Positions 1 to 64,000 of a stretch of DNA of 64,000 nucleotides are shown piece after piece. Origin of the DNA: Puniceicoccus vermicola (GTDB taxonomy: Bacteria > Verrucomicrobiota > Verrucomicrobiia > Opitutales > Puniceicoccaceae). The stretch covers positions 1 through 64,000 of the forward strand of contig NZ_JACHVA010000139.1 of NCBI RefSeq assembly GCF_014230055.1, in the 5' to 3' direction. Each line of letters begins with the position of its first letter. The first letter of the stretch is position 1. The notes beneath the pieces are model-generated. The model was not told the origin of the DNA. It worked only from the letters and a program-made list of their open reading frames with translations, and did not search any database. A program made the translations under genes and the position numbers.

Positions 1-509
1 ACCGTCCGCAGCGCCCAACGATCCCCTTCCACCAGAACACTCTTAAACCGCTCACACCAAAGCGGTCCAAAACGATCCCGCGACCGATTAAACCAAAGCG
101 TGAATCGTTGCTTGAGGGTCTTCATCATCCAGGAAACATCCCCCATCCGTCGCAACAGACTCTTCCGCAAGTCCATCCCTTCCAAAGTATGATCCCGAAG
201 GTGCCCCTCCAAAACCTCAGCCCGCATCGGATTCCAAGGCGTAGGCTTCGGATAGAGCCGACGATACCGACGCACCAACTCCTCATCCGAAATACTCACC
301 TCCGCCGGCACCTCCACCAAAACATGGAAGTGGTTCTTCATCACCGCATAGGTAACCACCCGAATCCCCGAGAAATCAGCCACCTGCCAAATCATCTTCC
401 GCAAAACCTCCCTCTCCCGATCCCCAAAGAGAGCCTCCCCATTCACCGTTCGACTCATCACATGGTAGTAGGCTGTTTGCCCATCAAGACGCATCCGTTT
501 TCTTCTCAT
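1..509 (-). CDS. REP-associated tyrosine transposase (Y1_Tnp/IS200-like), cut by window edge
   Basis: The reverse strand reads open from an ATG at 509 to the window edge, about 169 codons, so the C-terminus is missing. The protein begins MRRKRMRLDGQTAYYHVMSR and contains KNHFHVLVEVP. The HFH is the HUH metal-binding motif of Y1 transposases. The further segment MKTLKQRFTLWFNRSRDRFGPLW is typical of RAYT proteins (seen here as QRFTLWFNR and GPLW). Such enzymes nick single-stranded DNA through a tyrosine and are linked to REP palindromes. No flanking IS ends are visible, which fits a single-copy RAYT more than an IS200 copy. The catalytic Tyr should lie in the C-terminal part but was not placed. 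Confidence 0.85.
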   Translation of the reverse strand, partial: MRRKRMRLDGQTAYYHVMSRTVNGEALFGDREREVLRKMIWQVADFSGIRVVTYAVMKNHFHVLVEVPAEVSISDEELVRRYRRLYPKPTPWNPMRAEVLEGHLRDHTLEGMDLRKSLLRRMGDVSWMMKTLKQRFTLWFNRSRDRFGPLWCERFKSVLVEGDRWALRT

Positions 510-584
510 GGTCTCCAGTTAAAGCAGATACTTAGATATTGAACAAGAATAATCAACCAGGTTACTAAAAAAGATATTTTAAAA

Positions 585-1076
585 TTAGATCTCCTGTGAG
601 AACCTCTCAAACTTCCAATTCCCTTCGGAGTCTTTCCCTAGGGTGATGTATAGGGTTTGAGATTCGTTCTGCTTGGTTCCGCTGCTGCGGGTCAGGGTGG
701 CCTCCACGGTGGTTTTTACTCTAGCTTCTTTTTCGTTGGGGAACGATATGGATGGGGAGCGGAATTGTAGGTCTACGGTTTGGCCGGATTGGATTAGGCC
801 TAGGTAGCCTATCGCGAGTTCTTTGGGGCTCCGGACGCCTTGGGCGTTGGGGTAGCGGCTTTCTAGGACTACTGGGTTGGCGAGTAGGTCTTGGAAGGTG
901 CTGATCAGTTTTGCTTTTCCGAGAAGGCCTTCGGAGGAGGAGTTTGAAATGGTGTTGGAGAGTTCTTCTAGCTTTTCGCGGATGATGTCTTCTTCTGATG
1001 ATCTGAAGCCGAAGTACCAGATCGCGGTTCCGATGAGAAGAGCCAGGAAGGCAAGGAGGGGGCGAGGAATTTTCAT
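585..1076 (-). CDS. Hypothetical membrane-anchored protein, 163 aa
   Basis: I do not recognise a family. The protein starts MKIPRPLLAFLALLIG, with one hydrophobic segment at about residues 5-24 that should serve as an uncleaved anchor or signal. A soluble domain of about 135 residues follows. It has an acidic, helical first half (SEEDIIREKLEELSN) and a beta-rich second half ending in GNWKFERFSQEI, a pattern seen in NTF2/SnoaL-like domains. That resemblance is only by eye. The gene is divergent from pyrE with 47 bp between the two starts, so the two may share a promoter region. Codon use resembles its neighbours, which supports a real gene. Confidence 0.65.
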   Translation of the reverse strand: MKIPRPLLAFLALLIGTAIWYFGFRSSEEDIIREKLEELSNTISNSSSEGLLGKAKLISTFQDLLANPVVLESRYPNAQGVRSPKELAIGYLGLIQSGQTVDLQFRSPSISFPNEKEARVKTTVEATLTRSSGTKQNESQTLYITLGKDSEGNWKFERFSQEI

Positions 1077-1123
1077 GAAGATCGTGGCTTGCAGATTTTT
1101 CGCTGGTCAGGCTAACCTGAGAA

Positions 1124-1690
1124 ATGAGCGTAAACGAGACAGTTCTGCAAATTTTTCGGGACAGCGGTGCCCTTCTGGACGGGCATTTTATTCTGCGGTC
1201 TGGGCTCCGCAGTCGTCAGTTTTTCCAATGCGCTCAGGTCTGTCAGTATATGGACAAGGTTACGGCCTTGGCGGAAATGCTCTTGAAGAAGCTTGAGGGA
1301 TATTCTTTTGAAACGGTCATTGCTCCGGCGATGGGTGGTTTGGTGATTGGTCAAGAGGTGGCCCGTCAGGCCGGAGTGCGATTTATTTTTGTGGAGAAAG
1401 AGAACGATCAACTCGTTCTGCGTCGGAATTTCAAAGTTTCTCCGGGGGAGAAGGTTCTTATCGTTGAAGATGTTGTTACCCGTGGGGGACGGGCAAATGA
1501 GGCCATTGCGATTGCGCAGGAGTTGGGTGCAGAAGTCGCCGCTCTCTCTGTTCTTGTGGACCGTAGCAGTGGTAAGGCGGATTTTGCGGTGCCGTTCGTT
1601 CCGTTGATCTCGATGAACGTTGAAACCTTTGATCCGAACAACCTTCCAGAAGACTTGGAGAAGATTCCGGCGGTGAAGCCGGGGTCTTGA
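1124..1690 (+). CDS. pyrE: Orotate phosphoribosyltransferase
   Basis: Predicted to convert orotate and PRPP to orotidine 5'-phosphate in pyrimidine synthesis. The 188 aa length is normal for the short PyrE class. The type I phosphoribosyltransferase PRPP loop is clear at about residues 111-123 (VLIVEDVVTRGGR). Upstream sits an APAMGGLVIGQEVA stretch at 67-80, and EKENDQLVLRR at 91-101 corresponds to the flexible catalytic loop. The first ATG opens directly into MSVNETVLQIFRDSGALLDG, a usual N-terminus for this family. The gene is followed by a separate polyprenyl synthase gene after 85 bp. No other pyr gene is nearby. Confidence 0.93.
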   Translation: MSVNETVLQIFRDSGALLDGHFILRSGLRSRQFFQCAQVCQYMDKVTALAEMLLKKLEGYSFETVIAPAMGGLVIGQEVARQAGVRFIFVEKENDQLVLRRNFKVSPGEKVLIVEDVVTRGGRANEAIAIAQELGAEVAALSVLVDRSSGKADFAVPFVPLISMNVETFDPNNLPEDLEKIPAVKPGS

Positions 1691-1775
1691 AGCTTGGGGA
1701 GCGGGGAAATTTGGTGTCTGATCCTGTCAGCCTCAGCTTGCCTTTCGAGGGGTTTGTTCTAGCTTCTTATAGGTA

Positions 1776-2816
1776 ATGCCAGTGTTCGCCACAGCAAAGG
1801 CCGGGGGGTCGCCAAAATCTGCCGCGAGATTTTTCTCGGCGGCGGCACCATTTTTGGAGGCACTCGACCAGTTTTTTTCAGATCAACGCAGCGAGTTTGA
1901 GCCGGAGTTGAGAGAGTTGGTGCAGTATGCGCTGTCCCATAGCGGGAAGCGTTTGCGTCCCATTTCTCTTTACCTGACCGGTGCCTCTGCAGATGGGGGA
2001 TTCAATGCCGACATGGTTCGGGCTGCGGCGGTGGTGGAAATGGTTCATTTGGCGACCTTGGTCCACGACGATATTCTCGACGGGGCGGATTTACGGCATA
2101 AGCAGGAGACTGTTTCCCGCAAGTATGGGGTGCCTGCAGCGGTTTTGCTGGGCGATGCTCTCTTTGCTCAGGCCTTACAGTTGGCCAGCGGATTTGCGAC
2201 CACGGAAGTGTGCCGTCTGGTTTCGGAGGCGACCCGAAAAGTGTGTGCCGGAGAGATTGAGCAGACCTTGGACGGCAAGGCTCCCGACGATGACACGCAG
2301 CGGTATTTTCGAATCATTGAACGCAAGACGGCCGTTCTTTTTCAGGTTTCCTGCCGATTGGGGGCTCTCCTTGGGGCTCCGGGGCCCGATATGGCCGAGA
2401 CGGCTGGAGAATTTGGGCGCCATGTCGGCATCGCTTACCAGATTTACGATGACTTGGTCGACGTTATCGGTTCGGAGAAAGCGATCGGAAAGACGTTGGG
2501 CACAGATTTTGCCAGCGGCAAACGGACCCTCCCTTTCATTCTTCTTTTTCAGGAGTTGGAAAGTGGCGAGAGGGAAAACCTTTTGGCCAGTTTCGCTGGA
2601 GGCGACGAATCGGCGCCCGATGGCGTCGATATTGGGAAGTTGATGGTCGAGAAAGGCGTGGCCGAGAGAGTTGGCGAATTCTTCGGTCTGGAGATCGGGA
2701 AAGCGAAGGCCGCCGCTAAAATTCTAGCGGAGTCCGATGGAGGCGAAGGGCTCTACGATCTGGCAACTTTCATAGAGGGGCGTTTCGCTGGATTGCTCGG
2801 CGACGAGAATTCCTAA
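1776..2816 (+). CDS. Polyprenyl diphosphate synthase (long-chain, IspB/HepT type)
   Basis: A trans-prenyltransferase of 346 aa that should elongate FPP or GPP with IPP to a long-chain polyprenyl diphosphate, probably the menaquinone side chain. Family marks are GKRLRP at about 57-62, the first aspartate-rich motif DDILD at 98-102 followed by GADLRHKQ, GDALFAQA at 126-133, and the second motif YQIYDDLVD at 221-229. Product chain length cannot be read reliably, although the small residues before DDILD are compatible with long products. About 25 residues precede the conserved region. The gene stands between pyrE and the ECF sigma operon and seems to be its own unit. Confidence 0.9.
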   Translation: MPVFATAKAGGSPKSAARFFSAAAPFLEALDQFFSDQRSEFEPELRELVQYALSHSGKRLRPISLYLTGASADGGFNADMVRAAAVVEMVHLATLVHDDILDGADLRHKQETVSRKYGVPAAVLLGDALFAQALQLASGFATTEVCRLVSEATRKVCAGEIEQTLDGKAPDDDTQRYFRIIERKTAVLFQVSCRLGALLGAPGPDMAETAGEFGRHVGIAYQIYDDLVDVIGSEKAIGKTLGTDFASGKRTLPFILLFQELESGERENLLASFAGGDESAPDGVDIGKLMVEKGVAERVGEFFGLEIGKAKAAAKILAESDGGEGLYDLATFIEGRFAGLLGDENS

Positions 2817-2888
2817 ATTCCGGCAGGAAATCTGCTTTCGAAGGATTGGCTCGCCCGTCTTTGACCTTGCGTTTTAAGGCATTCTCGG

Positions 2889-3530
2889 GTGATCTTCAGA
2901 ATTGTGAGTGATCGATCAACAGCAGCGGCGGCAGGAGTGCAAACGGGTAAAGTCGGATTGGCTGACTCGGATGCGCGTCTGATTGAGAGCGTCCGTTCCG
3001 GAAACATCGCGGCCTTTGATCAGCTGGTTAACAAGTATAAACAGCGCATTTTTGCGATCATCTACAATATGACCTCGAACCGTGAGGACGCCGCCGATTT
3101 GACGCAGGATTGCTTCATTAAGGCTTTTCGTTCTCTCGACCGATTCAAAGGTCGCTCTCATTTCTTTACTTGGCTTTATCGCATCGCCGTCAACGCGACC
3201 CTCAGCCACATCAAGCGGAACCGGTATCGCCGCTTTTTCAGCTTCGAGAATCTGAACGAGGAGGGCGTTAGTCCTGACTTGGCAGAGGCTCTGGCTTCGA
3301 AAATGCAGACCGAAAGACCCGTAATGTTGGGGGAATTGCAGGAAAAATTGAACGAAGCTCTCCAATCGCTGTCTCCCAAACATAGAACTGTCGTAGTTTT
3401 GTTTGAGATTGAAGGTTTGAGTCATGAAGAGATTTCTGAAGTTTTGCACACGTCGGTGGGAACAGTCCGTTCCCGGCTTCACTATGCAAAGCGTCAGCTG
3501 CAAGCATCTCTTCAGCCATACCTCGGTTAG
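2889..3530 (+). CDS. ECF-type RNA polymerase sigma factor
   Basis: A 213 aa sigma-70 family protein of the extracytoplasmic-function class. Region 2 lies at about residues 30-115 and contains the core-binding DLTQDCFIKAFRSLDRFKG stretch (70-88) and TWLYRIAVNATLSHIKR. Region 4 lies at about 150-205 with a helix-turn-helix, HEEISEVLHTSVGTVRSRLH. No ATG is available before region 2. The chosen start is GTG at 2889, and another GTG at 2904 is equally possible. It is followed after 9 bp by a single-span membrane protein and then by an HtrA-like protein. This order resembles sigmaE-RseA-DegS type units, so it probably answers an envelope signal (inference). Confidence 0.9.
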   Translation: MIFRIVSDRSTAAAAGVQTGKVGLADSDARLIESVRSGNIAAFDQLVNKYKQRIFAIIYNMTSNREDAADLTQDCFIKAFRSLDRFKGRSHFFTWLYRIAVNATLSHIKRNRYRRFFSFENLNEEGVSPDLAEALASKMQTERPVMLGELQEKLNEALQSLSPKHRTVVVLFEIEGLSHEEISEVLHTSVGTVRSRLHYAKRQLQASLQPYLG

Positions 3531-3539
3531 CGAGGAACG

Positions 3540-4076
3540 ATGCTAGAGCTTAAAGACGAAGATAAAAAAACATCCTTAGAGGATCTCCTCCGGGTCAAGC
3601 GGGCTGAGAAGCCTGATGATGCCTTTTGGCAGAAGTTTGACCGGGATCTGGAGAAGAGGATTGTTAAATCGGTGGTCCATCGGGAATCGCCGGTACAGTC
3701 CGTTCTGCAATGGGTCTACCATCACGGGAAGAGCATCACAGCGATTTCCTGTGTCTCGGTGGGAGCCTATTTTCTTTTTTCGGATGCTGACGTTGCTCCT
3801 GTTAAAGAAACTTATGTGGCCGATGTGAGGCCAGCTCCGGCGGCAACGGAAGCTCTCGCCAAGGTGGATACCTGGTCGAGCGGAAGCGCACCCTCGTTGA
3901 AGGGTTCGGAGCAGGATTATGTGATTGAAGTGCTCTCGAGTGGAGCAGGGCCCTCTAGTGGCGCCGGAAGATCATGGTTGGGAAATTCCTCGCAGGAGGA
4001 TTCAGGCTCTTATTATGTAGCCGACCAATTATCTTCCAGCGAATTGGGGTGGTCGGGCGAGCGGTTGCCGTTCTAA
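3540..4076 (+). CDS. Putative single-span membrane protein, candidate anti-sigma factor
   Basis: A 178 aa protein not recognised by sequence. The N-terminal 60 residues are charged and helical (DDAFWQKFDRDLEKRIVKSV), followed by one likely membrane segment at about 65-80 (SITAISCVSVGAYFLF). The C-terminal half is Ser/Gly-rich and low in complexity (SSGAGPSSGAGRSW) and would lie outside the cytoplasm. A good ribosome site, GAGGA, lies just before the ATG and overlaps the end of the sigma gene region. Position directly after an ECF sigma gene and the one-span topology suggest an anti-sigma factor. No ZAS zinc motif (HxxxCxxC) is present, so this rests on context only. Confidence 0.55.
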   Translation: MLELKDEDKKTSLEDLLRVKRAEKPDDAFWQKFDRDLEKRIVKSVVHRESPVQSVLQWVYHHGKSITAISCVSVGAYFLFSDADVAPVKETYVADVRPAPAATEALAKVDTWSSGSAPSLKGSEQDYVIEVLSSGAGPSSGAGRSWLGNSSQEDSGSYYVADQLSSSELGWSGERLPF

Positions 4077-4087
4077 TTTAGGCGTCC

Positions 4088-5071
4088 ATGTGGCGTTTCG
4101 CTTTTATTTTTTTAGGGCTTTTGAGTCCTCTTGCAGTTCCTCACCTCTTTGGAAGTGAGGCCCTGGCTCTGGAGCGGCGTCTGACGACGGTTTTTCGGGA
4201 CAATAACGCGAAGGTCGTCCGGATCAAGGCTGCCTACGAGAGCGAAACGGAAAACGGGAAGGTTTCCCTTCGAGTGGGGACAGGATTTTTCGTGAGTTCG
4301 GATGGGTTGATTCTAGCGAACTCGAGTGTCACGGAGGGTGCGCGCCGGATCTGGGTGGAGCAGGGAGATACAAGCTATGTGGCCGAGATGGTCGGGTCGG
4401 ATGCGGAGACCAACATTGCCCTCCTCCAGGTCACGGACCAGCCCAAGGGCAGTTTCGACTTTATTCCCGTGGATGAGCAGCCTTATCCGGACGTCGGGAC
4501 CCTCTTGCTCTCGATCGGTTGTGCACTGGAGTTCGATCCGGCCCCGCGCCTGGGCTTGGTCAGTGGGCAGGACTCGAATTTCGGGCAACGCGTATTTCCG
4601 ACGGCCTACATTCGCACGACGATTCCGGCCAATCCGGGGGAGGGCGGTTCGCCGGTTCTCGACCTCAATGGACGGTTGCTGGGAATGATCGTTGCCTCTC
4701 TGCCGGAGGTCGGTGCTTCGTATGTGATCCCGGCAAGTGCAATCGGACGGGTTCGCGATGATCTAATGCTCAATGGATCCGTGCAATACGGTTGGATCGG
4801 GGTTGAGGTGGAGAGTCGACCTCGCGGTGCTGACGATGAGGCTCCGCTTCTTGTGACCAGTGTCGTTCCCGGAGGTCCGTCCGATGTGGCGGGGATTCAG
4901 GAGGGAGACCGGATTCAGAAGATCAACGGTTTGTCGGTACCTACGATTAACGTCATGAGGCATCGTTTCTTCCTCGCGCGCATCGGGCAGTACATTGATT
5001 TCATGATCGAGAGAGAGGACAAGGTCCTCGATTTAGGGGTGCGCGTCGGCGAACGCCCGGCGGCCGAGTAG
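4088..5071 (+). CDS. HtrA/DegP-like trypsin-fold protein with PDZ domain, catalytic triad lost
   Basis: A 327 aa exported protein with a signal peptide (about 1-23), a trypsin-like domain (about 30-225) and one PDZ domain (about 235-327, PLLVTSVVPGGPSDVAGIQEGD). The fold is clear: GTGFFVSSDGLILAN, the TNIALLQV strand and DLNGRLLGMI. The catalytic residues are not the usual ones. The His position of NNHV is Ser80 in ANSSV. The Asp of TDxAxL is Asn109. The Ser of GNSGG is Gly186 in NPGEGGSPV. I read all three from the DNA. It should therefore be a non-proteolytic sensor or scaffold. It closes the sigma operon, 11 bp after the previous gene. Confidence 0.85.
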   Translation: MWRFAFIFLGLLSPLAVPHLFGSEALALERRLTTVFRDNNAKVVRIKAAYESETENGKVSLRVGTGFFVSSDGLILANSSVTEGARRIWVEQGDTSYVAEMVGSDAETNIALLQVTDQPKGSFDFIPVDEQPYPDVGTLLLSIGCALEFDPAPRLGLVSGQDSNFGQRVFPTAYIRTTIPANPGEGGSPVLDLNGRLLGMIVASLPEVGASYVIPASAIGRVRDDLMLNGSVQYGWIGVEVESRPRGADDEAPLLVTSVVPGGPSDVAGIQEGDRIQKINGLSVPTINVMRHRFFLARIGQYIDFMIEREDKVLDLGVRVGERPAAE

Positions 5072-5115
5072 TTTCTTCGGGAACGGAATCCTATCCTTCT
5101 GAGGGCTGACTTTTT

Positions 5116-6747
5116 TCAGCGGATCCAAGGATCGACGAGGGAGAACGAGCCCACGTCGAAATGTCCTCGATCCCCGATTTTCAGCGAGGGGATGACCAGT
5201 AGGGGCATGAAGGACAAGGTCATGAACGGCGAACGCAGGGGGCAACCGTCGGCTTTTGCCAGTGCGGTGAGCTCCTCAAAGGCGTGAGCGGCCTCCCAGG
5301 CGTCGCCTTCTCCCATCAGGCCTGCGATGGGCAGAGGATAGCCCTTCGTGGTCTCTGGAGAGCTGAAGGCCAGCCCGCCCTTGGATGAGATCACCTCATT
5401 AATCGCTGCCGCGAGCGATTGATCGTTCGCGCCGACAGCGACCACATTGTGCGAATCGTGAGCGACGCTTCCGGCGACGGCTCCGGTTTTGAGTCCAAAG
5501 TTTTGAATCAGCCCCACCGCTGGCGGTGCATCTTCATAGCGGTTGACGACGACAATTTTCAGCAGGTCACGATCCGGGTCTGAAACGACCTCGCCGTCCT
5601 TCACGGTGGGGAGGAGGTCCTCACGGCCGGTGACCAGTTGGCCATCGACAGCCAGCATGGTGGCAAATTTTGCTCCGTCGACCGCTTTTAACTGGAGTCG
5701 CTCTTCACGGATCGGTGAGGCGGCAAATTCATTGATCGGAGGGATTTCGCTTGGGCTGAGGAGGGCTTTGCCATTTTGGGCAACCGGTTGGCCATCGATC
5801 CAAGTGCCTTGCACGTGAAAATCGTGGATGCCGCCCACTCGGATGAAGTCGGCAGGGTCTCCCGGTTGAAGAAGTCCGGCTGGGAGCCGATAGTGTTCGA
5901 TGGGGTTGCGGGTCGCGGCGCGAATGGCCACCATGGGATCGACTCCGTTGTCGATGGCGCGTCGGATCAACCCGTCGATGTGGGAGACGACCAGATCATC
6001 GGGATGTCGGTCGTCACTGCAGAAAAAGCAGCTGTCGGGAGACTCTTGGAGCAGCGGCCAGAGAGCGTCGAAGTTGCGGGCGGCAGAACCTTCCCGAATG
6101 GCGACTTTCATCCCGCAGGCGACTCGCTGGCGTGCTTCATCGAGGGTGACGCACTCGTGATCGGTCTGGATGCCGGCGGCAGCGTAGGTCCGGAGGTCCT
6201 CGCCGATCACGCCGGGGGCGTGTCCGTCGATGGGAAGGTCGCGCTTTTTGGCTTGTTCGATGATGTCGAGCATCCGCAGATCTCCGCCGATGACCGCGGG
6301 AAAGTTCATGACCTCCGACAGGTAACTGACTCCATCGAGGTCGAGGAGTTCGGCGACCTCTTTCGGTCCGAAGGAAGCACCTGCAGTCTCGAAGGGAGTA
6401 GCCGGTACGCAGGACGGGGCGCCGAAGGCGATCTTGAGAGGAGTGTCTTGGGCGGAGCGGATCATCCACTCGACGCCGGCCTTCCCGCAAACATTGGCGA
6501 TCTCGTGAGGATCGCTGACCGTGGCTACGGTGCCGTGGACGGTTGCGGCACGGGCAAATTCAGCGGGGGGGAGCAGGGAGCTCTCGATATGAATATGGGC
6601 ATCGACGAGCCCCGGGAGGTAGAGGCAGTCGCTCGGGGCCGATTCGTCTTCGATGACACTGAGGATGCGACCGTTTTCGACGGTGAAGCGGCCGGGAAAG
6701 ATCCGGCCCGTTTTAACATCAGCTATCTGACCGGCGAACTCGCTCAT
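5116..6747 (-). CDS. ade: Adenine deaminase
   Basis: An amidohydrolase that should deaminate adenine to hypoxanthine in purine salvage. Metal-site motifs are present: the VDAHIHIESS strand near the N-terminus, the DPHEIANVCG segment, IDGHAPG, TDHECVT and CFFCSDDRHPDDL. The Ade-type C-terminal domain contains VAHDSHNVVAVGAND. The 5' end could extend to 6783, but the internal ATG at 6747 is preceded by AGGAG at good spacing, and this site overlaps the TAG stop of ispH, giving 543 aa. The gene is translationally close to ispH (10 bp gap). It converges with the HtrA-like gene on the other strand. Confidence 0.93.
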   Translation of the reverse strand: MSEFAGQIADVKTGRIFPGRFTVENGRILSVIEDESAPSDCLYLPGLVDAHIHIESSLLPPAEFARAATVHGTVATVSDPHEIANVCGKAGVEWMIRSAQDTPLKIAFGAPSCVPATPFETAGASFGPKEVAELLDLDGVSYLSEVMNFPAVIGGDLRMLDIIEQAKKRDLPIDGHAPGVIGEDLRTYAAAGIQTDHECVTLDEARQRVACGMKVAIREGSAARNFDALWPLLQESPDSCFFCSDDRHPDDLVVSHIDGLIRRAIDNGVDPMVAIRAATRNPIEHYRLPAGLLQPGDPADFIRVGGIHDFHVQGTWIDGQPVAQNGKALLSPSEIPPINEFAASPIREERLQLKAVDGAKFATMLAVDGQLVTGREDLLPTVKDGEVVSDPDRDLLKIVVVNRYEDAPPAVGLIQNFGLKTGAVAGSVAHDSHNVVAVGANDQSLAAAINEVISSKGGLAFSSPETTKGYPLPIAGLMGEGDAWEAAHAFEELTALAKADGCPLRSPFMTLSFMPLLVIPSLKIGDRGHFDVGSFSLVDPWIR

Positions 6748-6757
6748 AATCCAGCTC

Positions 6758-7648
6758 CTAGGCTTCGGCGGGAACCGGCTCAATTCCCCGGAGGGTCTTG
6801 CAGACCGAATCGATAATGAAGTCGGGGGTAGAGGCCCCGGCGGTGACCCCCACGGTTTGGTACTGGCTCATGATCTGGGGATTAATCTGCTCGGCGGTCT
6901 CGATATGGTAGGTGGGGCGGTCGTGCTCCATGGCCAATTTGGCAAGCTTCCGGGTGTTGGCGGAATGGTGGCCTCCGATGACGATGATGGCTTCGGCACC
7001 CTGCTGAACCAGTTTTCTCAGGTCGGTTTGGCGCTCTTTGGTCGCGCCGCAGATCGTGTCGTAGATTTCGGCCTCGGGATATTTCTCGCGGAGCAGATCG
7101 GAGAGACGCTGGAATTCGTGGACGAACATGGTGGACTGCGAAACCATGGCAACTCCGCCTTCCATCTCGGGGAGAGCCTCAATGTCTTCCTCGTTTTGGA
7201 CGACGTAGCCCCGTCCACCGGCGTAACCGAGAAGCCCGATCACCTCAGGGTGTTTGGGGTCTCCGAAAACGACGGTGTTCTTCCCCTTGCGAGCGCCCGC
7301 CTTGATCCGGCCGGCGATGACGCCAACGTCAGGGCAGGTGGCGTCGCGAAATTCCATTCCAAGATTTTTCAGGTACTTGCGGCGTTCGGGGGAAATCCCA
7401 TGGGCGCGCACGACCAAAACGGAGCTCTTCTTATCCTCTTCACTCAGCTGGAGCTCCTTTTCGCTCGTGTAATCGCCGACCTCACGAACGCCGGACTTCT
7501 CGAGCTTCTCCATCATTTGGCTATTGTGGATCAACGGGCCGTCGGTCAGGACTTTCCCGCTGTTTTTCTCGGCGTAGTTCTCGGCAATCTTGATTGCACG
7601 CTCGACTCCCCAACAGAAGCCAGCACTCTTGGCCCGGATCACTTTCAT
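6758..7648 (-). CDS. ispH: 4-hydroxy-3-methylbut-2-enyl diphosphate reductase
   Basis: Last enzyme of the MEP isoprenoid pathway, reducing HMBPP to IPP and DMAPP with a 4Fe-4S cluster. The three cluster cysteines are visible in AGFCWGV, DATCPDV and DTICGATK. Substrate residues lie in GPLIHN, VRAHGIS and GGHHSANT. The open frame extends upstream to 7693, but an ATG at 7648 gives the canonical N-terminus MKVIRAKSAGFCWGV, so I chose it (296 aa). The gene is divergent from the nuclease-like gene at 7708 and leads into ade. Together with the polyprenyl synthase at 1776 it gives two isoprenoid genes in this section. Confidence 0.95.
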   Translation of the reverse strand: MKVIRAKSAGFCWGVERAIKIAENYAEKNSGKVLTDGPLIHNSQMMEKLEKSGVREVGDYTSEKELQLSEEDKKSSVLVVRAHGISPERRKYLKNLGMEFRDATCPDVGVIAGRIKAGARKGKNTVVFGDPKHPEVIGLLGYAGGRGYVVQNEEDIEALPEMEGGVAMVSQSTMFVHEFQRLSDLLREKYPEAEIYDTICGATKERQTDLRKLVQQGAEAIIVIGGHHSANTRKLAKLAMEHDRPTYHIETAEQINPQIMSQYQTVGVTAGASTPDFIIDSVCKTLRGIEPVPAEA

Positions 7649-7707
7649 ATCTTTCAATAAGAAGGGTATGCTTCTACGGTCAACCGCAGACATCGATCGA
7701 CTCGTTT

Positions 7708-9290
<1,583 letters not shown>

Positions 9291-9482
9291 CCGGAAAAGA
9301 AATAGTCCATGAATTCAACGCCGCGGGGTCAAGTAGACTCTTGCCCGAAGTGAACTTTTTCGAAAACGCGAGATTTGTTCCTTTTTCGGATCTTTTTGCC
9401 TTCCTGGATGGGAGGTTTCGGGGAGGTGGTTTCTGAGCGCATGGATTCCGGTTTACACTGACGATTCTTTTACCTATAGGTA

Positions 9483-10253
9483 GTGAGCAACCATTACAGG
9501 ATGATTGAGAAAAAGTTTAAGGATCTGGTCTTGGTCTTTCTGCAGGGAGAGATTAGCCCGGCTGAGATTGAGTGGCTCGTTGGGGATCTTCACGCGCGCC
9601 GAGATCGCCGTGATCTTTTTGCGGAAGCGATCGAGTATTATCTGGAAAATGAGGCGGGCCCTGCCCGTCGTGTTTCGGATCAGAGATTGCGCGACATTCT
9701 CTTGAGAGACCTCTCGAAAATCGAGGTGCGGGACTTGGAATTAGCCATGCCTCGCCGCAGGGCCTCTAACTTTTCTCCAGAGGAGCGGGAGGCGAAATTA
9801 CAGGAAGGAGAGGCGGTCGCGGAGCCGAAGCGGACGGAAAGGGTGGCCGAGATCCTTTTCGATAAGCCTCCCCCGCCGTCTGACGACCGATCCATGGTCC
9901 TCCCCATCGTCGGGGTACTTATTATCGTCCTGACCTTCTTCCTGATGGTGCGGTTTTCCTCTCTCAAAAACGATGAAGAGGTGGCCGACGCAGCAGAGTT
10001 GAAAAAAGCTCGCGAGCTATCCGATGCCGCAGCTTTCCGCCAAGCAAACGAATTTATTTCGGAAAGCAATCTTGATGAGGATAAGGAATCCGCCGACGAG
10101 GGGGAAGAGATAGAAGCCGTTTCCGACAAGAAGATTGCCGACGAGCCGCCGGTTTCCCTCGTGGATTTGGTCGGTGGAAAGAAAGAGGCCGAAGACAGCA
10201 CTAGCGATGCGGCCGAGGTCGGTGACCAGATTCTGATTTTTAACAATCCTTAG
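9483..10253 (+). CDS. Hypothetical single-span membrane protein with FecR-like N-terminus
   Basis: A 256 aa protein. The N-terminal part (KFKDLVLVFLQGEISPAEIEW, then LHARRDRRDLFAEAIEYYL) resembles the start of verrucomicrobial FecR/anti-sigma proteins, which list a short domain of low sequence identity before the membrane segment. One membrane helix lies at about 138-157 (MVLPIVGVLIIVLTFFLMV). The tail is very acidic and Glu/Ala/Asp-rich. No FecR domain is recognisable after the membrane segment and no sigma gene is adjacent, so function stays open. The chosen start is GTG at 9483. An ATG at 9501 is an alternative. Confidence 0.6.
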   Translation: MSNHYRMIEKKFKDLVLVFLQGEISPAEIEWLVGDLHARRDRRDLFAEAIEYYLENEAGPARRVSDQRLRDILLRDLSKIEVRDLELAMPRRRASNFSPEEREAKLQEGEAVAEPKRTERVAEILFDKPPPPSDDRSMVLPIVGVLIIVLTFFLMVRFSSLKNDEEVADAAELKKARELSDAAAFRQANEFISESNLDEDKESADEGEEIEAVSDKKIADEPPVSLVDLVGGKKEAEDSTSDAAEVGDQILIFNNP

Positions 10254-10254
10254 T

Positions 10255-11823
10255 CTACCGGCGCGGAGATTTCCCAGCGAGAGCTTGAGAAAAACTTTGG
10301 GCAAGTCGCTGATAGGCCGGTAGGGTTCCTTCCGCAGGATAGCGCCGGGAACCGTCGACGGGAGAACAGAGATGTTCCTGGATCGCTGAGAAATTGCCAC
10401 CGAGAGGACGAGCCGCCCGCAGGACTGCACCAGTCGCTACCGAGCCGGAGGTCGCTAGACGATCAACGGGGATGCCCATCACATCAGCGATTGTTTGGGC
10501 GATTCCATCGTTGGAGGAAGCTCCTCCGGTGAGAAGGATTACTTCAGGCTTTGCCCCGATCCACTCCGTCTGCAGGCGCATGTTGATGAACTGGCCTTCC
10601 AAGCAGGCACGAACCAATTTGTTCGGATCTGGATCCTTCTGAAATTCTTCCGATCCGAAGAGAAGCGGCTCATGGAAATCAACACGTGGATTGATCTCGG
10701 GTCCGAAGAAAGGGATCATCCCGTCACCATCGTTTCCGATCGGCGTATTCTGTAGCCCCTCACAGTCGAAGGCTGTCCATTCGACTCCCAGTTGCTCTTT
10801 AACTTTTTCCCGGGCCAGAGAACCGTTGCGAAAGCAAACGAGGCTCATGAATCCGCCGAGAGGATTCCCAAAAACATGTCCGTAGCCATTGGGATCCGTT
10901 TTGACTTCGGGCATCGCGGCAAAAAATGTGTCACTGGTTCCCAAGCTGATGACGACCTTCCCGGGCTGGGCCGCTCCCATGCCAACGAGACTGCTCGGGT
11001 TGTCCCCAGTGAAGGCGACGACTTGGGCGCTGCCAGGGATTCCGTATTTTTGCTGGAAGTAGGGGGCAAGCGGTCCAACAACGGTTTCCGCCAGTACTGG
11101 GTCGGGTAGCTTATTTGCGAGTTCAGGAGCGGTTGCTTCGAGCAGTTCCTCGTCCCATGTCAGGGTTTCGAGATTGAGGAGATTCATCCCCGATCCATCT
11201 CCATGGTCGATGGGCGCATCTTTGCCGGCTAGAACACTGGCGAGAAACGAGCTGACCAAATGAATTCGTGTCGTGCGGGCATAGGCGTCCGGATCTATTT
11301 TGGCGAAGCGTCGGATCTGAGGTCCGCTGAAACGTTCAATCGGAACGGATCCTGATCGCCGGCACACCTCCATCGCTCCTCCCAGTTTCTCGGCGATTTC
11401 CTCACATTCCTGTCCAGTGGAAACGTCCATCCAGATGGGAGAGGTTGCCCGGGAAATGCAGGGGCCGATTTGTTTGGCCAGGTTTTTGTCGCTGCTCAAC
11501 CGTGACAGATGTTTTTCCCAATCTTCGTTGAGATAGACCGTGCCATGTTGTTGTCCCGCGCCGGAAATGCCAACGACTGAGGAAAAGTCAGCGCCGCCTT
11601 CGCTCATGCGTTGGAGGCAAAGGTCGAGTGCGTCGAGCCACATAAGTGGATCGGCGTGAAACTCTCCTTCTGAATTGCCCTCGATGAATCCCTGCGGGGC
11701 GTTATACTGTGGGAGGTCGCGGCCGAAATTGACTTCTTCCTCCGAAAGAATATTGCCTGAGTCATCGACCAGCAGAGCCGAAAGGCTCTGGGTCGAAGCG
11801 TCGAAGCCCAACCAGCTGTTCAT
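10255..11823 (-). CDS. xylB: Xylulokinase (FGGY family)
   Basis: Predicted to phosphorylate D-xylulose to xylulose 5-phosphate with ATP. The protein has 522 aa and two FGGY actin-like domains. The N-terminus, WLGFDASTQSLSALLVDD, is the phosphate-1 loop. GISGAGQQHGTVYL carries the family substrate site, SLGTSDTFFAAMPE is the second ATP loop, and ILLTGGASSNDGIAQ is the adenosine motif. Its ATG overlaps the xylA stop by one base (TGATG), which indicates translational coupling. The gene ends two bases from the stop of the convergent gene at 9483-10253. It works directly after XylA. Confidence 0.95.
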   Translation of the reverse strand: MNSWLGFDASTQSLSALLVDDSGNILSEEEVNFGRDLPQYNAPQGFIEGNSEGEFHADPLMWLDALDLCLQRMSEGGADFSSVVGISGAGQQHGTVYLNEDWEKHLSRLSSDKNLAKQIGPCISRATSPIWMDVSTGQECEEIAEKLGGAMEVCRRSGSVPIERFSGPQIRRFAKIDPDAYARTTRIHLVSSFLASVLAGKDAPIDHGDGSGMNLLNLETLTWDEELLEATAPELANKLPDPVLAETVVGPLAPYFQQKYGIPGSAQVVAFTGDNPSSLVGMGAAQPGKVVISLGTSDTFFAAMPEVKTDPNGYGHVFGNPLGGFMSLVCFRNGSLAREKVKEQLGVEWTAFDCEGLQNTPIGNDGDGMIPFFGPEINPRVDFHEPLLFGSEEFQKDPDPNKLVRACLEGQFINMRLQTEWIGAKPEVILLTGGASSNDGIAQTIADVMGIPVDRLATSGSVATGAVLRAARPLGGNFSAIQEHLCSPVDGSRRYPAEGTLPAYQRLAQSFSQALAGKSPRR

Positions 11824-13130
11824 CAGATGAACTCGTTGATGAGGTTTTCGAGCATTTCCTGGCGTCCGGAGCTGATGACCGGTTCGCCGCCGGCGAGGGC
11901 TGCCTTTTCCAGTTCTTCGAACGAGGTGTTGCCCGCTGCGACCTTGGCGCCAATGCCTTCATCGAAGGAGGCGTAGCGTTCTTTCACAAAGTCGCTGAGT
12001 CGACCGTCTGCGCGGATCGCCGCGGCGATTTTGAGCCCTCGGGCGAAAGTATCCATTCCGCCAATATGAGCGTGAATGAGGTCGATGGGTTCATGGGACT
12101 CGCGGCGGCGCTTGGAGTCGAAGTTGAGGCCACCGGTGGTGAAGCCTCCCATCCCGAGGATGACCAGCATTACCTGGGTCGTTCCGTAGATGTCAGTGGG
12201 GAACTGGTCGGTGTCCCAGCCGAGGAGGGTGTCGCCCCGATTCGCGTCGACGCTGCCGAGGAGTCCGGCGTTGGCGGCCACGGTCATTTCGTGCTCCATC
12301 GTGTGTCCGGCCAGGGTAGCGTGGTTGGTCTCGAGGTTGAGCTTAAAGCGATCAGTCAGTCCGTATTCGCGGAGGAAGTTCAGGCAGGCGGCTGCGTCCG
12401 AATCGTATTGGTGGGTGGCGGGCTCGCGTGGCTTCGGTTCGATGTAGAAGGGGCCAGTGTAGCCGATCTTGTCCGCATGATCGATCGCCATGTGGAGGAA
12501 GGTCGCAAGGTTGTCGAGCTCCCGCTTCATGTTGGTGTTGAGCAGGGTGGAGTAGCCTTCGCGTCCTCCCCAGAAAGTATAGCCGAGTCCGTCGAGCTCC
12601 TTGGTGCATTCAAGGGCCTTTTTTACTTGGGCGGCAGCGTAGGCGTAGACGCGGGCGTCCGGGCTGGTCGCGGCACCCTGCGAATAACGCGGATGATTGA
12701 AGAGGCAGGCGGTCCCCCAGAGGAGTTTCTTGCCAGTCTCGTTTTGCTTCTCTTTTAGTTTGGCGACGACTTTGTCCAAGGCGGCGTTGCTCGCGGCGAG
12801 GTCATTGAGCTCGGGAGCGATGTCGCGGTCGTGCCAGCAGTAGAAATCCATATCCATCTTTTCGAGAAACTCGAAAAAGACGTCGACGCGATTGAGGGCG
12901 TTCTCGACGGAGTCGGAACCATCGTCCCAAGGCATCTGCGCAGTGCCGGCACCGAAAGGGTCCCCCAGGGTGTTCCGCATCACGTGCCAGTAAGGAGCGG
13001 CGAAGCGAAGGTGCTCCCGCATGGTTTTGCCTTCGACGATTTCGTCCGGGTTGTAGTGTTTAAAAGCGAGAGGGTTCTTGGAGCTAGCGCCTTCGAACTG
13101 AATCTTTGAGGTGGGGAAGTACTCTTTCAT
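11823..13130 (-). CDS. xylA: Xylose isomerase
   Basis: Interconverts D-xylose and D-xylulose. The length from the ATG at 13130 is 435 aa, standard for the long class II enzymes. The open frame reaches 13223, but [21 protein letters not shown] is the usual start of the family (first residues MKEYFP). Active-site and metal residues are visible in FYCWHDRD (catalytic His/Asp), [25 protein letters not shown] and GSVDANRGD. The gene opens a two-gene operon with xylB and is divergent from an AraC-type regulator 63 bp away, so it is very likely induced by xylose through that regulator. Confidence 0.96.
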
Positions 13131-13157
13131 GGGTATCTTTGGGTTAGGGAAAACTAA

Positions 13158-13189
13158 ATAATATCCGATTTCCGGTTCGCGTGGAACCG
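13158..13189 (-). promoter_or_regulatory. Candidate xylA promoter and XylR operator
   Basis: Between the divergent xylA and xylR starts lies a perfect inverted repeat at 13173-13189, CGGTTC-5 nt-GAACCG. On the minus strand a TATTAT -10-like hexamer (13158-13163) sits about 27 bases before the xylA ATG. The palindrome falls across the region where the -35 element would be, 17 bp upstream. A palindrome is a natural site for a dimeric regulator. This is inference from layout. Confidence 0.45.
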
Positions 13190-13193
13190 CAAA

Positions 13194-14378
13194 TTGCGTA
13201 ATTATTTTTTCGATTTGCGACAAGGTTTTTCAGAAAAGCTTCCTTCCAAGCGGGTGGCGATTGTGATGTCGGAGGTATTCCTGCGGCGCCTGTCGCCCTC
13301 ACTGGCACACTTTGTCCGGAGGCAGTTGGACTTTCGGATTCTCTCGATTCATCGTCCGAAGGAAGAGTTGCGGGCGTCCTTGGAAACCATGCGCCCTGCC
13401 GGGCTGATCACGGAATGGTTGCCGGACATTACTGAGTTTCTGATCGGATTGGGCTATCCTACCGTGGTGGCCGATTCGGACGAAGAGGTCCCGGGCGGAG
13501 CTGCCATCGACATTGATGATTGGGAAGTGGGCCGGGAAGCCGCACGTTATTTCTTGCGGGGAGGTCATCGCAATTTTGCCTTTCTCGGCAACTCTCTTCC
13601 CTATTCTGGGCAGCGCTACGCCGGATTTTCAGAAGAGCTGCAGCAGGCGGGGATCGACCCGCCGACTTCATACGTCGAGGAGGAGCCGAGTGGGAAGCAG
13701 TATCTTGAAGACTTGCGGGAGCCGCAGGCAGATTTCTTTCACTGGCTCGAAGAGCTGCCAAAGCCGGTGGCGGTTTTTGCGGCGCATGATCCCCTCGGAC
13801 GTTTTCTCTGTGAGGCCTGCAGGGTGCGGAAAATCAGGGTGCCCGATGAGGTTTCGGTTCTGGGAGCGAATGATGACCCGCTGGTGGGTGCCTTGAGTTT
13901 TCCCTCCCTCTCGAGTGTGCAGATCCCTTGGGAGCGAATCGGGATCGCGGTGGGGGAGGCCATGAACAATTTATTGGCGAAGGGAGGACAGGGATCGAAA
14001 CCTCTGTTGCTCTCGCCGGGCGGGGTGGAGGTGCGGCAGTCCAGCGATACTTTTCACGTAGAGGATCCGGTGCTCCGACGGGCTTTGGGCTGGTTGCAGC
14101 AGCATCACCGAGAGTCTGTGGGGATTGAGGACCTGTGCCGCGGACTGCGGGTATCAAGGAGGTCACTCGAAAGAAAATTCAACGAGTATCTACGCAAGAC
14201 TCCGTATCAGGCCCTTTCGGAATTGCGGGTCGAGACGGCACGTCGACTTCTCGTGGAAACCAATGAGCCCATGCCGCTGGTGGCTGAGCTTTCAGGATTC
14301 GGTGATGCGGAACGTTTGTCAGTGGTCTTCCGCCGGGTAACCGGGAAAAGACCGTCGGACTTCCGCAAGCGGTTTTAG
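13194..14378 (+). CDS. xylR: XylR-type transcription regulator: LacI-like sensor fused to AraC HTH
   Basis: A 394 aa regulator. Residues about 18-285 form a periplasmic-binding-protein-like sensor ([53 protein letters not shown], then [11 protein letters not shown]). Residues about 290-394 form an AraC-type double HTH ending [20 protein letters not shown]. This architecture is that of XylR, which binds xylose and activates xyl genes. No ATG precedes the sensor. I use TTG at 13194, while GTG at 13254 and ATG at 13266 are alternatives. Divergence from xylAB supports the assignment. Confidence 0.9.
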
Positions 14379-14405
14379 TGACGCCTTACACCCCCGCTCT
14401 CCGGG

Positions 14406-16067
14406 CTACTTGTCGTAGCGTCGGCTGCGGCGGAGGATCGAAATGACAAGATAAAATCCGAGGCAGCCGGAAGCCATGAAGCCAAGCATGCCGATGGCGG
14501 GATAGCCCCAGAGGAAGGGGCGGACGCCGGTGGTAATAATGAGTGAGGAGCCAATGATGAGGGCGGCCGTGACGACGCCGACAGTCAGGCGGTTCATCGA
14601 GTTCCGGAAAGTTTCTTGAAGGCCCTCGGTCCCTGTGTGGTTAAGATTGATCTGAACATCTTCCTCCTCGAAGCGGCGGATGAGTCGTTGGAAGTCACTG
14701 GGGATTTCCTGGAGGCTTTTCATGGCCCGCAGGAGCGGCCAGAAGTTCTGTCTAATGAGCGTTTTTGGATTCCAGCGCTCGCGATTGAGTTTGACCAAGT
14801 AGGGTCGGGCGCAGGCTTGGAGGTCGAATTCGGGGTCCAAGCCCTTGGCGGTTTCCTCGACGCAGAGAATGGCCTTGGCCAGCAAAGCATAGTCGGAAGG
14901 GACATCGATACCGTTGATGCCAAAGGTGTGGATGAGCTCGAGCCCCATTGTCCCGATCTCCGTTCCTGCTGGGCCCACCTTGGTATTGCGGTTTAGCAGC
15001 AGTGTGACCGCTTGTTCGATCTTGCGGCGGCTGACGGGGCGATTGCTGGTGGAGATTCGTTCCGCGACATCGACGACCTTGTCCGGGTTGCGGGAGGTAA
15101 TGCCCGCAAACAAGTCTGCGAGGTTGAAGCGCATGTTCCGCGTGATCTGCCCGACTTGACCCCAGTCGAGTAGGCAAATGCGGTTGTCGGGGGTGACGAG
15201 CATGTTTCCGCTATGCGGGTCAGAGTGGAAGAAGCCGGCGACAACAATCTGGTGGAAGACGCTCTCTCCGCCGACGATTGCCAAATCCCGGGCGATCTCG
15301 GTTCCGGACGGGACTTCATCGGGGGGAATACCCTCGACCCATTCCGTGATGAGCAGTCGTTTCGTGGTGAACTCGCTGTGAACCTCGGGCGCGAAGACTC
15401 GCTCCGGGTTCTCATTCATCATCTGGAAAGTTTCGGAATTTCGTGCCTCGTTGCGGAAATCGAGTTCCTCTTTGACGCGTTCGTAAGCCTGCTCAACCAG
15501 AGATGGGAGATTATAGGGGCGAAGTCCTTCGAAGCGCTGGTGAATCTGGCGGGCGAACCAGCCGATGATTTCAAAATCGGAATTGATCGTTTTGGCCGCA
15601 TCGGCCCGTTGCACTTTAACGCAGACGATTTCTCCGGTGCTGCGCAGCTTCGCTCGATACACTTGCCCGAGGGAACCTGAGGCAACCGGTGTTTCGGGAA
15701 AATTGACAAATACCTCCTCGATCGGGCGGTCCAGTTCCTTGGCAAGGATCGGTTGGATCCTTTTGAAGGTCTGAGGCTCGACTTGGCTCCGGAGCTTTTT
15801 CAACTCGATCAGGAGCGGCTGCGGCAGTTTGTCCGGGCGGGTGCCGACAATCTGCCCAAATTTCACAAACGTGGGGCCTAATTCTTCGAGAGCATTGCGG
15901 ATGCGCTCGAAGGTCGAGAGGTGGGCAACCTTGTCGCGAACCAAGTTCTTGAGTAAGAACTGCGGCGTATCGAGTTGGAGCAGAAGGTCTTCAAATCCCC
16001 AGCGAACGAGGATGGCGATGATTTCCGGAGCCCGGACTGCGTTTGAGAGGAAGTGGAATGGCTTCAC
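14406..16067 (-). CDS. UbiB/ABC1 (ADCK) family protein kinase-like protein
   Basis: A 553 aa member of the atypical UbiB kinase family. It carries the KxGQ-type motif (FVKFGQIVGTRPDKLP), the Ala-rich loop ASGSLGQVYRAKL, the VKVQR lysine, EELDFRNEARN, and the catalytic and metal motifs GFFHSDPHSGNMLV and CLLDWGQVG. Two membrane segments lie at the C-terminus (about 495-515 and 520-543), as in UbiB. UbiB proteins support quinone biosynthesis or lipid handling. Since no ubi gene is seen here, the exact role is open. The gene is separate from its neighbours and converges with xylR, leaving only 27 bp. Confidence 0.88.
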   Translation of the reverse strand: MKPFHFLSNAVRAPEIIAILVRWGFEDLLLQLDTPQFLLKNLVRDKVAHLSTFERIRNALEELGPTFVKFGQIVGTRPDKLPQPLLIELKKLRSQVEPQTFKRIQPILAKELDRPIEEVFVNFPETPVASGSLGQVYRAKLRSTGEIVCVKVQRADAAKTINSDFEIIGWFARQIHQRFEGLRPYNLPSLVEQAYERVKEELDFRNEARNSETFQMMNENPERVFAPEVHSEFTTKRLLITEWVEGIPPDEVPSGTEIARDLAIVGGESVFHQIVVAGFFHSDPHSGNMLVTPDNRICLLDWGQVGQITRNMRFNLADLFAGITSRNPDKVVDVAERISTSNRPVSRRKIEQAVTLLLNRNTKVGPAGTEIGTMGLELIHTFGINGIDVPSDYALLAKAILCVEETAKGLDPEFDLQACARPYLVKLNRERWNPKTLIRQNFWPLLRAMKSLQEIPSDFQRLIRRFEEEDVQINLNHTGTEGLQETFRNSMNRLTVGVVTAALIIGSSLIITTGVRPFLWGYPAIGMLGFMASGCLGFYLVISILRRSRRYDK

Positions 16068-16161
16068 GTTAGAATAGGGCGGCCCAGCAGTGGTCTTGCT
16101 CGATCTCCAAAGACAGAAGCCGTTTTACCCGTGTGGCTCGTAGGGGCCCAGAGGTGGCGAA

Positions 16162-16491
16162 TCAGGATTCGCCGTCGTTCGGGAATTCCCGATGCCAGCG
16201 GCCTTCCAGGTCACGAACTCTCTTTTCGAGAGACTCTATTTGGTCCTGAGTGACTACTTGGGCGCGGTTGAGCATGTCAGTGAAGAGACGAGTGGCTTCG
16301 TTGCGGGCCTGCTCTGTCTCTTTTTCCCCGGCTTCGATGATCTTGCTGGAGAGATCCTTTGCCTCGTCGGCGGTCATCTTCCCCTTGTCGACCATCTCTT
16401 GGAGATTCTTTTCGACTTTGTCTTTAGTGATAACAGCAGCGCCTACGCCTGCGAACATAGCTTTTTTAACGAGATCGAACATACCCAACAT
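16162..16491 (-). CDS. Small helical phasin-like protein
   Basis: A 109 aa protein if started at the ATG at 16491, where MFDLVKKAMFAGVGAAV is typical of the phasin-like family COG3937. The open frame reaches 16671 but that part overlaps uppP and reads as non-protein-like. A second ATG at 16482 is equally likely. A short amphipathic N-terminus is followed by long charged helices (VDKGKMTADEAKDLSSKIIE, and QIESLEKRVRDLEGRW, a coiled coil). Proteins of this kind occur in many bacteria without polyhydroxyalkanoate genes, so the role is uncertain. It lies between uppP and the UbiB-like gene. Confidence 0.7.
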   Translation of the reverse strand: MLGMFDLVKKAMFAGVGAAVITKDKVEKNLQEMVDKGKMTADEAKDLSSKIIEAGEKETEQARNEATRLFTDMLNRAQVVTQDQIESLEKRVRDLEGRWHREFPNDGES

Positions 16492-16574
16492 TCTAGGAAG
16501 TTCAGGTTGTAGGACAATGGAAAACTCTTGTGACCTCAGGATGAGGAGTCTGCCCGTTTTCCCCGCTCTGGCGA

Positions 16575-17597
16575 TTACCAGAAGAGCAGGTTCACCACGG
16601 CAAGGGCGAGAAGGATACGATACCAGGCGAAGATCCGAAGTCCGTGCCGCGTCAGGTAGCTCACAAGCCATTTGACGGAGAGGGCGGCGAAGACGAAGGC
16701 GATCAGGATTCCCACCAGAACCGGCCCGATGTCGAGCGTTTCATACATCCAGCGGCCTTGGGTGACGGCCTTGTATCCGGCTGCGGCGGATAGGGTGATC
16801 AGCCCGAGGAGGAAGCTGAACTCGGCCGAACGCTTGGGGGAAAAACCGGCGAGATAGCCACCGATGATGGTCATCATGGAGCGGCTGGTCCCCGGCCACA
16901 TCGCCACACACTGCAGAAGGCCGATGAGAAAGGCTTTGGAGACCGGGAGTTCATGGAGGTCCGGTCCTTCATCCTCGGTGTCGACCGTCCGTCTGTCCCG
17001 CCATTTTTCGACAATGAGAATCAGCAGGGCGCCGAGAATGAGGGCGTTGATGACCGGAACCGGTCCGAAAAGGTGCTGGTCGATCCATCCTTCAAAGAGG
17101 AGTCCGAGGACGGCTGCCGGGACGAAGGCCGCAATGAGATTACGCAGGAGGAGGAGGCCATTTCGGCTTCGACCGAGCATCCCGTAGAAAATGTCGAGGA
17201 CCCGGCGGCGGTAGATGAGGAGGACGGCAAGGATCGCACCGCCCTGAATGATGATGGCGTAGGCATTGGCGGCATCCCGGAGGGTGCGGCCTTCGGCTGC
17301 GGATGAAGAGGAGCTGCCTTCGATGGGGCGATCGCTGTCCAGGCCGAGGAATCGGTTGGCGAGGATGAGGTGCCCCGTGCTCGATACGGGGAGGTATTCG
17401 GTCATTCCTTCGACGATGCCGAGGACGATGGCGTCCGTATAGGTCAGAGACGCCGGGCGTTCATCAACAACCTCGGGCAACTCCACCGTTTCCGGCGAGG
17501 CCGAAAAAACGCAAACGGGCGAGAGGAGAAGAACGGCCATCCACAGATGCTTCAGCCATGCACTGGGCAGTGGCTTCTGGGATGATGTTTCTCTCAC
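16575..17597 (-). CDS. uppP: Undecaprenyl-diphosphatase
   Basis: An integral membrane phosphatase that should recycle undecaprenyl diphosphate to the monophosphate carrier for peptidoglycan synthesis. Motifs are GIVEGMTEYLPVSSTGHLIL (the Glu-rich region) and the PGTSRSMMTIIGG loop near residue 240, with multiple membrane helices. At 340 aa it is longer than the usual 265-290. The extra part is an N-terminal stretch of about 50 residues that looks like a signal sequence (LWMAVLLLSPVCVFSASPE) followed by a linker. It lies upstream of the phasin-like gene and downstream of glgE, all on the minus strand. Confidence 0.93.
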   Translation of the reverse strand: MRETSSQKPLPSAWLKHLWMAVLLLSPVCVFSASPETVELPEVVDERPASLTYTDAIVLGIVEGMTEYLPVSSTGHLILANRFLGLDSDRPIEGSSSSSAAEGRTLRDAANAYAIIIQGGAILAVLLIYRRRVLDIFYGMLGRSRNGLLLLRNLIAAFVPAAVLGLLFEGWIDQHLFGPVPVINALILGALLILIVEKWRDRRTVDTEDEGPDLHELPVSKAFLIGLLQCVAMWPGTSRSMMTIIGGYLAGFSPKRSAEFSFLLGLITLSAAAGYKAVTQGRWMYETLDIGPVLVGILIAFVFAALSVKWLVSYLTRHGLRIFAWYRILLALAVVNLLFW

Positions 17598-17619
17598 GAC
17601 AGTTGAGTCTGATCAGGCG

Positions 17620-19641
17620 TTAGAGCCAGTAGTCGAAATCTTCCTCATGTCTTTGCTTGCGGAAGATTCGGAAGATGTGAGCCGGGCAGACGTGAGGATT
17701 GAGTTTGATGAAATTTCGCGGTCCGTTCCAGAGATAGTTCGCGCGTGGCATATCGCCGTCTGGCTCGGGGAGGAGGTCCTGAACGAGGAAGGGATGGGTC
17801 GAGTCGACGCCGTACTCCTCGAGAGGGAGAACGATCCAGCCGCTTTGCTCGTTGTAGGGGTCGAGGTTGACGACAGTGAGGATGATATCGAGCCCGCTCG
17901 GGTCGTGCTTGATGAAGGCGATGAGCTGGGGGTTGTCCGTCTCGACAAAGCGAATGTTGAAGGTTCGCTGGAGGGCGGCGTGATCGCGGCGAATGTGATT
18001 GATGCGGCGGATGATCGGCCGGAGATTCCCGGGAGCGGAAAGATCCCACTGCTTGATCTCGTATTTCTCGGAGAAATTGTATTCCTCTTTGCCGGGGAAA
18101 GCCTCGTGAACGCACTGCTCAAAAGCGGGACCATACATCCCGTAGTTCGACGAGAGGGTTGCGGCGAGGATGAGTCGCTGCACAAAGGCGGGACGCCCGC
18201 CGTACTGGAGGACTTCCGGGAGAATGTCGGGTGTGTTGGGCCAGAAGTTGGGCCAGAAGGTCCGCTGCCGTTCGGGGGCGCAAAGTTCCTTCATGTAGCC
18301 TTCCAGTTCCTCTTTGGTATTGCGCCAAGTGAAGTAGGTGTAGCCGTGGGTGAAGCCCGATTTGCCTAGCCGGTATTTTAACTTCGGACGTGTGAAAGCT
18401 TCGGCGAGGAAGAGGACGTCGGGATACTGGGTCTTGATTTCGCGAATCGCCCACCGCCAAAACTCAAAGGGCTTGGTATGCGGATTATCGATACGGAAAA
18501 CGCGGACGCCGCACTCGATCCAGTGGACGAGAACGGATTTGAGTTCGTCCCAGAGCTCGCGCCAGGTTTCGCATTCGAAGTCGAAGGGGATGATGTCCTC
18601 GTATTTCTTCGGAGGGTTTTCCGCAAACTGGACGGTGCCGTCTGGCCGCCACTTAAACCATTCGGGGTGCTCGTTGACGTAAGGGTGGTCGGGAGAGCAT
18701 TGAAAGGCGATGTCCATGGCCACTTCCATGCCGAGTTCGCCCGCCTTCCAGATGAAGTCGCGGAAACTCTTGAGGCTGCCGAGAGCCGGATGAATATCCT
18801 TGTGGCCGCCTTTTTTCGAGCCGATGGCCCATGGGCTTCCGACGTCGGTGGGGGTGGCTTCGAGACTGTTGTTTTTGCCTTTGCGGTGAGTGTGGCCGAT
18901 GGGATGGATCGGCGGGAGGTAGACCACGTTGAAGCCGAGCGAGGCCACGTTCTCCAGCATCGGTTGGGCTTCGTCGAAAGTGCCATGCTGCCCGGGAGTC
19001 TTGGCCCAGGAGCGCGGAAAGAATTCGTACCAAGAGCTGAAGGCGGCGCGCTTCCGCTCGACCCAGATTTCCCGGGAGGGCAGAACCGTCTCGTGCCTCC
19101 GGTCCGGGAAGTCCCGGGCGAGGTCGGTGAGTTCGTCTCCGAGAAGCAGGTGGATCTTCTCCCCCATCGGCACGCCCGGCTCGCGGAGGAGGGAGGCCAT
19201 TTGGCGAAGGGCGTCGCGGCTGCTCGAGTTCGCCCGATTCTGCAGGTCTTCAATCAGATCGATTCCGATCTCGATCTCGACGTTCAGAGGTTGCGCCGAG
19301 TCGACTTTCTTGCGGAAACCATTCTGCCAGCTGAAGAAGGGATCGACCCAGGCGGCGACGGAAAATTCATGGATGCCGATGACCTCGGGAAAGATGCGGG
19401 TGCTCCACTCGTCATTGGGCTGCTGTTCCAAAGGTATCTCGGCCCAGGTCTCCGTGTTGATCAGGCGATAGCGGAAGACGGCGCGGATTGTGTCGTGGCC
19501 GTCGGTAAAAATGTGGGCCGAGACTTCGACCGGTTCTCCTATGATCGTTTTTACGGGGAAGAGCCCGTGATCGCAGGAGGGCTCGACGTTCTCGATGATG
19601 ACCCGGTTGGCACCGGAGGCGAGGGGATCAGTAGGTGTCAT
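17620..19641 (-). CDS. glgE: Alpha-1,4-glucan:maltose-1-phosphate maltosyltransferase
   Basis: A GH13_3 enzyme that transfers maltosyl units from maltose 1-phosphate to linear alpha-glucan. The protein is 673 aa from the ATG at 19641. A longer frame exists to 19698, but this ATG overlaps the glgM stop by four bases (ATGA). It has an N-terminal beta domain, then the barrel with NVVYLPPIHPIG, MEVAMDIAFQCSPDHP, the nucleophile region GVRVFRIDNPHTKPF and the acid/base region VLFLAEAFTRPK. SNYGMYGPAFE follows. These are GlgE rather than amylase signatures. Coupling to glgM fixes the pathway. Confidence 0.93.
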   Translation of the reverse strand: MTPTDPLASGANRVIIENVEPSCDHGLFPVKTIIGEPVEVSAHIFTDGHDTIRAVFRYRLINTETWAEIPLEQQPNDEWSTRIFPEVIGIHEFSVAAWVDPFFSWQNGFRKKVDSAQPLNVEIEIGIDLIEDLQNRANSSSRDALRQMASLLREPGVPMGEKIHLLLGDELTDLARDFPDRRHETVLPSREIWVERKRAAFSSWYEFFPRSWAKTPGQHGTFDEAQPMLENVASLGFNVVYLPPIHPIGHTHRKGKNNSLEATPTDVGSPWAIGSKKGGHKDIHPALGSLKSFRDFIWKAGELGMEVAMDIAFQCSPDHPYVNEHPEWFKWRPDGTVQFAENPPKKYEDIIPFDFECETWRELWDELKSVLVHWIECGVRVFRIDNPHTKPFEFWRWAIREIKTQYPDVLFLAEAFTRPKLKYRLGKSGFTHGYTYFTWRNTKEELEGYMKELCAPERQRTFWPNFWPNTPDILPEVLQYGGRPAFVQRLILAATLSSNYGMYGPAFEQCVHEAFPGKEEYNFSEKYEIKQWDLSAPGNLRPIIRRINHIRRDHAALQRTFNIRFVETDNPQLIAFIKHDPSGLDIILTVVNLDPYNEQSGWIVLPLEEYGVDSTHPFLVQDLLPEPDGDMPRANYLWNGPRNFIKLNPHVCPAHIFRIFRKQRHEEDFDYWL

Positions 19642-20846
19642 GAATGTTTCCGAAGGGAATCGTAGAGCTTTGCGGTTTCCTCGGCAATGGATTTCCAACT
19701 GAAAGTGGACTCGGCTCGTTTCCGTCCTGCCGTCCCGTAGGATTTCCGTAGACTCGGGCTCGCCATGATCCGGTTGATCGGTCGCGCGAGGTCGCGCGAG
19801 AAAGTGTCAGGGTCACGGGGGGCGAAGGGAGCTTCCTCTTCTTGAGCGAGCGGAACAAGGTGTCCGGTTTCGCCATGGACGACCACCTCCGGAATCCCTC
19901 CCACCGAGGCCGCGACAACCGGGGTTTCGCAGGCCATCGCTTCGAGGTTAATGATGCCGAAGGGTTCGTAAATCGAAGGGCAGCAGAAGAGGGCGGCGTG
20001 AGAGTAGACTTGGATCATCTGGTCCCGGGGGAGCATCTTCTCGATCCAGACCAAGTGCTCGCGTTCAGTGGCGGCACGGCCGAAGGCTTCCTTCATCTCG
20101 GCAGCGATTTCCGGTGTGTCCGGCGCACCCGCACAGAGGACCACCTGAATCTCGGGATCCAAATATTTCAGGGCGTTGACGAGGTGGATGATCCCCTTTT
20201 GCCGGGTGATTCGGCCGACAAAGAGCACGTAGGGGCGGTTCGGGTCGATGCCGTTGGCGGTGAGGGCGTCGCTCTCCGAGACTTTATGATATTCCTCCGT
20301 GTCGATGCCGTTGTAGATGACCTTGATTTTGCCGGTGTCGACCCGGAAGTTGCGGAGAACATCGTCGCGGGTGCCTTTGGAGACGGCGATGATCGAATCG
20401 GCCATCTCGATCGCGGTGCGTTCCACCCAGAGGGAGAAATCATAACCGCCTCCGAGCTGCTCTCGTTTCCAAGGGCGGAGAGGCTCCAGGGAGTGGATCG
20501 TAACTACGAGCGGGATACCGTAGTTCAGTTTCGCGAAAATCCCGCCGAGGTGAGTATACCACGTGTGGCAGTGGACAACGTCAGCATCAATGCCTGCCTG
20601 GTTGAAACCGAGGCAGCGCTGCGATGAATCGAGAATCGATTTGAGGTTTGGAGGGAACTTCATGTCCCCGCTGATCCCCGGAAAGCCCTGCACCTGAAGA
20701 TTGCCCGAATCGATGTTTTGATCACCAAAGCAGCGCACGTCGACCTCGATGTGCGAGGCGAGGTGACGACTCAGGTAATCGACGTGAACGCCAGCTCCTC
20801 CATAAACGTTCGGGGGATATTCGTTTGTGAGGAGGAGGGTTTTCAT
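19638..20846 (-). CDS. glgM: GT4 glycogen synthase of GlgM type (maltose-1-phosphate synthase)
   Basis: A 402 aa retaining glycosyltransferase with two Rossmann domains. The N-terminus reads [21 protein letters not shown]. The C-terminal donor site is [20 protein letters not shown], with the catalytic Glu pair. The family is the actinobacterial GlgA/GlgM type (GT4), not the GT5 GlgA of enterics. In mycobacteria this enzyme makes maltose 1-phosphate from ADP-glucose and glucose 1-phosphate. Its four-base overlap with glgE strongly suggests the same here. No treS or mak gene is nearby, so maltose 1-phosphate would come from GlgM rather than trehalose (inference). Confidence 0.88.
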
Positions 20847-20864
20847 TGTCGGGGCTAGCGTATT

Positions 20865-21830
20865 CTATTGCTCGGAATAAACGCCCAGCTTGCGGAATCG
20901 GTCGTAACGATGCTGGAGCAGATTTTCGGTTTTCATCTTTCCGAACTTGTTCAAATGGCGCCCGATGGCCGTGCGCAGGCTCTCGGAGGTCTCCTTCGGG
21001 TCGGATTGAGCTCCGCCGAAGGGTTCCGGGATGACTTCATCGACGACTCCGTGTTCGAGGAGCGATTTTCCACTGAGACCGAGGGCCTCGGCGGCTTCCG
21101 GGGCAAATTTGCGATCCTTCCAGAGGATGGCGGCGCAGCCCTCTGGAGAGATGACGGAATAGTAGGCGTTCTCAAGGATGAGGACGGAGTCCGCCAAGGC
21201 GACACCCAAGGCGCCACCGGAACCTCCTTCACCGATGACGATCGCGATGATCGGCACCTTGAAGAGGCTCATTTCCCGGATGTTTACTGCGATCGCTTCT
21301 GCGACGTGGCGCTCCTCGGCACCGATCCCGGGGAAAGCCCCCGGAGTGTCGATGAGGGAGATGATCGGCATGTCGAACTTTTCCGCCATCCGCATGAGAC
21401 GCAAGGCCTTGCGGTAACCTTCCGGATGCGGACACCCGAAATTGCGGCGTAGGTTGCCTTTTGTGTCGCGCCCCTTCTGCTGGCCGATGACCATGACGGG
21501 ACGACCGTTGAAGAAGGCTGGACCACCGACAAAGGCCGGATCGTCTTTGAAAAGGCGATCGCCGTGGATTTCCTCGAATCCGGTGAAGATGTTGGCGATG
21601 TGGTCGAGGGAGGTCGGACGCTTGGGGTGGCGGGCCAGTTGCACCCGCTGCCAAACGGTCAGACCAGAGTAGACCTCACGTTTGGTCTTCTCGATCTTTC
21701 CTTCGATCGCCTGAATTTCTTCAGACACATCCATGTTGCTCTGCTCGGAGGTTTCCTGCAGGCGCCGTAGCTGGCCTTCGAGTTCGCGGAGGGGTTTCTC
21801 GAATTCCAGAGTAAACTCGGACTTTTCCAT
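20865..21830 (-). CDS. accA: Acetyl-CoA carboxylase carboxyltransferase subunit alpha
   Basis: Transfers the carboxyl group from biotin carrier protein to acetyl-CoA in fatty acid synthesis, as a complex with AccD. Its 321 aa length is standard. The sequence is highly typical: LEFEKPLRELEGQLRRL at the start, GDRLFKDDPAFVGGPAFFNG, RNFGCPHPEGYRKALRLM, LIDTPGAFPGIGAEERHVAEAIA, GEGGSGGALGVALAD and the ISPEGCAAILWKD segment. The crotonase-fold oxyanion glycines are intact. The gene is 19 bp upstream of glgM on the same strand and may be cotranscribed, though the functions are unrelated. Confidence 0.97.
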   Translation of the reverse strand: MEKSEFTLEFEKPLRELEGQLRRLQETSEQSNMDVSEEIQAIEGKIEKTKREVYSGLTVWQRVQLARHPKRPTSLDHIANIFTGFEEIHGDRLFKDDPAFVGGPAFFNGRPVMVIGQQKGRDTKGNLRRNFGCPHPEGYRKALRLMRMAEKFDMPIISLIDTPGAFPGIGAEERHVAEAIAVNIREMSLFKVPIIAIVIGEGGSGGALGVALADSVLILENAYYSVISPEGCAAILWKDRKFAPEAAEALGLSGKSLLEHGVVDEVIPEPFGGAQSDPKETSESLRTAIGRHLNKFGKMKTENLLQHRYDRFRKLGVYSEQ

Positions 21831-21899
21831 AAAAAGAGCTAAAGGGTCGGTTTTCGTGGTGTCAATGGGGATGGCGTCGCTTCCTCGCCCCCATTTCGG

Positions 21900-23123
21900 T
21901 CAAATGTCAAAGGTGTGAATCGCAAATCCGGAACGGAGTTTCGGCTCAAACCATGTGCTCTTTGGCGGCATGACCGCATCGGCGTCCGCAATATCCATTA
22001 GTTGTTCGACAAGAACTGGATAGAGGCTGAAGGCAATGCCAGCCTTGCCGTCGTCGACCCGTTGCTCGAGGAAACCAGTGCCCCGGATTCCGCCAACGAA
22101 CTCGATACGCTCGTCGGTGCGGGGATCGCCGATTCCGAAAATGGGATCGAGGATGCGGTCTTGAAGCAGGCTAACGTCGAGAGAAGAGACGGGGTCCGCG
22201 CCCTCCTCGGGCTCAAGACGGATGCCGTACCATTTTCCGCCAAGATAAAAACGAATCTCACGCGGTTCGGTGGGCTCGGCGTCGGCGTCGGCACGGACCT
22301 CGGCCACGGCTCCAATCTTGTCGAGGATTTCCTCGTCGGAGAGGCCATTCTTGTCGAGGACTAGGCGATTGTAGGCGAGGATCTTCAGCTCTTGAGCTGG
22401 AAACAATACGGAGAGAAACCAGTTGTAGTCTTCTTCGCCAGTATGGTTCGGATTCGCCTCGCGGGATTCGCGGCCGACTCGTGCGGCACTAGCGGCGCGG
22501 TGGTGCCCGTCGGCAATGTAGAAAGCGCCCACATTCTTGAAGGCTTCGACAAATTCGCTACCGCCCGGAACCCGCCAGACCGTGTGCTGAATGCCATCCG
22601 GTGCCGTTAGGTCGTAGAGGGGAGTTTCGCGGCAATGTGCATCGACGAGGGAGTGAATCCGAGCGTCGTCGCGGAAGGTAAGGAAAACCGGCCCGGCATT
22701 GGCACCCATTTCCTTGGTGAGACGAGTGCGGTCATTTTCCTTGGCGACCCGAGTCCTCTCGTGACGCTTGATCTTTCCCGCATCGTAATCGTCGACATGG
22801 CTCACCGCCACGACTCCAGTCTGACTGTGCTCGCCCATCTTCTGACGATAGAGAAAGAGGCAAGGCTCACTCTCGCGAACCAACGCTCCGCTCTCCTGGA
22901 GTTTCTTAAAGTTCTCAACCGCTTTTGCGTAGACCTCATCCGCGTAGGGGTTCTGCCCCTCCGGAAAATCAATCTCGGCGCGGACCACATGCAGCATGCT
23001 CTCCGGCTTCCCCTCGGCGAGTTCGCGAGCCTCCTCAGTGGAGACCACATCGTATGGAAGGGAAACGACGTTGGCTACGGCTTCAGTGGAGGGACGGAGC
23101 CCCTGAAAGGATCGGATACGCAT
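21900..23123 (-). CDS. DUF1015 family protein
   Basis: A 407 aa cytoplasmic protein of the DUF1015/COG4198 family. Recognisable parts are the N-terminus MRIRSFQGLRPSTE, VVSLPYDVVSTEEARELAEG, FLYRQKMGEHSQTGVV, KRHERTRVAKENDRTRL, and the FYIADGHHRAASAARVG segment with its His pair. That last motif resembles ParB/SrfK-like nucleotide sites and suggests a catalytic role. Members often lie near serine biosynthesis genes, but none is visible here. The reaction is not known to me. The gene stands alone between accA and the gap before YdcF. Confidence 0.85.
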   Translation of the reverse strand: MRIRSFQGLRPSTEAVANVVSLPYDVVSTEEARELAEGKPESMLHVVRAEIDFPEGQNPYADEVYAKAVENFKKLQESGALVRESEPCLFLYRQKMGEHSQTGVVAVSHVDDYDAGKIKRHERTRVAKENDRTRLTKEMGANAGPVFLTFRDDARIHSLVDAHCRETPLYDLTAPDGIQHTVWRVPGGSEFVEAFKNVGAFYIADGHHRAASAARVGRESREANPNHTGEEDYNWFLSVLFPAQELKILAYNRLVLDKNGLSDEEILDKIGAVAEVRADADAEPTEPREIRFYLGGKWYGIRLEPEEGADPVSSLDVSLLQDRILDPIFGIGDPRTDERIEFVGGIRGTGFLEQRVDDGKAGIAFSLYPVLVEQLMDIADADAVMPPKSTWFEPKLRSGFAIHTFDI

Positions 23124-23432
23124 AGGGGGTCGCTTCTAGCCAATGATACACCTTTCAGACGAGGCTTAATTTTCCTTTTTCGAAGATGGGATCCAGAACT
23201 CCATGAAAGAAAGGGACTTCCGTAATATAATTAACCAGGTTAAAAAAACCTTTACATTGTCAATGATCCCGGTCTTCTTGAGCTGAAGTGGAGGGGTGGG
23301 TGAAGGTCTGCGGTTCGGTGAACTGGGGAGAAAGCAGGTTGCGATGGACTGGCCGATGATCCGCGATGGCTGAAGGCGACTCGATTCCTACTGGGCGGCG
23401 GCATGCTTTCCCAAGCACCCTCACGGAGCCCT
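23124..23432. other. 308 bp gap with a perfect 13 bp palindrome, no gene seen
   Basis: No convincing reading frame, and stops or poor codon use are seen in all frames. The palindrome TTAACCAGGTTAA lies at 23231-23243 and is followed by an A tract. A closely similar block, CAACCAGGTTA with an A tract, lies at 554-570 just upstream of the RAYT start. Shared context suggests a small repeat family rather than a terminator. Confidence 0.4.
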
Positions 23433-24188
23433 TTAATGACTGGTGAGGCGAGCCCAGGCTCTGCCGTAGATTTCGTGGAAGAGGCGTTGCCAGTTGAGCC
23501 AGGCGTTGGCGCTGGGGAGGAAGTCGAGTAGGTCGGTGGAGGACTCGTCGGCGAGGAAATCGGTGGGGGCGGGGATGGGGTTGAATCCCGTTTTGGTAAA
23601 GAGGACGGCGGCCCGGGGGACGTGGAGGGCTGAGGAGACTAGGAGGATTTTTCCGGGTTCGATTTCTTGGGCGGTGCGCTGGGCCTCTTCCCAAGTGGAG
23701 GTCGGGGAGTCGAAGGCGAGGATGCGGTCGGGGCGGATTCCGAGTTCTCGGGCTAGGGCCGCCATGGCGGCGGAGGAGGCGGGGCGTTGGCCGATGGTTC
23801 CTCCGGTGAAAATCAGGGGGATGTCGGGGTAGTGTTTGGCGAGGCGGATTCCTTCCATGGCCCGTGAGAGGCTCGATGAACTGAGCTGGCTGGAGGGCGG
23901 GGACGGGGAGTCCCAGGCGTTGACGCCACTACCGAGAACGACGATGGCGGTTACATCCTCCGGGGGATTATTGTCCGGCTCACTCTCTATCCACCGAATG
24001 AAGGGTTGCTGGAACGCGGGAATGGAGAGAAATAGAAGACCGAGGAGGCCGATGCCCAAGAGGACTGTGCCGGTTTTGAGAAAACGGCCGCTGACCACGA
24101 GTAGAAATCCCGCGCAGGCGATGAGGAGGCAAAAGGTCGGGGGATATAGAAGAGCCGATATCAGTTTGCGGAGAAGGAAGGTGGTCAT
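23433..24188 (-). CDS. YdcF/ElyC family (DUF218) membrane protein
   Basis: A 251 aa protein with two hydrophobic N-terminal segments (about 10-30 and 35-58) followed by a DUF218 domain. The domain shows VTAIVVLGSGVNAWD, LIFTGGTIGQ, FDSPTSTWEEAQRTAQ and ILLVSSALHVPRAAVLF. The conserved Gly/Ser-rich loop and the Ser-Thr-x-Glu and HxxR elements are those of the SanA/ElyC/YdcF group, which acts in envelope maintenance through undecaprenyl-linked or related intermediates. The exact substrate is unknown. It lies 21 bp after glcD on the same strand, though cotranscription does not imply a shared role. Confidence 0.87.
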   Translation of the reverse strand: MTTFLLRKLISALLYPPTFCLLIACAGFLLVVSGRFLKTGTVLLGIGLLGLLFLSIPAFQQPFIRWIESEPDNNPPEDVTAIVVLGSGVNAWDSPSPPSSQLSSSSLSRAMEGIRLAKHYPDIPLIFTGGTIGQRPASSAAMAALARELGIRPDRILAFDSPTSTWEEAQRTAQEIEPGKILLVSSALHVPRAAVLFTKTGFNPIPAPTDFLADESSTDLLDFLPSANAWLNWQRLFHEIYGRAWARLTSH

Positions 24189-24209
24189 CGGGAGAGTTGA
24201 TTGCCGCGT

Positions 24210-25640
24210 TTACCGATGGTCCCAGGGGAATCGATAAATCTCCTTCTTCTTGTTCCAGACCTCGTAGGGTTCGAACAGCTTTCCGGGATTGAGGATGCCG
24301 TTGGGGTCAAAGGCGTCCTTAATCTTGCGCATGATCGCGATCTCGGCCTCACCGAGCTGGAGGCTGAGGAAAGGGCTTTTGGCCAGGCCGACCCCGTGCT
24401 CGCCGCTGATGGCTCCATCCAGATCGACGACGCTTTGCATGACTTCGCCGAGGGCTTCGCGGGCGCGCTTCGACTCCGCAGGGTCATCGCGGTGGTGCAT
24501 GATGTTGACGTGGAGGTTTCCGTCGCCGGCGTGGCCGAAGACGGCGATCGCAACCTGATGCTGGGACCGAATCCGTTCAACCTCGTCGATGAGTTCAGCT
24601 TGTCGGTGGATCGGAACGACGACATCCTCGTTTAACTTGCTGTCCCCCAGTTCGAACATGGCGCTGGAGCAGGCGCGGCGAATGTTCCAGAGTTCCTCCG
24701 CCTCTTCCGGGCTGGGAGCGGGGCGGAAGGCTTCTGCTTCCTGTTTGGCCCATTCGAGGAGTTCTTGTTGGGCGGTGGTGACCTCAGCTTCCGATCCATC
24801 GAGTTGGATGAGGAGGAGGCTGCGGCCGGGCATTCCGTCAAAAATGGGTTGGTTAAAGGCGGCCTCGGCACCACGGACACTGGGGCGGTCCAGGAATTCG
24901 AGGACAGCGGGGCCGATCCGTCTTCCGATGATGGATTCGACGGCCTTTAGCGCTTCTCGTTCGCTCGGAAAGGCGGCGAGGAGGCTCCAAGTTGTTTGGG
25001 GCACTGGGATCAGCTTGAGGGTTGCCGCCGTGACAATTCCCAGAGTGCCTTCGCTGCCAATCCACAGGTCCCGGACATTGTAGCCTGTGGCAAATTTTTT
25101 GGTGTCGCAGCTCCAAGAGACCGATTCTCCGGTCGGGAGGTATCCTTTCAGGGCGACGACATAGTCACGGGTGACGCCGTATTTCAGGCAGCGCATTCCA
25201 CCGGCGTTGCAGGCGATGTTGCCGCCGATGGTGCAGTAGCGGACGGAGGACGGGTCGGGCGGGTAGAAGAGGCCTTCCTGCTTGGCGGCCTGCTGAAGAT
25301 CGTTCACGACGACGCCGGGTCCGACGTGGGCAAACTGGTTCAGCGGATCGATTTCCAGGTCGTTGAGGCCGTCGAGCCGCAGCACCCACCCCCCTTTCGC
25401 GGGACTGGCGGAGCCGGTTAGAGATGTGCCGGCACCGCGCGTCGTAACCGGCACCCTATATTGATTCGCGAGGCGGAGAACCTCACCGATCTGCTCGGGT
25501 TGGTCGACTTGGATGTCTGCCTCATGGGCAAACGCCAAGCGCATGCCATCGAAGGAATTTCGGTAAAGGCTCTCTTCGTCGGTGCGAACGCGTTCTCCTA
25601 GAGTCTCTTTGAGAGACTGCAGCGCTACTGAATCAGGCAT
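24210..25640 (-). CDS. glcD: FAD-linked oxidase, glycolate/D-lactate dehydrogenase type
   Basis: A 476 aa flavoprotein of the VAO family that oxidises a 2-hydroxy acid such as glycolate or D-lactate. The FAD-binding domain shows PVTTRGAGTSLTGSASP, GPGVVVNDLQ, DPSSVRYCTIGGNIACNAGG and DLWIGSEGTLGIVT. The C-terminal FAD-oxidase domain has FGHAGDGNLHVNI and SGEHGVGLAK, with the catalytic His residues. GlcE and GlcF are absent nearby, so the electron acceptor is unclear. It could also be a D-2-hydroxyglutarate or lactate enzyme, and the symbol is tentative. Confidence 0.87.
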   Translation of the reverse strand: MPDSVALQSLKETLGERVRTDEESLYRNSFDGMRLAFAHEADIQVDQPEQIGEVLRLANQYRVPVTTRGAGTSLTGSASPAKGGWVLRLDGLNDLEIDPLNQFAHVGPGVVVNDLQQAAKQEGLFYPPDPSSVRYCTIGGNIACNAGGMRCLKYGVTRDYVVALKGYLPTGESVSWSCDTKKFATGYNVRDLWIGSEGTLGIVTAATLKLIPVPQTTWSLLAAFPSEREALKAVESIIGRRIGPAVLEFLDRPSVRGAEAAFNQPIFDGMPGRSLLLIQLDGSEAEVTTAQQELLEWAKQEAEAFRPAPSPEEAEELWNIRRACSSAMFELGDSKLNEDVVVPIHRQAELIDEVERIRSQHQVAIAVFGHAGDGNLHVNIMHHRDDPAESKRAREALGEVMQSVVDLDGAISGEHGVGLAKSPFLSLQLGEAEIAIMRKIKDAFDPNGILNPGKLFEPYEVWNKKKEIYRFPWDHR

Positions 25641-25740
25641 GGTGCAAGAAAGTCAGGTTCTGGTGAGATGACCACTCCCAATTCGGATTTTCCAACACGG
25701 CCTCTCTTCGATAGAAAGGCGCGCGGGTCAGCTGATCCGA

Positions 25741-26739
25741 TCAGAAAGGAACGGCCAGAGCCACGAGGAGCGACTGCTCCCGCTTGATCCCGCCAGCACC
25801 CACTGTCGAATCGTAGGAGTTGCGGTAAATGATCTTAGGCTCGGCAAATGAGGTCAGGCGGACGGAGGCGGAAACTTCGAAGAGGAGGCTGTATGAGCCG
25901 GTGTCCGAGGGATCGACGGAATAGTCGATCTTCTCGTCGAAGCGCATGGATTGGTTGAACTGGTAGAAGGAGCTTTGCAGGAAAGTTACGAGAGGATCCC
26001 ACTCACCGGAAGTGTTAGGAGTCTTCTGATATCGAGCGCCCGGCCCGACCGCGAAGTCGAGGGAGAGTTTCTCTTGGTCCAGCGCGCGCCATCCGAGGAG
26101 GGCGTTGATGTCGTTCTGCGGTTCGAGTTTCTTAACACGGTCGACGAGATACTTCTCGGAAGCGCGGAAGAAGAATGGGTCCTGGATGTCGTATTCGTAA
26201 GCAGCATTGAGGCCGTGCTTGTCGGTTGGCTTGGTGACATTTCCATCGGCATCCTTTTTGCGAGTGTAGGCGTAGAAAACGTCGCCCGTGACGGAGTGCT
26301 TGCCGTTCACGTATTTACCCTTCAGCCCGAGTTGGATCCCGCTCTGAATGTCAGAGGATTCGGAATAGTTGTAGCCGAGGACGAATTCTCCGGTGAATCC
26401 TTTCGGGAAAATGGCGCTGGTAAAGGCTTCCCAGTAGCGTTCGGAAACGCTCATTCCCGGTTCGATGTCGGCACCTGGAACTTCCTCGGCCTCTTCCGTC
26501 TTCTCGACGGTCTCCTTGGTTTCCTCTTCGGCATCCTTCTGAACTTTCTGCACCTGTTCCTTGGGAAGGGTGACCTTACCGAGGATCGGAGAATCAAGAA
26601 CTACCTCGGTAGCGCTCTCTTCGAGAACTTTGCCGGAGATGGAATCTCCATTTTTCAGAGTGACGACGTCTCCTTGCAGTTGAGTGATTGCCAACAGCGA
26701 GAAACAAGACGTAAGGAGAGCGAGAACCGATACTTTCAT
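25741..26739 (-). CDS. DUF481 outer membrane protein (YdiY-like)
   Basis: A 332 aa exported protein. I start it at the ATG at 26739, which gives a clean signal peptide (MKVSVLALLTSCFSLLAITQ). The upstream extension to 26778 is not signal-like. Residues about 25-60 form a short beta motif (VVTLKNGDSISGKVLEES, an LSm-like strand set common in such proteins). A Glu/Lys-rich linker follows, then a beta-barrel-like DUF481 region with alternating strands (GYNYSESSDIQSG, KHSVTGDVFYAY, LNAAYEYD) ending in a terminal Phe, as outer membrane proteins do. The role is unknown. It is a single gene with its own promoter region. Confidence 0.83.
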   Translation of the reverse strand: MKVSVLALLTSCFSLLAITQLQGDVVTLKNGDSISGKVLEESATEVVLDSPILGKVTLPKEQVQKVQKDAEEETKETVEKTEEAEEVPGADIEPGMSVSERYWEAFTSAIFPKGFTGEFVLGYNYSESSDIQSGIQLGLKGKYVNGKHSVTGDVFYAYTRKKDADGNVTKPTDKHGLNAAYEYDIQDPFFFRASEKYLVDRVKKLEPQNDINALLGWRALDQEKLSLDFAVGPGARYQKTPNTSGEWDPLVTFLQSSFYQFNQSMRFDEKIDYSVDPSDTGSYSLLFEVSASVRLTSFAEPKIIYRNSYDSTVGAGGIKREQSLLVALAVPF

Positions 26740-26884
26740 TCTAGAACTATGGTTTTTGTAATCGGAGCGGGTTTGCAACCCTTTAAGTCCCAGTGCGCCT
26801 GAAAATCATCATGGGAGTCCGGTAGAATTTGAAATTTACGAAAACCCACTTGGTTTTGGGAGAAACCGCAGCTAGCTTCCGCCC

Positions 26885-28114
26885 ATGCCTTGGTATTTCT
26901 ATGCAGCGCTGAAGCAGATTTTTCCTTCGGGAAGGGTCTTGTCGTTCTTCGCGCTCATTTCTGTGACCGGTGTGGCTTTGGGGGTCATGGTCCTTCTCGT
27001 GGTGCAAAGCGTCATGAACGGATTTGTTCATGATATCCGGACCAGCCTCGCCAAGACCAATGGGGACGTTCAGATCGTGAGCAGTCATCCAATTATGGAT
27101 TGGGAAAGCTGGGTAGAGGATCTGGAGGAACGTCCTGAGGTCGCGGCGGCGGCCCCACTGGCTTACGGGGTGGTGATGCTTCAGTCGGTAAATCGGCCTC
27201 TTTTCCCTTATGTTTGGGGCCTCGACTTGGAGAAGGGACCGGATGTGTTGCCCTTCGAGGAGTTCCTGTATTCGGGAACCTTGGATGATTTGGATGACCG
27301 GTCGATATTTGTCAGCTCGGGAGTTTCGCGTGAGCTAGGGCTCGGGGTGGGGTCTGAGGTATCGGTCTACACGCCTCTGATGCTGGACAGGATGAAGGTG
27401 GATGAGGTCATTCGACCGATCAACTTGCGGGTAGCGGGGATTTTTGAGACTGGCTGGAATGAGGTCGATTCGCGGACGGTCGTCGTGACTTTGCGGACAA
27501 TGCAGGAGCTTTACGGTCTCGAAGACAGTGTTCATGGGATCATCCTGAAGCTTGATCCTTCGGCCGATCCGACGACCTTTGCCGCAACCCTGAATGACCA
27601 GTTGAGCGACAGTTTTCGGGCAAAGACCTGGATGGAGATGAACAGCAACTTCCTTTTCGTTCTTCGGCTGGAGAAGACGATGATGTTTTTCATTATGATT
27701 TTCATCGTTCTCGTCGCCTCCTTCTCGATCGCGATCTCCTTGATGATGGCGGTAATCCGGAAAACCCGGGAGATCGGATTGCTCTCGGCGATGGGGGCTT
27801 CGCGTTTTGGAATTGGGGCCTGTTTTTGCCTTCAGGGATTTTTGATTGGCACGGTTGGAACGATTATCGGGATCGGACTGGCGCTTTTGGCCCTTCATTT
27901 TCGCAACAACATTTTCCACCTCTTTGCCCAGATCACGGGCCGGGGGCAGGCCTTGGTCGATGCCTATGGGTTCTCCTATCTGCCCTCGCACTACATTCTT
28001 TCGGATTTTATCATCGTGACCGCGTTCTCGATTCTGGTCTCCACCCTTGCCGGACTGATTCCGGCCTGGCGGGCGGCCAAACTTCAACCGGCGGAGGCTT
28101 TGCGCAGTGAGTGA
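26885..28114 (+). CDS. lolC: Lipoprotein-releasing ABC transporter permease (LolC/LolE)
   Basis: A 409 aa inner membrane protein that should extract lipoproteins for delivery to the outer membrane. The topology is that of LolC/E: one N-terminal membrane helix (LSFFALISVTGVALGVMVLLV), a large periplasmic domain of about 220 residues, then three helices with the FtsX domain (TREIGLLSAMGASRFGIG is the coupling-helix region). Only one permease gene is present, so it may act as a LolF-like homodimer. It overlaps lolD by eight bases. The reading starts MPWYFYAALKQIF, normal for the family. Confidence 0.92.
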   Translation: MPWYFYAALKQIFPSGRVLSFFALISVTGVALGVMVLLVVQSVMNGFVHDIRTSLAKTNGDVQIVSSHPIMDWESWVEDLEERPEVAAAAPLAYGVVMLQSVNRPLFPYVWGLDLEKGPDVLPFEEFLYSGTLDDLDDRSIFVSSGVSRELGLGVGSEVSVYTPLMLDRMKVDEVIRPINLRVAGIFETGWNEVDSRTVVVTLRTMQELYGLEDSVHGIILKLDPSADPTTFAATLNDQLSDSFRAKTWMEMNSNFLFVLRLEKTMMFFIMIFIVLVASFSIAISLMMAVIRKTREIGLLSAMGASRFGIGACFCLQGFLIGTVGTIIGIGLALLALHFRNNIFHLFAQITGRGQALVDAYGFSYLPSHYILSDFIIVTAFSILVSTLAGLIPAWRAAKLQPAEALRSE

Positions 28115-28799
28115 GGAAGCCATGGATTCGGTGCTCAGTGCCCGCGCGGTTCGCAAGTCTTTCCTGATTCCAGGGGGGCAACTGGAAGTGTTGCGGGGTC
28201 TGGATTTCTCCATCCGCAAAGGAGCTTCGGCCAGTATTCGCGGCGAATCGGGGTCGGGTAAATCGACCTTGTTGCATTTGTTCGCGGGATTGGAGGGGAT
28301 TGACTCCGGAGAAATTTCTTGGGGAAACGACGCGATTAGCGGGTGGAATGCCCGGCGATTGGCCGCCGAGAGAGCGGTCCGGCTCGGGCTGGTGTTCCAA
28401 TCCTACCATCTGGTCGGAGAGATGACCGCTTTGGAGAATGTTCTTTTTGCGGCTCGGATCGCGGGAAGGGTAGACGCGCAGGTGAAAGACCGTGCCCGCT
28501 TTTTACTCGACCGAGTCGGGCTCGGGAATCGGGAGCGTCAGTTGCCCGGGAAGATGTCGGGAGGAGAGCGCCAGCGTGTGGCAGTCGCGCGGGCCATTCT
28601 CAATAATCCTCCCATTCTCCTCGCCGATGAACCCACCGGGAATCTGGATGAGAAAACCGGAGAGGCGACGATGCAGATGTTGTTACAATTGGTTGAAGAG
28701 CAAGGGGTTTCGCTTGTTCTGGTGACGCATAGCCCCCATTTCGCCAAAGCCTGTGACGAGCACTGGCTCTTACACGACGGCGTATTGACGAAAAGTTGA
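28107..28799 (+). CDS. lolD: Lipoprotein-releasing ABC transporter ATPase
   Basis: A 230 aa ABC ATPase that powers the permease encoded just upstream. Walker A is GESGSGKST, the Q-loop is LVFQSYHLVGEMTALENV, the signature is KMSGGERQRVAVARA, and Walker B is PILLADEPTGNLD, followed by the H-loop LVTHSP. All catalytic residues are intact. The start is GTG at 28107 within the lolC end, and an ATG at 28122 is an alternative. The FtsE/LolD/MacB class is clear, and the neighbour's LolC topology selects LolD. Confidence 0.93.
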   Translation: MSEEAMDSVLSARAVRKSFLIPGGQLEVLRGLDFSIRKGASASIRGESGSGKSTLLHLFAGLEGIDSGEISWGNDAISGWNARRLAAERAVRLGLVFQSYHLVGEMTALENVLFAARIAGRVDAQVKDRARFLLDRVGLGNRERQLPGKMSGGERQRVAVARAILNNPPILLADEPTGNLDEKTGEATMQMLLQLVEEQGVSLVLVTHSPHFAKACDEHWLLHDGVLTKS

Positions 28800-28848
28800 G
28801 TTTCGTTCGCAATTCGCAGTTCAGGTCTATTCCGGAGCTAGATTTTTC

Positions 28849-29994
28849 TTGTGGCAAACATTGATGCTGGTCGATCATATCGTAGATATGCCCGATTTTG
28901 AAGATGCCCGTCCTCACCGGCCGGAGAATGTTACCGAGACTTACAGCCCCAGTCGCAGTAAAAGACGGAGTCCTGGTCCTGACCGAAAAAAGAGCAGTTC
29001 CGACCGTCCTCGTTCGAGCCGATCGCCTCGTCCCTCGCGGAGATCCTCGGTATCTCTTCCGAAAGAGGAAACGTTTCTGGGAATGATCGGAGGATTTTTT
29101 CGGGCTCTTTTCGGCGGAGGTTCGCCGAAGAGTGAACGTCCAGGTCGTCCGCAAGGACGCTCCAGTTCCCAGAGAGGGTCCCGTTCCTCCTCTGGCTCTG
29201 GAAGCCGCAGCTCCTCACAAGGAAGGGGTAATGGATCACGAAGTCGCGGAGGACGTCGATCTGGTTCGCGCTCGGAAAGCTCGCGATCGGAGGGTTCCCG
29301 CGCGGAAGGATCCAGGTCGCAGGGTTCTCGCTCGCAGGGAAGTCGCTCGAGAGGGGGCGAGGGTGAAAATTCCTCTTCGTCGGATTCGCAACGCTCTTCG
29401 GGCCAAAAACGTCGCCGCTCCCGGAGCCGCCGCCGCAGTGGGGATCGTCAAAACAGTGGGGATCGTCAGAAAAGTGAGGGGCGTGATTCTTCGCCTTCGA
29501 GTCCTTCTCCGTCAGCGAATGCCCAAAAATCTTCGAAAACGTTCCGGACGGGAGAATTGCACCCGGCAGTCGAGGAACGAAAGATATCTGAGGCTGATTC
29601 GAGTAGTGTAGCAGAGCGCTACTCCCGCCCTTCTGCTAAGCCCGTTCCTCCAGCAAAGCCTGCAAACGAAGAACTGACTCGAAAGGATGCGGCCGAGAAA
29701 TCGGGCGATTCCGGTTCTGATTCTCGGGAAAAACGGCCCCGCTCGGATTCGTCCAGAAGATCCTCCTCGGGGAGCCGGGGATCAGGGTCCTCCTCCCGGT
29801 CCAGGAGGCAGGGGTCCGGTTCGAAGCCAGCACGTGCTCCTAGTCCGATGATCGACGTCGTTTCCGATCGGAGCTTGAACGATTCCGTGGAGGTTCCGGG
29901 GCGCTATGCCCGCCGTTCGCTGAGGGATTCCCGTTCGGCCCGCAAGCGCCGAACTCCGGGTGAGTTTGAGAAAAAAGACTCTAGGGAGTCCTGA
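28849..29994 (+). CDS. Ser/Arg-rich low-complexity protein
   Basis: Up to 381 aa, and highly unusual in composition. Long tracts alternate Ser, Arg and Gly (SRSQGSRSQGSRSRGG), and RRRSRSRRRSGDRQNSGDRQK recalls eukaryotic SR domains. The net charge is strongly positive. A single ordered island lies near residues 73-91 (EETFLGMIGGFFRALFGGG), an amphipathic or membrane-binding helix. The start is uncertain. TTG at 28849 follows a GGAG, while ATGs at 28864 and 28888 are alternatives. Codon-level variation between repeats argues for real coding. It lies between lolD and murA on the same strand. An RNA- or envelope-binding role is possible but unproven. Confidence 0.65.
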   Translation: MWQTLMLVDHIVDMPDFEDARPHRPENVTETYSPSRSKRRSPGPDRKKSSSDRPRSSRSPRPSRRSSVSLPKEETFLGMIGGFFRALFGGGSPKSERPGRPQGRSSSQRGSRSSSGSGSRSSSQGRGNGSRSRGGRRSGSRSESSRSEGSRAEGSRSQGSRSQGSRSRGGEGENSSSSDSQRSSGQKRRRSRSRRRSGDRQNSGDRQKSEGRDSSPSSPSPSANAQKSSKTFRTGELHPAVEERKISEADSSSVAERYSRPSAKPVPPAKPANEELTRKDAAEKSGDSGSDSREKRPRSDSSRRSSSGSRGSGSSSRSRRQGSGSKPARAPSPMIDVVSDRSLNDSVEVPGRYARRSLRDSRSARKRRTPGEFEKKDSRES

Positions 29995-30015
29995 TCTTCC
30001 GGTTTATTTTTCAGT

Positions 30016-31311
30016 ATGGATGTTATTCGGATTAAGGGCGGACGCCCGCTGAAGGGTCGTATCACGGCGGGAGGCGCGAAGAACTCGGTGCTCCCGATAT
30101 TTGCGGCCTGCCTGCTCACGGAAGAAGAATGCATCATTCGCAATGTCCCGGATCTGAGCGATGTCCGCTACATGGGGCGTATCCTCGAGCATGTGGGGGC
30201 ATCGGTCGTTGAGGAAGGAGATGGGGTATGGCGGATCCGAGCTCAAGAAGTTCGCTCCGAGGCTCCCTACGAGTTGGTGCGGAAGATGAGGGCGTCCATT
30301 TGCCTTCTCGGCTCCTTGGTTGGGCGTCTGGGAGAAGCGAAGGTTTCCATGCCCGGAGGCTGCGTCATCGGGCCTCGACCGATTGATCTGCATTTAAAAG
30401 GGCTGCGAAAACTTTCGTGCAAAGTCGATGTCGAGGCCGGCTACCTGCAGGTAGACGGATCGAATCGCCGGGGTGGAGGGGTTTTCCTCGGGGGGCGTTA
30501 CGGCAGCACTGTGACGGGTACGGCGAATCTTCTCATGGCAGCAGTGACCACTCCGGGAACGACTCGAATCGAGTGTGCCGCCTGCGAGCCAGAAATCGTC
30601 GACCTCTGCGCAGTTCTCGGAAAAATGGGGGCGCAGATTGAAGGCGTCGGGAGCCCGACTCTGATCGTGCACGGGATCGATGCTCTCCGCGGCGTCGACC
30701 ACACCGTGATTGATGACCGTATCGAGACCGGAACCTATCTCATCGCGGCCGCGCTCACGGGCTCCGATTTGGAAGTGAAAGGAGCCCCTCCCTCGATGTT
30801 GGGAGCCCTGCACGACAAGATGGAGGAGGCCGGTGTCGATTTGATTTACAGAGAGGGGCTTTGGACTGTCCATGCCTCGGGACCACGCATTCCAGTAGAC
30901 CTGATTACGCTGCCGCATCCCGGCTTCCCGACCGACCTCCAAGCGCAGATGTGCACCCTGATGGCGGTGACCCCGGGCATCAGTGTGCTCACGGAACGGA
31001 TTTACCCGAACCGCTTCATGCACGTGTCCGAACTCCAGCGAATGGGTGCGGATTTGGCCATCGAAGGGGCCTCCTGCATCGTAAAAGGGGTGAAGAAACT
31101 CTCCGGTGCGCCCGTCATGGCTTCGGATCTGCGGGCGAGTGCTGCATTGGTCCTCGCGGGCCTGGTCGCCGATGGGGACACTTGGATTCAGCGGGTTTAC
31201 CACTTGGACCGAGGGTACCAGCGCATGGACGAGAAGCTTCGGGATGTTGGTGCTTCGGTCGAACGTCTACCTGCGGCAGAAATGCCTAAGCACTTGCTCG
31301 GGGAGGATTAG
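30016..31311 (+). CDS. murA: UDP-N-acetylglucosamine 1-carboxyvinyltransferase
   Basis: First committed step of peptidoglycan synthesis, adding enolpyruvate to UDP-GlcNAc. The protein has 431 aa and two EPSP-synthase-like domains. The N-terminal GGRPLKGRITAGGAKNSVLP carries the Lys/Asn pair. The active-site loop MPGGCVIGPRPIDLHL keeps the catalytic Cys (so it should be fosfomycin sensitive). FPTDLQAQM carries the catalytic Asp, and DLRASAALVLAGLVA is the final substrate helix. The ATG at 30016 lies 22 bp after the SR-rich gene stop. Upstream and downstream genes are unrelated apart from a general envelope theme. Confidence 0.96.
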   Translation: MDVIRIKGGRPLKGRITAGGAKNSVLPIFAACLLTEEECIIRNVPDLSDVRYMGRILEHVGASVVEEGDGVWRIRAQEVRSEAPYELVRKMRASICLLGSLVGRLGEAKVSMPGGCVIGPRPIDLHLKGLRKLSCKVDVEAGYLQVDGSNRRGGGVFLGGRYGSTVTGTANLLMAAVTTPGTTRIECAACEPEIVDLCAVLGKMGAQIEGVGSPTLIVHGIDALRGVDHTVIDDRIETGTYLIAAALTGSDLEVKGAPPSMLGALHDKMEEAGVDLIYREGLWTVHASGPRIPVDLITLPHPGFPTDLQAQMCTLMAVTPGISVLTERIYPNRFMHVSELQRMGADLAIEGASCIVKGVKKLSGAPVMASDLRASAALVLAGLVADGDTWIQRVYHLDRGYQRMDEKLRDVGASVERLPAAEMPKHLLGED

Positions 31312-31370
31312 TGTCAGAGCATTTGCCTCTCGCTTTCACCACTCTTTCAACAATATAAAAGGATTTAGTT

Positions 31371-32417
31371 ATGGCTAAAAAAGTTGCTCTTTTGACCGGA
31401 ATCACCGGTCAGGACGGTTCATACCTCGCAGAATTGCTGCTGGAAAAAGGGTATGAAGTCCACGGGATGGTTCGACGTTCAAGCTCGTTCAACACTGGAC
31501 GAATTGATCACCTCTTCAATGACCCTGAGGTGCACGGACAAACCCTTTTCCTCCATCATGGAGATTTGACGGACTCCAGTAATCTGAACCGACTCTTAGA
31601 GAAAGTTCAGCCGGACGAGATTTATAACCTCGGGGCCATGAGCCACGTGAAAGTCTCCTTTGAGGTGCCGGAGTATACGGCTGACGTGGATGCGATCGGA
31701 ACTCTTCGTTTCCTCGACGCGATCAAGGAGACCGGATTGCGGACTCGTTTTTACCAAGCCTCGACCAGTGAACTCTATGGCAAGGTGCAGGAGGTTCCAC
31801 AGACAGAGAAGACCCCGTTTTACCCACGTTCACCTTACGGGGTCGCCAAGCTTTACGGTTTTTGGATCATTGTGAATTACCGTGAGTCCTACGGAATCCA
31901 CGCCTGCAACGGGATTCTCTTCAATCACGAATCCCCGCGTCGTGGGGAGACCTTTGTGACCCGCAAGATTACCCGCGCGGCCGCCCGAATCGCTCACGGC
32001 CTTCAGGAAGACCTGAAGCTGGGGAATATGGATGCCAAGCGCGACTGGGGTTATGCCCCCGAGTATGTCGAAGGCATGTGGCGCATCCTTCAGCACGAAG
32101 AGCCGGACGATTTTGTCCTCGCGACCAACGAAACGCGAACCGTTCGGGAGTTTGTCAGCGAAGCCTTTGGCGAACTGGACATTACTCTGAACTGGGAAGG
32201 CGAAGGTGTCGACGAGGTCGGAATCGATGCGAAGACCGGCAAGAAAGTCGTTGTCGTCGATCCGAATTATTTCCGCCCAGCCGAAGTCGACCTTCTGATT
32301 GGAGATGCGACCAAGGCCAAGGAAAAGTTGGGCTGGGAAGCGAAGACCAAGTTTGCCGAATTGGCTCGATTGATGGCCCGCGCGGACTACGACAAAGTCG
32401 CCCGCCGCGGTTTCTGA
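31371..32417 (+). CDS. gmd: GDP-mannose 4,6-dehydratase
   Basis: Converts GDP-mannose to GDP-4-keto-6-deoxymannose, first step to GDP-L-fucose. It is a 348 aa extended SDR protein with the NADP loop [24 protein letters not shown] and [30 protein letters not shown] carries the catalytic Thr/Ser-Glu, and [12 protein letters not shown] the Yxxx[18 protein letters not shown] is a Gmd hallmark. It is followed after nine bases by fcl, the next enzyme. The pair supports a fucose or fucose-derived sugar in surface polysaccharide. Confidence 0.96.
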
Positions 32418-32426
32418 TGATTTCGC

Positions 32427-33374
32427 ATGACTCCTGACTCGAAAATTTTCGTGGCAGGCCACCGGGGGATGGTGGGGAGTGGTGTGGTCCGCAAGCTCAA
32501 GGCGGCGGGCTTTACCAATATCATCACGGTTCGCCGCACTGAGGTGGACCTCACCCGTGAAGAGCCAACGCTTGAGTTCCTCATGGATCAACGGCCCGAT
32601 GTGGTCGTGAATTCTGCCGCAAAGGTCGGAGGCATCTACGCCAATAACACCTATCCTGCGGAGTTTCTTCACGAGAACCTAGCCATGGGGCTGAACCTCG
32701 TTCACGGTTCCTACAAAGCGGGAGTAGGGCGGCTCTTGAATCTCGGGAGCACCTGTATCTATCCGCGGGAAGCGCCGCAGCCGATCCCTGAGGATTCGCT
32801 CCTGACCTCTCCTTTGGAGAAGACCAACGAAGCCTACGCTTTGGCGAAAATCGCGATCCTCAAGCTCTGTCAATATTACCGCAAACAGTATGGGGTGCTC
32901 TTTCACTCGGCGATGCCGACCAACCTTTATGGGACGGGAGACAACTATCATCCGGAGAACTCCCACGTTCTCCCCGGTTTGATCCGCCGTTTTCACGAGG
33001 CGGCTGAGGCAAAGAAGTCCGAAGTCGTGGTTTGGGGAACGGGAACGCCCTTGCGCGAATTCCTTCACGTCGATGATCTGGCGGAAGCGGTGCTTCACCT
33101 CCTCTCCCTCGAGAATCCGCCCGATTGGGTGAATGTGGGGACGGGAGTCGATTGCTCGATTCGCGAACTCGCCGAGACGATTGCCAGTGTCGTCGGGTTT
33201 CAAGGGGAGTTGGTCTTTGACCCCTCTAAGCCAGATGGCACGCCTCGCAAGCTAACCGATATCTCCCGCATCCGGGAAACGGGCTGGGACGCCAAGATTT
33301 CTCTCAAAGAGGGACTCGAACGCACCTACCGCGAGTTTTGCGAGGGTCTAGCTGACGGTTCCGTCCGCTTGTAG
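32427..33374 (+). CDS. fcl: GDP-L-fucose synthase
   Basis: Epimerises and reduces the Gmd product to GDP-L-fucose. It is a 315 aa extended SDR with the NADP loop [40 protein letters not shown], the catalytic region [32 protein letters not shown] (YxxxK) and [21 protein letters not shown], all typical for WcaG/Fcl. ATG at 32427 lies nine bases after gmd. A terminator-like hairpin follows at 33468. Glycosyltransferases that would use GDP-fucose are not in the window. Confidence 0.96.
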
Positions 33375-33467
33375 CCTTCTTGGCTGGGGCCCCTCTTCTT
33401 ACTTGGACCGTAGAGCAAGGGCTGAGTAGCTGGCTAAAACATGACCCCTCCGCTTCCGATGGAAGCA

Positions 33468-33494
33468 CCTCCCCTGCTTGCATGGGAGGAGTTT
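33468..33494 (+). terminator. Possible terminator downstream of fcl
   Basis: CCTCCC (33468-33473) pairs with GGGAGG (33484-33489) across a ten-base loop, followed by AGTTTTAT. The stem is short and the T tract weak, so termination may be partial. It lies 94 bp after the fcl stop. Confidence 0.45.
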
Positions 33495-33524
33495 TATAGT
33501 CCTCTTACGAGGAAGAGGTTCCGC

Positions 33525-33739
33525 CAAAGCTGTCCATCCTCGTCGACTGGGTGGTGGGCGCTTAAGCAACCCACCCACAAAAAGTAGTGAGAGCTTCCAG
33601 CTCTCTCAATTACGTAGGAAAGGAGAAGAGCTTCGTATCGGCGAGAGGAAGCTCTTCTGTCAAAGCTGTCGATCCTCGTCGACTGGGCGGTGGGTGCTTA
33701 AGAAACCCACCCACAAAAAGTAGTGAGAGCTTCCAGCTC
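33525..33739. repeat. Two copies of a 79 bp structured repeat, 136 bp apart, between fcl and pal
   Basis: Copies at 33525-33603 and 33661-33739 differ at only four of 79 positions by my alignment. Each contains GGTGGG and CCCACC flanking a central GCTTAAG (a hairpin) and ends in GAGAGCT-TCC-AGCTC, a second small hairpin that is a perfect 7 bp palindrome in copy 1. Between the copies an 11 bp perfect inverted repeat, AGAAGAGCTTC (33624-33634) and GAAGCTCTTCT (33648-33658), forms another stem. Copy 1 is preceded by a comparable stem at 33501-33518. No ORF of interest is present. The second copy ends 13 bases before the pal stop. Confidence 0.8.
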
Positions 33740-33752
33740 CGGCGGGATTTCC

Positions 33753-34337
33753 TTAGCGAACGATGACCAGCTCGGCCTTACGGTCGAGGGCACGGCCTTC
33801 GGGGCCGGCGTCCGGAGCGGCTTCAAGATCCCCTTTGGAGAGAATCTCGACCCGGGAAGGGTCGATGCCGAGGCTGATGATATAGTCCTTCACGCTGGTC
33901 GCGCGGCGGTCACCGAGAGCGAGATTGTACTCCGTTGTGCCTTTCCAGTCGCAGTATCCTTCGATGAGAAGATAGTCATCGGGAGCGGCGCGCAGGGCGT
34001 CAGCAACTTGCTCGAGAGTGGAGCGATCGACCGGGCGAACAAAACTCTGGTCAAAATCGAAATAGATGGTGGGGAAAACGTTACGGATCTGTTCGCCTTC
34101 GAGAATGTTGAAGGCCGAGTCGCGTGGCATCAGGCCTTCACCGGAGAGGTCTTCGTTGTAAGCAGATGCGCCAGGATTTGTGCTAAATGACGGATCCTTG
34201 GGAAGAGTATTAAAGTCCGGGCGTGTCGGGCTTTGTCCAATCACCGTGGCGCTCGGATCGGGCTTGGGAGTCTTGGTACAAGCGGAGAGGGCAGCGAGAA
34301 GAGCGATTCCGAGGCAGATACGATGGTGAAGACGCAT
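33753..34337 (-). CDS. pal: Peptidoglycan-associated lipoprotein, OmpA family
   Basis: A 194 aa lipoprotein. The signal peptide ends in the lipobox LSAC (acylated Cys at about residue 20). Residues about 85-194 form an OmpA/Pal domain: IYFDFDQSFVRP, LLIEGYCDWKGTTEYNLALGDRRA with the usual Asp and Arg that bind meso-DAP, and VEILSKGDLEAAPD. It should sit at the outer membrane and bind peptidoglycan as part of Tol-Pal. The tolQ/tolR/tolA-like genes lie 24 kb away (57.7-59.7 kb). No TolB is in the window. Confidence 0.88.
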   Translation of the reverse strand: MRLHHRICLGIALLAALSACTKTPKPDPSATVIGQSPTRPDFNTLPKDPSFSTNPGASAYNEDLSGEGLMPRDSAFNILEGEQIRNVFPTIYFDFDQSFVRPVDRSTLEQVADALRAAPDDYLLIEGYCDWKGTTEYNLALGDRRATSVKDYIISLGIDPSRVEILSKGDLEAAPDAGPEGRALDRKAELVIVR

Positions 34338-34531
34338 GGTTCGTATGGTTGGAGAAATTCCCTACAGCGTAAAGCCTTTCTTTAGCAGGGAAAGAAAATC
34401 GTTGGTGAAAAATGAAAAATGCAAGGGTGGAGTTCAATCCACGGTAAAAAGGTGGATACTAATTTCTTGGAAAAGTAAAGGAACCTCGACGGGCTCCCGC
34501 GAAATCTTTTGCGGCGAATCCAAGCATTTAC

Positions 34532-35725
34532 CTATGATTTTCCGGTCCAACGCCGATATTCTTCGGCAAAGGTTCCTTCCCGAATGGATCGGCGGATCTC
34601 GCTGGCCATCCAAGTCATGAAAGCAATGTTGTGGATGGCGAGAAGTTGTCCGCCGAGAAGTTCGCCCGCCTTGAAGAGGTGGTGCAGGTAGGCGCGGGAG
34701 TAATTGCGTGAAGCCGGTGCGATGAGACGGTCATCGAGGGGGGAGAGATCTTCGCGGAAACGGGAATTCTTGATGTTGATGTGTTCTTTTCCGTCGTTTT
34801 CCCAGGGGCGGCAGAGGGCTCCCCCATGGCGAGCGAGTCGAGTAGGGTGCACGCAGTCAAAGGTGTCGATCCCCATGGCAGCCCCTTCCCAGAGGTCGCG
34901 AAGGCCGCCGATTCCGAGAAGGTGAGTGGGGCGATCGTCGCGGAGATGGCGGCGGGCCCATCCGGTCACTTCCCGCATCTGGGCTTTGTCCGAGCCGAGC
35001 GATCCGCCGATGGCCTGGCCGAAGAAAGGTTGCTCGGCGACAAACTGGGCGCTCTCGCGGCGGAGGTCTTCGTAAACGCCTCCCTGCACGATACCGTAGA
35101 GAGCTTGGGTGCCGTCATCCCCGCGTTCGAATTCTTCGCGGCTCCGCACGGCCCAGCGATGACTCATCTGCATCGAGCGGGCCGTGTACTCCCGTTCGAC
35201 GTGGAAGGGAGTGCATTCGTCGAGGACGACAATGAGATCCGCTCCGAGTTTCCGTTGGGTCTGAATCGAGCTCTCTGGGGTGAGAAGGATCTTCTCCCCA
35301 TTGACGTAAGAATGGAAACGCGCGCCTTCCTCCGAGAGTTTGACCCCCGGGCCCTGGGCACCGATGCGGCGGCGGCCCTTGATTTCGTCGGCGATCCAAC
35401 CATGGCCAATGCTGAAAATCTGGAATCCACCGGAGTCGGTCAGCATCGGGCCATCCCAGTCCATCATTTTGTGGAGACCGCCATGGGCGGCTACGATATC
35501 GGGACCGGGTTGCAGGAGCAGGTGATAGGTGTTGGACAGGATGATGTCGGCGCCCGCCTCGCGCAGCTGGTCGGTGGTGACTCCTTTGATGGCCGCCTTT
35601 GTGGCACAAAAGATGAAATTGGGAGTCTCAATGGTGCCGTGTGGGGTGCGCAGGAGTCCAGTGCGGGCGGCGGTTTGCGCATCACTTTGTTGGATGTCGA
35701 AGGAGAATTGGGAATCGGCGCTCAT
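34532..35725 (-). CDS. tgt: tRNA-guanine transglycosylase, chlamydial-like, zinc cysteines absent
   Basis: A 397 aa TIM-barrel enzyme exchanging G34 of tRNA for a 7-deazaguanine base. Catalytic features are kept: LTDSGGFQ (Asp97), VVLDEC (Asp169), GIVQGG (Gln214) and FDCVHPTR (Asp290). The zinc site of normal Tgt, CxCxxC before the RNYSRAYL segment, reads LIAPAS here (334-339), so the three Cys are gone, while the fourth ligand His365 remains. The specificity loop is AIGGSLGSD, with Gly244 where preQ1-using enzymes carry Val. From memory, chlamydial and eukaryotic queuine-using enzymes also have Gly or a similar loop there. The start overlaps the yhhQ stop by four bases. Confidence 0.88.
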   Translation of the reverse strand: MSADSQFSFDIQQSDAQTAARTGLLRTPHGTIETPNFIFCATKAAIKGVTTDQLREAGADIILSNTYHLLLQPGPDIVAAHGGLHKMMDWDGPMLTDSGGFQIFSIGHGWIADEIKGRRRIGAQGPGVKLSEEGARFHSYVNGEKILLTPESSIQTQRKLGADLIVVLDECTPFHVEREYTARSMQMSHRWAVRSREEFERGDDGTQALYGIVQGGVYEDLRRESAQFVAEQPFFGQAIGGSLGSDKAQMREVTGWARRHLRDDRPTHLLGIGGLRDLWEGAAMGIDTFDCVHPTRLARHGGALCRPWENDGKEHINIKNSRFREDLSPLDDRLIAPASRNYSRAYLHHLFKAGELLGGQLLAIHNIAFMTWMASEIRRSIREGTFAEEYRRWTGKS

Positions 35726-36486
35726 GGCTGGGAAAGGGTTTCGGATTTTGGTGGTTTGGCCCAGTAGACGATCGGGCTGTCGAGAATGGCGACGGCGACG
35801 CGAAGCCCATAGGTTCCGAGTATATAGGTAAAGATCAGCGGTTTCCAGCCGACGGGATCGGGGGAGAAAACGACGAAAGCAAGAACACTGAAAACGACGC
35901 TGTCGACCAGTGCCGAAATCCAGGTGGAAAGGTTATTGCGGAGCCAGAGATACTTGCCATGCGTCACGGCGCGCAACCGGCTGAAGACCCAGATGTCGTT
36001 GAACTGGCTGATGAGATAGGCGGCAAGACTGGCGATGAGGATCCCCGGTGCGGGGAGGAAGATGGCCTCGAGGTTTTCCTGCATTTGCGCGGCTGAGGCT
36101 CCGAGAGCTCCGTCAGAGGGATCGAGCGGACGGAAGGCGAGGGCCGCGAAGAGAAAGAGATCGAAGAGAACCAACCCGGCAAATCCGAGGATCACCCCTC
36201 GGCGGGCCGCGGGGGCACCGTGATACTCCGTAAGAATATCAGTGCAAAGAAAGGTGGTGGAGAAAAGGATGGTCCCCAGCGCGACCGGATCGGGAAAGAC
36301 TGAAAATTGGGTCAGCTTGAGGACATGAAGATTCCCTCCGATGATCGCGACGGCCATGTAGACATAGAGGCCTGCGGGGCCCATCCAGCGGTGGAGGACG
36401 AGGATCACCGCGAACGCGGTGAGCAGAAGGCAAACCCAGATGATCTCCGGTGGGAGAGCCTGGAGGCTGTCGAGAAGTTCCCTCAC
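35722..36486 (-). CDS. yhhQ: YhhQ/QPTR family queuosine-precursor transporter
   Basis: A 254 aa membrane protein with about six to seven hydrophobic segments, of the VUT_1/YhhQ family. Family marks are FSTTFLCTDILTEYHGAPAARRGVILGF, AYLISQFNDIWVFSRLRAVTHGKYLWLRNNLSTW and DSVVFSVLAFVVF (given here as short parts TDILTEYHG, SQFNDIWVFSRL and WLRNNLSTW). YhhQ proteins import queuine or preQ1/preQ0 bases. The gene is translationally coupled to tgt (ATGA). A neighbouring base-exchange enzyme makes import of a ready-made base very likely. Confidence 0.9.
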   Translation of the reverse strand: MRELLDSLQALPPEIIWVCLLLTAFAVILVLHRWMGPAGLYVYMAVAIIGGNLHVLKLTQFSVFPDPVALGTILFSTTFLCTDILTEYHGAPAARRGVILGFAGLVLFDLFLFAALAFRPLDPSDGALGASAAQMQENLEAIFLPAPGILIASLAAYLISQFNDIWVFSRLRAVTHGKYLWLRNNLSTWISALVDSVVFSVLAFVVFSPDPVGWKPLIFTYILGTYGLRVAVAILDSPIVYWAKPPKSETLSQP

Positions 36487-36525
36487 TGCGGGACTGGCTG
36501 ATGGTTGGACCGAAAGTCGGTCCGA

Positions 36526-37518
36526 TCAGATGAAGTACTCGATGTAGGCTTTCTCACGAAGCCGCTGAAGCCAATTTTCCTGGGCTTCACGAGCGATCTG
36601 GTCGGAAAGCATTTCTTCAATCGTGCCTCGGACTTCTGCGAGAGGAATTGGGCCGGGCTCGCGGATCTTTTCGACGTAGAAAAAGAAAATGCTCTTCTGA
36701 AAAGAGACCGGATCACTGACCGCGCCTTCCGGAAGGGCGAAAACGACATCACTGAGTTCGCGGCGGAGGTCCGAGCTGCCAACCCACCCGAGGCTACCCC
36801 CACGGCGGGCCAGGCCGTCCATGCTCATCTTCCGGGCGACCTCTTGGAAAGAGGTGCCATCGGCGAGCATTTCTTCCACGGTGGCGGTCTTCTCCTCTAC
36901 CGTTTCTCCCTCACTGCTGGGAGTCAGGGAGATTTGGAAGAGTTTGACCTCCTTGCCCCGTTGGAATTGCGCCTGGTTCTCCTCGTAAAATTCTTTGATC
37001 ATCTGCGGGCTGATCTCGGCCTGATTGCGTCGCATCTGCTGTTTCATCACCTGCACGATGATTTTGTCTTTCAGATCATCGCGAAAATCACGCACCGTTT
37101 GGTCCTGACTACGCAGGTAGGTGAGGAAGCGGTCCCGTTCGCCGTTGAAGTCTTCTTGGATCACATCGTTGAACTCACCCTCAATGTAGGATTTCGGAAT
37201 CGTCATCCCCTTGGTGTGGAAATTCTCCACGATCAGAATCTGGTCGATCAGGTTTTGCAGCACATCCCGTTGCAGGCGGTTCAGGTTGGCGTTGTATTCC
37301 TGCTCGTTTGAAGAAATGCGGGAGACCTGCCGGAGGAGGGGCTCCATCTCGCGGCGAACTTGCTCAAAGGTGATGATTTTCCCCTCAACCTTGGCGGCGA
37401 TCGCGTTGGGGCGATCGGGTTCCCACATCTGGTCGACGCTTTCCTGAGCGGAAAGAATCGAGCCTGCGAGGAAAAGAATCAGGCCGATAGGCCGAAGAAA
37501 AAGGTGGTGGAGGTTCAT
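36526..37518 (-). CDS. SurA-like periplasmic peptidyl-prolyl isomerase
   Basis: A 330 aa exported foldase. It has a signal peptide at about 1-24 and a SurA-type N-terminal chaperone domain at about 35-170 (AIAAKVEGKIITFEQVRREM, ALQNLIDQ-type helices). A single parvulin domain lies at about 185-295 (EVKLFQISLTP, SMDGLARRGGSLGWVGSSDL, FQKSIFFFYVEKI). It should help outer membrane proteins fold. Its ATG overlaps the mfd stop by four bases, so it is cotranslated with a DNA repair gene. A second parvulin domain, present in E. coli SurA, is absent. Confidence 0.87.
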   Translation of the reverse strand: MNLHHLFLRPIGLILFLAGSILSAQESVDQMWEPDRPNAIAAKVEGKIITFEQVRREMEPLLRQVSRISSNEQEYNANLNRLQRDVLQNLIDQILIVENFHTKGMTIPKSYIEGEFNDVIQEDFNGERDRFLTYLRSQDQTVRDFRDDLKDKIIVQVMKQQMRRNQAEISPQMIKEFYEENQAQFQRGKEVKLFQISLTPSSEGETVEEKTATVEEMLADGTSFQEVARKMSMDGLARRGGSLGWVGSSDLRRELSDVVFALPEGAVSDPVSFQKSIFFFYVEKIREPGPIPLAEVRGTIEEMLSDQIAREAQENWLQRLREKAYIEYFI

Positions 37519-40500
37519 AGACGCGCAATCATCCTAGTGATTTCTGCCAATCTGGAAAGGGGCTTTTTCTGGGTCAAGCGGGGAAAGCGCGATCCGATTT
37601 TTACGTAGCTCCCTTCCTTCCCGGTTCTTTTGAGCCGGAGAAGGGGTCCTTCGGTCGCGACAGAGGCGATTTGGTGATACTCGGCTTCGAGGCGAATCCG
37701 GGTGACGGCGAGGAGAATCTTCACGGATTCGGGCATTTTGCCGAAGCGGTCGGCGATCTCCTTTTCGATCCGGTCCATCTCTTCCCGGTTCGAAACGAGT
37801 CCGAGGCGACGGTAGAGGTCGACGCGGATGCGTGACTCGGGAATATACTCGCCCGGGATCTCGGCGGCCACGGTTTTGATGCGGCCAGAGTCCACGGCCT
37901 CTTTGCGGAAAACTTCGAACCGGGCTTCTCCGACGGGCCTTGCCCGCACTCCACCCATACCGCGGTTGATGAAATCGAGCCGCACCTCGGCCCGGACGTG
38001 GGAAGCCGTGACCTCTCCTTTGAGCCGAGCGATGCTCTGGCGGAGCAATTGGCAGTAGAGGTCGAAGCCGACTCCCGCGATTTCTCCACTCTGTTCGGAG
38101 CCGATCAAATTCCCGGCTCCGCGAAGCTCCAAATCTTTCATCGCAATCCGGTAGCCGGCTCCAAGCTGGTTGTATTGGCGGATGGCCGACAACCGTTTGC
38201 GGGCCGATTCGAGGACGCCGGTGTGGCGGTGGAGGAGGAGATAGGCGTAGGCTTGCCGATTGAATCGTCCTACGCGGCCTCGCAACTGGTAGAGTTGGGA
38301 GAGTCCAAACCGGTCGGCCCCCTCGATGATCATCGTATTGCAGTTCGGGATATCCAGTCCGGACTCGATAATGGTGGTGCAGAGGAGGAGGTCGTAGCGT
38401 CCGGCGACAAACTCGGTCATTACCTGCTCAAGTTCGCCTTCTTCCATCTGCCCGTGCCCGACGGCGATCCGGAGGCGCGGAAACATAGCGCTGAGTTTTT
38501 TTTCGACGGCGCGAATCGTTTTCACCCGGTTGTGCAGGTAAAAGACTTGGCCGCCGCGGCTGATTTCCTGATCGACGGCCGAACGGATGAGACCCTCGGA
38601 ATAGGGGTGCACCATGGTCTCGACCGGAAGTCGATCGCGGGGTGGGGTTTCGATCACACTCAGATCGCGGGCGCCGGCGAGGGCGAGGTAGAGTGTGCGG
38701 GGGATCGGGGTCGCACTCATGCTGAGTACGTCGACGTGGGTGCGCATCCGCTTGAGCTCCTCTTTCTGTCGGACTCCGAAACGATGCTCCTCATCGATGA
38801 CGAGAAGGCCGAGGTCTTTGAACTTTACCGATTTACTCAGCAAGCTGTGAGTTCCGACGACCACGTCGATGCGTCCATGCTTCAATTGCTGCCGGATACG
38901 TTTCTGTTCGCTTGGAGTGCGGAAGCGGCTGAGCATTTCCACACTGAGTGGGAAATCGGCGAATCGGTCGCGAAAGCTCTGAAAATGTTGCTGGCACAGA
39001 ACCGTGGTCGGCACGAGGAGGGCCGCTTGCTTCCCATCCATCACCGCTTTGAAAATGGCGCGGATGGCCACCTCGGTTTTGCCGAAACCGACATCTCCGC
39101 AGACCAGGCGGTCCATCGGGCGATCTTTTTCCATGTCGCGTTTAGCGGATTGGATGGCGGCCAGCTGGTCGGGAGTCTCTCGAAAAGGGAAGGAGGACTC
39201 GAAGTCTGTCTGCCACGGGGTGTCTTCGGCGAAGGCGTGGCCAGGGGTGGTGACTCGCTTTGCTTGGATCTCGAGGAGCTGGGCCGCGAGGTCGAGGGTG
39301 GAATTCTCGGCAGAGCGGCGGGCCTTCTCCCAAATCCCCGATCCCGGCTTACCCAGCTTGGGAGTGGACTTACGCAGGCCGACATAGCGGGAGAGGAGGT
39401 GAGCCTCCGTCAGGGGCAGCGAGATACGAATGCCCTCGGCGAATTCGAGGGTGATGAGTTCGCGGGTTTCCCCGTCAATCTCCTTCGGGGCGATGCCGCG
39501 GAAGATACAGATCCCGTGGGTGAGGTGCACGAGGTGATCGCCCTCGACCATTTCCGAAAAATCGAGAAGGCCATCGACGGCGTTGCGGGTCGGCAGGGCC
39601 CGTTCAGAAATCTTTTCGAGGCGAGTGCGGTCACGGCCGAAGATTTCCCGGTCGGTGATGTAGAGTTCGTCGCCGGTTTCAGTTTCCCGCCAAGCGCCTT
39701 TCCGAAGATTGCCGTGGAGGATGGGAGGATCGAAGTCACGGAGGATGGCGTCCTGAGCCATCCACTCGCGGAATCGGTTCTCCTCGCTCTCTCCGGGAAG
39801 TACTAGGTGGACTTTGGCGCCTTCGGAGGCGAGTTGGGCGACTTTGTGGAGGAATCGTAGGCGGGTCGATTCCTCGTGGGCGGTGCGGTCGGCCCCGAGG
39901 AGGCCGCGGATGAGTTCGCCGCGGAGAATCTCGGGATCCTTGGTCGTGAGCGGAATATTTTCGGAGACGAGAGCCAGGGGCAGCACCGTTTCGACTTCGG
40001 ACAGGAGGAGGGCGGAATCCTTTTCCGCGCCCGGTCGCTCAAAAATGCGGGCGAGAGTGGGGGCTCCGCTTGAACTCGGTGCAGGCAGTTTCCCCTTTCC
40101 GTGGGTTGGGCGTTCTGGCTTTTCGAAAAGTATGGGGTGCTCGCGGCGAAGGGTATCGGGCTCCTCCAGAATCCAAGTGGTCGGGCGGTCGAGGTAATCG
40201 GCGAGAGCTCCGTCGGAGACTCCCTCCGCACTTCCTTGTGTCGGTCCGATCCAGACCTCCCGTAAATTTCCCTCCGAGAGCTGACTGGTGGGATCGAAGG
40301 GGCGGATGCTCTCGACCTCGTCGCCAAAGAAATCAATGCGCACCGGATGTGCGAGGCTGACCGGATAGACATCCAGCAGGTTCCCCCGAACAGCAAATTC
40401 CCCGGGCCGCTCGCAGACGGGTTCGTTGTCGTAGCCCAGTTCTTCCGAAAGTCTCCGGGCCAGTTCGGCCGGAGGAATTTCCTCCCCCGTGCGGATGGCC

Positions 40501-40892
40501 AGCCGCTGCGCCCGCAATTGGCTTCGGGGAATGACTGGGTCGAGCAGGGCGTCGGGAGTGGTGACAAAGAGGAGGTTATCCCCTTTCTTCCGGTCGAGGA
40601 GAGCTGCGAGAGCCGCAGCGCGATCCCACTCCGCCTCGACTCGGGCACCATCGCTGGCCCCCGATTCCTTGGCGAGAGGAGGGAAGGGGAGAATCCGAAA
40701 GGAAAGTCCCAGCTGATCCCGGAAAAAACTAATTTCCACGGCCCGTTGCAGGGCGGTCCGGAATTTGGGCGCGAGGAGAAAGGACTGGGTGCTCCGATGT
40801 TCTCGGAGCCAGTCCGCAGCCATCCAGCCCAGAGCGGATTCCACCACCCCGGAATAGCGATCCAGATGGCCTGGAAAATGGACCGGCTCCAT
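37515..40892 (-). CDS. mfd: Transcription-repair coupling factor
   Basis: A large SF2 translocase (1125 aa) that removes RNA polymerase stalled at DNA lesions and recruits UvrA. The order is UvrB-like domains with the [26 protein letters not shown] segment, the CarD-like RNAP-interaction domain ([17 protein letters not shown]), the helicase core with Walker [29 protein letters not shown] and [15 protein letters not shown], then QLRGRVGR and the TRCF C-terminal domain. The start [13 protein letters not shown] is the first plausible one. The region upstream is a 119 bp repeat array, so promoter and repeats lie together. Confidence 0.95.
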
Positions 40893-41009
40893 CTCCTAAG
40901 CGGGAACGGGAGAAGCCAAAAACGCAACTGGAAATGATCGATCGCCCTGAGCGAAGTAGCCGATCTTCTTGGTCAAAGTGAAAATGGCGAATAAGTAGGT
41001 CGATCCGGT

Positions 41010-41835
41010 GTCCGGCAATCCCTGGAGCGGAAGCGCGATAGCGATTTCGATGATCTTCGGCGGGAAGCGGTCTCCTCTGCGGACTCCGTTAGAAATGGCT
41101 CTCGCCATTCCTCTACGCAATGCACGGGGTCCGGCAATCCCTGGAGCGGAAGCGCGATAGCGATTTCGATGATCTTCGGCGGGAAGCGGTCTCCCCTGCG
41201 GTCTCCGTTAGAAATGGCTCTCGCCATTCCTCTCCACAATGCATGGTGTCCCGCAATCTTTGGAGCGGAAGCGCGATAGCGATTTCGATGATCTTCGGCG
41301 GGAAGCGTTCTCCCCTGTGGTTTCCGTTAGAAATGGCTTTCGCCATTCCTCTCCACAATGCACGGTGTCCGGCAATCTTTGGAGCGGAAGCGCGATAGCG
41401 ATTTCGATGATCTTCGGCGGGAAGCAGGCTCTTCTGCGGACTCCGCTAGAAATGGCTCTCGCCATTCCTCTACGCAATGCACGGGTGTCCGGCAATCTCT
41501 GGAGCGGAAGCGCGATAGCGATTTCGATGATCTTCGTACGCAATGCACGGGTGTCCGGCAATCTCTGGAGCGGAAGCGCGATAGCGATTTCGATGATCTT
41601 CGGCGGGAAGCGTTCTCCCCTGTGGTTTCCGCTAGAAATGGCTCTCGCCATTCCTCTACGCAATGCACGGGTGTCCGGCAATCTCTGGAGCGGAAGCGCG
41701 ATAGCGATTTCGATGATCTTCGGCGGGAAGCGTTCTCCCCTGTGGTTTCCGTTAGAAATGGCTTTCGCCATTCCTCTCCACAATGCACGGGGTCCGGCAA
41801 TCTCCGGAGCGGAAGCGCGATAGCGATTTCGATAG
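41010..41835. repeat. Tandem array of eight 119-120 bp units upstream of mfd
   Basis: Units start with GTCCGGCAATC or close variants at 41010, 41129, 41248, 41367, 41487, 41553, 41673 and 41792. Spacings are 119, 119, 119, 120, 66, 120 and 119. The fifth unit lacks about 54 bp of its middle, and the eighth stops after about 44 bp. Each full unit has the core GGAAGCGCGATAGCGATTTC, then TCTTCGGCGGGAAGC, and a hairpin AATGGC-TCTC-GCCATT (41094-41109 in unit 1; loop TTTC in some). Because 119 is not divisible by three, long frames on both strands change frame at each unit and are unlikely to be protein. The array fills most of the gap between mscS and mfd. Confidence 0.9.
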
Positions 41836-41847
41836 CGTCGCCGGACC

Positions 41848-41891
41848 TCAAAAAAAGAGCCCAGATCCGAGATCGACTCGGTCCGGGCTCT
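41848..41891 (-). terminator. Strong Rho-independent terminator of mscS
   Basis: On the minus strand AGAGCCC (from 41891) pairs with GGGCTCT (to 41856), with further partly paired sequence CCGGACCGAG/CTCGGATCTGG inside the loop, followed by a run of seven T. It lies about 40 bp past the mscS stop and just before the array, so it also isolates the array and mfd from mscS transcription. Confidence 0.85.
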
Positions 41892-41929
41892 GGCGAATCG
41901 CTTGGGATTCGCGCGTTTGAAATGGAGGG

Positions 41930-42790
41930 TTAAGAAGCGGCTTCTTCGGGTTCTTCCGAATTGTCCTTGATGATGTGGATATCCTGTTGCGGGAACGGGA
42001 TGGAGATTCCGTTTGCATCGAAGGCTTTCTTGAGCTTTTCGCGACTTTCGGAGAGGACGCCCCACCAGTTGGAGGGGGCTACCCAGGCGCGGGCCACCAT
42101 GTCGATGGCGCTGTCGCCGAAGTTCATGAGGGCAACGGTCACGGCCGGATCGTCGAGGACGCGCTCGTCCTTGCTCAACATATCGAGCATGATCTCGCGG
42201 GCTTGGTCGACGTCGTCGTCGTAGCTGATCGAGAACTCGATGTCCACGCGGCGGCTTGGATAAGCGTTGATGTTGGTGATGACGCTGTCGAGGAACTTGC
42301 CATTCGGGACGATCATTTGCTTTCCGTCGAAGCTCTTCATTTCGGTGGTCAGCATGTCGATGCCCACGATCACTCCGACAACCCCGCCGCCGTCGATGAC
42401 GTCACCGGTTTTGAAGGGGCGGAAGAGGAGGATCATCACGCCAGCCGCAAAGTTGGAGAGAGAGCCTTGGAGGGCGAGACCGACGGCCAAGCCGGCGGCA
42501 CCGAGAATGGCGACGACCGAGGTGGTGGGAACGCCGAGCTTACCGAGGGCGGCGACAATGACCACGGCCATCAAAAGGTAGTATAGTACGCTGGCGGCAA
42601 AGCGGCTCAGGGAAGCCTCAATGTTCCGCTTTTCGCAGACCTTGGTGAAAACGGTGCGGGCGACACCGGCGAGCCACTTTCCGACAAAAAAGATAATGGC
42701 GGCGGTGGCTAGATTGAGAGCCCATTCCGCGACCATGTTGTCGATGTTGTCCATCGTCGGCATCTGCGCCAGGGAGAGAAGTTGATTCAT
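41930..42790 (-). CDS. mscS: Small-conductance mechanosensitive channel
   Basis: A 286 aa MscS-type channel protecting against osmotic downshock. It has three membrane helices. The pore helix segment is GLAVGLALQGSLSNFAAGVMILLFRPF (short marks GLALQGSLSNFAAG). The beta domain follows with GDVIDGGGVVGVIVGID and MIVPNGKFLDSVITN, and a C-terminal alpha/beta domain ends in a Glu-rich tail. The length and glycine/alanine pore pattern match the E. coli protein. It is a single gene with its own terminator at 41848-41891. Confidence 0.95.
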   Translation of the reverse strand: MNQLLSLAQMPTMDNIDNMVAEWALNLATAAIIFFVGKWLAGVARTVFTKVCEKRNIEASLSRFAASVLYYLLMAVVIVAALGKLGVPTTSVVAILGAAGLAVGLALQGSLSNFAAGVMILLFRPFKTGDVIDGGGVVGVIVGIDMLTTEMKSFDGKQMIVPNGKFLDSVITNINAYPSRRVDIEFSISYDDDVDQAREIMLDMLSKDERVLDDPAVTVALMNFGDSAIDMVARAWVAPSNWWGVLSESREKLKKAFDANGISIPFPQQDIHIIKDNSEEPEEAAS

Positions 42791-42943
42791 TGTATTTCAG
42801 TGTTGGTTTCGTGATTTGAGAACGTCGGAATAGGTTTTTCCTAGGATGCAGAAGGTCAATCACTTATTCGCCCTATCCACCGAGGGATAACGGTTTTGAG
42901 ACAGACAGATTTTTCTGCCGGTCGGGTGTCCCGGATCGCCCGC

Positions 42944-44134
42944 TTAGTGACGGGATTTCGGATCGAGGAGATCGCGGAGGCTGTCGCCCAGAAAGTTCAA
43001 ACTGAGGAGGGTGAGGGCGAACAGAATCGCGGGGAAGATGAGCATCCAGGGGTAGGTCTGCATTCGCTCCGCTCCTTCGTTGAGGAGGACGCCCCAGGAG
43101 CTGTTGGGTGGCTGAACCCCCAAGCCGAGAAAGCTGAGCACGGATTCGAGGAGGATGACCGTGGGCACGGTGAGAGTTGCGTAGACAATCACCGGGGGAA
43201 GGGTATTGGGAAGAATATGGCGGCAGAGGATTTTTCCGTGGCTCAGGCCAAGGCAGCGGGCGGCGTCGACAAAGGGTAACTTTTTGAGGGAAAGGACTTC
43301 GCCGCGTACAATGCGGGCCGTGGTCAGCCACTCCACGGCTCCGATCGCCAGAAAGAGGAGGAGGAGGGATTTGGGGAAGACGACCATCAGGAGGATGACG
43401 AAGATGAGGAACGGCAGGGCGTAGAGAATGTCGACGCAGCGCATCATCAGTGAGTCGACCTTTCCGCCGACGTAGCCAGCGATGCCGCCGTAGAAGATTC
43501 CGATGGTGACCGAAACGAGAGTCGCGGCGATGCCCACGGCGATGGAGAGCCGTCCGCCGACGAGGGTTCGGGCGAAGAGGTCGCGGCCGAGTTCATCCGT
43601 GCCGACGAGAAAGCGCAGGGGAGAGGGCTGCAGGGTGAAGCTGCTGACGAATTGGTCTGGAGGTCCGGGGAGAGAGGCCAGCCCATCGGGAAGACGGGAG
43701 GCGAGCTGGGCGAAAAAGGGGTCGACGGACGAGGGGTGTATCCATACAGGGCGGACGGGCCCTCCTTCGTCGGTGCGAATGATTGGCGGCACCTCGATCC
43801 AGGCCAGAGGTTCGCCTGCCTGCAGAGAGACGGCGGTTTCGTCCGGGAGAGAGCTTCTCCCGTTCTCGATCAGGCGGGTCGCCCGGGATTGGTCGATGAG
43901 GCGCTCTTCTACGGAACTCTTGGAGGTTGGGATCAGCTCGTAGATGGGGGCGAGAGGGGCGGTGGCCCCGAGTGAGAGGCGGGTCTCATTGGGGTCGTGG
44001 GTGCCGAGTGCCGGGATCAGCCAGCAGGAAAGGGTAATGAGGATAAAGACTGTGAGGGAGAGGACTGCCGGGGGGTGGCGCAGGATTCGCCGACCAATGC
44101 CGATCTCTGGATTTGCTGGGGTAGAATTCTTCAT
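42944..44134 (-). CDS. Dipeptide/oligopeptide ABC transporter permease (OppC/DppC type)
   Basis: A 396 aa permease with the EAA loop of the family (CLGLSHGKILCRHILPNTLPPVIV) and six or so membrane helices. GTDELGRDLFARTLVGGRLS is a hallmark of OppC/DppC N-terminal regions. It is about 90 residues longer than usual because of a periplasmic insertion between the first helix and this hallmark (ERLIDQSRATRLIENGRSSL region). It overlaps the OppB-type gene by four bases. No solute-binding protein or ATPase gene is in this cluster, so the substrate cannot be inferred. Confidence 0.88.
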   Translation of the reverse strand: MKNSTPANPEIGIGRRILRHPPAVLSLTVFILITLSCWLIPALGTHDPNETRLSLGATAPLAPIYELIPTSKSSVEERLIDQSRATRLIENGRSSLPDETAVSLQAGEPLAWIEVPPIIRTDEGGPVRPVWIHPSSVDPFFAQLASRLPDGLASLPGPPDQFVSSFTLQPSPLRFLVGTDELGRDLFARTLVGGRLSIAVGIAATLVSVTIGIFYGGIAGYVGGKVDSLMMRCVDILYALPFLIFVILLMVVFPKSLLLLFLAIGAVEWLTTARIVRGEVLSLKKLPFVDAARCLGLSHGKILCRHILPNTLPPVIVYATLTVPTVILLESVLSFLGLGVQPPNSSWGVLLNEGAERMQTYPWMLIFPAILFALTLLSLNFLGDSLRDLLDPKSRH

Positions 44135-45087
44135 TGTCCCAAGGTCTCCCGGATGCGTGGGTTGAGGGCGGCCTGTAGCAGGTCTACCAGCAGATTCAGG
44201 AGGAGGATGAGGGCGGCGTAGAAGACCACGAGTCCGAGGAGGAGCGGGTAGTCGCGGTTGATTGCGGCCTCGATAAAGAATTGGCCGAGTCCCGGGATGT
44301 TGAAAATGGTTTCGACAACAAAGGATCCGGTCAGCATCCCGGCGAGGGCGGGTCCGAGGAAATTGATGACCGGCAGGAGGCTCACCGGTAGAGCGTGGCG
44401 CCAGAGGATTCTTCGGCCCGGGAGCCCTTTGGCCCTTGCGGTGCGGATGAAGTCGCTGCGGAGGGTCTCAATGAGGCCCGAGCGGGAGAGGCGGGTGACA
44501 AAAGCGGCGTAGAGGATGGCCAGCGTCAATGCCGGGAGGACCACAAAACTCCAGGGTGAGAATCCTTCAGTAAACTGGGCGGCGCTCATCCAGCCGACAG
44601 AGGGAAGGATGCCGAGGACCCCACCGAAGAGCAGGGCCAGGAGCGGGCCGATGACAAAGGTGGGAAGACAGATCCCGACCATGGCAAAGCCCGATGCTGC
44701 CCAGTCGCCGAATTTGCCGTGGCGGATGGCGGCAGTTGATCCGAGAGGAATGCCGATGGCCAGAGCGAGGAGGAAGCCGGGTACGGCATAGGCGAGAGTG
44801 ATGGGGAAGTGGTTCCCAATGATCTCGGTGACCGAATAGCCGGGGTGCGAGTAGGAATAGCCGGGATCGAGTCGAGCGATGTTTCCGAGGAAGCGCAGGT
44901 ATTGATGCCAGAGCGGAAGATCGAGTCCGTAGAAGGCGACGATTTCTTCCCGACTGGACTCGGGGATCTTCTTTTCATCGGCAAACGGATCCCCTGGAGC
45001 GGCGCGGACGAGAAAAAAGGTCAGGGTCGCGACCGCGAAGAGTATCGGGATCGAAATGAGAAGGCGTCTGACGAAGAAGCGAAGCAC
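44131..45087 (-). CDS. Dipeptide/oligopeptide ABC transporter permease (OppB/DppB type)
   Basis: A 318 aa permease of the OppB/DppB family. The N-terminus MLRFFVRRLLISIPILFAVATLTFFLVR is the standard first helix (its core is RRLLISIPILFAVATLTFF). PGDPF and YSYSHPGYSVTEIIGNHFP mark the periplasmic loop. DFIRTARAKGLPGRRILWRHALP is the EAA loop that docks the ATPase. It is coupled with the OppC-type gene by ATGA. Upstream, 93 bp away, begins the solo repeat at 45181, so its promoter lies in or beside repeat DNA. Confidence 0.9.
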   Translation of the reverse strand: MLRFFVRRLLISIPILFAVATLTFFLVRAAPGDPFADEKKIPESSREEIVAFYGLDLPLWHQYLRFLGNIARLDPGYSYSHPGYSVTEIIGNHFPITLAYAVPGFLLALAIGIPLGSTAAIRHGKFGDWAASGFAMVGICLPTFVIGPLLALLFGGVLGILPSVGWMSAAQFTEGFSPWSFVVLPALTLAILYAAFVTRLSRSGLIETLRSDFIRTARAKGLPGRRILWRHALPVSLLPVINFLGPALAGMLTGSFVVETIFNIPGLGQFFIEAAINRDYPLLLGLVVFYAALILLLNLLVDLLQAALNPRIRETLGQ

Positions 45088-45180
45088 TTTCCGCTACGCT
45101 GTCTCGCCTCTGTCGCTTGGGCTAGGAAAAAATCAAGGAGGATGCGTGGGGGGCCTGCGAAACTAGCGGAATTTGGGGGA

Positions 45181-45280
45181 GAGGAATTACGAAAGCCATT
45201 TCTAGTGGAGTCCGCAGAGGAGCCTCTTTCCTTGGGGGATTATCGAAATCGCTATCGCGCTTCCGCTTCGAGAATTGCGT
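45181..45280 (-). repeat. Solo diverged copy of the 119 bp array unit, inverted
   Basis: Read on the minus strand, this block shares with the array the core GGAAGCGCGATAGCGATTTC, then a diverged middle, CTCTGCGGACTCC, TAGAAATGGCT and ATTCCTC, in the same order and spacing. Differences concentrate in the middle and the outer end. The hairpin loop GCCATT is degraded to GTAATT. It shows that the unit is also a dispersed element and not only a local tandem. Confidence 0.85.
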
Positions 45281-45300
45281 TGCGACGGATCGACCCTATA

Positions 45301-45565
45301 CCGAATTTAGTAAGTTTTGACCGTTATGGTGCAGCGCAGAATCGAAGCAGCGCAAGGCGCAGGGATCTGATTCGTATCGAGATACGCTCCGATCCCTGCA
45401 ACGCCGCGACCTTCGATTCTGGGCGCATCCCCCTGGGACGGGCGGGAAATGAGCCTGAGCAGCGTTAGCTCAAATGGCACGGGTCGCAGACCCGCCTCCA
45501 ATTGGGCCGCCTCGCTCAGGCTCATTTCTCATCCCGCCATAACTATCAAAACTTCCTAAATTCGG
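45301..45565. mobile_element. MITE-like element with 32 bp terminal inverted repeats and nested hairpins
   Basis: The ends, read inwards from 45298 and from 45568 (complement), match at 29 of 32 bases, beginning ATACCGAATTTAG. TA dinucleotides flank CCGAATTTAG...CTAAATTCGG on both sides, a pattern expected from TA-targeting transposases. Inside are two stems: CAGAATCGAAG (45337-45347) with CTTCGATTCTG (45411-45421), nesting GCAGGGATC/GATCCCTGC and CGTATC/GATACG; and a perfect 15 bp stem GAAATGAGCCTGAGC (45446-45460) with its complement (45514-45528), nesting CGGGTC/GACCCG. No transposase is encoded. The element abuts the rny stop codon. Confidence 0.75.
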
Positions 45566-45567
45566 TA

Positions 45568-46938
45568 TCACTTCGCGGTTTCGCAGAAGCGGGACTCCCG
45601 GATCACGGTCACCTTGATGGTGCTGGGATACTGGAGCTCGTTCTCGATGCGATGGCGAATCTGCAGGGCGAGACGCTTGGCCTGATCGTCGGGTACGTTT
45701 TCCGGATCGACGATGGCGCGGATCTCGCGGCCCGCTTGGAGGGCGTAGCAATCTTTGACGCCTTCGAAGCCGCGGGCCAGGTTTTCCAAAGAACGCACCC
45801 GCTGGATGTAGCCCTCGGTCGAGTCGGCGCGGGCTCCGGGGCGAGCGGCGGAAATACTGTCCGCCAGCATGACCAGTCCGGCGTAGGGGCTCTCGGCGGC
45901 GACCTCCTCATGACTGGCGGCGACCGCGTTGATCACTTCGGGCGGCTCGCCGTGGTGACGGAGGATTTTGGCGGCGGCCGAAGCATGGCTCCCTTCAAAT
46001 TCGTGGCTGATCGCCTTGCCCAAGTCGTGGAAAAGCCCCGCGCGCTTGGCCAGAACCGGGTCGAACCCGATTTCCGAAGCGAGCAGGGAACAGAGAAAAG
46101 CGACTTCGATGCTGTGATCGAGAGTGTTCTGGCTGAAAGAGTGGCGGAAGTGGAGTTTACCGAGGAGGGAAACGATCTCGGGGTGGATGGAGGAGAGGCG
46201 GAGTTTGCGGATCGCTTCTTCACCGAGGCTGATAACGGCCTTATCCATCTCGGCCAACGCTTCTTGGTGTTTTTCCTCAATGCTCGCCGGATGAATTCGC
46301 CCATCTTTGATCAAGGCTTCCAAAGTGACGCGGGCGATTTCCCGGCGGACCGGGTCGAATCCCGAGAGGAGGACCGTGTCCGGCGTTTCGTCGATCAGGA
46401 GCGAGACCCCGGTCACGGATTCAAAGCTGCGAATGTTGCGGCCTTCCCGCCCGATCAGGCGTCCCTTCATGTCGTCGTTGGGCAGGGAGACGGTCGTCGA
46501 GGTTTCTTCCGACATCGGGGTGGATCCGACGCGTTGCATGGCAGCGAGGAGGACAGCGCGGGCGCGGGCCTCGACTTGAGCCTCGGGCACGTCGAGTAGA
46601 TCGTGGCGCAATTCTTCGAGATACTCCTCCGAGCTCTCCTTCATCTGGGCCGTGAGCTCGGCACGGGCGTCTTCGCGGCTCATCCCGGCGATTTCGAGGA
46701 GGCGTTGTTCGAGGTTGGCACGGTTTTCCTCGGCTTCCTTCCGGGTTTCTTCGGTCTCTTGTTGAATGGATCGGACGCGCTCGATGCGTCTTTGCAGTTC
46801 CTCAGAGGGTCCCTGCTGGGCGTGACTTCCCCGCTTGGCCCCCCGGGGAGGCCAATACTTGAGGGCAATGATCACTGCGGCGGCGGCTAATGTCGCTGCC
46901 GAGAGAGCAATACCCACTTCGGTCCAAATTTCAGTCAT
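45568..46938 (-). CDS. rny: Ribonuclease Y
   Basis: A membrane-tethered endoribonuclease that starts mRNA decay. I start it at the ATG at 46938 (MTEIWTEVGIALSAATLAAAAVIIAL, anchored by one helix near residues 8-26), giving 456 aa. An upstream in-frame ATG at 46980 adds 14 non-conserved residues. A coiled coil follows (about 40-120). The KH domain shows GRLIGREGRNIRSFE, and the HD domain has LFHDLGKAISHE and MLADSISAARPGAR. Its last codons end at the TGA whose neighbouring TA is the edge of the MITE-like element, so the native 3' flank has been displaced. Confidence 0.93.
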   Translation of the reverse strand: MTEIWTEVGIALSAATLAAAAVIIALKYWPPRGAKRGSHAQQGPSEELQRRIERVRSIQQETEETRKEAEENRANLEQRLLEIAGMSREDARAELTAQMKESSEEYLEELRHDLLDVPEAQVEARARAVLLAAMQRVGSTPMSEETSTTVSLPNDDMKGRLIGREGRNIRSFESVTGVSLLIDETPDTVLLSGFDPVRREIARVTLEALIKDGRIHPASIEEKHQEALAEMDKAVISLGEEAIRKLRLSSIHPEIVSLLGKLHFRHSFSQNTLDHSIEVAFLCSLLASEIGFDPVLAKRAGLFHDLGKAISHEFEGSHASAAAKILRHHGEPPEVINAVAASHEEVAAESPYAGLVMLADSISAARPGARADSTEGYIQRVRSLENLARGFEGVKDCYALQAGREIRAIVDPENVPDDQAKRLALQIRHRIENELQYPSTIKVTVIRESRFCETAK

Positions 46939-47030
46939 ATAGAGAGAATCGGGAGGAAGTGGGGTGGATCCTCCGGTCATCCAGTGTAAAAAATTTACGG
47001 CTGGAGAGTCCTGCGAAGCAAATAAAAAAA

Positions 47031-47130
<100 letters not shown>

Positions 47131-47274
47131 AAAGAATCCAACACCCGAAACCTCCTCGATGCAACCGAAAACCCCCTCCATTTTTCGAGACTTCTGCTGA
47201 TGCGGCCCGGGAAGCGACGTAGATCCGCAAAAGTTGCGGTTGTCTGAATGCAGAAAGCTGCTAGGAAGGGGGGA

Positions 47275-48381
47275 ATGAGCAGTATTTTCGGCACGCTTTT
47301 CCGTATTTCTTCCTGGGGTGAAAGCCATGGGAAGGGGATCGGAGTCGTCATTGATGGATGTCCCCCGCTTCTTCCTTTGTCGGAGGCCGACATCCAGCAG
47401 GCCCTCGACCGTCGTCGGCCCGGGCAGAGCTCGATCACGACCCCCCGCAAGGAGAAGGATGGAGTGCAGATTCTTTCCGGGGTTTTCGAGGGGGAAACCA
47501 CAGGAACCCCGATTTCGATGGCCGTCTTCAATGAGGATCAGCGTTCTTCGGATTACGGCGAGATGAAGGAAAAGTTTCGCCCCTCGCATGCGGATTTTAC
47601 CTATCAGGAGAAGTACGGCATTCGCGATTATGCGGGCGGGGGCCGTTCCTCAGCTCGTGAAACGATCGCTCGGGTCGCGGCCGGTGCGGTGGCGGAGAAA
47701 ATCCTCCAGCTGAGCAATGGGGTTCAGATCAGCGCCTTTGTTCGATCGATTCACGATGTGGACGCTCCTGCGGATTTGCCGTTTCCCTCCCGCGGATCGG
47801 TTGAAGCCAACCCCGTGCGCTGCCCGCATCCCGAGGCGGCCGAGCGGATGATTGCCCGCATTAAAGAGGTGCGCGATAAGGGCGATTCGGTCGGAGGGGT
47901 GATTGAGTGCCGGGTCAAAGGCCTCCCCGTGGGCTGGGGTTCTCCTGTCTTCGATCGTTTGGAAGCCGATTTGGCCAAGGCCATGCTCTCCCTTCCGGCC
48001 ACCAAGGGTTTTGAGGTGGGTTCGGGTTTTTCGGGCACCCTGCTCAAGGGCTCCGAGCACAATGATCCCTTCGAGATGCAGGACGGAGTTGTGCGCACCA
48101 GCAGCAACCGTTCGGGCGGAGTGCAGGGCGGGATCTCCAATGGGGAAGAGATCGTCTTTCGCGTAGCCTTCAAGCCGACGGCAACCGTCCGCAAGAATCA
48201 AAAGACTGTCTCCCGGAGCGGGGAGGATACCGAGCTCGCCGCCAAGGGACGTCACGATCCCTGTGTGGTTCCCCGGGCGGTTCCCATTGTTGAGGCCATG
48301 ACAGCCCTCGTTCTCGTAGACCATGCCATGCGTCATCACGCCCAAACGGCAACTTTTGGTTCCTTTGCGCCCGAAGAGTGA
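47275..48381 (+). CDS. aroC: Chorismate synthase
   Basis: Forms chorismate from EPSP, the last shared step of aromatic amino acid synthesis, using reduced FMN. The start is the ATG at 47275, preceded by AGGAAGGGGGG. The upstream extension to 47248 is not conserved. The length is 368 aa. Motifs are [23 protein letters not shown] (short part GESHG), [46 protein letters not shown] (part [10 protein letters not shown]) and [17 protein letters not shown]. All catalytic His and Asp elements are present. It stands between the SRP RNA gene and an unknown gene. Confidence 0.95.
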
Positions 48382-48482
48382 GTCCGGGAGGGGTTGGTAT
48401 TCTTCTCCACCTGTTTCGAACAATTTTGTCCGATTCCAGCCTGTTCATCGGGCCGATTTCTTGTTAAAAATCCGATCTGTAT

Positions 48483-49259
48483 ATGAGTGAAAGTCCGCTC
48501 TGGTTAAATCTCCTCCTTTCGGGGCCGAATCCGGATCGCTGGAAACTGGTTCGCGAGACCGTTTCTCATGCTCTTCCCAAAGACGAGGGCCTTACCATTT
48601 TTGTGTCGGCTGACGAGCTGGAGGAAGCCCGGGAAGCGTTTGCGACCGACCGCTACACCGTCGCCGAATGGACCATCTCCGACGGAGCGATGGAATTTTC
48701 CGAGCCCTTGAGCGAGGAAGAGGGGAATTTACTGATTTACGGACGTCCGGATTTCCCGGACGACCTCATGGATGCACTCATCTCCGGGTTTCGCGCTGAA
48801 CATTTCGAAATGGGGCGGATCGTTACCCACGTTCATTGTGGATGGTGTGAGAAAACGGAGGAAGCAAAGGCCTGGTTTGAGGGATGCATTCATTTTTCGG
48901 ACCTCGTCCTCCTCGACGCCCGTCACGAAGTCGAGGATGCTTGGGTTCGCGACTTTCAGGAGAAATATCGCAAACTGCGCTATCCCTGCCATTTTGATCT
49001 GGTTCGCAAAAACCTCCCCAAGCACCCGCAATGGTTTTTCGATAGTCAGCCACGCCGCCTCTCTCTGGTCTTCGACCCGGACGACCTTTCCGGCCTCGGT
49101 GGCGAAGAATACGAAATCGAGGGCGATCCGCCGGACGAAGAAGACGATCCCGAAGCCGCCGGTGATCCTTACCTCCGCCGCAACGCCGCTGGCGAGCGTG
49201 AGCGAAAAGTGCGTCCGCTTCCATTCGCACTTGACGGCTCCACGGATTCGGAGAAATAG
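48483..49259 (+). CDS. Hypothetical protein, weak CobW-like pattern
   Basis: A 258 aa soluble protein I do not recognise with confidence. The middle part, VTHVHCGWCEKTEEAK, then FSDLVLLDARHEVEDAWV, resembles the segment of CobW/COG0523 GTPases where a metal-binding or guanine-base loop lies (usually ADLILLNK). The P-loop is absent: the N-terminus LLLSGPNPDRWKLV keeps a rough strand-loop shape without GxxGxGKT. The tail is acidic (DPPDEEDDPEAAGD). It could be a degenerate relative that lost nucleotide binding. It ends 18 bp before tRNA-Leu. Confidence 0.6.
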   Translation: MSESPLWLNLLLSGPNPDRWKLVRETVSHALPKDEGLTIFVSADELEEAREAFATDRYTVAEWTISDGAMEFSEPLSEEEGNLLIYGRPDFPDDLMDALISGFRAEHFEMGRIVTHVHCGWCEKTEEAKAWFEGCIHFSDLVLLDARHEVEDAWVRDFQEKYRKLRYPCHFDLVRKNLPKHPQWFFDSQPRRLSLVFDPDDLSGLGGEEYEIEGDPPDEEDDPEAAGDPYLRRNAAGERERKVRPLPFALDGSTDSEK

Positions 49260-49277
49260 TCATCGCTTCTGTTCCTC

Positions 49278-49364
49278 GCTCGGGTGGCGGAATTGGTAGA
49301 CGCGCTAGATTCAGGTTCTAGTGTCTTAACGGACGTGCGGGTTCAAGTCCCGCCTCGAGCACCA
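49278..49364 (+). tRNA. tRNA-Leu (anticodon CAG)
   Basis: A cloverleaf with a long variable arm, starting GCTCGGG and ending CTCGAGCACCA with encoded CCA. The anticodon loop TTCAGGT lies in the stem CTAGA/TCTAG, giving anticodon CAG. A terminator follows at 49376. Confidence 0.97.
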
Positions 49365-49375
49365 GTATTTTAAAG

Positions 49376-49397
49376 ACCGTCCTCTGGACGGTTTTTT
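49376..49397 (+). terminator. Terminator after tRNA-Leu
   Basis: ACCGTCC-TCT-GGACGGT followed by six T, with a seven-pair stem and a three-base loop. It is placed 11 bp after the tRNA 3' end. Confidence 0.88.
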
Positions 49398-49478
49398 ATG
49401 TCCGCACGTCCTCAAATCTTGAGCAAGACCGAGACCGAACCTCGTCCATTTCGTTCGCAACCAACGAGAAGCCTCCAA

Positions 49479-49551
49479 GGAGCGCGGTGCTTCAGCCCGC
49501 GTGCGAAATTGCGAGAGAGCATCGAAAACGCGGGCTAAAGCACCGCGCTCC
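49479..49551. repeat. Long 23 bp arm inverted repeat (BIME/REP-like)
   Basis: The arms 49479-49501 and 49529-49551 are complementary over 23 bases with one mismatch, starting GGAGCGCGGTGCTT and reading AGCCCGCG next to the 27-base loop. Such a strong cruciform in otherwise gene-free DNA (49400-49753 holds nothing else I can identify) is typical for REP/BIME elements, which fits the RAYT gene seen at the left edge. Confidence 0.8.
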
Positions 49552-49753
49552 CCAAACAGGGCCTTTGGAAATTGGGTATGCCAATGTTCTACGTTCGATT
49601 CGGAACTTTCACTTACTCCTTGAGAAAGAACTTGATTCGGTGCGCCCGGTCACTGCGATTCGCGCATTCACTCATCGCCCCCGGAACTCCCTCCCTTTTT
49701 CCGAGAGTGCGCATGAGAAGCCGCAGGAAAGCTGTTTAGGTGCAGCAACGAGG

Positions 49754-50101
49754 TCAGCCAGGCGCAATCCATCCAGCAAGCTTGGTGCGGACGGCAGCGA
49801 ATAGCTCTTGCGGATTGCTTCCGATCTTTCCTTCGAAAATAGCCTCATCGACAATTGCGATGCGACTGGATCGAATCAGAGAATCCTTTTTTAGGCCAGT
49901 GGCGGAAAAGGCGGGATCCGAGGACCGAAGAACGATCTCCAAGTCTTCGATTTGCCGCCGAATCTGGGTGCTAATCATTCACACGAGCCAAGAGTCGAAT
50001 TCTCCGGGAATTTCGCGAATCAAAAGAACGGGTCGGAGCCTTCCTTGCTGTAGGTCGGTTTGGGGAAACCGAACCAAGACCAGATCGCCTTCGGAAATCA
50101 T
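49754..50101 (-). pseudogene. PemK/MazF-type toxin gene with an in-frame TGA
   Basis: The frame starts at ATG 50101, overlapping the antitoxin stop by four bases. It reads MISEGDLVLVRFPQTDL, then VLLIREIPGEFDSWLV, a TGA at codon 41 (49979-49981), and in the same frame MISTQIRRQIEDLEIVL to the stop at 49754, 115 codons in all. In this family the Trp-Leu-Val is normally followed by Cys and ISxQ. A TGT or TGC to TGA change explains the stop. The mRNase toxin is thus probably inactive unless the codon is read through. A C-terminal part restarting at 49978 would lack the catalytic N-terminal strands. Confidence 0.82.
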
Positions 50102-50310
50102 CCAGCCTGCTCGATGATGTCTTCCGGGCCGTAGAGGTCTTCCTCTTCTTCCATCCCTCGCATGGCACCTTCCAAAGAGAACGCAGCAAAGTCCTTCAGT
50201 TCCTTCTTCTCTTCACGAGTCTTCAGAAACTCGACGAATTCGAGAACCTCCGCCTGCTGGCCGGGAGCCAAACTCCCCACTGATGCAGCGATCTTTTCTG
50301 CGGTGCTCAT
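50098..50310 (-). CDS. Antitoxin of the PemK/MazF-type pair (DUF2281-like)
   Basis: A 70 aa protein from ATG 50310. A longer frame to 50454 has no support. The sequence (SVGSLAPGQQAEVLEFVEFL, then KDFAAFSLEGAMRGMEEEED) matches the short helical DUF2281-like antitoxins, with a DNA-binding N-terminal helix pair and an acidic C-terminal tail that would wrap the toxin. The four-base overlap with the toxin gene is the standard arrangement. It appears intact although its partner has a stop codon, as expected when the toxin is lost first. Confidence 0.75.
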   Translation of the reverse strand: MSTAEKIAASVGSLAPGQQAEVLEFVEFLKTREEKKELKDFAAFSLEGAMRGMEEEEDLYGPEDIIEQAG

Positions 50311-50569
50311 GCAGAAACATTCGTTCAAAGCTGGCTTTTTGGCAAGTGGATCTTTCGGACCGGCTACACCGGAAATCTGAGTAGCGTTTGGACCGATCAA
50401 TTTATACCCGAATTGAAGGTTGGTTCCTCGTTTGTGAACGGATGCGCTTCCCATTGATCGAAAAGAATGCCTCCGATTCCATTCATCATTCTTTCGAGTT
50501 CAGAAGAATGAAACCGTTGCTATAAGCTGCACGGTACGAGTGAGTGAATGCTGGGTAGTCGGGACGCTA

Positions 50570-50597
50570 CGGCTCTTGCCGGACTGTTTAAGAGCCG
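50570..50597. repeat. REP-like hairpin in a gene-free stretch
   Basis: CGGCTCTT (50570-50577) pairs perfectly with AAGAGCCG (50590-50597). The stretch 50311-50729 has no convincing gene. It holds this hairpin and the terminator at 50648 and otherwise looks like decayed sequence. Confidence 0.55.
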
Positions 50598-50647
50598 AAG
50601 CTCGCTCGGGTTGCGGAATTCATTCCGTCCATTAGGATCGGCAAGTC

Positions 50648-50682
50648 AAAAAAAAGGCCCCAGGGCGTTAAACCCTGAGGCC
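50648..50682 (-). terminator. Strong terminator, downstream of the formamidase remnant
   Basis: On the minus strand GGCCTCAGGG pairs with CCCTGGGGCC over a seven-base loop with one mismatch, followed by eight T. It probably served the original formamidase gene to its right, because it lies 47 bp past that stop. Confidence 0.85.
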
Positions 50683-50729
50683 TGTGTAGATAAGGGAAAA
50701 TTGAGTGGTTTAGCGAGATGCCGACCGGA

Positions 50730-51060
50730 TTACTTCGGGAGGGGGCCGAGTTTTACTCCCTCCGGATAGTATTTCCATCCATCACGGATCTGGATATTGT
50801 CATCCCAGGGGAGCTTGTATTTGCCCTCGGCAAGATCTTTCACCCACGTGAGATAATTCTCTTTCTCGCCTCCGGGTTTGCCGACGTAGGCCCGGCATCC
50901 AAGATTGAAGATATTGTTCTCGAGGGCCCAGTTCTCCCGTGCTTTGTCCACGAGCCTAGGGAAAAGTTCCGCGGTCACGATTTCCCACGGATTGCGGTGG
51001 CCTTGTTGCAAGACGTTTCCGTCATAGTTGCAAACGGTTCCTTCGCCAAAGAAGAAGGGA
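50730..51060 (-). pseudogene. C-terminal remnant of a formamidase (AmiF/AmiE type)
   Basis: Translation upward from the stop at 50730 gives [20 protein letters not shown], then [39 protein letters not shown] and [13 protein letters not shown]. These match the last third of formamidase AmiF as I know it. The homology begins near 51060, roughly residue 220 of a protein of about 335. Upstream the frame stays open into a small GAGCG/CGCTC hairpin without recognisable AmiF sequence or a good start. The N-terminal catalytic Glu and Lys, and probably Cys, are therefore missing. A TTG at 51011 would make a 93 aa product of doubtful meaning. Confidence 0.82.
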
Positions 51061-51214
51061 ATTTTGATCCTGGGTAGGAGCGTTTCGCTCTGATACCGAT
51101 GAGACTCAGGTTTTTTAGGGATTCAAACGATGCAGAATTGAGTCAAAAGATTAATTTTAGGCCGTGATTTTTGAGCCGCAGTGCTTGATTTTGGGTCTTC
51201 ATCTACACTTTCGC

Positions 51215-51547
51215 ATGTTCATCCCCCTTTCAGATTTGCTCTACCTATCTTCGGGGCAGGGCGATCCTTGGGTTCTGCTCCTCATGGGGCTGGGATTTGT
51301 TTTGTGCTATCCGGTTCAGATTCTCCAGTGGGCGCAGTCCAAGGGGTGGCTGGAGGTCGAGTGGAAGCATGTGATCCTCTTCTTCGGGGTAGTGCTGGGG
51401 CTCTATTTATTGGCCGCTTTTTTGGCAGTCGAGATTGGAGATGAAGAGCCAGCGCTGTGTTTGCTCGTGCCGTTGATCGTGCTAGCGCTGAAATTTGTGA
51501 TTCATTGGGTCCTCTGGTTCACCGGTGTAGACAAGTGGCGGTATTGA
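51215..51547 (+). CDS. Small membrane protein, unknown function
   Basis: A 110 aa protein from ATG 51215 (MFIPLSDLLYLSSGQGDPWV). A longer frame to 51164 has a poorer start. Three hydrophobic segments are visible: about 20-36 (LLLMGLGFVLCYPVQIL), 52-72 (ILFFGVVLGLYLLAAFLAV) and 80-101 (CLLVPLIVLALKFVIHWVLW). It ends in TGVDKWRY. I recognise no family. It stands alone between the formamidase remnant and the kinase-like gene, and codon use is ordinary. Confidence 0.6.
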   Translation: MFIPLSDLLYLSSGQGDPWVLLLMGLGFVLCYPVQILQWAQSKGWLEVEWKHVILFFGVVLGLYLLAAFLAVEIGDEEPALCLLVPLIVLALKFVIHWVLWFTGVDKWRY

Positions 51548-51729
51548 AAGGGTGGGTTCCTTTGCGGGGACGAGGCGTTTGGTGCACCTGAGAAGCGGAG
51601 AGAGCCCTTGGAATTAGGCGTGCTCATCGTCGTCGGGGAGGGCTGATTGGCGATTAAATCGACAAGATCTGACAAGGATGCGCCCTTCCGCATTGCCTGT
51701 GGCGGGAGTTTTCCTCAACTTTGCGTGTA

Positions 51730-52929
51730 ATGAGTCCTCCTAATTCCTCTGCATCCCCTCAGGTTCAGGACCTTGAGGTGAAAGATCCGCAAATTATTTT
51801 CGAGCGGGTCTGGTCCCAGCTCGAGGACGATATCGGGCAGGAAAACCTGATCTTTCCGAAAGAGATTTTCTGGCTCAACGGGTCGCCGGGAGCCGGTAAA
51901 GGCACGAATACCGGTTTCATTATGGAGACCCGGGATTTAACTGCGGACCCGATTACCGTGAGCCAGTTGTTGAAGAGTCCGGAGGCCCGGAAGCGGATGG
52001 ATGCTGGCCTGCTGGTCGGCGACCGCGAGGTGACCGAGTTGGTTCTTCGGCGTCTGCTCGATCCGGAGTATCAACACGGTGCGATTGTCGACGGTTTCCC
52101 GCGGACGAAGGTGCAGGTCGAGTGTGTGAAGCAGCTTTATGCAAAGCTGGACGCTCTTCACCAAATGCATTTCGAAGGGACGAAGAGTTCTTTTCCCAAA
52201 TGTCGGTTCCACATCATTGTGCTCTTCATTGACGAAGGGGAGAGCGTCAAGCGTCAGCTCAACCGAGGTCGTCAGGCGATTGTGCACAATGAGAAAGTGC
52301 GTGAGTCGGGAGTCGGTGAGGTTCGTGAAGTTCGCAAGACCGATTTGAATGAAGACGCCGCGCGCGGACGTTATCGGACTTTTAAGGAGATTACCTATCA
52401 TGCACTTCGCGAGCTGCAGGAAGTCTTCCATTATCATTATATCGATGCGCAGGGTTCCCTGAAAGAGGTTCAGGACCGGATTATCGAGGAACTTCACTAT
52501 CAGAGTTCGCTGGAACTTGATGAAGGGACCTATCGGAGGGTCGGGAGTTTGCCGATTGCTTCGAGCATGGCCATTCATGCCCGGCAGGAGCTGGTGGACC
52601 GTCTCGACTCCTATGAGGAGGGACAGAACGAATTGTTCGCGAAGGTGGTCGAGGATATTGAGAAGTATTTCCTGCCGATTATCAAACGCCATGCAATCTC
52701 GGGGATGGCTTTAATCAATACCGAGAACGAGATGTATCGGAACGATATGGCGATTGCGATGTTGATCGATGTCTTCTCCGAGCGCGGTTTTCACGCCGTG
52801 GTCGATATCCGCAAGGAATCCGTGCCCGTGCGATTTGATCTGGAGACGGGAGAGGTGCATCTCAAGGAGAAGCGTATTTACCGGGTGCGGGTCAATTTTG
52901 GCGGTTCCGATATTCGTAAGGGACGCTGA
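51730..52929 (+). CDS. Large adenylate-kinase-family nucleoside monophosphate kinase
   Basis: A 399 aa protein with an adenylate-kinase domain that starts about 40 residues in. The P-loop is [22 protein letters not shown] is the classic adenylate kinase motif, and RQLNRG corresponds to the start of the LID. The LID itself is longer than in Adk. About 150 extra residues follow (from [20 protein letters not shown] onward), with [20 protein letters not shown] and a beta-rich tail ending SDIRKGR. The second part has no name I can give. I start at ATG 51730 rather than the TTG at 51721. Ordinary Adk is about 215 aa, so this is a separate subfamily, not the housekeeping enzyme. Confidence 0.8.
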
Positions 52930-53059
52930 CCCCGGAAATGGCTCGTTGAAGTGCTCGGCAGTGGCTGAGACTGGACGGTCAGCGCGGCGGGACTAAAGTA
53001 GTTGGCGTTTTTTCGAGTTTTTTATAGCGGATCAATGGGGACCTCGGCAGGGTAGTCGC

Positions 53060-53611
53060 ATGGAGTTTGATCTGCAGAAAGATTTGAAGTCGGTTCTTTT
53101 CTCGGCGGAGGAAATTCAGGCACGGGTAAAACAGTTGGCGCAGGAGGTGGAAGAAACCTGTGCGGGCGATGAGGTGACCGTCATCTCCATCATCAACGGA
53201 GCCATGATTTTCACGGCGGACCTGATTCGCCGCATCCGGCTGCCGCTCCGGCTCGATTGCATCCGCGCTTCCTCCTACGGGGATGAAACCCGGCCGACTC
53301 ACGCTCCCAAGCTTTTAGACTCGGTGCGTCTCGACGTCGAGGGGCGGCATGTTCTCCTCGTCGATGACATTCTCGATACCGGAAACACTCTCAAAACCGT
53401 TCGCGACGAGATGCTCGAACGGAATCCGGCCTCGGTCAGGACTTGTGTTCTTTTGGATAAAAAGGCCCGTCGGGCCGTGGAGTTTGAAGCGGATCTAGTC
53501 GGATTCGTGATTCCCGACGAGTTTGTCGTCGGGTACGGCCTTGATTTCGCCGAGCGGTACCGCCACCTGCCTTGCATCGGAATTCTCAAGGAAGAGAATC
53601 AGAGCGTCTGA
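53060..53611 (+). CDS. hpt: Hypoxanthine phosphoribosyltransferase
   Basis: Salvages hypoxanthine and guanine with PRPP. It has 183 aa. Motifs are [21 protein letters not shown] (substrate loop), [10 protein letters not shown], the PRPP loop [14 protein letters not shown], and [23 protein letters not shown], which includes the base-binding Lys/Val/Asp region. It pairs functionally with the adenine deaminase at 5.1 kb, whose product it would use. It is followed by the prepilin cassette after a 217 bp gap with no gene. Confidence 0.95.
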
Positions 53612-53828
53612 GGCGATTCCTCAGGAAAACTGGATTTGGCCAGCGGCCGATTCCGGGAAGAAGCTGTCGCTCTTTCAATGAGAACGTTCTAAACCTCGAG
53701 CGATTCTGGATGGACTCGGTGGTTCGCTCAGGGGCGATGGGTTCCGTTTCGGGAGCCAAGTTCTGGTCCTGCTTTCCTCTTGTCAGAACGAAAAGGAATG
53801 CCTAGTTTTGCATTCTACGCTTTTCTAT

Positions 53829-54494
53829 ATGGCTTTCCCCCAGAAATCATCTCGTTCTGCCTTTACCCTGGTGGAGCTCCTCGTCGTCCTCGGTGTCATG
53901 GCTCTGTTTGTCGGTGTTTTTGCCACCGCTCTCCGGCCCGGTAGTCCGACTGTTGCCGTCGAAGGCGCGCAATCGCAGCTCGCCTCGCTTCTGACTCAGG
54001 CACGCGGGGTGGCGGTTTTGAAGAACGCTTCGACTAGACTCATCATTCATAACGACAGTGCAGGGGACGATGACCGGTATCTTCGTTTCGCCGGAATTGT
54101 TTACGCAGTCGATACCAGCGTTCCTGCGGACGGGAAGATTGACGAATGGTGGCCAGCAACGGACGGGATTACATTACCGCAAGGTGTTTACGCTCGCATC
54201 GACGACTGGGGGAATATGGAAACGGGTTTTAATTTGGAGTATATTTCCGACACTACGGAAGAATATGCTTACATCGAGTTTTACACCAACGGGACTGTGG
54301 CGAACGTCAGTGGCGGGCCGATAGGTTCCCCCATTTTAGCGGTCAGTACGGGTGAGCCCAATCCGAATGCCACTGGTGGGTTCGATGATCCAACGTTTAA
54401 CGACGATAACGTGAGAGGCGCGATTGTTCGCCGCTACGGTTCGTTCGTCCTCTTGAATGAGCCCAACGCCTTTCCGACTGAGGTGCGGCCCTAG
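53829..54494 (+). CDS. Type II secretion/pilus prepilin-like protein (GspH/FimT type)
   Basis: A 221 aa protein from ATG 53829. The prepilin site is SAFTLVELLVVLGVMALFVGVF, where the G-1 position is Ala (SA|FTLVELL) followed by the N-terminal membrane helix. The rest is a beta-rich pseudopilin head with Asp-rich loops. A preceding ATG at 53808 adds seven residues. It opens a three-gene cassette of prepilins that resembles the Verru_Chthon cassette proteins. It lacks a disulfide pair. Assembly ATPase and peptidase genes are not in the window. Confidence 0.82.
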   Translation: MAFPQKSSRSAFTLVELLVVLGVMALFVGVFATALRPGSPTVAVEGAQSQLASLLTQARGVAVLKNASTRLIIHNDSAGDDDRYLRFAGIVYAVDTSVPADGKIDEWWPATDGITLPQGVYARIDDWGNMETGFNLEYISDTTEEYAYIEFYTNGTVANVSGGPIGSPILAVSTGEPNPNATGGFDDPTFNDDNVRGAIVRRYGSFVLLNEPNAFPTEVRP

Positions 54495-54512
54495 TTTTTG
54501 TGGAGGCTGAAT

Positions 54513-55085
54513 ATGGTAGTTTGTCATTCCATGTCTAATAGATCGAACAATTCTCAGCAGTCGGGCTTTTCGCTCGTAGAAGTCATTCTGGCCATTGGGG
54601 TATTTGCCCTCACGATTGTTGCCGTGATCGGTCTTCTTGGTCCCATCGCTCAGCAGGTTCGCGATTTGCAGGATACCAAGGTTGCGAACAGTCTGCCAGC
54701 TCCGATCCGCGAGGAGTTGAACCGGATTGGTTTTGAGTATTTCGTCGATGTGAAATCGGACGGGACCGCTCTCAAAGGTGTGTTTCCGACTGTGCTGTTT
54801 GGGACGATGGATGGATCGCGTGTGATTGGTTATACTGCTCTCGACGGCACGGTGATCACGCGGGACGGCAATTCGCCTCCGGGAATTCCCGAAGACGAGC
54901 GCTATTTTCTGATCGAATTAACGGCTGCCACTGGCAATCTCAATTACAACGACGGGGATGCGCATGTGGCGTTCCAAGTGGACATCTCTTGGCCTTATCG
55001 TTTGCCGGATGGATCCACGGTCCAACCAGAGGATCGCAAAAACTTTGAGTATTTCACCGCAATTGTTGTTGGAGAACCTTTCTGA
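54513..55085 (+). CDS. Type II prepilin-like protein, cassette member (GspI type)
   Basis: A 190 aa protein from ATG 54513, preceded by GGAGG at good spacing. The ATG at 54531 is a shorter option. The leader ends SQQSGFSLVEVILAIGVFAL, a normal prepilin cleavage site with Gly at -1, Phe at +1 and Glu at +5. The head domain (VLFGTMDGSRVIGYTALDGTV, FQVDISWPYRLPDGSTVQ) resembles Verru_Chthon cassette protein B as far as I remember. Its TGA shares one base with the next ATG (TGATG). Confidence 0.82.
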   Translation: MVVCHSMSNRSNNSQQSGFSLVEVILAIGVFALTIVAVIGLLGPIAQQVRDLQDTKVANSLPAPIREELNRIGFEYFVDVKSDGTALKGVFPTVLFGTMDGSRVIGYTALDGTVITRDGNSPPGIPEDERYFLIELTAATGNLNYNDGDAHVAFQVDISWPYRLPDGSTVQPEDRKNFEYFTAIVVGEPF

Positions 55086-56002
55086 TGAAAAAACGAGCTA
55101 CCCAAGGCTTTACCCTAATCGAACTTCTCGTCGCATCGGGTGTTACTGCTATCATCGTTGGACTGATGATCACGATGGTGAGCAATTTGCTCACTGCGTA
55201 CAACCGGAGCAGCGGAGCTCTTTCGGCTCAGAGTCAGGCGGGATTCGTCCTCGACCAGCTGACGACAGAATTGGAAAGCCTAGTGGTGAGGAATACCGGC
55301 GATGTTATGCTTGCGGCGACGATCAGGGGGGGCACACAGACCGGCAAGGAATGGGGGCGTTCGGCCAAGCCGGCGGGGACTTCTTTGGTAATTCCCACAG
55401 AAGCGGATCCTGCAGGGGCACTAACTCCCATTGAAGATCTTCGCTTCGGAGTCGGTGGGGTATGGTTGCGGTTTTTTACGAGCGCACCGACCCTTTCCGG
55501 TGATCCAAATGGCGGAGTGCGGGCGGTTGGCTACCGGATGGAACTGGATAGAGTTACCTCGGCGGAGGATGCTCCGATTCAGTATATGCTCTATCGCGGT
55601 GAGGTCCGGGCTCAAGATACATTCAATCAAGGATACGATTTGAGTCCGGGAAGTGGAGATTACACGGCTGAAGTCGTTTTGTTGAACCCGGGTGACGACC
55701 AGATTATTGCCGGCAATGTAGTCGATTTCGGTGTTCGTTTGTATGACACCAATTCGGACCGTGAGAGAGAACTTGTCTTTCCTCTGAATTCCGGGGATAC
55801 GAGCTATCTGGCTAGTGGAACGGGTACGGAGAAATATCCTCGTTCGGTGGAGGTGATGGTGAGAATATTGACACCGGAAGGAGTCCGATTGGTGGATGCA
55901 ATGCGTAGTGGTAATTTGACTGGCCAAGATTGGTGGACAGTAGTTAATCAGAATTCCTCAGTATTCTCCAGGATGATCAATATTCCCTCGCGTCCGCTCT
56001 GA
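55085..56002 (+). CDS. Type II prepilin-like protein, cassette member (GspJ type)
   Basis: A 305 aa protein with a very short leader, MKKRATQG|FTLIELLVASGVTAIIVG, Glu at +5 and a hydrophobic helix. A long C-terminal domain of about 270 residues follows, containing AVGYRMELDR, QYMLYRGEVRAQD and YPRSVEVMVRILTPEGV, which resembles Verru_Chthon cassette protein C. It is coupled to the previous gene by a one-base overlap. A hairpin terminator follows at 56052. The large A member of the cassette, which usually belongs with B and C, is not present, and so is possibly elsewhere. Confidence 0.82.
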   Translation: MKKRATQGFTLIELLVASGVTAIIVGLMITMVSNLLTAYNRSSGALSAQSQAGFVLDQLTTELESLVVRNTGDVMLAATIRGGTQTGKEWGRSAKPAGTSLVIPTEADPAGALTPIEDLRFGVGGVWLRFFTSAPTLSGDPNGGVRAVGYRMELDRVTSAEDAPIQYMLYRGEVRAQDTFNQGYDLSPGSGDYTAEVVLLNPGDDQIIAGNVVDFGVRLYDTNSDRERELVFPLNSGDTSYLASGTGTEKYPRSVEVMVRILTPEGVRLVDAMRSGNLTGQDWWTVVNQNSSVFSRMINIPSRPL

Positions 56003-56051
56003 GCGGGTTGATTTCCCGAATCCGGGTGTCGTAATCCGGGGTTGGGTCAGT

Positions 56052-56075
56052 CCAGCCGTCCATCGGGCTGGTTTT
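56052..56075 (+). terminator. Terminator of the prepilin cassette
   Basis: CCAGCC (56052-56057) pairs with GGCTGG (56066-56071), and is followed by TTTT. It lies 50 bp past the last prepilin stop. Confidence 0.7.
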
Positions 56076-56101
56076 CGTGGCAGCTGTCGCTCTAGCGAAT
56101 T

Positions 56102-56356
56102 TCAGAAGTGATTTTTCGTAAAAGCTCGGCCCGATCCGCTCTTCAAATATTTTTCAAAAGTCCTCGCTTTCGCTGGGTCTCGGAAACTGATGGCGGTTTC
56201 AATGAACCATGGCCGAAATTTTGCGGTGTGTGGAACTGCGCCTTGATTGTGCTTGTTCAGGCGTGCCGGTAAATCTTCGGTGCATCCGGTGTAGTGAATC
56301 TCGGAGTGGTTCTCGCTCCTAAGAATATAGACGTATGTGAATTTTGGAGCTGGCAT
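56102..56356 (-). CDS. GIY-YIG endonuclease-like protein, duplicate copy 1
   Basis: An 84 aa protein of the UvrC-like, stand-alone GIY-YIG group (COG2827). The motif is YVYILRSENHSEIHYTGCTE, where the second motif YTG replaces YIG. The Arg is in LPARLNKHN, and the catalytic Glu lies in FEKYLKSGSGRAF. Such mini-proteins are frequent in Verrucomicrobiota and often lie in repetitive DNA. The function is unclear and could be DNA repair or a solo nuclease. It ends FTKNHF where copy 2 ends FARRHF. Confidence 0.85.
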   Translation of the reverse strand: MPAPKFTYVYILRSENHSEIHYTGCTEDLPARLNKHNQGAVPHTAKFRPWFIETAISFRDPAKARTFEKYLKSGSGRAFTKNHF

Positions 56357-56464
56357 GCCAAGCCGTAGCTGAAGCCACTCTTGAAATTTCGATGCGGAAA
56401 GCCCGCCGCCGTCTTCCGGACTCTGGCGTGGCAGCCTTCGCTTGCGCTGTCGCTTTAGCGAATT

Positions 56465-56719
56465 TCAGAAGTGTCTTCTGGCGAAAGCTCGGCCCGATCC
56501 GCTCTTCAAATATTTTTCAAAAGCCCTCGCTTTCGCTAGGTCTCGGAAACTGATCGCGGTTTCAATGAACCATGGCCGAAATTTTGCGGTGTGTGGAACT
56601 GCGCCTTGATTGTGCTTGTTCAGGCGTGCCGGTAAATCTTCGGTGCATCCGGTGTAGTGAACCTCGGAGTGGTTCTCGCTCCTAAGAATATAGACGTATG
56701 TGAATTTTTGAGCTGGCAT
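56465..56719 (-). CDS. GIY-YIG endonuclease-like protein, duplicate copy 2
   Basis: An 84 aa paralogue of the gene 363 bp to the left. It shows YVYILRSENHSEVHYTGCTE and GAVPHTAKFRPWFIETAISF, and is identical to copy 1 over most of its length, with differences at the C-terminus and a few internal sites (Pro/Leu, Thr/Ala, Ile/Val). The near-identity indicates a recent tandem duplication, with drift still small. The gene faces away from tRNA-Cys, and the sequence between it and the tRNA is the REP-like end of the unit. Confidence 0.85.
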   Translation of the reverse strand: MPAQKFTYVYILRSENHSEVHYTGCTEDLPARLNKHNQGAVPHTAKFRPWFIETAISFRDLAKARAFEKYLKSGSGRAFARRHF

Positions 56720-56828
56720 GCCAAGCCGTAGCTGAAGCGACTCTTGAAATTTCGATGTGGAAAGCCCGCCGCCGTCTTCCGGACTCTGGCGTGGCAGCCT
56801 TCGCTTGCGCTGTCGCTTTAGCGAAGGC

Positions 56829-56903
56829 TGGAGGCGCGGGACGGAATCGAACCGTCGAATAGAGGATTTGCAGTCCCCGGCCTTACCACTTGGCTACCGC
56901 GCC
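56829..56903 (-). tRNA. tRNA-Cys (anticodon GCA)
   Basis: The reverse strand gives GGCGCGG...CCGCGCC with discriminator T and encoded CCA, D and T arms, and the anticodon loop CTGCAAA (GCA). Its CCA end is shared with the last bases of the REP-like flank of the duplicated GIY-YIG unit. Confidence 0.96.
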
Positions 56904-57025
56904 GTCACAAAGTAGAAGAGCCTTGCGGGAATTTCCTCAATGACAAGAAAAAAGGCCCAGAGAGTTTGATGGGCGACACGGAATCTCGCCGGGCCCCCTT
57001 GGCTATTGGTCTCCGGACGGGTCGG

Positions 57026-57574
57026 TTAAAAGGAAAAATCCGGCGGGAGGAGGACTTCGTCGATCTTTTGGATCAATCCGTTGGTGGTTTCGATGCCGGC
57101 ATCGATAAACTGGGCGCCATTGATCGAGATGTCATTCTCCGCCACGTTGATGGTTACTGCCGATCCTTCGATGGATTTCAGCGAGCCTAGCTGAAACGAC
57201 TCAGCGTATTCCTCTTGGGGCGCGATGTGGTAGAGTAGCAAAGCGACGAGAGCGTCGCGGTTCCGTGGCTTGAGAAGGGCGCGGATCGTGCCGTCCGGTA
57301 AGGACATAAAGGCAGCGTCCGTAGGGGCGAAAAGGGTGATGTGGTCGGCGTTGTTGAAGGATTCGGATAGGTTGGCCGCTTTAATCAAGGTAAACAAAAT
57401 CTCCAAATCCTCCGTTCCTGAGAGGGTCTCGATCATTCCTGATCCGATCGGGGTCGCGGAGTCCAGAGTCTCGGCGGAAGGAGTAAGGTCGGCGGGAGCC
57501 GGGGCTTTCCCTGCCTCGCCAAAATGGGAAAGGATGACCAGAGGAACAAGGAGGAGACCAGTGCAACGGTTCAT
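57026..57574 (-). CDS. Secreted fasciclin (FAS1) domain protein
   Basis: A 182 aa exported protein with a signal peptide (about 1-22, CTGLLLVPLVILSHFGEAG) and one FAS1 domain at about 50-180. Marks are ILFTLIKAANLSESF, ITLFAPTDAAFMSLPDGTIRAL, LVALLLYHIAPQ, and SINGAQFIDAGIETTNGLIQKIDEVLLPP (its core is TTNGLIQKIDEVLLPP), all typical of FAS1 H1 and H2 boxes. These domains mediate adhesion in the envelope or matrix. It follows the TonB-like gene on the same strand after 128 bp. Confidence 0.92.
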   Translation of the reverse strand: MNRCTGLLLVPLVILSHFGEAGKAPAPADLTPSAETLDSATPIGSGMIETLSGTEDLEILFTLIKAANLSESFNNADHITLFAPTDAAFMSLPDGTIRALLKPRNRDALVALLLYHIAPQEEYAESFQLGSLKSIEGSAVTINVAENDISINGAQFIDAGIETTNGLIQKIDEVLLPPDFSF

Positions 57575-57702
57575 GGCAAAATATTCTTGGAAGATGCGGC
57601 GAACGAGGTGAATGCAGCAGAGAATATCATCTACTGGCTGCGAGTATAGCCTAAACTGGTCCCGAATTGGCGAAGGGGAGCGGACGTCAGTCGAGGTTCG
57701 GC

Positions 57703-58560
57703 TTAGGGGGCTACAGTGTTGCGGAAGGGAATCTCGTAGGTCCGGACTGCTTGAGCGGGAGGGCGGTCGACACGGGTCACGGTGCGAAACACTTGGAGGA
57801 CTGATTGGTCGAAGAGGGAGTTGCCGGAGGAGCGGACAATGCGGGCGTTGGAAAGAGTCCCATCCCGGTTGACGCGGAAGCTCGCCACGGCGCGTAGTTC
57901 GCGTCCAGAGAGGCTGGGCGGGCGAATCCAGGCTGCGTTGAGGCGGGCTACGAGTGCTTCGCCATAGGTTGCGATCACGCGTTGTTCTGCTGCGCTCAGT
58001 CCTGCGGCAAGGCTGCGATCCGAGCTCGCGAGGAGGTCGTCGAGGCTGCTGCTGTCAAAACGGATATCGGGGACGTCGACGGGTCGGGGCCGGGGCGCTG
58101 GCTGAACCTTGCGGGTTGGCTCTGGTTTTCCTTGTTGTTTGATGAACTCCTCGTAGGAAATTTTTTTGGGCTTGGGCTCGGGTTTTGGTTCGGGCTTGGG
58201 TTCCGGTTTGGGTTCTGGCGGCTTCGGTTTCGGCTTGGGTTCCGGTTTTGGCTTGGGTTTGGGCTCCGGCGGTTTCGGAGGAGTGTTTTTCGGCCTCGAT
58301 GCCTTGAGGGCATCCGCGGGCATGAGGATCAAGGACGAGAGATCGAGGTCCAGCGGCTCATCTTGGATTTTTTTCTTCTGGTTCTGGTCCTCGATGGTTT
58401 GTTGCGGGGGAGGGGGCATCGGGGGCGGTGGACTCCCGGCCATTTGCACGGCTTTGATTTCCTCTTCGCAGGAAACTAGTGAGACCACGAGGATAAGCAG
58501 CAGTAGCCCGGCATGGGTCCCGGAGACCCATTTCAAAACCTTTTTGTAGAGCGGGCTCAT
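57703..58560 (-). CDS. TonB/TolA-like energy transducer
   Basis: A 285 aa periplasm-spanning protein from ATG 58560. A TTG at 58596 would extend it to overlap the TolR-type gene. An N-terminal membrane helix (THAGLLLLILVVSLVS) is followed by a proline- and lysine-rich region of PKP and EPK repeats (PKPKPEPKPKPKPPEPK), then a C-terminal domain at about 200-285, ALVARLNAAWIRPPSLSGRE to VDRPPAQAVRTYEIPF, of the TonB_C/TolA_C type. Placement after TolQ and TolR genes favours TolA, but TonB cannot be excluded. It links proton-driven complexes to the outer membrane. Confidence 0.82.
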   Translation of the reverse strand: MSPLYKKVLKWVSGTHAGLLLLILVVSLVSCEEEIKAVQMAGSPPPPMPPPPQQTIEDQNQKKKIQDEPLDLDLSSLILMPADALKASRPKNTPPKPPEPKPKPKPEPKPKPKPPEPKPEPKPEPKPEPKPKKISYEEFIKQQGKPEPTRKVQPAPRPRPVDVPDIRFDSSSLDDLLASSDRSLAAGLSAAEQRVIATYGEALVARLNAAWIRPPSLSGRELRAVASFRVNRDGTLSNARIVRSSGNSLFDQSVLQVFRTVTRVDRPPAQAVRTYEIPFRNTVAP

Positions 58561-58592
58561 TGCTGCAAAGAAAGCAAAAATTGAGGAGGGGC

Positions 58593-59003
58593 TCAACCTT
58601 CTGCGTAAGAAACAACGACTCGCGTGAGTCCGAGGTTGCGCAGGATGTCCAGCACCTCGGCGACACTGCCGTACCGCACTTCACGATCTCCCCGGACGAT
58701 AAAGATCCGGTCGTTCGTGTAGCCGCTGAGGATCTGCGAGAGGGCTTCTGTGTCGACCGCTTCGTTGCCGAAGAAGTAAGTGCCCTCACTGTTGATTGAG
58801 ATCTGCACCGGATCCTGAGGTGCCTCGCGGACGATCTCTTCCGACTGGACGAGGCTCGGTAATTGAACTTCTACCGGTTGCTCCAGCAGGGGCGTGGTGA
58901 TGATGAAGATGATGAGAAGGGCGAAGGCGAGATCGAGCAGTGGGGTGACGTTGATCTCCGACATTGCGCCGAGTTCGCGCTTGCTCTGAAAGCGTCTTGC
59001 CAC
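58593..59003 (-). CDS. ExbD/TolR biopolymer transport protein
   Basis: A 136 aa protein. A single N-terminal helix follows a short cytosolic start (SEINVTPLLDLAFALLIIFIITTPLL). The Asp in PLLDLAF is the essential proton-channel residue. The periplasmic domain ends DREVRYGSVAEVLDILRNLGL, as in ExbD/TolR. It follows the TolQ/ExbB gene after 12 bp and precedes the TonB/TolA-like gene. It forms the motor with that protein. Confidence 0.93.
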   Translation of the reverse strand: MARRFQSKRELGAMSEINVTPLLDLAFALLIIFIITTPLLEQPVEVQLPSLVQSEEIVREAPQDPVQISINSEGTYFFGNEAVDTEALSQILSGYTNDRIFIVRGDREVRYGSVAEVLDILRNLGLTRVVVSYAEG

Positions 59004-59015
59004 GGTCGTCTCAGT

Positions 59016-59702
59016 TTAGCGGGATTCAAGTTCGAGGCGGTCGGCCACGGAACTTGCAAAATTTTCCAACTCCATCGTCATCCGGCGGACCCGGGCGAGG
59101 AGATAGTTGTAGCCGAAAACGGAAGGGATCGCCACTCCGAGTCCGGCGACGGTGGTGAGGAGCGCGCCCGAGACCCCTGGAGCCAAACTCTTGAGGGTGG
59201 CGGAGCCCGCCAGTGCCACGCCCCCAAACGAGTCCATGACCCCCCAAACGGTTCCGAGGAGGCCCAGAAATGGGGCGCCAGTCACAATCGTAGCCAACAT
59301 GACCATCTTGCCTTCGTAGTTCACGGTCTCCCGGGCGATTACGCGCTGGAGAGCGTTCTCCACTTGGTTCATACGCTTCGGATGTTCGCTCTCGGTGGCC
59401 CCATCCCAGCGGTAGAATGCCTGGATCGCCGCGACAACCAGTGTGGCGTACGGGTTTTTCCGCGTTTGCAAGGTAGTCAGGTCGAGATCGATGAGGGGCT
59501 GTCCACGGTTGAGCGACTGTTCGAAGCGGAGATTGCCCGAGCGAATTCGGTTCAACTCGAAGCCCTTGGCGATCATGACCGTCCAGGCCACGACGCTCCC
59601 AATTGCCAACAGGATGATGATCCCTTGCCCGGCTAGGTTGGAAAGGAAAAAGTAAGTGAAGACCGACGGATCGGCAGCGGCGAGAAATTCAGTGGCGATC
59701 AT
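59016..59702 (-). CDS. MotA/TolQ/ExbB proton channel protein
   Basis: A 228 aa membrane protein with three helices. The first is LAGQGIIILLAIGSVVAWTVMI, and the second and third frame APFLGLLGTVWGVMDSFGG and LLTTVAGLGVAIPSVFGYNYL, both standard for TolQ/ExbB. It should form the proton channel for the TolR and TonB/TolA-like proteins. It opens the three-gene operon. A start at 59702 with MIATEFLAAADPSV is normal. With pal at 33.7 kb it may complete part of the Tol-Pal system. Confidence 0.93.
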   Translation of the reverse strand: MIATEFLAAADPSVFTYFFLSNLAGQGIIILLAIGSVVAWTVMIAKGFELNRIRSGNLRFEQSLNRGQPLIDLDLTTLQTRKNPYATLVVAAIQAFYRWDGATESEHPKRMNQVENALQRVIARETVNYEGKMVMLATIVTGAPFLGLLGTVWGVMDSFGGVALAGSATLKSLAPGVSGALLTTVAGLGVAIPSVFGYNYLLARVRRMTMELENFASSVADRLELESR

Positions 59703-59976
59703 TGTGGAAAGGCTCTTCGAGTGGATATGGCAATGCCTGCCCCGGGCTCAACTGTAAATTCTTCACAGAGCGATAATTTGCAGGGAAATCGATCGGCAGG
59801 CGTCCCAGCTTTCCCGTTTTTTGCCCGAATGGGTCTCAGGAGAGGGCGGAAATTTGATTAGAATCGCTGGAGTCATCGTTGAATATTTTTAATTGTATGC
59901 GCAGATGCGCAAAAATCGGTAAGGGAGTGAGGGGAAATGAGTTGCCGGACGATGGCGGATTCGCTTTGTTCGCGAG

Positions 59977-61107
59977 ATGGATATCAAGCAGACTGCCATT
60001 GAAGAACTCTCGGCTAAGAGTAGTGAAGCATCGAGTCGTTCGGTTCTTGTAGGACTGGACGGATTTGTCGATATCATCATCAACCCCGTCGATCAGCGTT
60101 TTGGTCCCGGCGATAATTATCAGCCGATCCGTGATATGAGCACCTTCGGGAAGCGTATCCTCGCGGCCGCCGGGAAGAGCACCAACATCGAGATGGGCAA
60201 GAAGATGGAGAAGCTCGGCGGGAATGGCCCCATCCTCGCCAACGCAATTCTGAATGCTGGATTTCCTACCCGCTACATCGGTGCCCTCGGCGACCCCTTA
60301 ATTCACCCTGTTTTCGAAGATTTTGCCAAACGCACGGAAGCTGTCTCTTTGGCAGAACCGGGCGTTACCCACGCCCTCGAGTTCCGCGATGGGAAAATCA
60401 TGCTCGGCCTGATGGACTCGCTGGAAAAGGTGACCTACTCCAGCATGGTAGATAAGATGGGTGAGGGTGCCTTCATTGATCTGCTGTCTCGCACCGATCT
60501 CTTTGCGATCGTCAACTGGACGATGCTGCCTTACTTGACACAAGTCCTGCAAGCGCTCGTGGATCAAGTCTATCCGAATCTCGGCCCCCGGGATCACCGG
60601 AGCTTCTTCTTCGACCTCGCCGATCCGGAAAAACGCTCCGACGACGATCTCACTGCAGTTCTCCGCCTTCTTCATCGATTCTGCGCCTTCGGCTCCACCA
60701 CCCTGGGTCTCAACCTGAAGGAAGCCCAACACGTTTCCCGTGTTCTGGGTCTGCCCGTGGGTGAATCCAATGCCGAGGACATTATGGGAATGGCCCGGGA
60801 TATCCGGAACGAGCTCAGCCTCGACTGCGTGGTGGTGCACCCGACCGATTCGGCTGCCTGCGCGACGAAGGACGACACTTTTTATACCAAAGGGTTTTTC
60901 ACCCCCGATCCAATGATCACCACCGGGGCCGGCGATCACTTCAACGCCGGATTTTCCGTCTCCCGGTTGCTCGGCTTGTCGCCGCAATCCGCACTGATCG
61001 TGGGATGTGCTTTCTCCGGATACTACGTTCGCTCCGCAGAGAGCCCCTCTCTCAGCTCCATTGGATCCTTCCTCCGCAAAACCGAATTTGCGACTTTGGA
61101 GGACTGA
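59977..61107 (+). CDS. PfkB family sugar kinase
   Basis: A 376 aa ribokinase-like protein. The N-terminus has a diverged substrate site (VLVGLDGFVDIIINPVDQR), followed by MEKLGGNGPILANAILNAGFPTRYIGALGD. The C-terminal PfkB signature is PMITTGAGDHFNAGFSVSRLLG, with the catalytic Asp in GAGD. Middle parts (SMVDKMGEGAFIDLLSRTDLF, FAFGSTTLGLNLKEAQHVSRVLG) do not reveal the substrate. It is unlike ribokinase or fructokinase, and may act on another sugar or a nucleoside. It ends with a strong terminator at 61135. Confidence 0.85.
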   Translation: MDIKQTAIEELSAKSSEASSRSVLVGLDGFVDIIINPVDQRFGPGDNYQPIRDMSTFGKRILAAAGKSTNIEMGKKMEKLGGNGPILANAILNAGFPTRYIGALGDPLIHPVFEDFAKRTEAVSLAEPGVTHALEFRDGKIMLGLMDSLEKVTYSSMVDKMGEGAFIDLLSRTDLFAIVNWTMLPYLTQVLQALVDQVYPNLGPRDHRSFFFDLADPEKRSDDDLTAVLRLLHRFCAFGSTTLGLNLKEAQHVSRVLGLPVGESNAEDIMGMARDIRNELSLDCVVVHPTDSAACATKDDTFYTKGFFTPDPMITTGAGDHFNAGFSVSRLLGLSPQSALIVGCAFSGYYVRSAESPSLSSIGSFLRKTEFATLED

Positions 61108-61134
61108 TTTCTTTTGCCGGTAACGATTTGAATG

Positions 61135-61169
61135 TCGGCGCCTTTGCATTGCGGAGGCGCCGATTTTTT
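61135..61169 (+). terminator. Terminator of the PfkB gene
   Basis: TCGGCGCCT (61135-61143) pairs perfectly with AGGCGCCGA (61155-61163), then six T follow. It is a nine-pair stem with an eleven-base loop. Confidence 0.92.
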
Positions 61170-61301
61170 GAGCTCGTGCATTGTCAATCAATTTTAACCA
61201 GACAACTGATATAACCAGAAATGGAGGATTCCTGCTCATTTTCGATGGGGGAGAGGTTTTGACGCTCGTCAATCGAAGGAAAGATTTGCTAGAACATCTT
61301 T

Positions 61302-61961
61302 ATGTCGAAAGAAGCTCCTGAACGTAACGGATTGCTGATTTCCTTCGAAGGTTCGGAGGGAAGTGGTAAGACGACCCAGATCAGTCTCCTCTCCGATAAA
61401 TTGGAGGACGCGGGGTATGATGTGGTGGTGACCCGGGAGCCGGGAGGCACGGAACTCGGTGAAGAGATCCGCCACCTGCTCAAGCATTCAAAAAGCGGGA
61501 ATGGAATGGTCCCTGAGGCGGAATTGCTCCTCTTTGCCGCCGCGCGAGCCCAGTTGGTGCGGGAAAAAATTCTGCCCGCGCTGGACGAAGGGAAGATCAT
61601 CATCTGTGACCGCTTCCTGGATTCGACGACCGTTTACCAAGGAGTGGGACGCCAGCTCTCCAAGGAGCCCGTCACTGTGATCAACCGATTCGCAGTCGGT
61701 GATTTTATGCCCGATTGGACGATCATTCTGGATGTGCCCGCAGAGGTCGGGATCGAGAGAATTCGTCACCGGGCCTCGGATATCCCGGACCGCATGGAGT
61801 CCGAGAACATCGAATTTTACCGGGCGGTCCGTGAGGGCTACCTGCTTCTCGCCAAATCGCTGCCGGATCGCTACTCCGTTTATGACGGTGCGCAGCCGAA
61901 AGAATTGGTTGAGGACGAAATCTGGGAAGAAACTCAGGAGCGGTTCTTCCGCAATGACTGA
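61302..61961 (+). CDS. tmk: Thymidylate kinase
   Basis: Phosphorylates dTMP to dTDP. The protein has 219 aa, with the P-loop ISFEGSEGSGKTTQI, VVTREPGGTELGEEIRHLL (DR(Y/H) region REPGG), and IICDRFLDSTTVYQGVGR. LID and C-terminal parts follow normally (RHRASDIPDRMESENIEFY). An ATG at 61302 gives the normal N-terminus. It overlaps holB by eight bases, a very common arrangement. The pair belongs to DNA replication. Confidence 0.95.
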   Translation: MSKEAPERNGLLISFEGSEGSGKTTQISLLSDKLEDAGYDVVVTREPGGTELGEEIRHLLKHSKSGNGMVPEAELLLFAAARAQLVREKILPALDEGKIIICDRFLDSTTVYQGVGRQLSKEPVTVINRFAVGDFMPDWTIILDVPAEVGIERIRHRASDIPDRMESENIEFYRAVREGYLLLAKSLPDRYSVYDGAQPKELVEDEIWEETQERFFRND

Positions 61962-62886
61962 TACTATCGAAGCCCCCAGGGATCCGCACCGCATTCTGAC
62001 TGAGGCCTGGGAGAAAGGCCGCCTCGGCCATGCCATCCTGCTCTATGGTCCGGCTTCGAGTTCTCTGGAAAATGTGGCTTTCGCATTAGCCTCCCAAATC
62101 CTCGGAGTCGACGGTGTCCCTACGAAGCATCCCGATTGTTCGGTTGTCCGCCCAGTCAATAAAATGCGGCAGATCGGTGTCGATGCGATGCGCCGTTTGG
62201 TGCGGACTGTGAGTCACTCGGCCAATCAGGGTGGGCGGAAGGTCGGAATCGTTCTCGATGCTGATCGGATGAATTTGCAGGCTTCGAATGCGTTCCTAAA
62301 GACTTTGGAAGAGCCACCCTCGGATACGACCCTGTTTCTGCTGAGCACCCGGCCAAACGACCTGTTGGATACGATTCGTAGTCGTTGCATGAGTTTTAAA
62401 ATCTCGGGAGACTCCGTTGCCATTGAGGGGCCGGAGTGGGAATCGTGGAGTCGGGATTTTGAAGAATGGCTTTCTCGCATTGAGGTCCCCCCGGCAAATC
62501 AGAAGGATGTGGCCGAGACGGTCATGCGGCTTTACGGGCTGGTTCAACGTTTCCAAGAATGCTTGAGTGCCCTCTCGGCACGCCGGCTTGAGGCGGCAGT
62601 CGCTGATTTTCCTGAAGATGTTGAAGATGAGGAGAAAGTCGCAATTGAGGCGGGAATCGAGAGAGGGGCTCGGCAGGATCTACTTGCTGGGATTGAGGCG
62701 GTTCTCCGCGATTGGGTCGTGAGCCGTACAGCTGAAGGTAACGCGATGGCCGATCGTGCCCGTAAGCTAGTCCTCGCCGTTGAGGAAACCGAAGGAACCT
62801 CTGGATTGCTGGCCTTGAATTTCAATGGAGTCGCGGCAGTGGAGCAGTTGATGATTCGCGTTCTCCGAATCTGGAGCCGCCAGTAG
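61954..62886 (+). CDS. holB: DNA polymerase III subunit delta'
   Basis: A 310 aa clamp-loader subunit. The start is the ATG at 61954 inside the end of tmk. A longer frame beginning at 61699 is a shadow of tmk. The AAA+ core is recognisable (LGHAILLYGPASSSLENVAFALAS, then NAFLKTLEEPPSDTTLFLLST and RSRCMSFKI with the arginine-finger SRC motif). The P-loop GPxGxGKT reads GPASSSLENV, so it cannot bind ATP, as in E. coli delta'. The zinc Cys cluster between them is also missing. The C-terminal helices are standard for the subunit. Confidence 0.88.
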   Translation: MTDTIEAPRDPHRILTEAWEKGRLGHAILLYGPASSSLENVAFALASQILGVDGVPTKHPDCSVVRPVNKMRQIGVDAMRRLVRTVSHSANQGGRKVGIVLDADRMNLQASNAFLKTLEEPPSDTTLFLLSTRPNDLLDTIRSRCMSFKISGDSVAIEGPEWESWSRDFEEWLSRIEVPPANQKDVAETVMRLYGLVQRFQECLSALSARRLEAAVADFPEDVEDEEKVAIEAGIERGARQDLLAGIEAVLRDWVVSRTAEGNAMADRARKLVLAVEETEGTSGLLALNFNGVAAVEQLMIRVLRIWSRQ

Positions 62887-62934
62887 CGAAATTTCCTCTG
62901 GTCACTCGCCAATCTTCCCAGATAGAAAGAGTTT

Positions 62935-63318
62935 ATGCTTATTAAGTTTCTTCATACCCGTATCCGGGTCAGCGACCTGGAAAAATCGATTAATTTCTAC
63001 TCCTCAACCTGTGGTTTTGAGGTCTTTAAGCGGAACGACAAGTCCCCCTCGGGCAATCAGATCGTTCACCTTCAACTGCCAGGCAATGAGCACATGCTCG
63101 AGCTGACCTACTCGCCGGATTACAAAGTCGAGTTTCCTGAGGACTTGATGCACACCTGCATCGGGGTCGACGACATCGTTGAATACTGCGGGAAGCTGGA
63201 GGATCTTGGGGTCGAGGTTTGGCCTGGGGATTGGAAGGATAAGTTTACCTCTGGTGGCAACAAGATGGCCTTCATCACGGATCCTGACGGATACGAGGTG
63301 GAGATTCTGGAGAATTGA
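62935..63318 (+). CDS. gloA: Glyoxalase I / VOC family lactoylglutathione lyase-like protein
   Basis: A 127 aa vicinal-oxygen-chelate protein. Metal ligand regions are FLHTRIRVSDLEKSINFYSS (the His), HLQLPGNEHMLELTYSPD (Glu), DLMHTCIGVDDI and FITDPDGYEVEILEN (Glu). The pattern is that of the short GloA with nickel or zinc. Some members act on other thiols or in secondary metabolism, so substrate is not certain. It overlaps the OleB-like gene by four bases (TTGA). Confidence 0.88.
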   Translation: MLIKFLHTRIRVSDLEKSINFYSSTCGFEVFKRNDKSPSGNQIVHLQLPGNEHMLELTYSPDYKVEFPEDLMHTCIGVDDIVEYCGKLEDLGVEVWPGDWKDKFTSGGNKMAFITDPDGYEVEILEN

Positions 63319-64000
63319 ACGCGGAGTCCAGGTCAGGGCCGACGGAGGTCTTTCCCCCGTCGTTGCGGCTTCTCTATCCCTTCAACCCGCAGCGGATTTC
63401 CACTAATACGGGTGAGATCTCAGTCGTGGTCGAGGGTGACGGTCCAGCGGTCGTCATGGTCCATGGAAACCCCTCTTGGTCGTTCCTTTTTCGGGATGTT
63501 ATCCTCGCGCTTCGCGATCGCTTTCGGTGCATAGCCCCGGATCATCAGGGCTGTGGGTTCTCCGCCCCTCAACCGCACCGGATGCGCATGGCTGAACACT
63601 CGCGCAATTTGGGCACAGTTCTCGACGAGCTCGGAGTTGAAAAGTTTATCCTCATCGCCCACGACTGGGGAGGGGCGATCGGAGCTCACCAGGCCGGACT
63701 TCATCCGGACCGAGTCGCCGGGATTGTATTTCTGAACACTGCGGCCTTTCCTCTCCAGAGGATGCCTTGGCAGATCCGGCTGGCCCGCGTCCCGCTGCTC
63801 GGACGGTTCCTGATGGAGCATTATAACGCCTTTGCCCTGGGGGCAGCGAAGCAGGGTGTGGTATCTCCTCTGCGTCCGGCTGCGGCCGATGGATTGCTCT
63901 ATCCGTGGTTGGAAAAAGACTCTCGGAAAGCGGTCTCCGCCTTTGTCGAAGACATCCCTTGGACCTCTAAGCATCCTTCTCGGAAAACGATCGAGGAAAC
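63315..64000 (+). CDS. oleB: OleB-like alpha/beta hydrolase, cut by the right edge
   Basis: No ATG is available before the conserved part. The frame from TTG 63315 (overlapping gloA by four bases) reads LRLLYPFNPQRISTNTGEIS, then VVMVHGNPSWSFLFRDVI, CIAPDHQGCGFS, LIAHDWGGAIGAHQAG (nucleophile Asp) and FLNTAAFPLQRMP. The last motif and the HGNPSWSF/DHQGCGFS pair are those of OleB, the beta-lactone decarboxylase that makes long-chain olefins, close to haloalkane dehalogenases. The C-terminal catalytic His is beyond the window. The other ole genes would be expected to follow to the right. Confidence 0.75.
   Translation, partial: MNAESRSGPTEVFPPSLRLLYPFNPQRISTNTGEISVVVEGDGPAVVMVHGNPSWSFLFRDVILALRDRFRCIAPDHQGCGFSAPQPHRMRMAEHSRNLGTVLDELGVEKFILIAHDWGGAIGAHQAGLHPDRVAGIVFLNTAAFPLQRMPWQIRLARVPLLGRFLMEHYNAFALGAAKQGVVSPLRPAAADGLLYPWLEKDSRKAVSAFVEDIPWTSKHPSRKTIEE

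Follow-up and report, generated by a model that had tools for sequence, protein, structure and literature searches.

A triad-less HtrA-fold protein encoded behind an ECF sigma factor and a candidate anti-sigma factor with an aromatic C-terminus in Puniceicoccus vermicola and its relatives

The usual explanation of sigmaE-type control invokes a protease that detects unfolded outer-membrane proteins and cleaves the anti-sigma factor. The algU-mucA-mucB-mucD operons, which we used as control loci, carry an HtrA-type gene downstream of the sigma and anti-sigma genes, with the MucB gene lying between; MucD is an active DegP-type HtrA with an intact triad, and the anti-sigma proteins of these loci do not end in Phe or Tyr. 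Regarding PDZ ligands, DegS of E. coli takes the type YxF and AlgW of P. aeruginosa the end WVF (PMC8545111; PMC11642142). AlgW, an active protease, cleaves both MucA and MucB, and its residues W281, L282, V284 and E285 contact the C-terminal end of the ligand (PMC8545111). An HtrA-family pseudoprotease is known from magnetotactic bacteria, where MamO has a degenerate triad and is conserved in a clade (PMC4794232).

We have defined as the window the whole stretch of 64,000 nucleotides from Puniceicoccus vermicola that was analysed. Between positions 2889 and 5071 it holds three plus-strand open reading frames, spaced by 9–11 bases, that encode a sigma factor, a middle protein and an HtrA-fold protein, and our reading of the frames reproduced the positions given in an earlier note on this DNA. 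A polyprenyl synthase gene lies upstream of the sigma gene (1776–2816), a common neighbour of the operon order-wide and, in part, in further orders as well. Judged by its predicted products, the operon has the logic of the sigmaE systems. It shares with DegS/RseA/RseB/RpoE of E. coli an RpoE-like sigma factor, a one-span anti-sigma protein, an HtrA fold with one PDZ domain, and RseP, which is present in the genome; unlike that system, its HtrA protein lacks the triad, the aromatic tail belongs to the anti-sigma protein itself and the operon has no RseB gene. As in the control loci, the HtrA-type gene follows sigma and anti-sigma, but it encodes a triad-less (hereafter dead) HtrA in place of an active protease such as MucD or AlgW, and the anti-sigma candidate ends in Phe. 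The likeness to MamO is that of an HtrA-family pseudoprotease kept in a clade; in contrast to the window protein, MamO works in metal binding for magnetite formation, has a transporter domain and has no tie to a sigma factor.

The first frame (2889..3530, plus strand) encodes an RpoE-like ECF sigma factor, with matches to Sigma70 regions 2 and 4 (PF04542, 9.8e-18; PF08281, 1.5e-16) and a score of 119.2 bits against the ECF superfamily model TIGR02937 (cut-off 42.9). Its 147.3 bits against the RpoE (sigma-24) equivalog TIGR02939 fall below the cut-off of 236.15. The ECF assignment of the earlier note is thus sound as to the domains, while the start may be the GTG at 2904 and not 2889, given that one relative (L084) begins at the equivalent of 2904. 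The conserved part begins at about residue 25. Identity to relatives ranges from 52 to 89%. After enumeration of two-part motifs in 100 upstream regions, we found no convincing conserved ECF promoter motif upstream of the sigma gene.

The anti-sigma zinc finger zf-HC2 is a hallmark of class I anti-sigma factors. The middle protein (3540..4076, plus strand, 178 residues) gave no Pfam or NCBIfam match, and Pfam found no zf-HC2/ZAS zinc finger in it. In relatives, its counterpart is encoded directly after the sigma gene, and its N-terminal part (3573..3683) carries the motif LEDLLxxKRxExPxxxFWxxFDRxL, the presumed sigma-binding part, with K20, E23, P25, W30 and F33 invariant in alignment A3. This part is homologous to the partners from other orders (profile match with 97.3% probability, E 2.4e-11), two of which, L089 and L101, contain zf-HC2 above the cut-off. 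Because of this homology to zf-HC2-bearing partners we take the middle protein as an anti-sigma factor; the one-span candidate of the earlier note therefore gains its identity through homologues, and not through any domain match of its own. A hydrophobic stretch read from the sequence (KSITAISCVSVGAYFLF, 3729..3782) is the presumed membrane span, and the protein ends in Leu-Pro-Phe (4065..4073), a presumed PDZ ligand.

The third frame (4088..5071, plus strand) encodes an HtrA-fold pseudoprotease of 327 residues with one PDZ domain. Both its Trypsin_2 (PF13365, 1.1e-18) and PDZ (7.9e-10) matches lie above the Pfam cut-offs, in agreement with the trypsin-type fold and PDZ domain read earlier from the letters alone. 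A putative signal peptide or N-terminal anchor was read from the sequence at 4088..4162, and the AlphaFold2 model (mean pLDDT 92.9) contains one hydrophobic N-terminal helix, residues 2–42. The closest structures to the model are DegP/DegQ at Z 33 (33.4 over 289 residues for DegP), with Z values of 29.6 for DegS carrying an OMP peptide and 29.0 for AlgW. According to the codons and to the alignment with MucD and DegP, the catalytic His, Asp and Ser are indeed replaced by Ser80 (AGT, 4325..4327), Asn109 (AAC, 4412..4414) and Gly186 (GGC, 4643..4645). The structural match and PF13365 place the protein in the HtrA fold, and it has the trypsin fold with a single PDZ domain of a DegS; we refuse DegS membership because the His-Asp-Ser triad is absent and the score against TIGR02038 (97.4 bits) is far under the curated cut-off of 422.95. 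Scores were also below the cut-offs for the Do endopeptidase TIGR02037 (142.8 bits; 416.2) and for MamO, NF040961 (31.7 bits; 800).

We then compared 137 distinct homologues, which come from the Opitutales-like order itself, from further orders of its class and from one class beyond it. In one family, matches of about 1e-20 to 1e-25 were active HtrAs, and these were left out of the homologue set. None of the 137 has His at position 80 or Asp at position 109, where Asn (106) and Gly (26) are found, and position 186 is Gly in 79 and Ser in 12. Since Ser returns in these 12, only the loss of His and Asp is invariant, and the replacement of all three residues emphasised in the earlier note does not extend to every relative at the nucleophile position; the selection for binding alone that the note read from it is thus presumptive. 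Homologues occur in 4/4 genomes of the family with 59–77% identity; within the genus identity is 71–77% and the replacements are identical, and across the order it is about 30–46%. A search with profile A1 extended the dead HtrA to other orders of the class and to one genome of another class (L108).

The order sigma, middle protein, dead HtrA is found at about 36 of 40 loci order-wide, often behind the polyprenyl synthase gene, and also in other orders and in another class. Replacements and gene order are thus both conserved among orthologues, which supports the earlier proposal of a pseudoprotease in a conserved sigma/anti-sigma operon; the case that would speak against it, a relative with an intact triad in the same operon, was not found across several hundred genomes. 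Around the intact HtrAs L111–L120, no match to this sigma factor was detected in 1.5 kb flanks. In a tree built from 31 dead and 19 active HtrAs, a branch with support 100 separates all the dead proteins from the active ones, and therefore one origin suffices. Seven genomes of only 0.8–0.9 Mb (G044, G074, G109, G112, G121, G122 and G133) keep the sigma factor and the dead HtrA; in such genomes this sigma factor is the only sigma hit at 1e-8. This retention suggests an important role. In family f30 of the same class, a still more degenerate trypsin/PDZ protein follows the anti-sigma gene (L146, L149 and L150), and the anti-sigma proteins of L149 and L150 end in Met, not Phe.

The anti-sigma proteins are strongly divergent past the membrane span, apart from their C-terminal end. 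Among 128 operons with a dead HtrA, the last residue was aromatic in 124 (Phe in 96, Tyr in 28), against a background of 5.8% with an F/Y/W end in 295 other long open reading frames; the table of C-terminal residues includes a few problems of frame choice or assembly (L188, for instance, contains N). Position -3 was hydrophobic in 70% of the 128, and positions -2 and -4 showed no such preference. The C-terminal triplet is thus hydrophobic-x-Phe/Tyr which, going by its residues, corresponds to the ligands taken by the PDZ domains of DegS and AlgW, DegS taking hydrophobic-x-Phe. In family f17 (L323–L326, L070, L071) the dead HtrA gene lies apart from the sigma and anti-sigma genes, and the anti-sigma proteins nevertheless end in NTY, AIF, SLF and PAF. 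Beta-barrel proteins of the P. vermicola genome end in GTRF, GFPF, GQPF, ARW and YHF. An outer-membrane insertion signal is a less likely cause of the terminal Phe of the anti-sigma proteins, because hydrophobicity, high at positions -1 and -3, is low at -5 and -9. The aromatic anti-sigma tail is a new observation of this work.

The PDZ domain of the window protein (4778..5050, from Pfam and the predicted structure) contains W236-I237-G238-V239-E240 (4793..4807), a carboxylate/aromatic pocket in which W236, I237, V239 and E240 have the spacing of the AlgW motif W-L-x-V-E that binds the C-terminal WVF of MucE. Among the homologues W236 is conserved in 118/137 and G238 in 133/137. These pocket residues are compatible with the binding of hydrophobic-x-Phe C-termini. 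The earlier suggestion of a protein that binds peptide ends receives indirect support from the kept pocket and the aromatic end of the anti-sigma protein. Clades with Tyr-ending anti-sigma proteins mostly have Phe at position 239, and three Phe-ending members within one such clade have Leu. In a tree-aware comparison, with about 3 contrasts only, column 239 was the PDZ column that best tracked Tyr versus Phe ends; by raw mutual information, a measure confounded by kinship, it ranked 65 of 279. A shift of tail type with residue 239 is therefore suggestive only, and we infer the pairing of the dead-HtrA PDZ domain with the anti-sigma tail.

On the basis of these sequences, the best reading is that the product of the third gene cannot cut and works by binding. 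The dead HtrA and the anti-sigma protein probably form a pair that signals via binding, given that the cutting residues are lost in all the relatives compared and that the anti-sigma tail is almost always of the PDZ-ligand type. For the way in which this might occur, we favour, at about even confidence, a model in which the PDZ domain of a periplasmic dead HtrA holds the anti-sigma tail. The PDZ groove would grip the hydrophobic-x-Phe/Tyr-COOH end of the anti-sigma protein and so keep both it and the sigma factor off; unfolded outer-membrane proteins, with similar C-terminal tails, would compete for the groove and free the anti-sigma tail; and the anti-sigma protein would then be removed by another protease, either the active DegP-type HtrA or a site-1 protease, followed by RseP. 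The tail–PDZ contact, the competition and the order of proteolysis are all presumptive, and possible roles of the dead HtrA include both protection of the anti-sigma protein and its recruitment for cleavage by another protease. More tentatively, the locus may represent a class-wide envelope-stress pathway with inverted DegS logic, in which the sensor is a protease whose catalysis was lost long ago, the anti-sigma tail imitates that of an outer-membrane protein, and real and imitation tails compete for one PDZ groove.

Some homologous sigma/anti-sigma pairs lack the dead HtrA. Outside an Opitutaceae-like clade, none of 19 anti-sigma proteins from loci lacking the dead HtrA (a subdivision-3-like clade, two Verrucomicrobiaceae-like rows and outgroup rows) has an aromatic tail, and such an end is rare where the sigma factor is a more distant relative, in anti-sigma proteins that are mostly from Proteobacteria. 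The dead HtrA changes state 4 times over the sigma tree, and when its presence was set against the aromatic tail in a tree-based test, 3 pairs were supported, of which 2 agree, 0 oppose and 1 is without difference (p 0.5). The association is suggestive and not significant, because the supported independent pairs are only 3; this small number counts against the binding model favoured above, as does the failure of raw mutual information to single out column 239. A further point against it is the genome G011 (L067): the polyprenyl synthase gene there is followed at once by the dead HtrA, neither a sigma nor an anti-sigma gene intervenes, and this sigma factor was not found elsewhere in that genome (best match 32%).

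The same tail and pocket would serve equally if the dead HtrA were an adaptor that joins an active HtrA in a mixed oligomer and delivers the anti-sigma tail to it, in which case the sigma factor would stay off if the gene were lost. There is a precedent in MamO, a pseudoprotease that promotes proteolysis by MamE (PMC4794232), and the genome does encode an active DegP-type HtrA. That protein, a single copy, is the only other PDZ-HtrA found in the genome, and it is unlinked to the operon, which leaves the adaptor as a rather unlikely alternative. Two further trypsin-like proteins in the genome keep catalytic-looking motifs and have no recognisable PDZ domain.

HtrA proteins can be chaperones, and the dead HtrA could be a co-regulated periplasmic chaperone without contact to the anti-sigma protein, while an active HtrA, the PDZ domain of RseP or a tail-specific protease reads the tail. 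The strongest point for this explanation, and one against the binding model, is the Opitutaceae-like clade: without the dead HtrA, its anti-sigma proteins have a terminal Phe in 24/24 rows, and since the Phe is kept there, something else can read the tail. This clade lost the dead HtrA, and another partner may read its anti-sigma tail. Its anti-sigma proteins are also longer, about 270–355 residues, and end in SIKF, LTLKF or SFRF (L121–L136, L232–L236, L238, L239, L242). However, the remaining lineages without the dead HtrA are also without the tail, dead HtrA and anti-sigma are adjacent over a class, and the tail type appears to shift with residue 239. We regard a separate tail reader as unlikely.

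The Ser at the nucleophile position in 12/137 homologues could point to a dead HtrA that still cuts through other residues, but the catalytic positions hold no His or Asp in any of the 137 and most also lack Ser, and this option is highly improbable. A pseudogene, a sequencing error or a single-strain loss is next to inconceivable and was rejected, given that the frame stays open and the replacements persist over many genomes, including those of 0.8–0.9 Mb, and that the replacements are identical within the genus at 71–77% identity.

We found no description of a sigma pathway with a dead HtrA in the literature searched, a search that did not take in the large ECF reclassification of 2021. The aromatic tail offers a directly testable prediction that concerns a single residue. 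If the binding model is true, a widely kept dead-protease version of sigmaE-type control would mean that sensing and cutting are separable, it would clearly exemplify an HtrA pseudoprotease that selection maintains as part of a signalling system, and it would show how a little-studied phylum monitors its outer membrane.

What the first reader, a model, noticed from the sequence alone, without database searches (positions are those of the whole stretch)
34532..36486. A yhhQ-tgt pair that looks like a queuine salvage unit, with a Tgt that lost its zinc cysteines
Seen: yhhQ and tgt share a four-base overlap, so base import and base exchange are translationally linked. The CxCxxC zinc site reads LIAPAS (334-339), while the nucleophile, Asp97, Asp169, Gln214 and the fourth zinc ligand His365 stay. 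Gly244 replaces the Val of preQ1-type enzymes. Established: YhhQ imports queuosine precursors, and Val to Gly at this loop is tied to queuine use in eukaryotic Tgt (chlamydial Tgt is also reported to use queuine). Inference: this bacterium takes up queuine itself and does without de novo queG/queA steps.
Basis: partly seen in the sequence, partly recalled or inferred. Interest (0 to 1): 0.75.

Follow-up and report, generated by a model that had tools for sequence, protein, structure and literature searches.

The report
Queuine-salvage gene pair with zinc-less Tgt
This bacterium appears to import the finished tRNA base queuine and swap it directly into its tRNAs with one two-gene unit (yhhQ-tgt), a scheme already known from Chlamydia, but its Tgt enzyme and those of its near relatives have lost the zinc-holding cysteines that this enzyme family normally carries.

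Summary
A yhhQ gene (254 aa) and a tgt gene (397 aa) on the minus strand overlap by ATGA. The Tgt keeps its catalytic residues but reads LIAPAS where the zinc site CxCxxC should be. This is no sequencing error: seven Tgts in two families (this one included) lack the site, and tgt is under strong purifying selection.

The queuine reading is well supported by genome content. The genome (5.2 Mb, 96% complete) has one Tgt and no QueA, QueG, QueH or QueC. Across 223 genomes of the order, 0 of 50 with this Tgt type carry QueA, against 141 of 149 with the preQ1-type Tgt. A GluQRS-like gene, whose product acts on finished queuosine, is kept.

The direct queuine route is known. The zinc-less, insert-bearing Tgt branch is a new variant. 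Substrate and metal content are untested.

The parts
34532..35725 (-). tgt, 397 aa, queuine-type (GGSLG) bacterial tRNA-guanine transglycosylase without zinc cysteines
   Evidence: TIGR00430 400.6 bits, PF01702 E 1.1e-119; AlphaFold model pLDDT 88.7; an earlier model gave Z 51.3 / rmsd 1.6 to Z. mobilis Tgt 1q2r
35722..36486 (-). yhhQ / QPTR (COG1738, PF02592) queuosine-precursor transporter, 254 aa, GTG start
   Evidence: TIGR00697 154 bits, Vut_1 E 1.6e-44; conserved next to tgt in most relatives
35722..35725 (-). ATGA overlap of yhhQ stop and tgt start
   Evidence: sequence; same 4-base overlap in G002, G003, G032
34709..34726 (-). codons of LIAPAS (334-339) in place of the CxCxxC zinc ligands
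   Evidence: alignment to Z. mobilis chains and to relatives
34631..34633 (-). codon of His365, fourth zinc ligand position, retained
34988..35008 (-). codons of substrate loop GGSLGSD (240-246), one residue shorter than in preQ1-type Tgt
35351..35407 (-). about 19-residue insert after the TDSGGFQ active-site motif, shared by all GGSLG-type Tgts examined
   Evidence: low confidence in both models
36526..37518 (-). surA-like PPIase gene upstream, part of the conserved mfd-surA-yhhQ-tgt order
   Evidence: PF13145, PF13624; synteny
37515..40892 (-). mfd, transcription-repair coupling factor, start of the conserved gene order
   Evidence: TIGR00580 940 bits; synteny

Best explanation
YhhQ imports the free base queuine. 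The co-translated Tgt exchanges guanine-34 of tRNA-Asp, -Asn, -His and -Tyr directly for queuine through the usual covalent ping-pong chemistry (Asp290 nucleophile, Asp97 acid/base). No preQ1 stage and no QueA/QueG/QueH steps are needed. A GluQRS-like enzyme may then glutamylate Q34 of tRNA-Asp. The base pocket is widened by the shortened GGSLG loop. The C-terminal subdomain that normally holds zinc folds and works without it, the cysteines being replaced mostly by small residues, with Ser where the last Cys was. Shown: gene anatomy, residue losses, absence of QueA/C/G/H, co-segregation, purifying selection, predicted fold. Inferred: transport and insertion of queuine, and absence of bound zinc.
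For: One Tgt only; no QueA/QueC/QueG/QueH in own genome. In 35 genomes the 13 with the GG[SC]LG loop all lack QueA, QueG and QueH, and the 16 with a GGVxV loop all have QueA. Order-wide: 0/50 against 141/149 with QueA (counted by hand from the tables). yhhQ-tgt adjacency and the mfd-surA-yhhQ-tgt order in families f1 and f4, and yhhQ-tgt adjacency in two Alphaproteobacteria-labelled MAGs and one unclassified MAG (L051-L053) that also lack QueA. Best PDB sequence match is the Z. mobilis chain 4hsh, which carries Gly at 233; V233G enlarges the pocket for queuine (PMC3660597). GluQRS-like ORF: best NCBIfam match is GluQRS at 239 bits (cut-off 250), and its relative in G032 passes at 261.7; GluQRS acts on the cyclopentene diol of Q (PMC4425180, PMC7694415). 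Purifying selection: pN 0.08-0.15 against pS 0.74-0.80. Zinc subdomain modelled at pLDDT 93-98.
Against: No assay. The loop is not exactly the GG[LS][AS]G reported for queuine-type TGTs (PMC11570991), and Cys171 is not the Val of eukaryotes; in Z. mobilis the Val233Gly and Cys158Val changes did not give queuine insertion (PMC3660597). L054 (Solirubrobacterales-labelled MAG) has a GGSLG Tgt and QueA, and G395 has both Tgt types and QueA. Several small-genome members have the Tgt but no YhhQ. QueD/E/F not searched; genome 96% complete. The own GluQRS-like protein misses its curated cut-off. The queuine-type Tgts of the order form largely one clade, so 50 genomes are not 50 independent events.
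Confidence: 0.8

Rival explanations
1. Bartonella-like case: YhhQ and Tgt still handle preQ1, tRNAs stop at preQ1-34 (or queuine is used only at high concentration), and the downstream genes were simply lost.
For: B. henselae has tgt and QPTR without QueA/QueG/QueH yet prefers preQ1 (PMC11570991). Cys171 is the bacterial Cys.
Against: Bartonella keeps the preQ1 loop GGLAVG; here the loop is altered and shared by every QueA-less, Tgt-bearing relative in the 35-genome set. GluQRS needs the diol of Q and appears to be kept.
Confidence: 0.1
2. The Tgt still binds a metal through other ligands (His365 plus backbone, Ser339 or a partner chain), so zinc is moved and not lost.
For: His365 is retained in all the order's zinc-less members seen; it may be kept because it still serves a metal.
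Against: The replaced positions are Leu, Ala, Pro, Ser; no new Cys/His/Asp cluster is conserved there across family f1. His could be kept for hydrogen bonding alone.
Confidence: 0.12
3. Loss of zinc cysteines marks a decaying Tgt that is on its way out, with little or no activity.
For: Loss of a structural site is a usual sign of decay, and tgt is often the last Q gene kept (PMC11570991).
Against: Strong purifying selection, all catalytic residues kept in four own-family and three f4-family members, conserved gene order.
Confidence: 0.05

Closest known systems
Direct queuine salvage of Chlamydia trachomatis (QPTR/YhhQ + queuine-type bacterial TGT; Yuan et al. 2019, cited in PMC11570991)
   Same: Same two protein families, no QueA, no QueG/QueH, altered substrate loop in place of the Val233 region.
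   Different: Large genome (5.2 Mb) instead of a reduced intracellular one; loop GGSLG with a deletion; about 19-residue insert after TDSGGFQ; zinc cysteines absent. The chlamydial sequence itself could not be aligned here, so which of these it shares is not known.
Zymomonas mobilis / Escherichia coli preQ1-type TGT (TIGR00430)
   Same: Fold (Z 51.3, rmsd 1.6 A over 365 residues to 1q2r), catalytic aspartates, Gln, Cys171.
   Different: Loop GGLAVGE replaced by GGSLGSD; insert; no CxCxxC.
Human QTRT1 (eukaryotic TGT)
   Same: Room for queuine by loss of the Val233 side chain; a region after the active-site strand that differs from bacterial enzymes (114-138, PMC6165067) lies near where the insert is here.
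   Different: Only about 228-230 bits; works with QTRT2, no second Tgt-family protein here; QTRT1 keeps zinc and has Val161 where this protein has Cys171.
Bartonella henselae QPTR-TGT
   Same: tgt and QPTR without QueA/QueG/QueH.
   Different: Bartonella keeps the preQ1 loop and inserts preQ1 (PMC11570991).
Clostridioides difficile indirect salvage (QueK, QueL)
   Same: Feeds on queuine or Q.
   Different: That route rebuilds preQ1 and then needs QueA and QueG or QueH, absent here.

Membership tests
Bacterial Tgt (TIGR00430 / PF01702) | Score over curated family cut-off | tested here: met
   400.6 bits vs 306.75; PF01702 400.2 vs 26.3
Bacterial Tgt (TIGR00430 / PF01702) | Catalytic residues (Asp102, Asp280 of Z. 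mobilis) and substrate residues Asp156, Gln203 equivalents | tested here: met
   D97, D290, D169, Q214 aligned
Bacterial Tgt (TIGR00430 / PF01702) | C-terminal zinc site CxCxxC...H | tested here: not met
   LIAPAS 334-339; only His365 kept. That it is a Tgt homologue is not in doubt; that it is a zinc Tgt is.
Queuine-type bacterial TGT (PMC11570991) | Motif GG[LS][AS]G in the substrate pocket | tested here: inconclusive
   Loop is GGSLG: altered loop of the same length and no Val, but Leu in the fourth position
Queuine-type bacterial TGT (PMC11570991) | Genome with tgt but no QueA and no QueG/QueH | tested here: met
   0 of 50 order-wide with QueA
Queuine-type bacterial TGT (PMC11570991) | Inserts queuine into tRNA | not testable with these tools
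   needs an assay
Eukaryotic-type TGT (QTRT1) | Val at the Z. mobilis Cys158 position | tested here: not met
   Cys171 (DECT), also in the other GGSLG-type Tgts of the order
QPTR / YhhQ (PF02592, TIGR00697) | Score over curated cut-off | tested here: met
   152.3 vs 27.2; 154.1 vs 50.95 bits
QPTR / YhhQ (PF02592, TIGR00697) | Transports queuine | not testable with these tools
   E. coli-type subfamily model NF008406 reaches only 38.6 of 252 bits, so it is not of that subfamily, but its substrate cannot be read from this
GluQRS (NF004315) | Score over curated cut-off | tested here: inconclusive
   own ORF 239 vs 250; relative in G032 261.7; a separate longer GltX-type ORF exists

The most novel reading that the evidence does not exclude
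A lineage of Tgt enzymes works without structural zinc: within one bacterial order both the queuine-type branch (families f1 and f4) and the preQ1-type branch have shed the CxCxxC ligands, and the GluQRS-like enzyme of this genome seems to lack its usual Cys cluster too, so queuosine handling here may have been made zinc-independent as a whole.
Probability: 0.4. Interest if true: 0.6.

Novelty: new variant of a known kind. Interest (0 to 1): 0.48.

Why it matters
A zinc binding domain is described as one of the two hallmarks of TGT structures from bacteria to eukaryotes (PMC6165067). A natural, conserved set of Tgts without the ligands, under purifying selection, would give a ready system to ask what the zinc is for: folding, dimer formation or tRNA binding. 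The sharp split in one order between preQ1-type and queuine-type genomes, with paired loss of queA/queG/queH, also offers a clean case of how a bacterium with a large genome changes from making queuosine to scavenging it, and the small-genome relatives point to a candidate new queuine carrier of the MFS family.

Tried and rejected
Loci of the genome search are not re-oriented; a first alignment mixed strands and was discarded. One search crashed on a record name and was redone. The recent PDB entries 10fa/10fb/10fc, close to the window Tgt in score, looked like possible queuine-type enzymes; they have the ordinary GGLAVGEPK loop and CDCYTC, so they are no model. A preQ1 riboswitch before yhhQ was looked for: none in the window at Rfam gathering scores. 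Tying zinc loss to queuine use was rejected. No chlamydial Tgt could be fetched for alignment. Literature searches for zinc-less TGT, or for queuine in Verrucomicrobia or Opitutae, found nothing relevant; absence in this open-access library is not proof. Placement of L054 and L074 in the tree is unsafe (long branches, quick tree only).

Full report
What is there. On the minus strand, a 254-aa yhhQ (35722-36486, GTG start) is followed by a 397-aa tgt (34532-35725); stop and start share ATGA. Both are clear family members: Tgt 400.6 bits to TIGR00430 (cut-off 306.75), YhhQ 154.1 bits to TIGR00697 (cut-off 50.95). Upstream lie a surA-like gene and mfd; downstream an OmpA-family gene. The order mfd-surA-yhhQ-tgt recurs in the own family (G002, G003) and in family f4 (G006, G032, G446; G427 is cut inside surA at its contig end); in G001 yhhQ and tgt are on different contigs, both genes kept.

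The zinc site. Against Z. mobilis chains the segment CHCAVC aligns without gaps with LIAPAS. Relatives read LPAPAS, LPPSAS, VPHPAS (own family) and LPCKAS (family f4, three genera). So seven Tgts in two families lack the full site, while 25 other queuine-type Tgts of the order and those of L051-L053 keep all three Cys. The seven form one group in a quick ML tree (SH-aLRT 94), so one loss is the simplest reading. The preQ1-type Tgts of the same order also lack it: of 16 examined, 13 keep one Cys and 3 none. They sit elsewhere in the tree, so the site was lost more than once, and zinc loss is not a part of the queuine switch. Ser stands in for the last Cys in all seven queuine-type cases and in several preQ1-type ones. 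His365 is kept in all of these. AlphaFold with 36 sequences gives mean pLDDT 88.7 and block means of 93-98 for residues 331-350; an earlier model of the same protein matches Z. mobilis Tgt 1q2r at Z 51.3, rmsd 1.6 over 365 residues. The predicted fold thus does not depend on the cysteines, but such models do not test metal binding. Between congeners pN is 0.08-0.15 and pS 0.74-0.80 for tgt, so the gene is under strong constraint.

The queuine question. G000 has one Tgt match, no QueA, no QueC, no QueG, no QueH. In the 35-genome set, all 13 genomes whose Tgt has GG[SC]LG lack QueA, QueG and QueH; all 16 with a GGVxV loop have QueA. Over 223 genomes of the order, Tgt scores fall into two groups, 457-918 bits and at most about 305 bits, plus two weaker, probably contig-cut hits in queuine-type families (G446, G546). 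QueA is found in 0 of 50 of the first and 141 of 149 of the second (counted by hand from the two tables). These counts are not independent events: the group is largely one clade. L051-L053 (two labelled Alphaproteobacteria, one unclassified; about 60% identical Tgts, zinc site intact) also lack QueA and carry yhhQ directly before tgt (PF02592 confirmed for L051 and L053), so the pair may have moved between phyla as a unit. Exceptions exist: L054 has GGSLG with QueA, and G395 has both Tgt types with QueA.

A GluQRS-like gene is kept. G000:C53 holds a 286-aa ORF whose best NCBIfam match is GluQRS (239 bits, cut-off 250; gltX 186), and the G032 relative passes the cut-off (261.7); a longer GltX-type ORF is separate. 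GluQRS attaches glutamate to the cyclopentene diol of Q34 (PMC4425180, PMC7694415), a group that preQ1 lacks. Keeping it without QueA/QueG/QueH makes sense if queuine is inserted whole. This is inference, and the own protein misses its curated cut-off narrowly.

The pocket. In Z. mobilis, Val233Gly makes room for queuine but does not by itself confer queuine insertion, nor clearly does adding Cys158Val (PMC3660597). Human QTRT1 has Gly at this place and Val at the Cys158 place (PMC6165067). Here the loop is one residue shorter (GGSLGSD against GGLAVGE) and Cys171 remains Cys. Whether Gly244 or Leu243 takes the Val233 place depends on the gap and could not be measured. Every GGSLG-type Tgt checked also has an 18- to 21-residue insert right after TDSGGFQ, near the stretch 114-138 in which QTRT1 differs from bacterial TGT (PMC6165067). 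The published bacterial queuine motif is GG[LS][AS]G (PMC11570991); GGSLG is close but not identical.

Relation to what is known. Direct queuine salvage by QPTR plus a changed bacterial TGT is established for Chlamydia trachomatis (PMC11570991, PMC7694415), and QPTR-tgt clustering and fusion is described (PMC11130926). The unit here works like that. New, as far as the held literature goes, are its presence as the apparent sole Q route in large-genome members of this order, the insert-plus-short-loop subfamily, and above all the recurrent loss of the zinc ligands. I file it as a new variant of a known kind.

Side lead. Small-genome relatives (0.7-1.3 Mb) keep the queuine-type Tgt but show no YhhQ in families f7, f13, f25, f26, f27, f99. 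In f25 (G027, G424, G443) and in G031 of f27 an MFS_1 gene sits directly before tgt. MFS proteins near tgt have been proposed, and one shown, to carry Q precursors (PMC11130926); these are candidates for queuine.

Limits.

Noticed in passing
L122 2739-4031 (-), L119 1-1326 (+), L162 2578-3870 (+), L108 2704-4041 (-): MFS_1 transporter gene directly before queuine-type tgt in small-genome relatives that lack YhhQ (families f25 and f27); candidate queuine importer.
   Followed up: partly
L173 3122-3982 (-): GluQRS-like protein of the own genome; reading the sequence, the Cys cluster I recall from E. coli GluQRS is missing as well, which parallels the zinc loss in Tgt.
   Followed up: partly
L074 (G395:C2:7218-8270): Second, long-branched Tgt paralogue with GGSLG, insert and degenerate motifs (LDELPPY, AVVHG, DTFDS, NVYPT) beside a normal Tgt in the same genome; perhaps another function.
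   Followed up: no
L030, L075, L076, L078-L081, L086, L089, L091, L094: Several genomes of the order carry a Tgt-like gene in an open frame of about 690-870 aa with intact zinc cysteines; many of them also hold a normal-sized Tgt. In L030 the extra length is a C-terminal extension.
   Followed up: no
L051, L052, L053: yhhQ-tgt pair of the same type, about 60% identical Tgt, in two MAGs labelled Alphaproteobacteria and one unclassified MAG (1.7-1.8 Mb); suggests horizontal transfer of the pair or misclassified bins.
   Followed up: partly
L165 (G001 tgt) and L125 (G001 yhhQ): In one congener yhhQ and tgt are on different contigs and not adjacent, so coupling is not essential.
   Followed up: yes
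L001-L016, preQ1-type genomes of the order: All 16 preQ1-type Tgts sampled in this order lack at least two zinc cysteines (mostly NNYTC or DNYTC in place of CxCxxC), although QueA and mostly QueG or QueH are present.
   Followed up: partly

Follow-up and report, generated by a model that had tools for sequence, protein, structure and literature searches.

The eight-unit repeat array between an mscS-like gene and mfd in Puniceicoccus vermicola is very probably a tandem cluster of REPINs, arranged in the style of BIME-2, which belongs to one species-specific REP family and probably has no dedicated job at mfd. It was studied in a window of 64,000 nucleotides, the whole stretch of DNA analysed (contig NZ_JACHVA010000139.1, positions 1 to 64,000). 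Coordinates of the array, of its parts and of the neighboring genes are collected in Table 1.

Table 1. Coordinates of the array, its constituent elements and related features (window positions unless a locus is named)
Feature	Position	Strand	Remarks
mfd (transcription-repair coupling factor)	37515..40892	-	TIGR00580 above cut-off; downstream neighbor of the array
Tandem REPIN/BIME-type array	41006..41839	.	8 copies in register
REP hairpin A, copy 1 of 8 identical	41024..41049	+	GGAG tag and imperfect palindrome, one G.A stem mismatch
Hairpin A, copies 2-8	starts at 41143, 41262, 41381, 41501, 41567, 41687, 41806		
Inner spacer of A>..<B pair	41050..41090	.	41 bp
REP hairpin B, copy 1 of 6	41091..41116	-	GTAG/GGAG tag and fully paired palindrome
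Hairpin B, copies 2-6	starts at 41210, 41329, 41448, 41634, 41754		unit 5 copy deleted
Inter-unit linker	41117..41142	.	26-27 bp in the array
Shortened unit 5	41483..41548	.	66 bp; most of inner spacer and hairpin B lost
Probable intrinsic terminator of the mscS-like gene	41842..41895	-	hairpin and seven U, RNA fold z -4.0
mscS-like mechanosensitive channel gene	41930..42790	-	upstream neighbor of the array
Solitary REPIN (B+ then A-), same family	45178..45268	.	between oppB-like and RNase Y genes
Candidate RAYT gene	L106 (contig C52):1336-1896		186 aa; between copies of array-family repeats

Along the array, the copies start 119, 119, 119, 120, 66, 120 and 119 bp apart, and the eighth is a 52-bp stub that ends just past hairpin A. 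The scores given by Tandem Repeats Finder (892 for a period of 119 bp, 662 for 186 bp and 552 for 120 bp) place this periodicity far beyond chance. The eight units at intervals of 119 or 120 bp that were described in the original prediction are real, as is the single unit shortened by about 54 bp. The latter is the fifth copy, which is short by 54 bp and belongs to a 66-bp exact duplication (period score 264, 100% identical); therefore, it reflects a recent rearrangement.

Each full unit consists of hairpin A on the plus strand, an inner spacer, hairpin B on the minus strand and a linker. The two hairpins, each 26 nt long, are homologous and lie in opposite orientation with their tags facing outward. 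Six full A/B pairs and two extra A hairpins are present in the array. Hairpin A reads GGAG-CGGAAGCGCGATAGCGATTTCG on the plus strand, and hairpin B reads G(T/G)AG-AGGAATGGCGA(G/A)AGCCATTTCT on the minus strand. In the original prediction, an almost invariant core was distinguished from a small AATGGC/GCCATT hairpin. The hairpin stands, but the core (GGAGCGGAAGCGCGATAGCGATTTCG) is not a separate part: it repeats the hairpin element in inverted and imperfect form, and both are one element in two orientations. Likewise, the two subtypes of unit exist: the joint variants CTACGC and CTCCAC correspond, on the opposite strand, to B tags of GTAG and GGAG, respectively. The subtypes do not alternate strictly, however, as the variable letter of the B tags is, from the first unit on, T, G, G, T, (deleted), T, G. 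The array is crossed by several ORFs of 81-285 aa in different, competing frames; because the 119-bp period rotates the frame, the non-coding nature proposed for the array is nevertheless a fair conclusion.

In DNA folding, hairpin B is paired along its whole stem (-6.4 kcal/mol, z -5.4), and the stem of hairpin A contains one G.A mismatch (-5.8 kcal/mol, z -1.5). Over 48 distinct copies, the 26-nt element has a covarying 8-bp stem and a 4-nt loop, with 94.5% of the cells paired. The covariance analysis suggested for the hairpin gave compensatory changes at three base pairs, 10-21 (U-A/C-G), 11-20 (G-C/C-G) and 12-19 (G-C/A-U). In total, 30 cells carry a double change, compared to 9.2 in shuffles (0 of 500 shuffles were as high); as these counts include shared ancestry, they strongly support the hairpin but are no tally of independent events. 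The signal is lost when the register is slid, and no slid register comes close. With a core pattern defined without the tag, GGAG or GTAG was present in the 4 nt upstream of the core in 188 of the 197 matches (GGAG in 149 and GTAG in 39). REP elements have a palindrome of ~20-50 nt after a conserved tetranucleotide, which is usually GTAG; the element conforms to this, with the variant GGAG as its main tag. At the RNA level, the fold of one array unit was no better than that of shuffled sequence (z -0.25 and -1.0), and no Rfam family was found in the array. Of the proposal that the array is a protein-binding array or an RNA with repeated hairpins, the central place of the hairpins is retained, while nothing in the analysis favors the binding or RNA role at this site.

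The array is one of many from a genome-wide REP family, located beside unrelated genes. As a blastn query, its sequence gave 72 matches in the genome. The strict core occurs there in 144 copies and in both orientations (76 on the plus and 68 on the minus strand), compared to 0 matches in the genome for a reversed control pattern. A looser pattern gave 196 matches, mostly in tandem arrays, in genome stretches picked for having matches. The neighbors of the other arrays are unrelated (arsenite efflux, a B12-dependent ribonucleotide reductase, transhydrogenase alpha-like and inositol-phosphatase-like genes), and the arrays examined are all intergenic. The family, thus, combines high copy number, dispersal and, for the arrays examined, an extragenic position, which are REP characteristics. 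Among the relatives, the strict core was encountered as two singletons in one congener and was absent from 50 others; a scan of the GTDB collection, from which near relatives may be missing, gave no match outside this genome. This search of the genome and its relatives, which was recommended together with the original prediction, leaves no ground for regarding the array as a special feature of mfd.

A transposase gene flanked by array-family repeats is present on contig C52. The genome contains 50 matches to Y1_Tnp, and a profile built from its shorter genes of RAYT type led to the C52 gene. Upstream of it, hairpins B, A, B and A are located at 1038, 1097, 1165 and 1224 of L106; downstream, an A at 1922 is followed by a B. 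This is the organization of a REPtron, a TnpA-REP gene with REPs of its own family on both sides. Judged by its sequence, the protein has the HUH motif (PDHAHF) and the single catalytic tyrosine in a Y...NP context (HYIQENPVRKG) that are expected for a RAYT. Its top NCBIfam match is NF047646, REP_Tyr_transpos (REP-associated tyrosine transposase, 1.7e-12), and its closest solved relative is the E. coli TnpA-REP 4er8 (E 0.0074), with the HUH and Y..NPV motifs aligned. The protein scores below the curated cut-offs of both NF047646 (47.4 vs. 80 bits) and Pfam PF01797, Y1_Tnp (13.8 vs. 23), so its naming as a RAYT is based on its motifs, its context and a weak homology; against NF047646, other RAYT genes of this genome reach 67-92 bits. 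In genomes G001 and G002, relatives of the C52 gene have palindromes of other families at their sides, which fits a joint divergence of transposase and repeat (PMC2817692). The C52 RAYT is probably the cognate transposase that moves the array-family repeats. A database link to known mobile DNA had been named beforehand as the finding that would give the array a conventional explanation, and such a link exists in the gene for a REP-associated tyrosine transposase that has array-family repeats on both sides.

Other candidate movers were rejected. Among the Y1_Tnp paralogues of ~320 aa, none examined has an array-family repeat within 1.2 kb, and the RAYT genes on contigs C16, C9, C80, C92, C139 and C36 have different flanking palindromes or none that could be named. 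The ~320-aa paralogues (motif YIDLNAVRA), which account for most of the 50 Y1_Tnp matches, are found at 3-518 of the window (minus strand) and at about 40 further genomic sites, among them L016, L025, L027 and L031. This copy number is unusually high for RAYT-like genes, and many of the paralogues have a TAAACCTGGTT-like stretch upstream in common. The RAYT genes at L021 (C16), L038 (C9), L057 (C80), L023 (C92) and L026 (C139) have their own flanking palindromes, several of which form tandem inverted-pair arrays; the genome is host to many REP/RAYT systems. The RAYT gene on C9 contains an in-frame TGA. Elsewhere in the window, a small 84-aa ORF, which on reading its sequence resembles a GIY-YIG nuclease domain, is tandemly duplicated (56083-56809; 363 bp, 96%). 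This duplication adjoins a tRNA gene (56832-56903), and a 71% copy is located on contig C126.

The mscS-mfd gene order is kept in G001, G002 and G003. The gap measures 253 bp in G002, where it is array-free, and 228 bp here when the array is subtracted. Both flanks of the array align with the ends of the G002 gap; its middle has diverged, and the exact insertion point can therefore not be fixed. The G003 gap, which is short, is array-free as well. The G001 gap (L173) holds a complete RAYT-like gene, between the end of mscS (~501) and the start of mfd (~1498), bounded by what reads as a different palindrome, GGAGCGGCGACTTCAGTCGCC. In the window, a terminator candidate is located between the mscS-like gene and the array, so there is no need to suppose extensive read-through into the array. 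The simple consensus scan of the region, which missed this candidate, detected no site resembling a promoter or terminator.

Two unrelated REP families, thus, occupy the mscS-mfd gap of congeners, the array here and a different REPtron in G001. This could be taken as a sign that the gap is a preferred landing site for REPs, through RAYT targeting or tolerance, with the array modulating mfd, which we consider improbable. A slightly smaller chance still is given to the array being a host regulatory element that sets the expression of mfd, either at the DNA level, by gyrase- or IHF-like binding, or at the RNA level, by termination or mRNA stability. The array is indeed bordered by the probable terminator of mscS on one side and by mfd, which has the same strand, on the other, but the simple scan came up without a promoter or terminator site, and the unit RNA fold does not exceed its shuffles. 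Gyrase and IHF are bound by the BIMEs of E. coli (PMC2817692), and the G001 gap likewise carries a REPtron; the gaps of G002 and G003, on the contrary, do without an array, and the other arrays of the family adjoin unrelated genes. The array may have a host role at mfd, although nothing in the analysis supports it, and it is probably near-neutral for the host.

The unit of spread can be recognized from the spacing of the hairpins. The inner spacing of the A>..<B pairs is 31-43 bp over 14 loci and 39-43 bp at 12 of these, and many pairs are found in tandem arrays; inverse REPs at a characteristic spacing are typical of REPINs and BIMEs, and their tandem units of BIME-2. The linkers elsewhere in the family are 11-35 bp long. 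Within arrays, mean identity is 0.85 for the spacers and 0.82 for the linkers. Between arrays, it is near random, 0.54 (vs. 0.49 shuffled) for the spacers and 0.42 (vs. 0.40 shuffled) for the linkers. As they are unrelated between loci, the linkers are probably local flanking DNA duplicated along with the element. The same repetition of spacers and linkers within the array, in a whole unit of 119 bp, agrees with the earlier view that this is not a CRISPR array, in which spacers would be unique. The solitary REPIN is identical to array unit 4 at 77 of the 93 columns aligned, spacer included, and this likeness stops at both tags, the flanks not being shared. Together with the comparison of spacings and linkers, this indicates that the inverted pair is the dispersed unit and that the tandem array takes in neighboring DNA. 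In the arrays on contigs C138 (L059) and C143 (L061), the inner spacing is 78-82 bp because a different palindrome (GTAGCGAGAGC...) is nested in the spacer. This palindrome is that of the family adjoining the C16 transposase gene. The units checked carry it in their spacers, an indication that it was inserted before the tandem amplification.

There is hardly any likelihood that the array is a purely local satellite produced by replication slippage, its likeness to the dispersed copies being due to gene conversion and not to REPIN transposition: its copies are highly alike, its unit includes local linker DNA and a recent 66-bp exact duplication is present, but many loci contain the same dimer between flanks that are unrelated, a RAYT gene lies inside one cluster, the 45178 pair has the dimer but not the flanks in common and the spacers of the C138 and C143 arrays hold a nested REP of another type.

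As a REPIN cluster, the array probably originated from a single REPIN of ~93 bp (tag-A-41 bp-B-tag) that came into the mscS-mfd gap. It would presumably have been moved by the TnpA-REP/RAYT transposase of the family, the 186-aa protein of contig C52. By analogy with the E. coli, Stenotrophomonas and Marinomonas proteins, this protein would recognize single-stranded DNA and cut near the tagged hairpin (PMC8266576). Slippage or unequal exchange would then have multiplied the REPIN and ~26 bp of adjoining DNA in head-to-tail fashion, up to eight copies, one of which would have lost 54 bp. The repeats themselves suggest this order at the locus, with one pair first, followed by amplification and by the deletion in one copy. 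Growth by tandem amplification had been proposed in the original prediction, and this view holds.

Comparable clusters are known from other bacteria. In Pseudomonas fluorescens SBW25, a REPIN cluster adjoins each RAYT (PMC3116915). Inverted REP pairs, a constant spacing and ordered clusters are common to SBW25 and the array (PMC3116915), whereas the sequence family and the phylum differ, and the tags of the array family are mostly GGAG. The largest SBW25 cluster contains four REPINs and a REP (PMC3116915), compared to six full pairs and two extra A hairpins here. Opitutus terrae (Verrucomicrobia) is highly enriched in GTAG REPs, and large clusters of GTAG REPs consist of dimers in tandem with flanking DNA (PMC3733652). 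The closest named matches of the RNase Y gene near the array, at 52-55% identity, come from Opitutaceae, Opitutales and Puniceicoccaceae, and the genome probably belongs in or close to Opitutales, Verrucomicrobiota. Compared by description, the O. terrae families GTAG-17, -19 and -20 probably come from the same phylum as the array family and share with it tagged palindromes in inverted dimers or groups (PMC3733652). However, the partners of a dimer are 1-2 bp apart in GTAG-17 and -19 (PMC3733652) and ~40 bp apart in the array family. With the E. coli BIME-2 and TnpA-REP, the array family has in common alternating inverted tandem REPs, a tag with an imperfect palindrome and one transposase gene flanked by its REPs (PMC2817692, PMC8266576). 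It differs in its shorter element, with an 8-bp stem, a 4-nt loop and a mismatch in REP A only, in its GGAG/GTAG tag and in the C52 transposase, which is only distantly related to TnpA-REP 4er8. The REP tags given in the cited papers are GTAG, GTGG and of the GYRG type, whereas the dominant tag of the array family is GGAG.

The array family is a new REP/REPIN family with a probable cognate RAYT, and it represents a known kind of selfish mobile DNA. Its departures from known REPs, the predominance of GGAG and the array size, are modest. It offers a clean, species-specific REP family and its probable cognate RAYT from a lineage that resembles Opitutales and lies outside the well-studied Proteobacteria. 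Moreover, the GGAG tag, the covariation, the nested insertions and the array-free congener sites make it a usable case for the spread of REPINs and the origin of tandem arrays.
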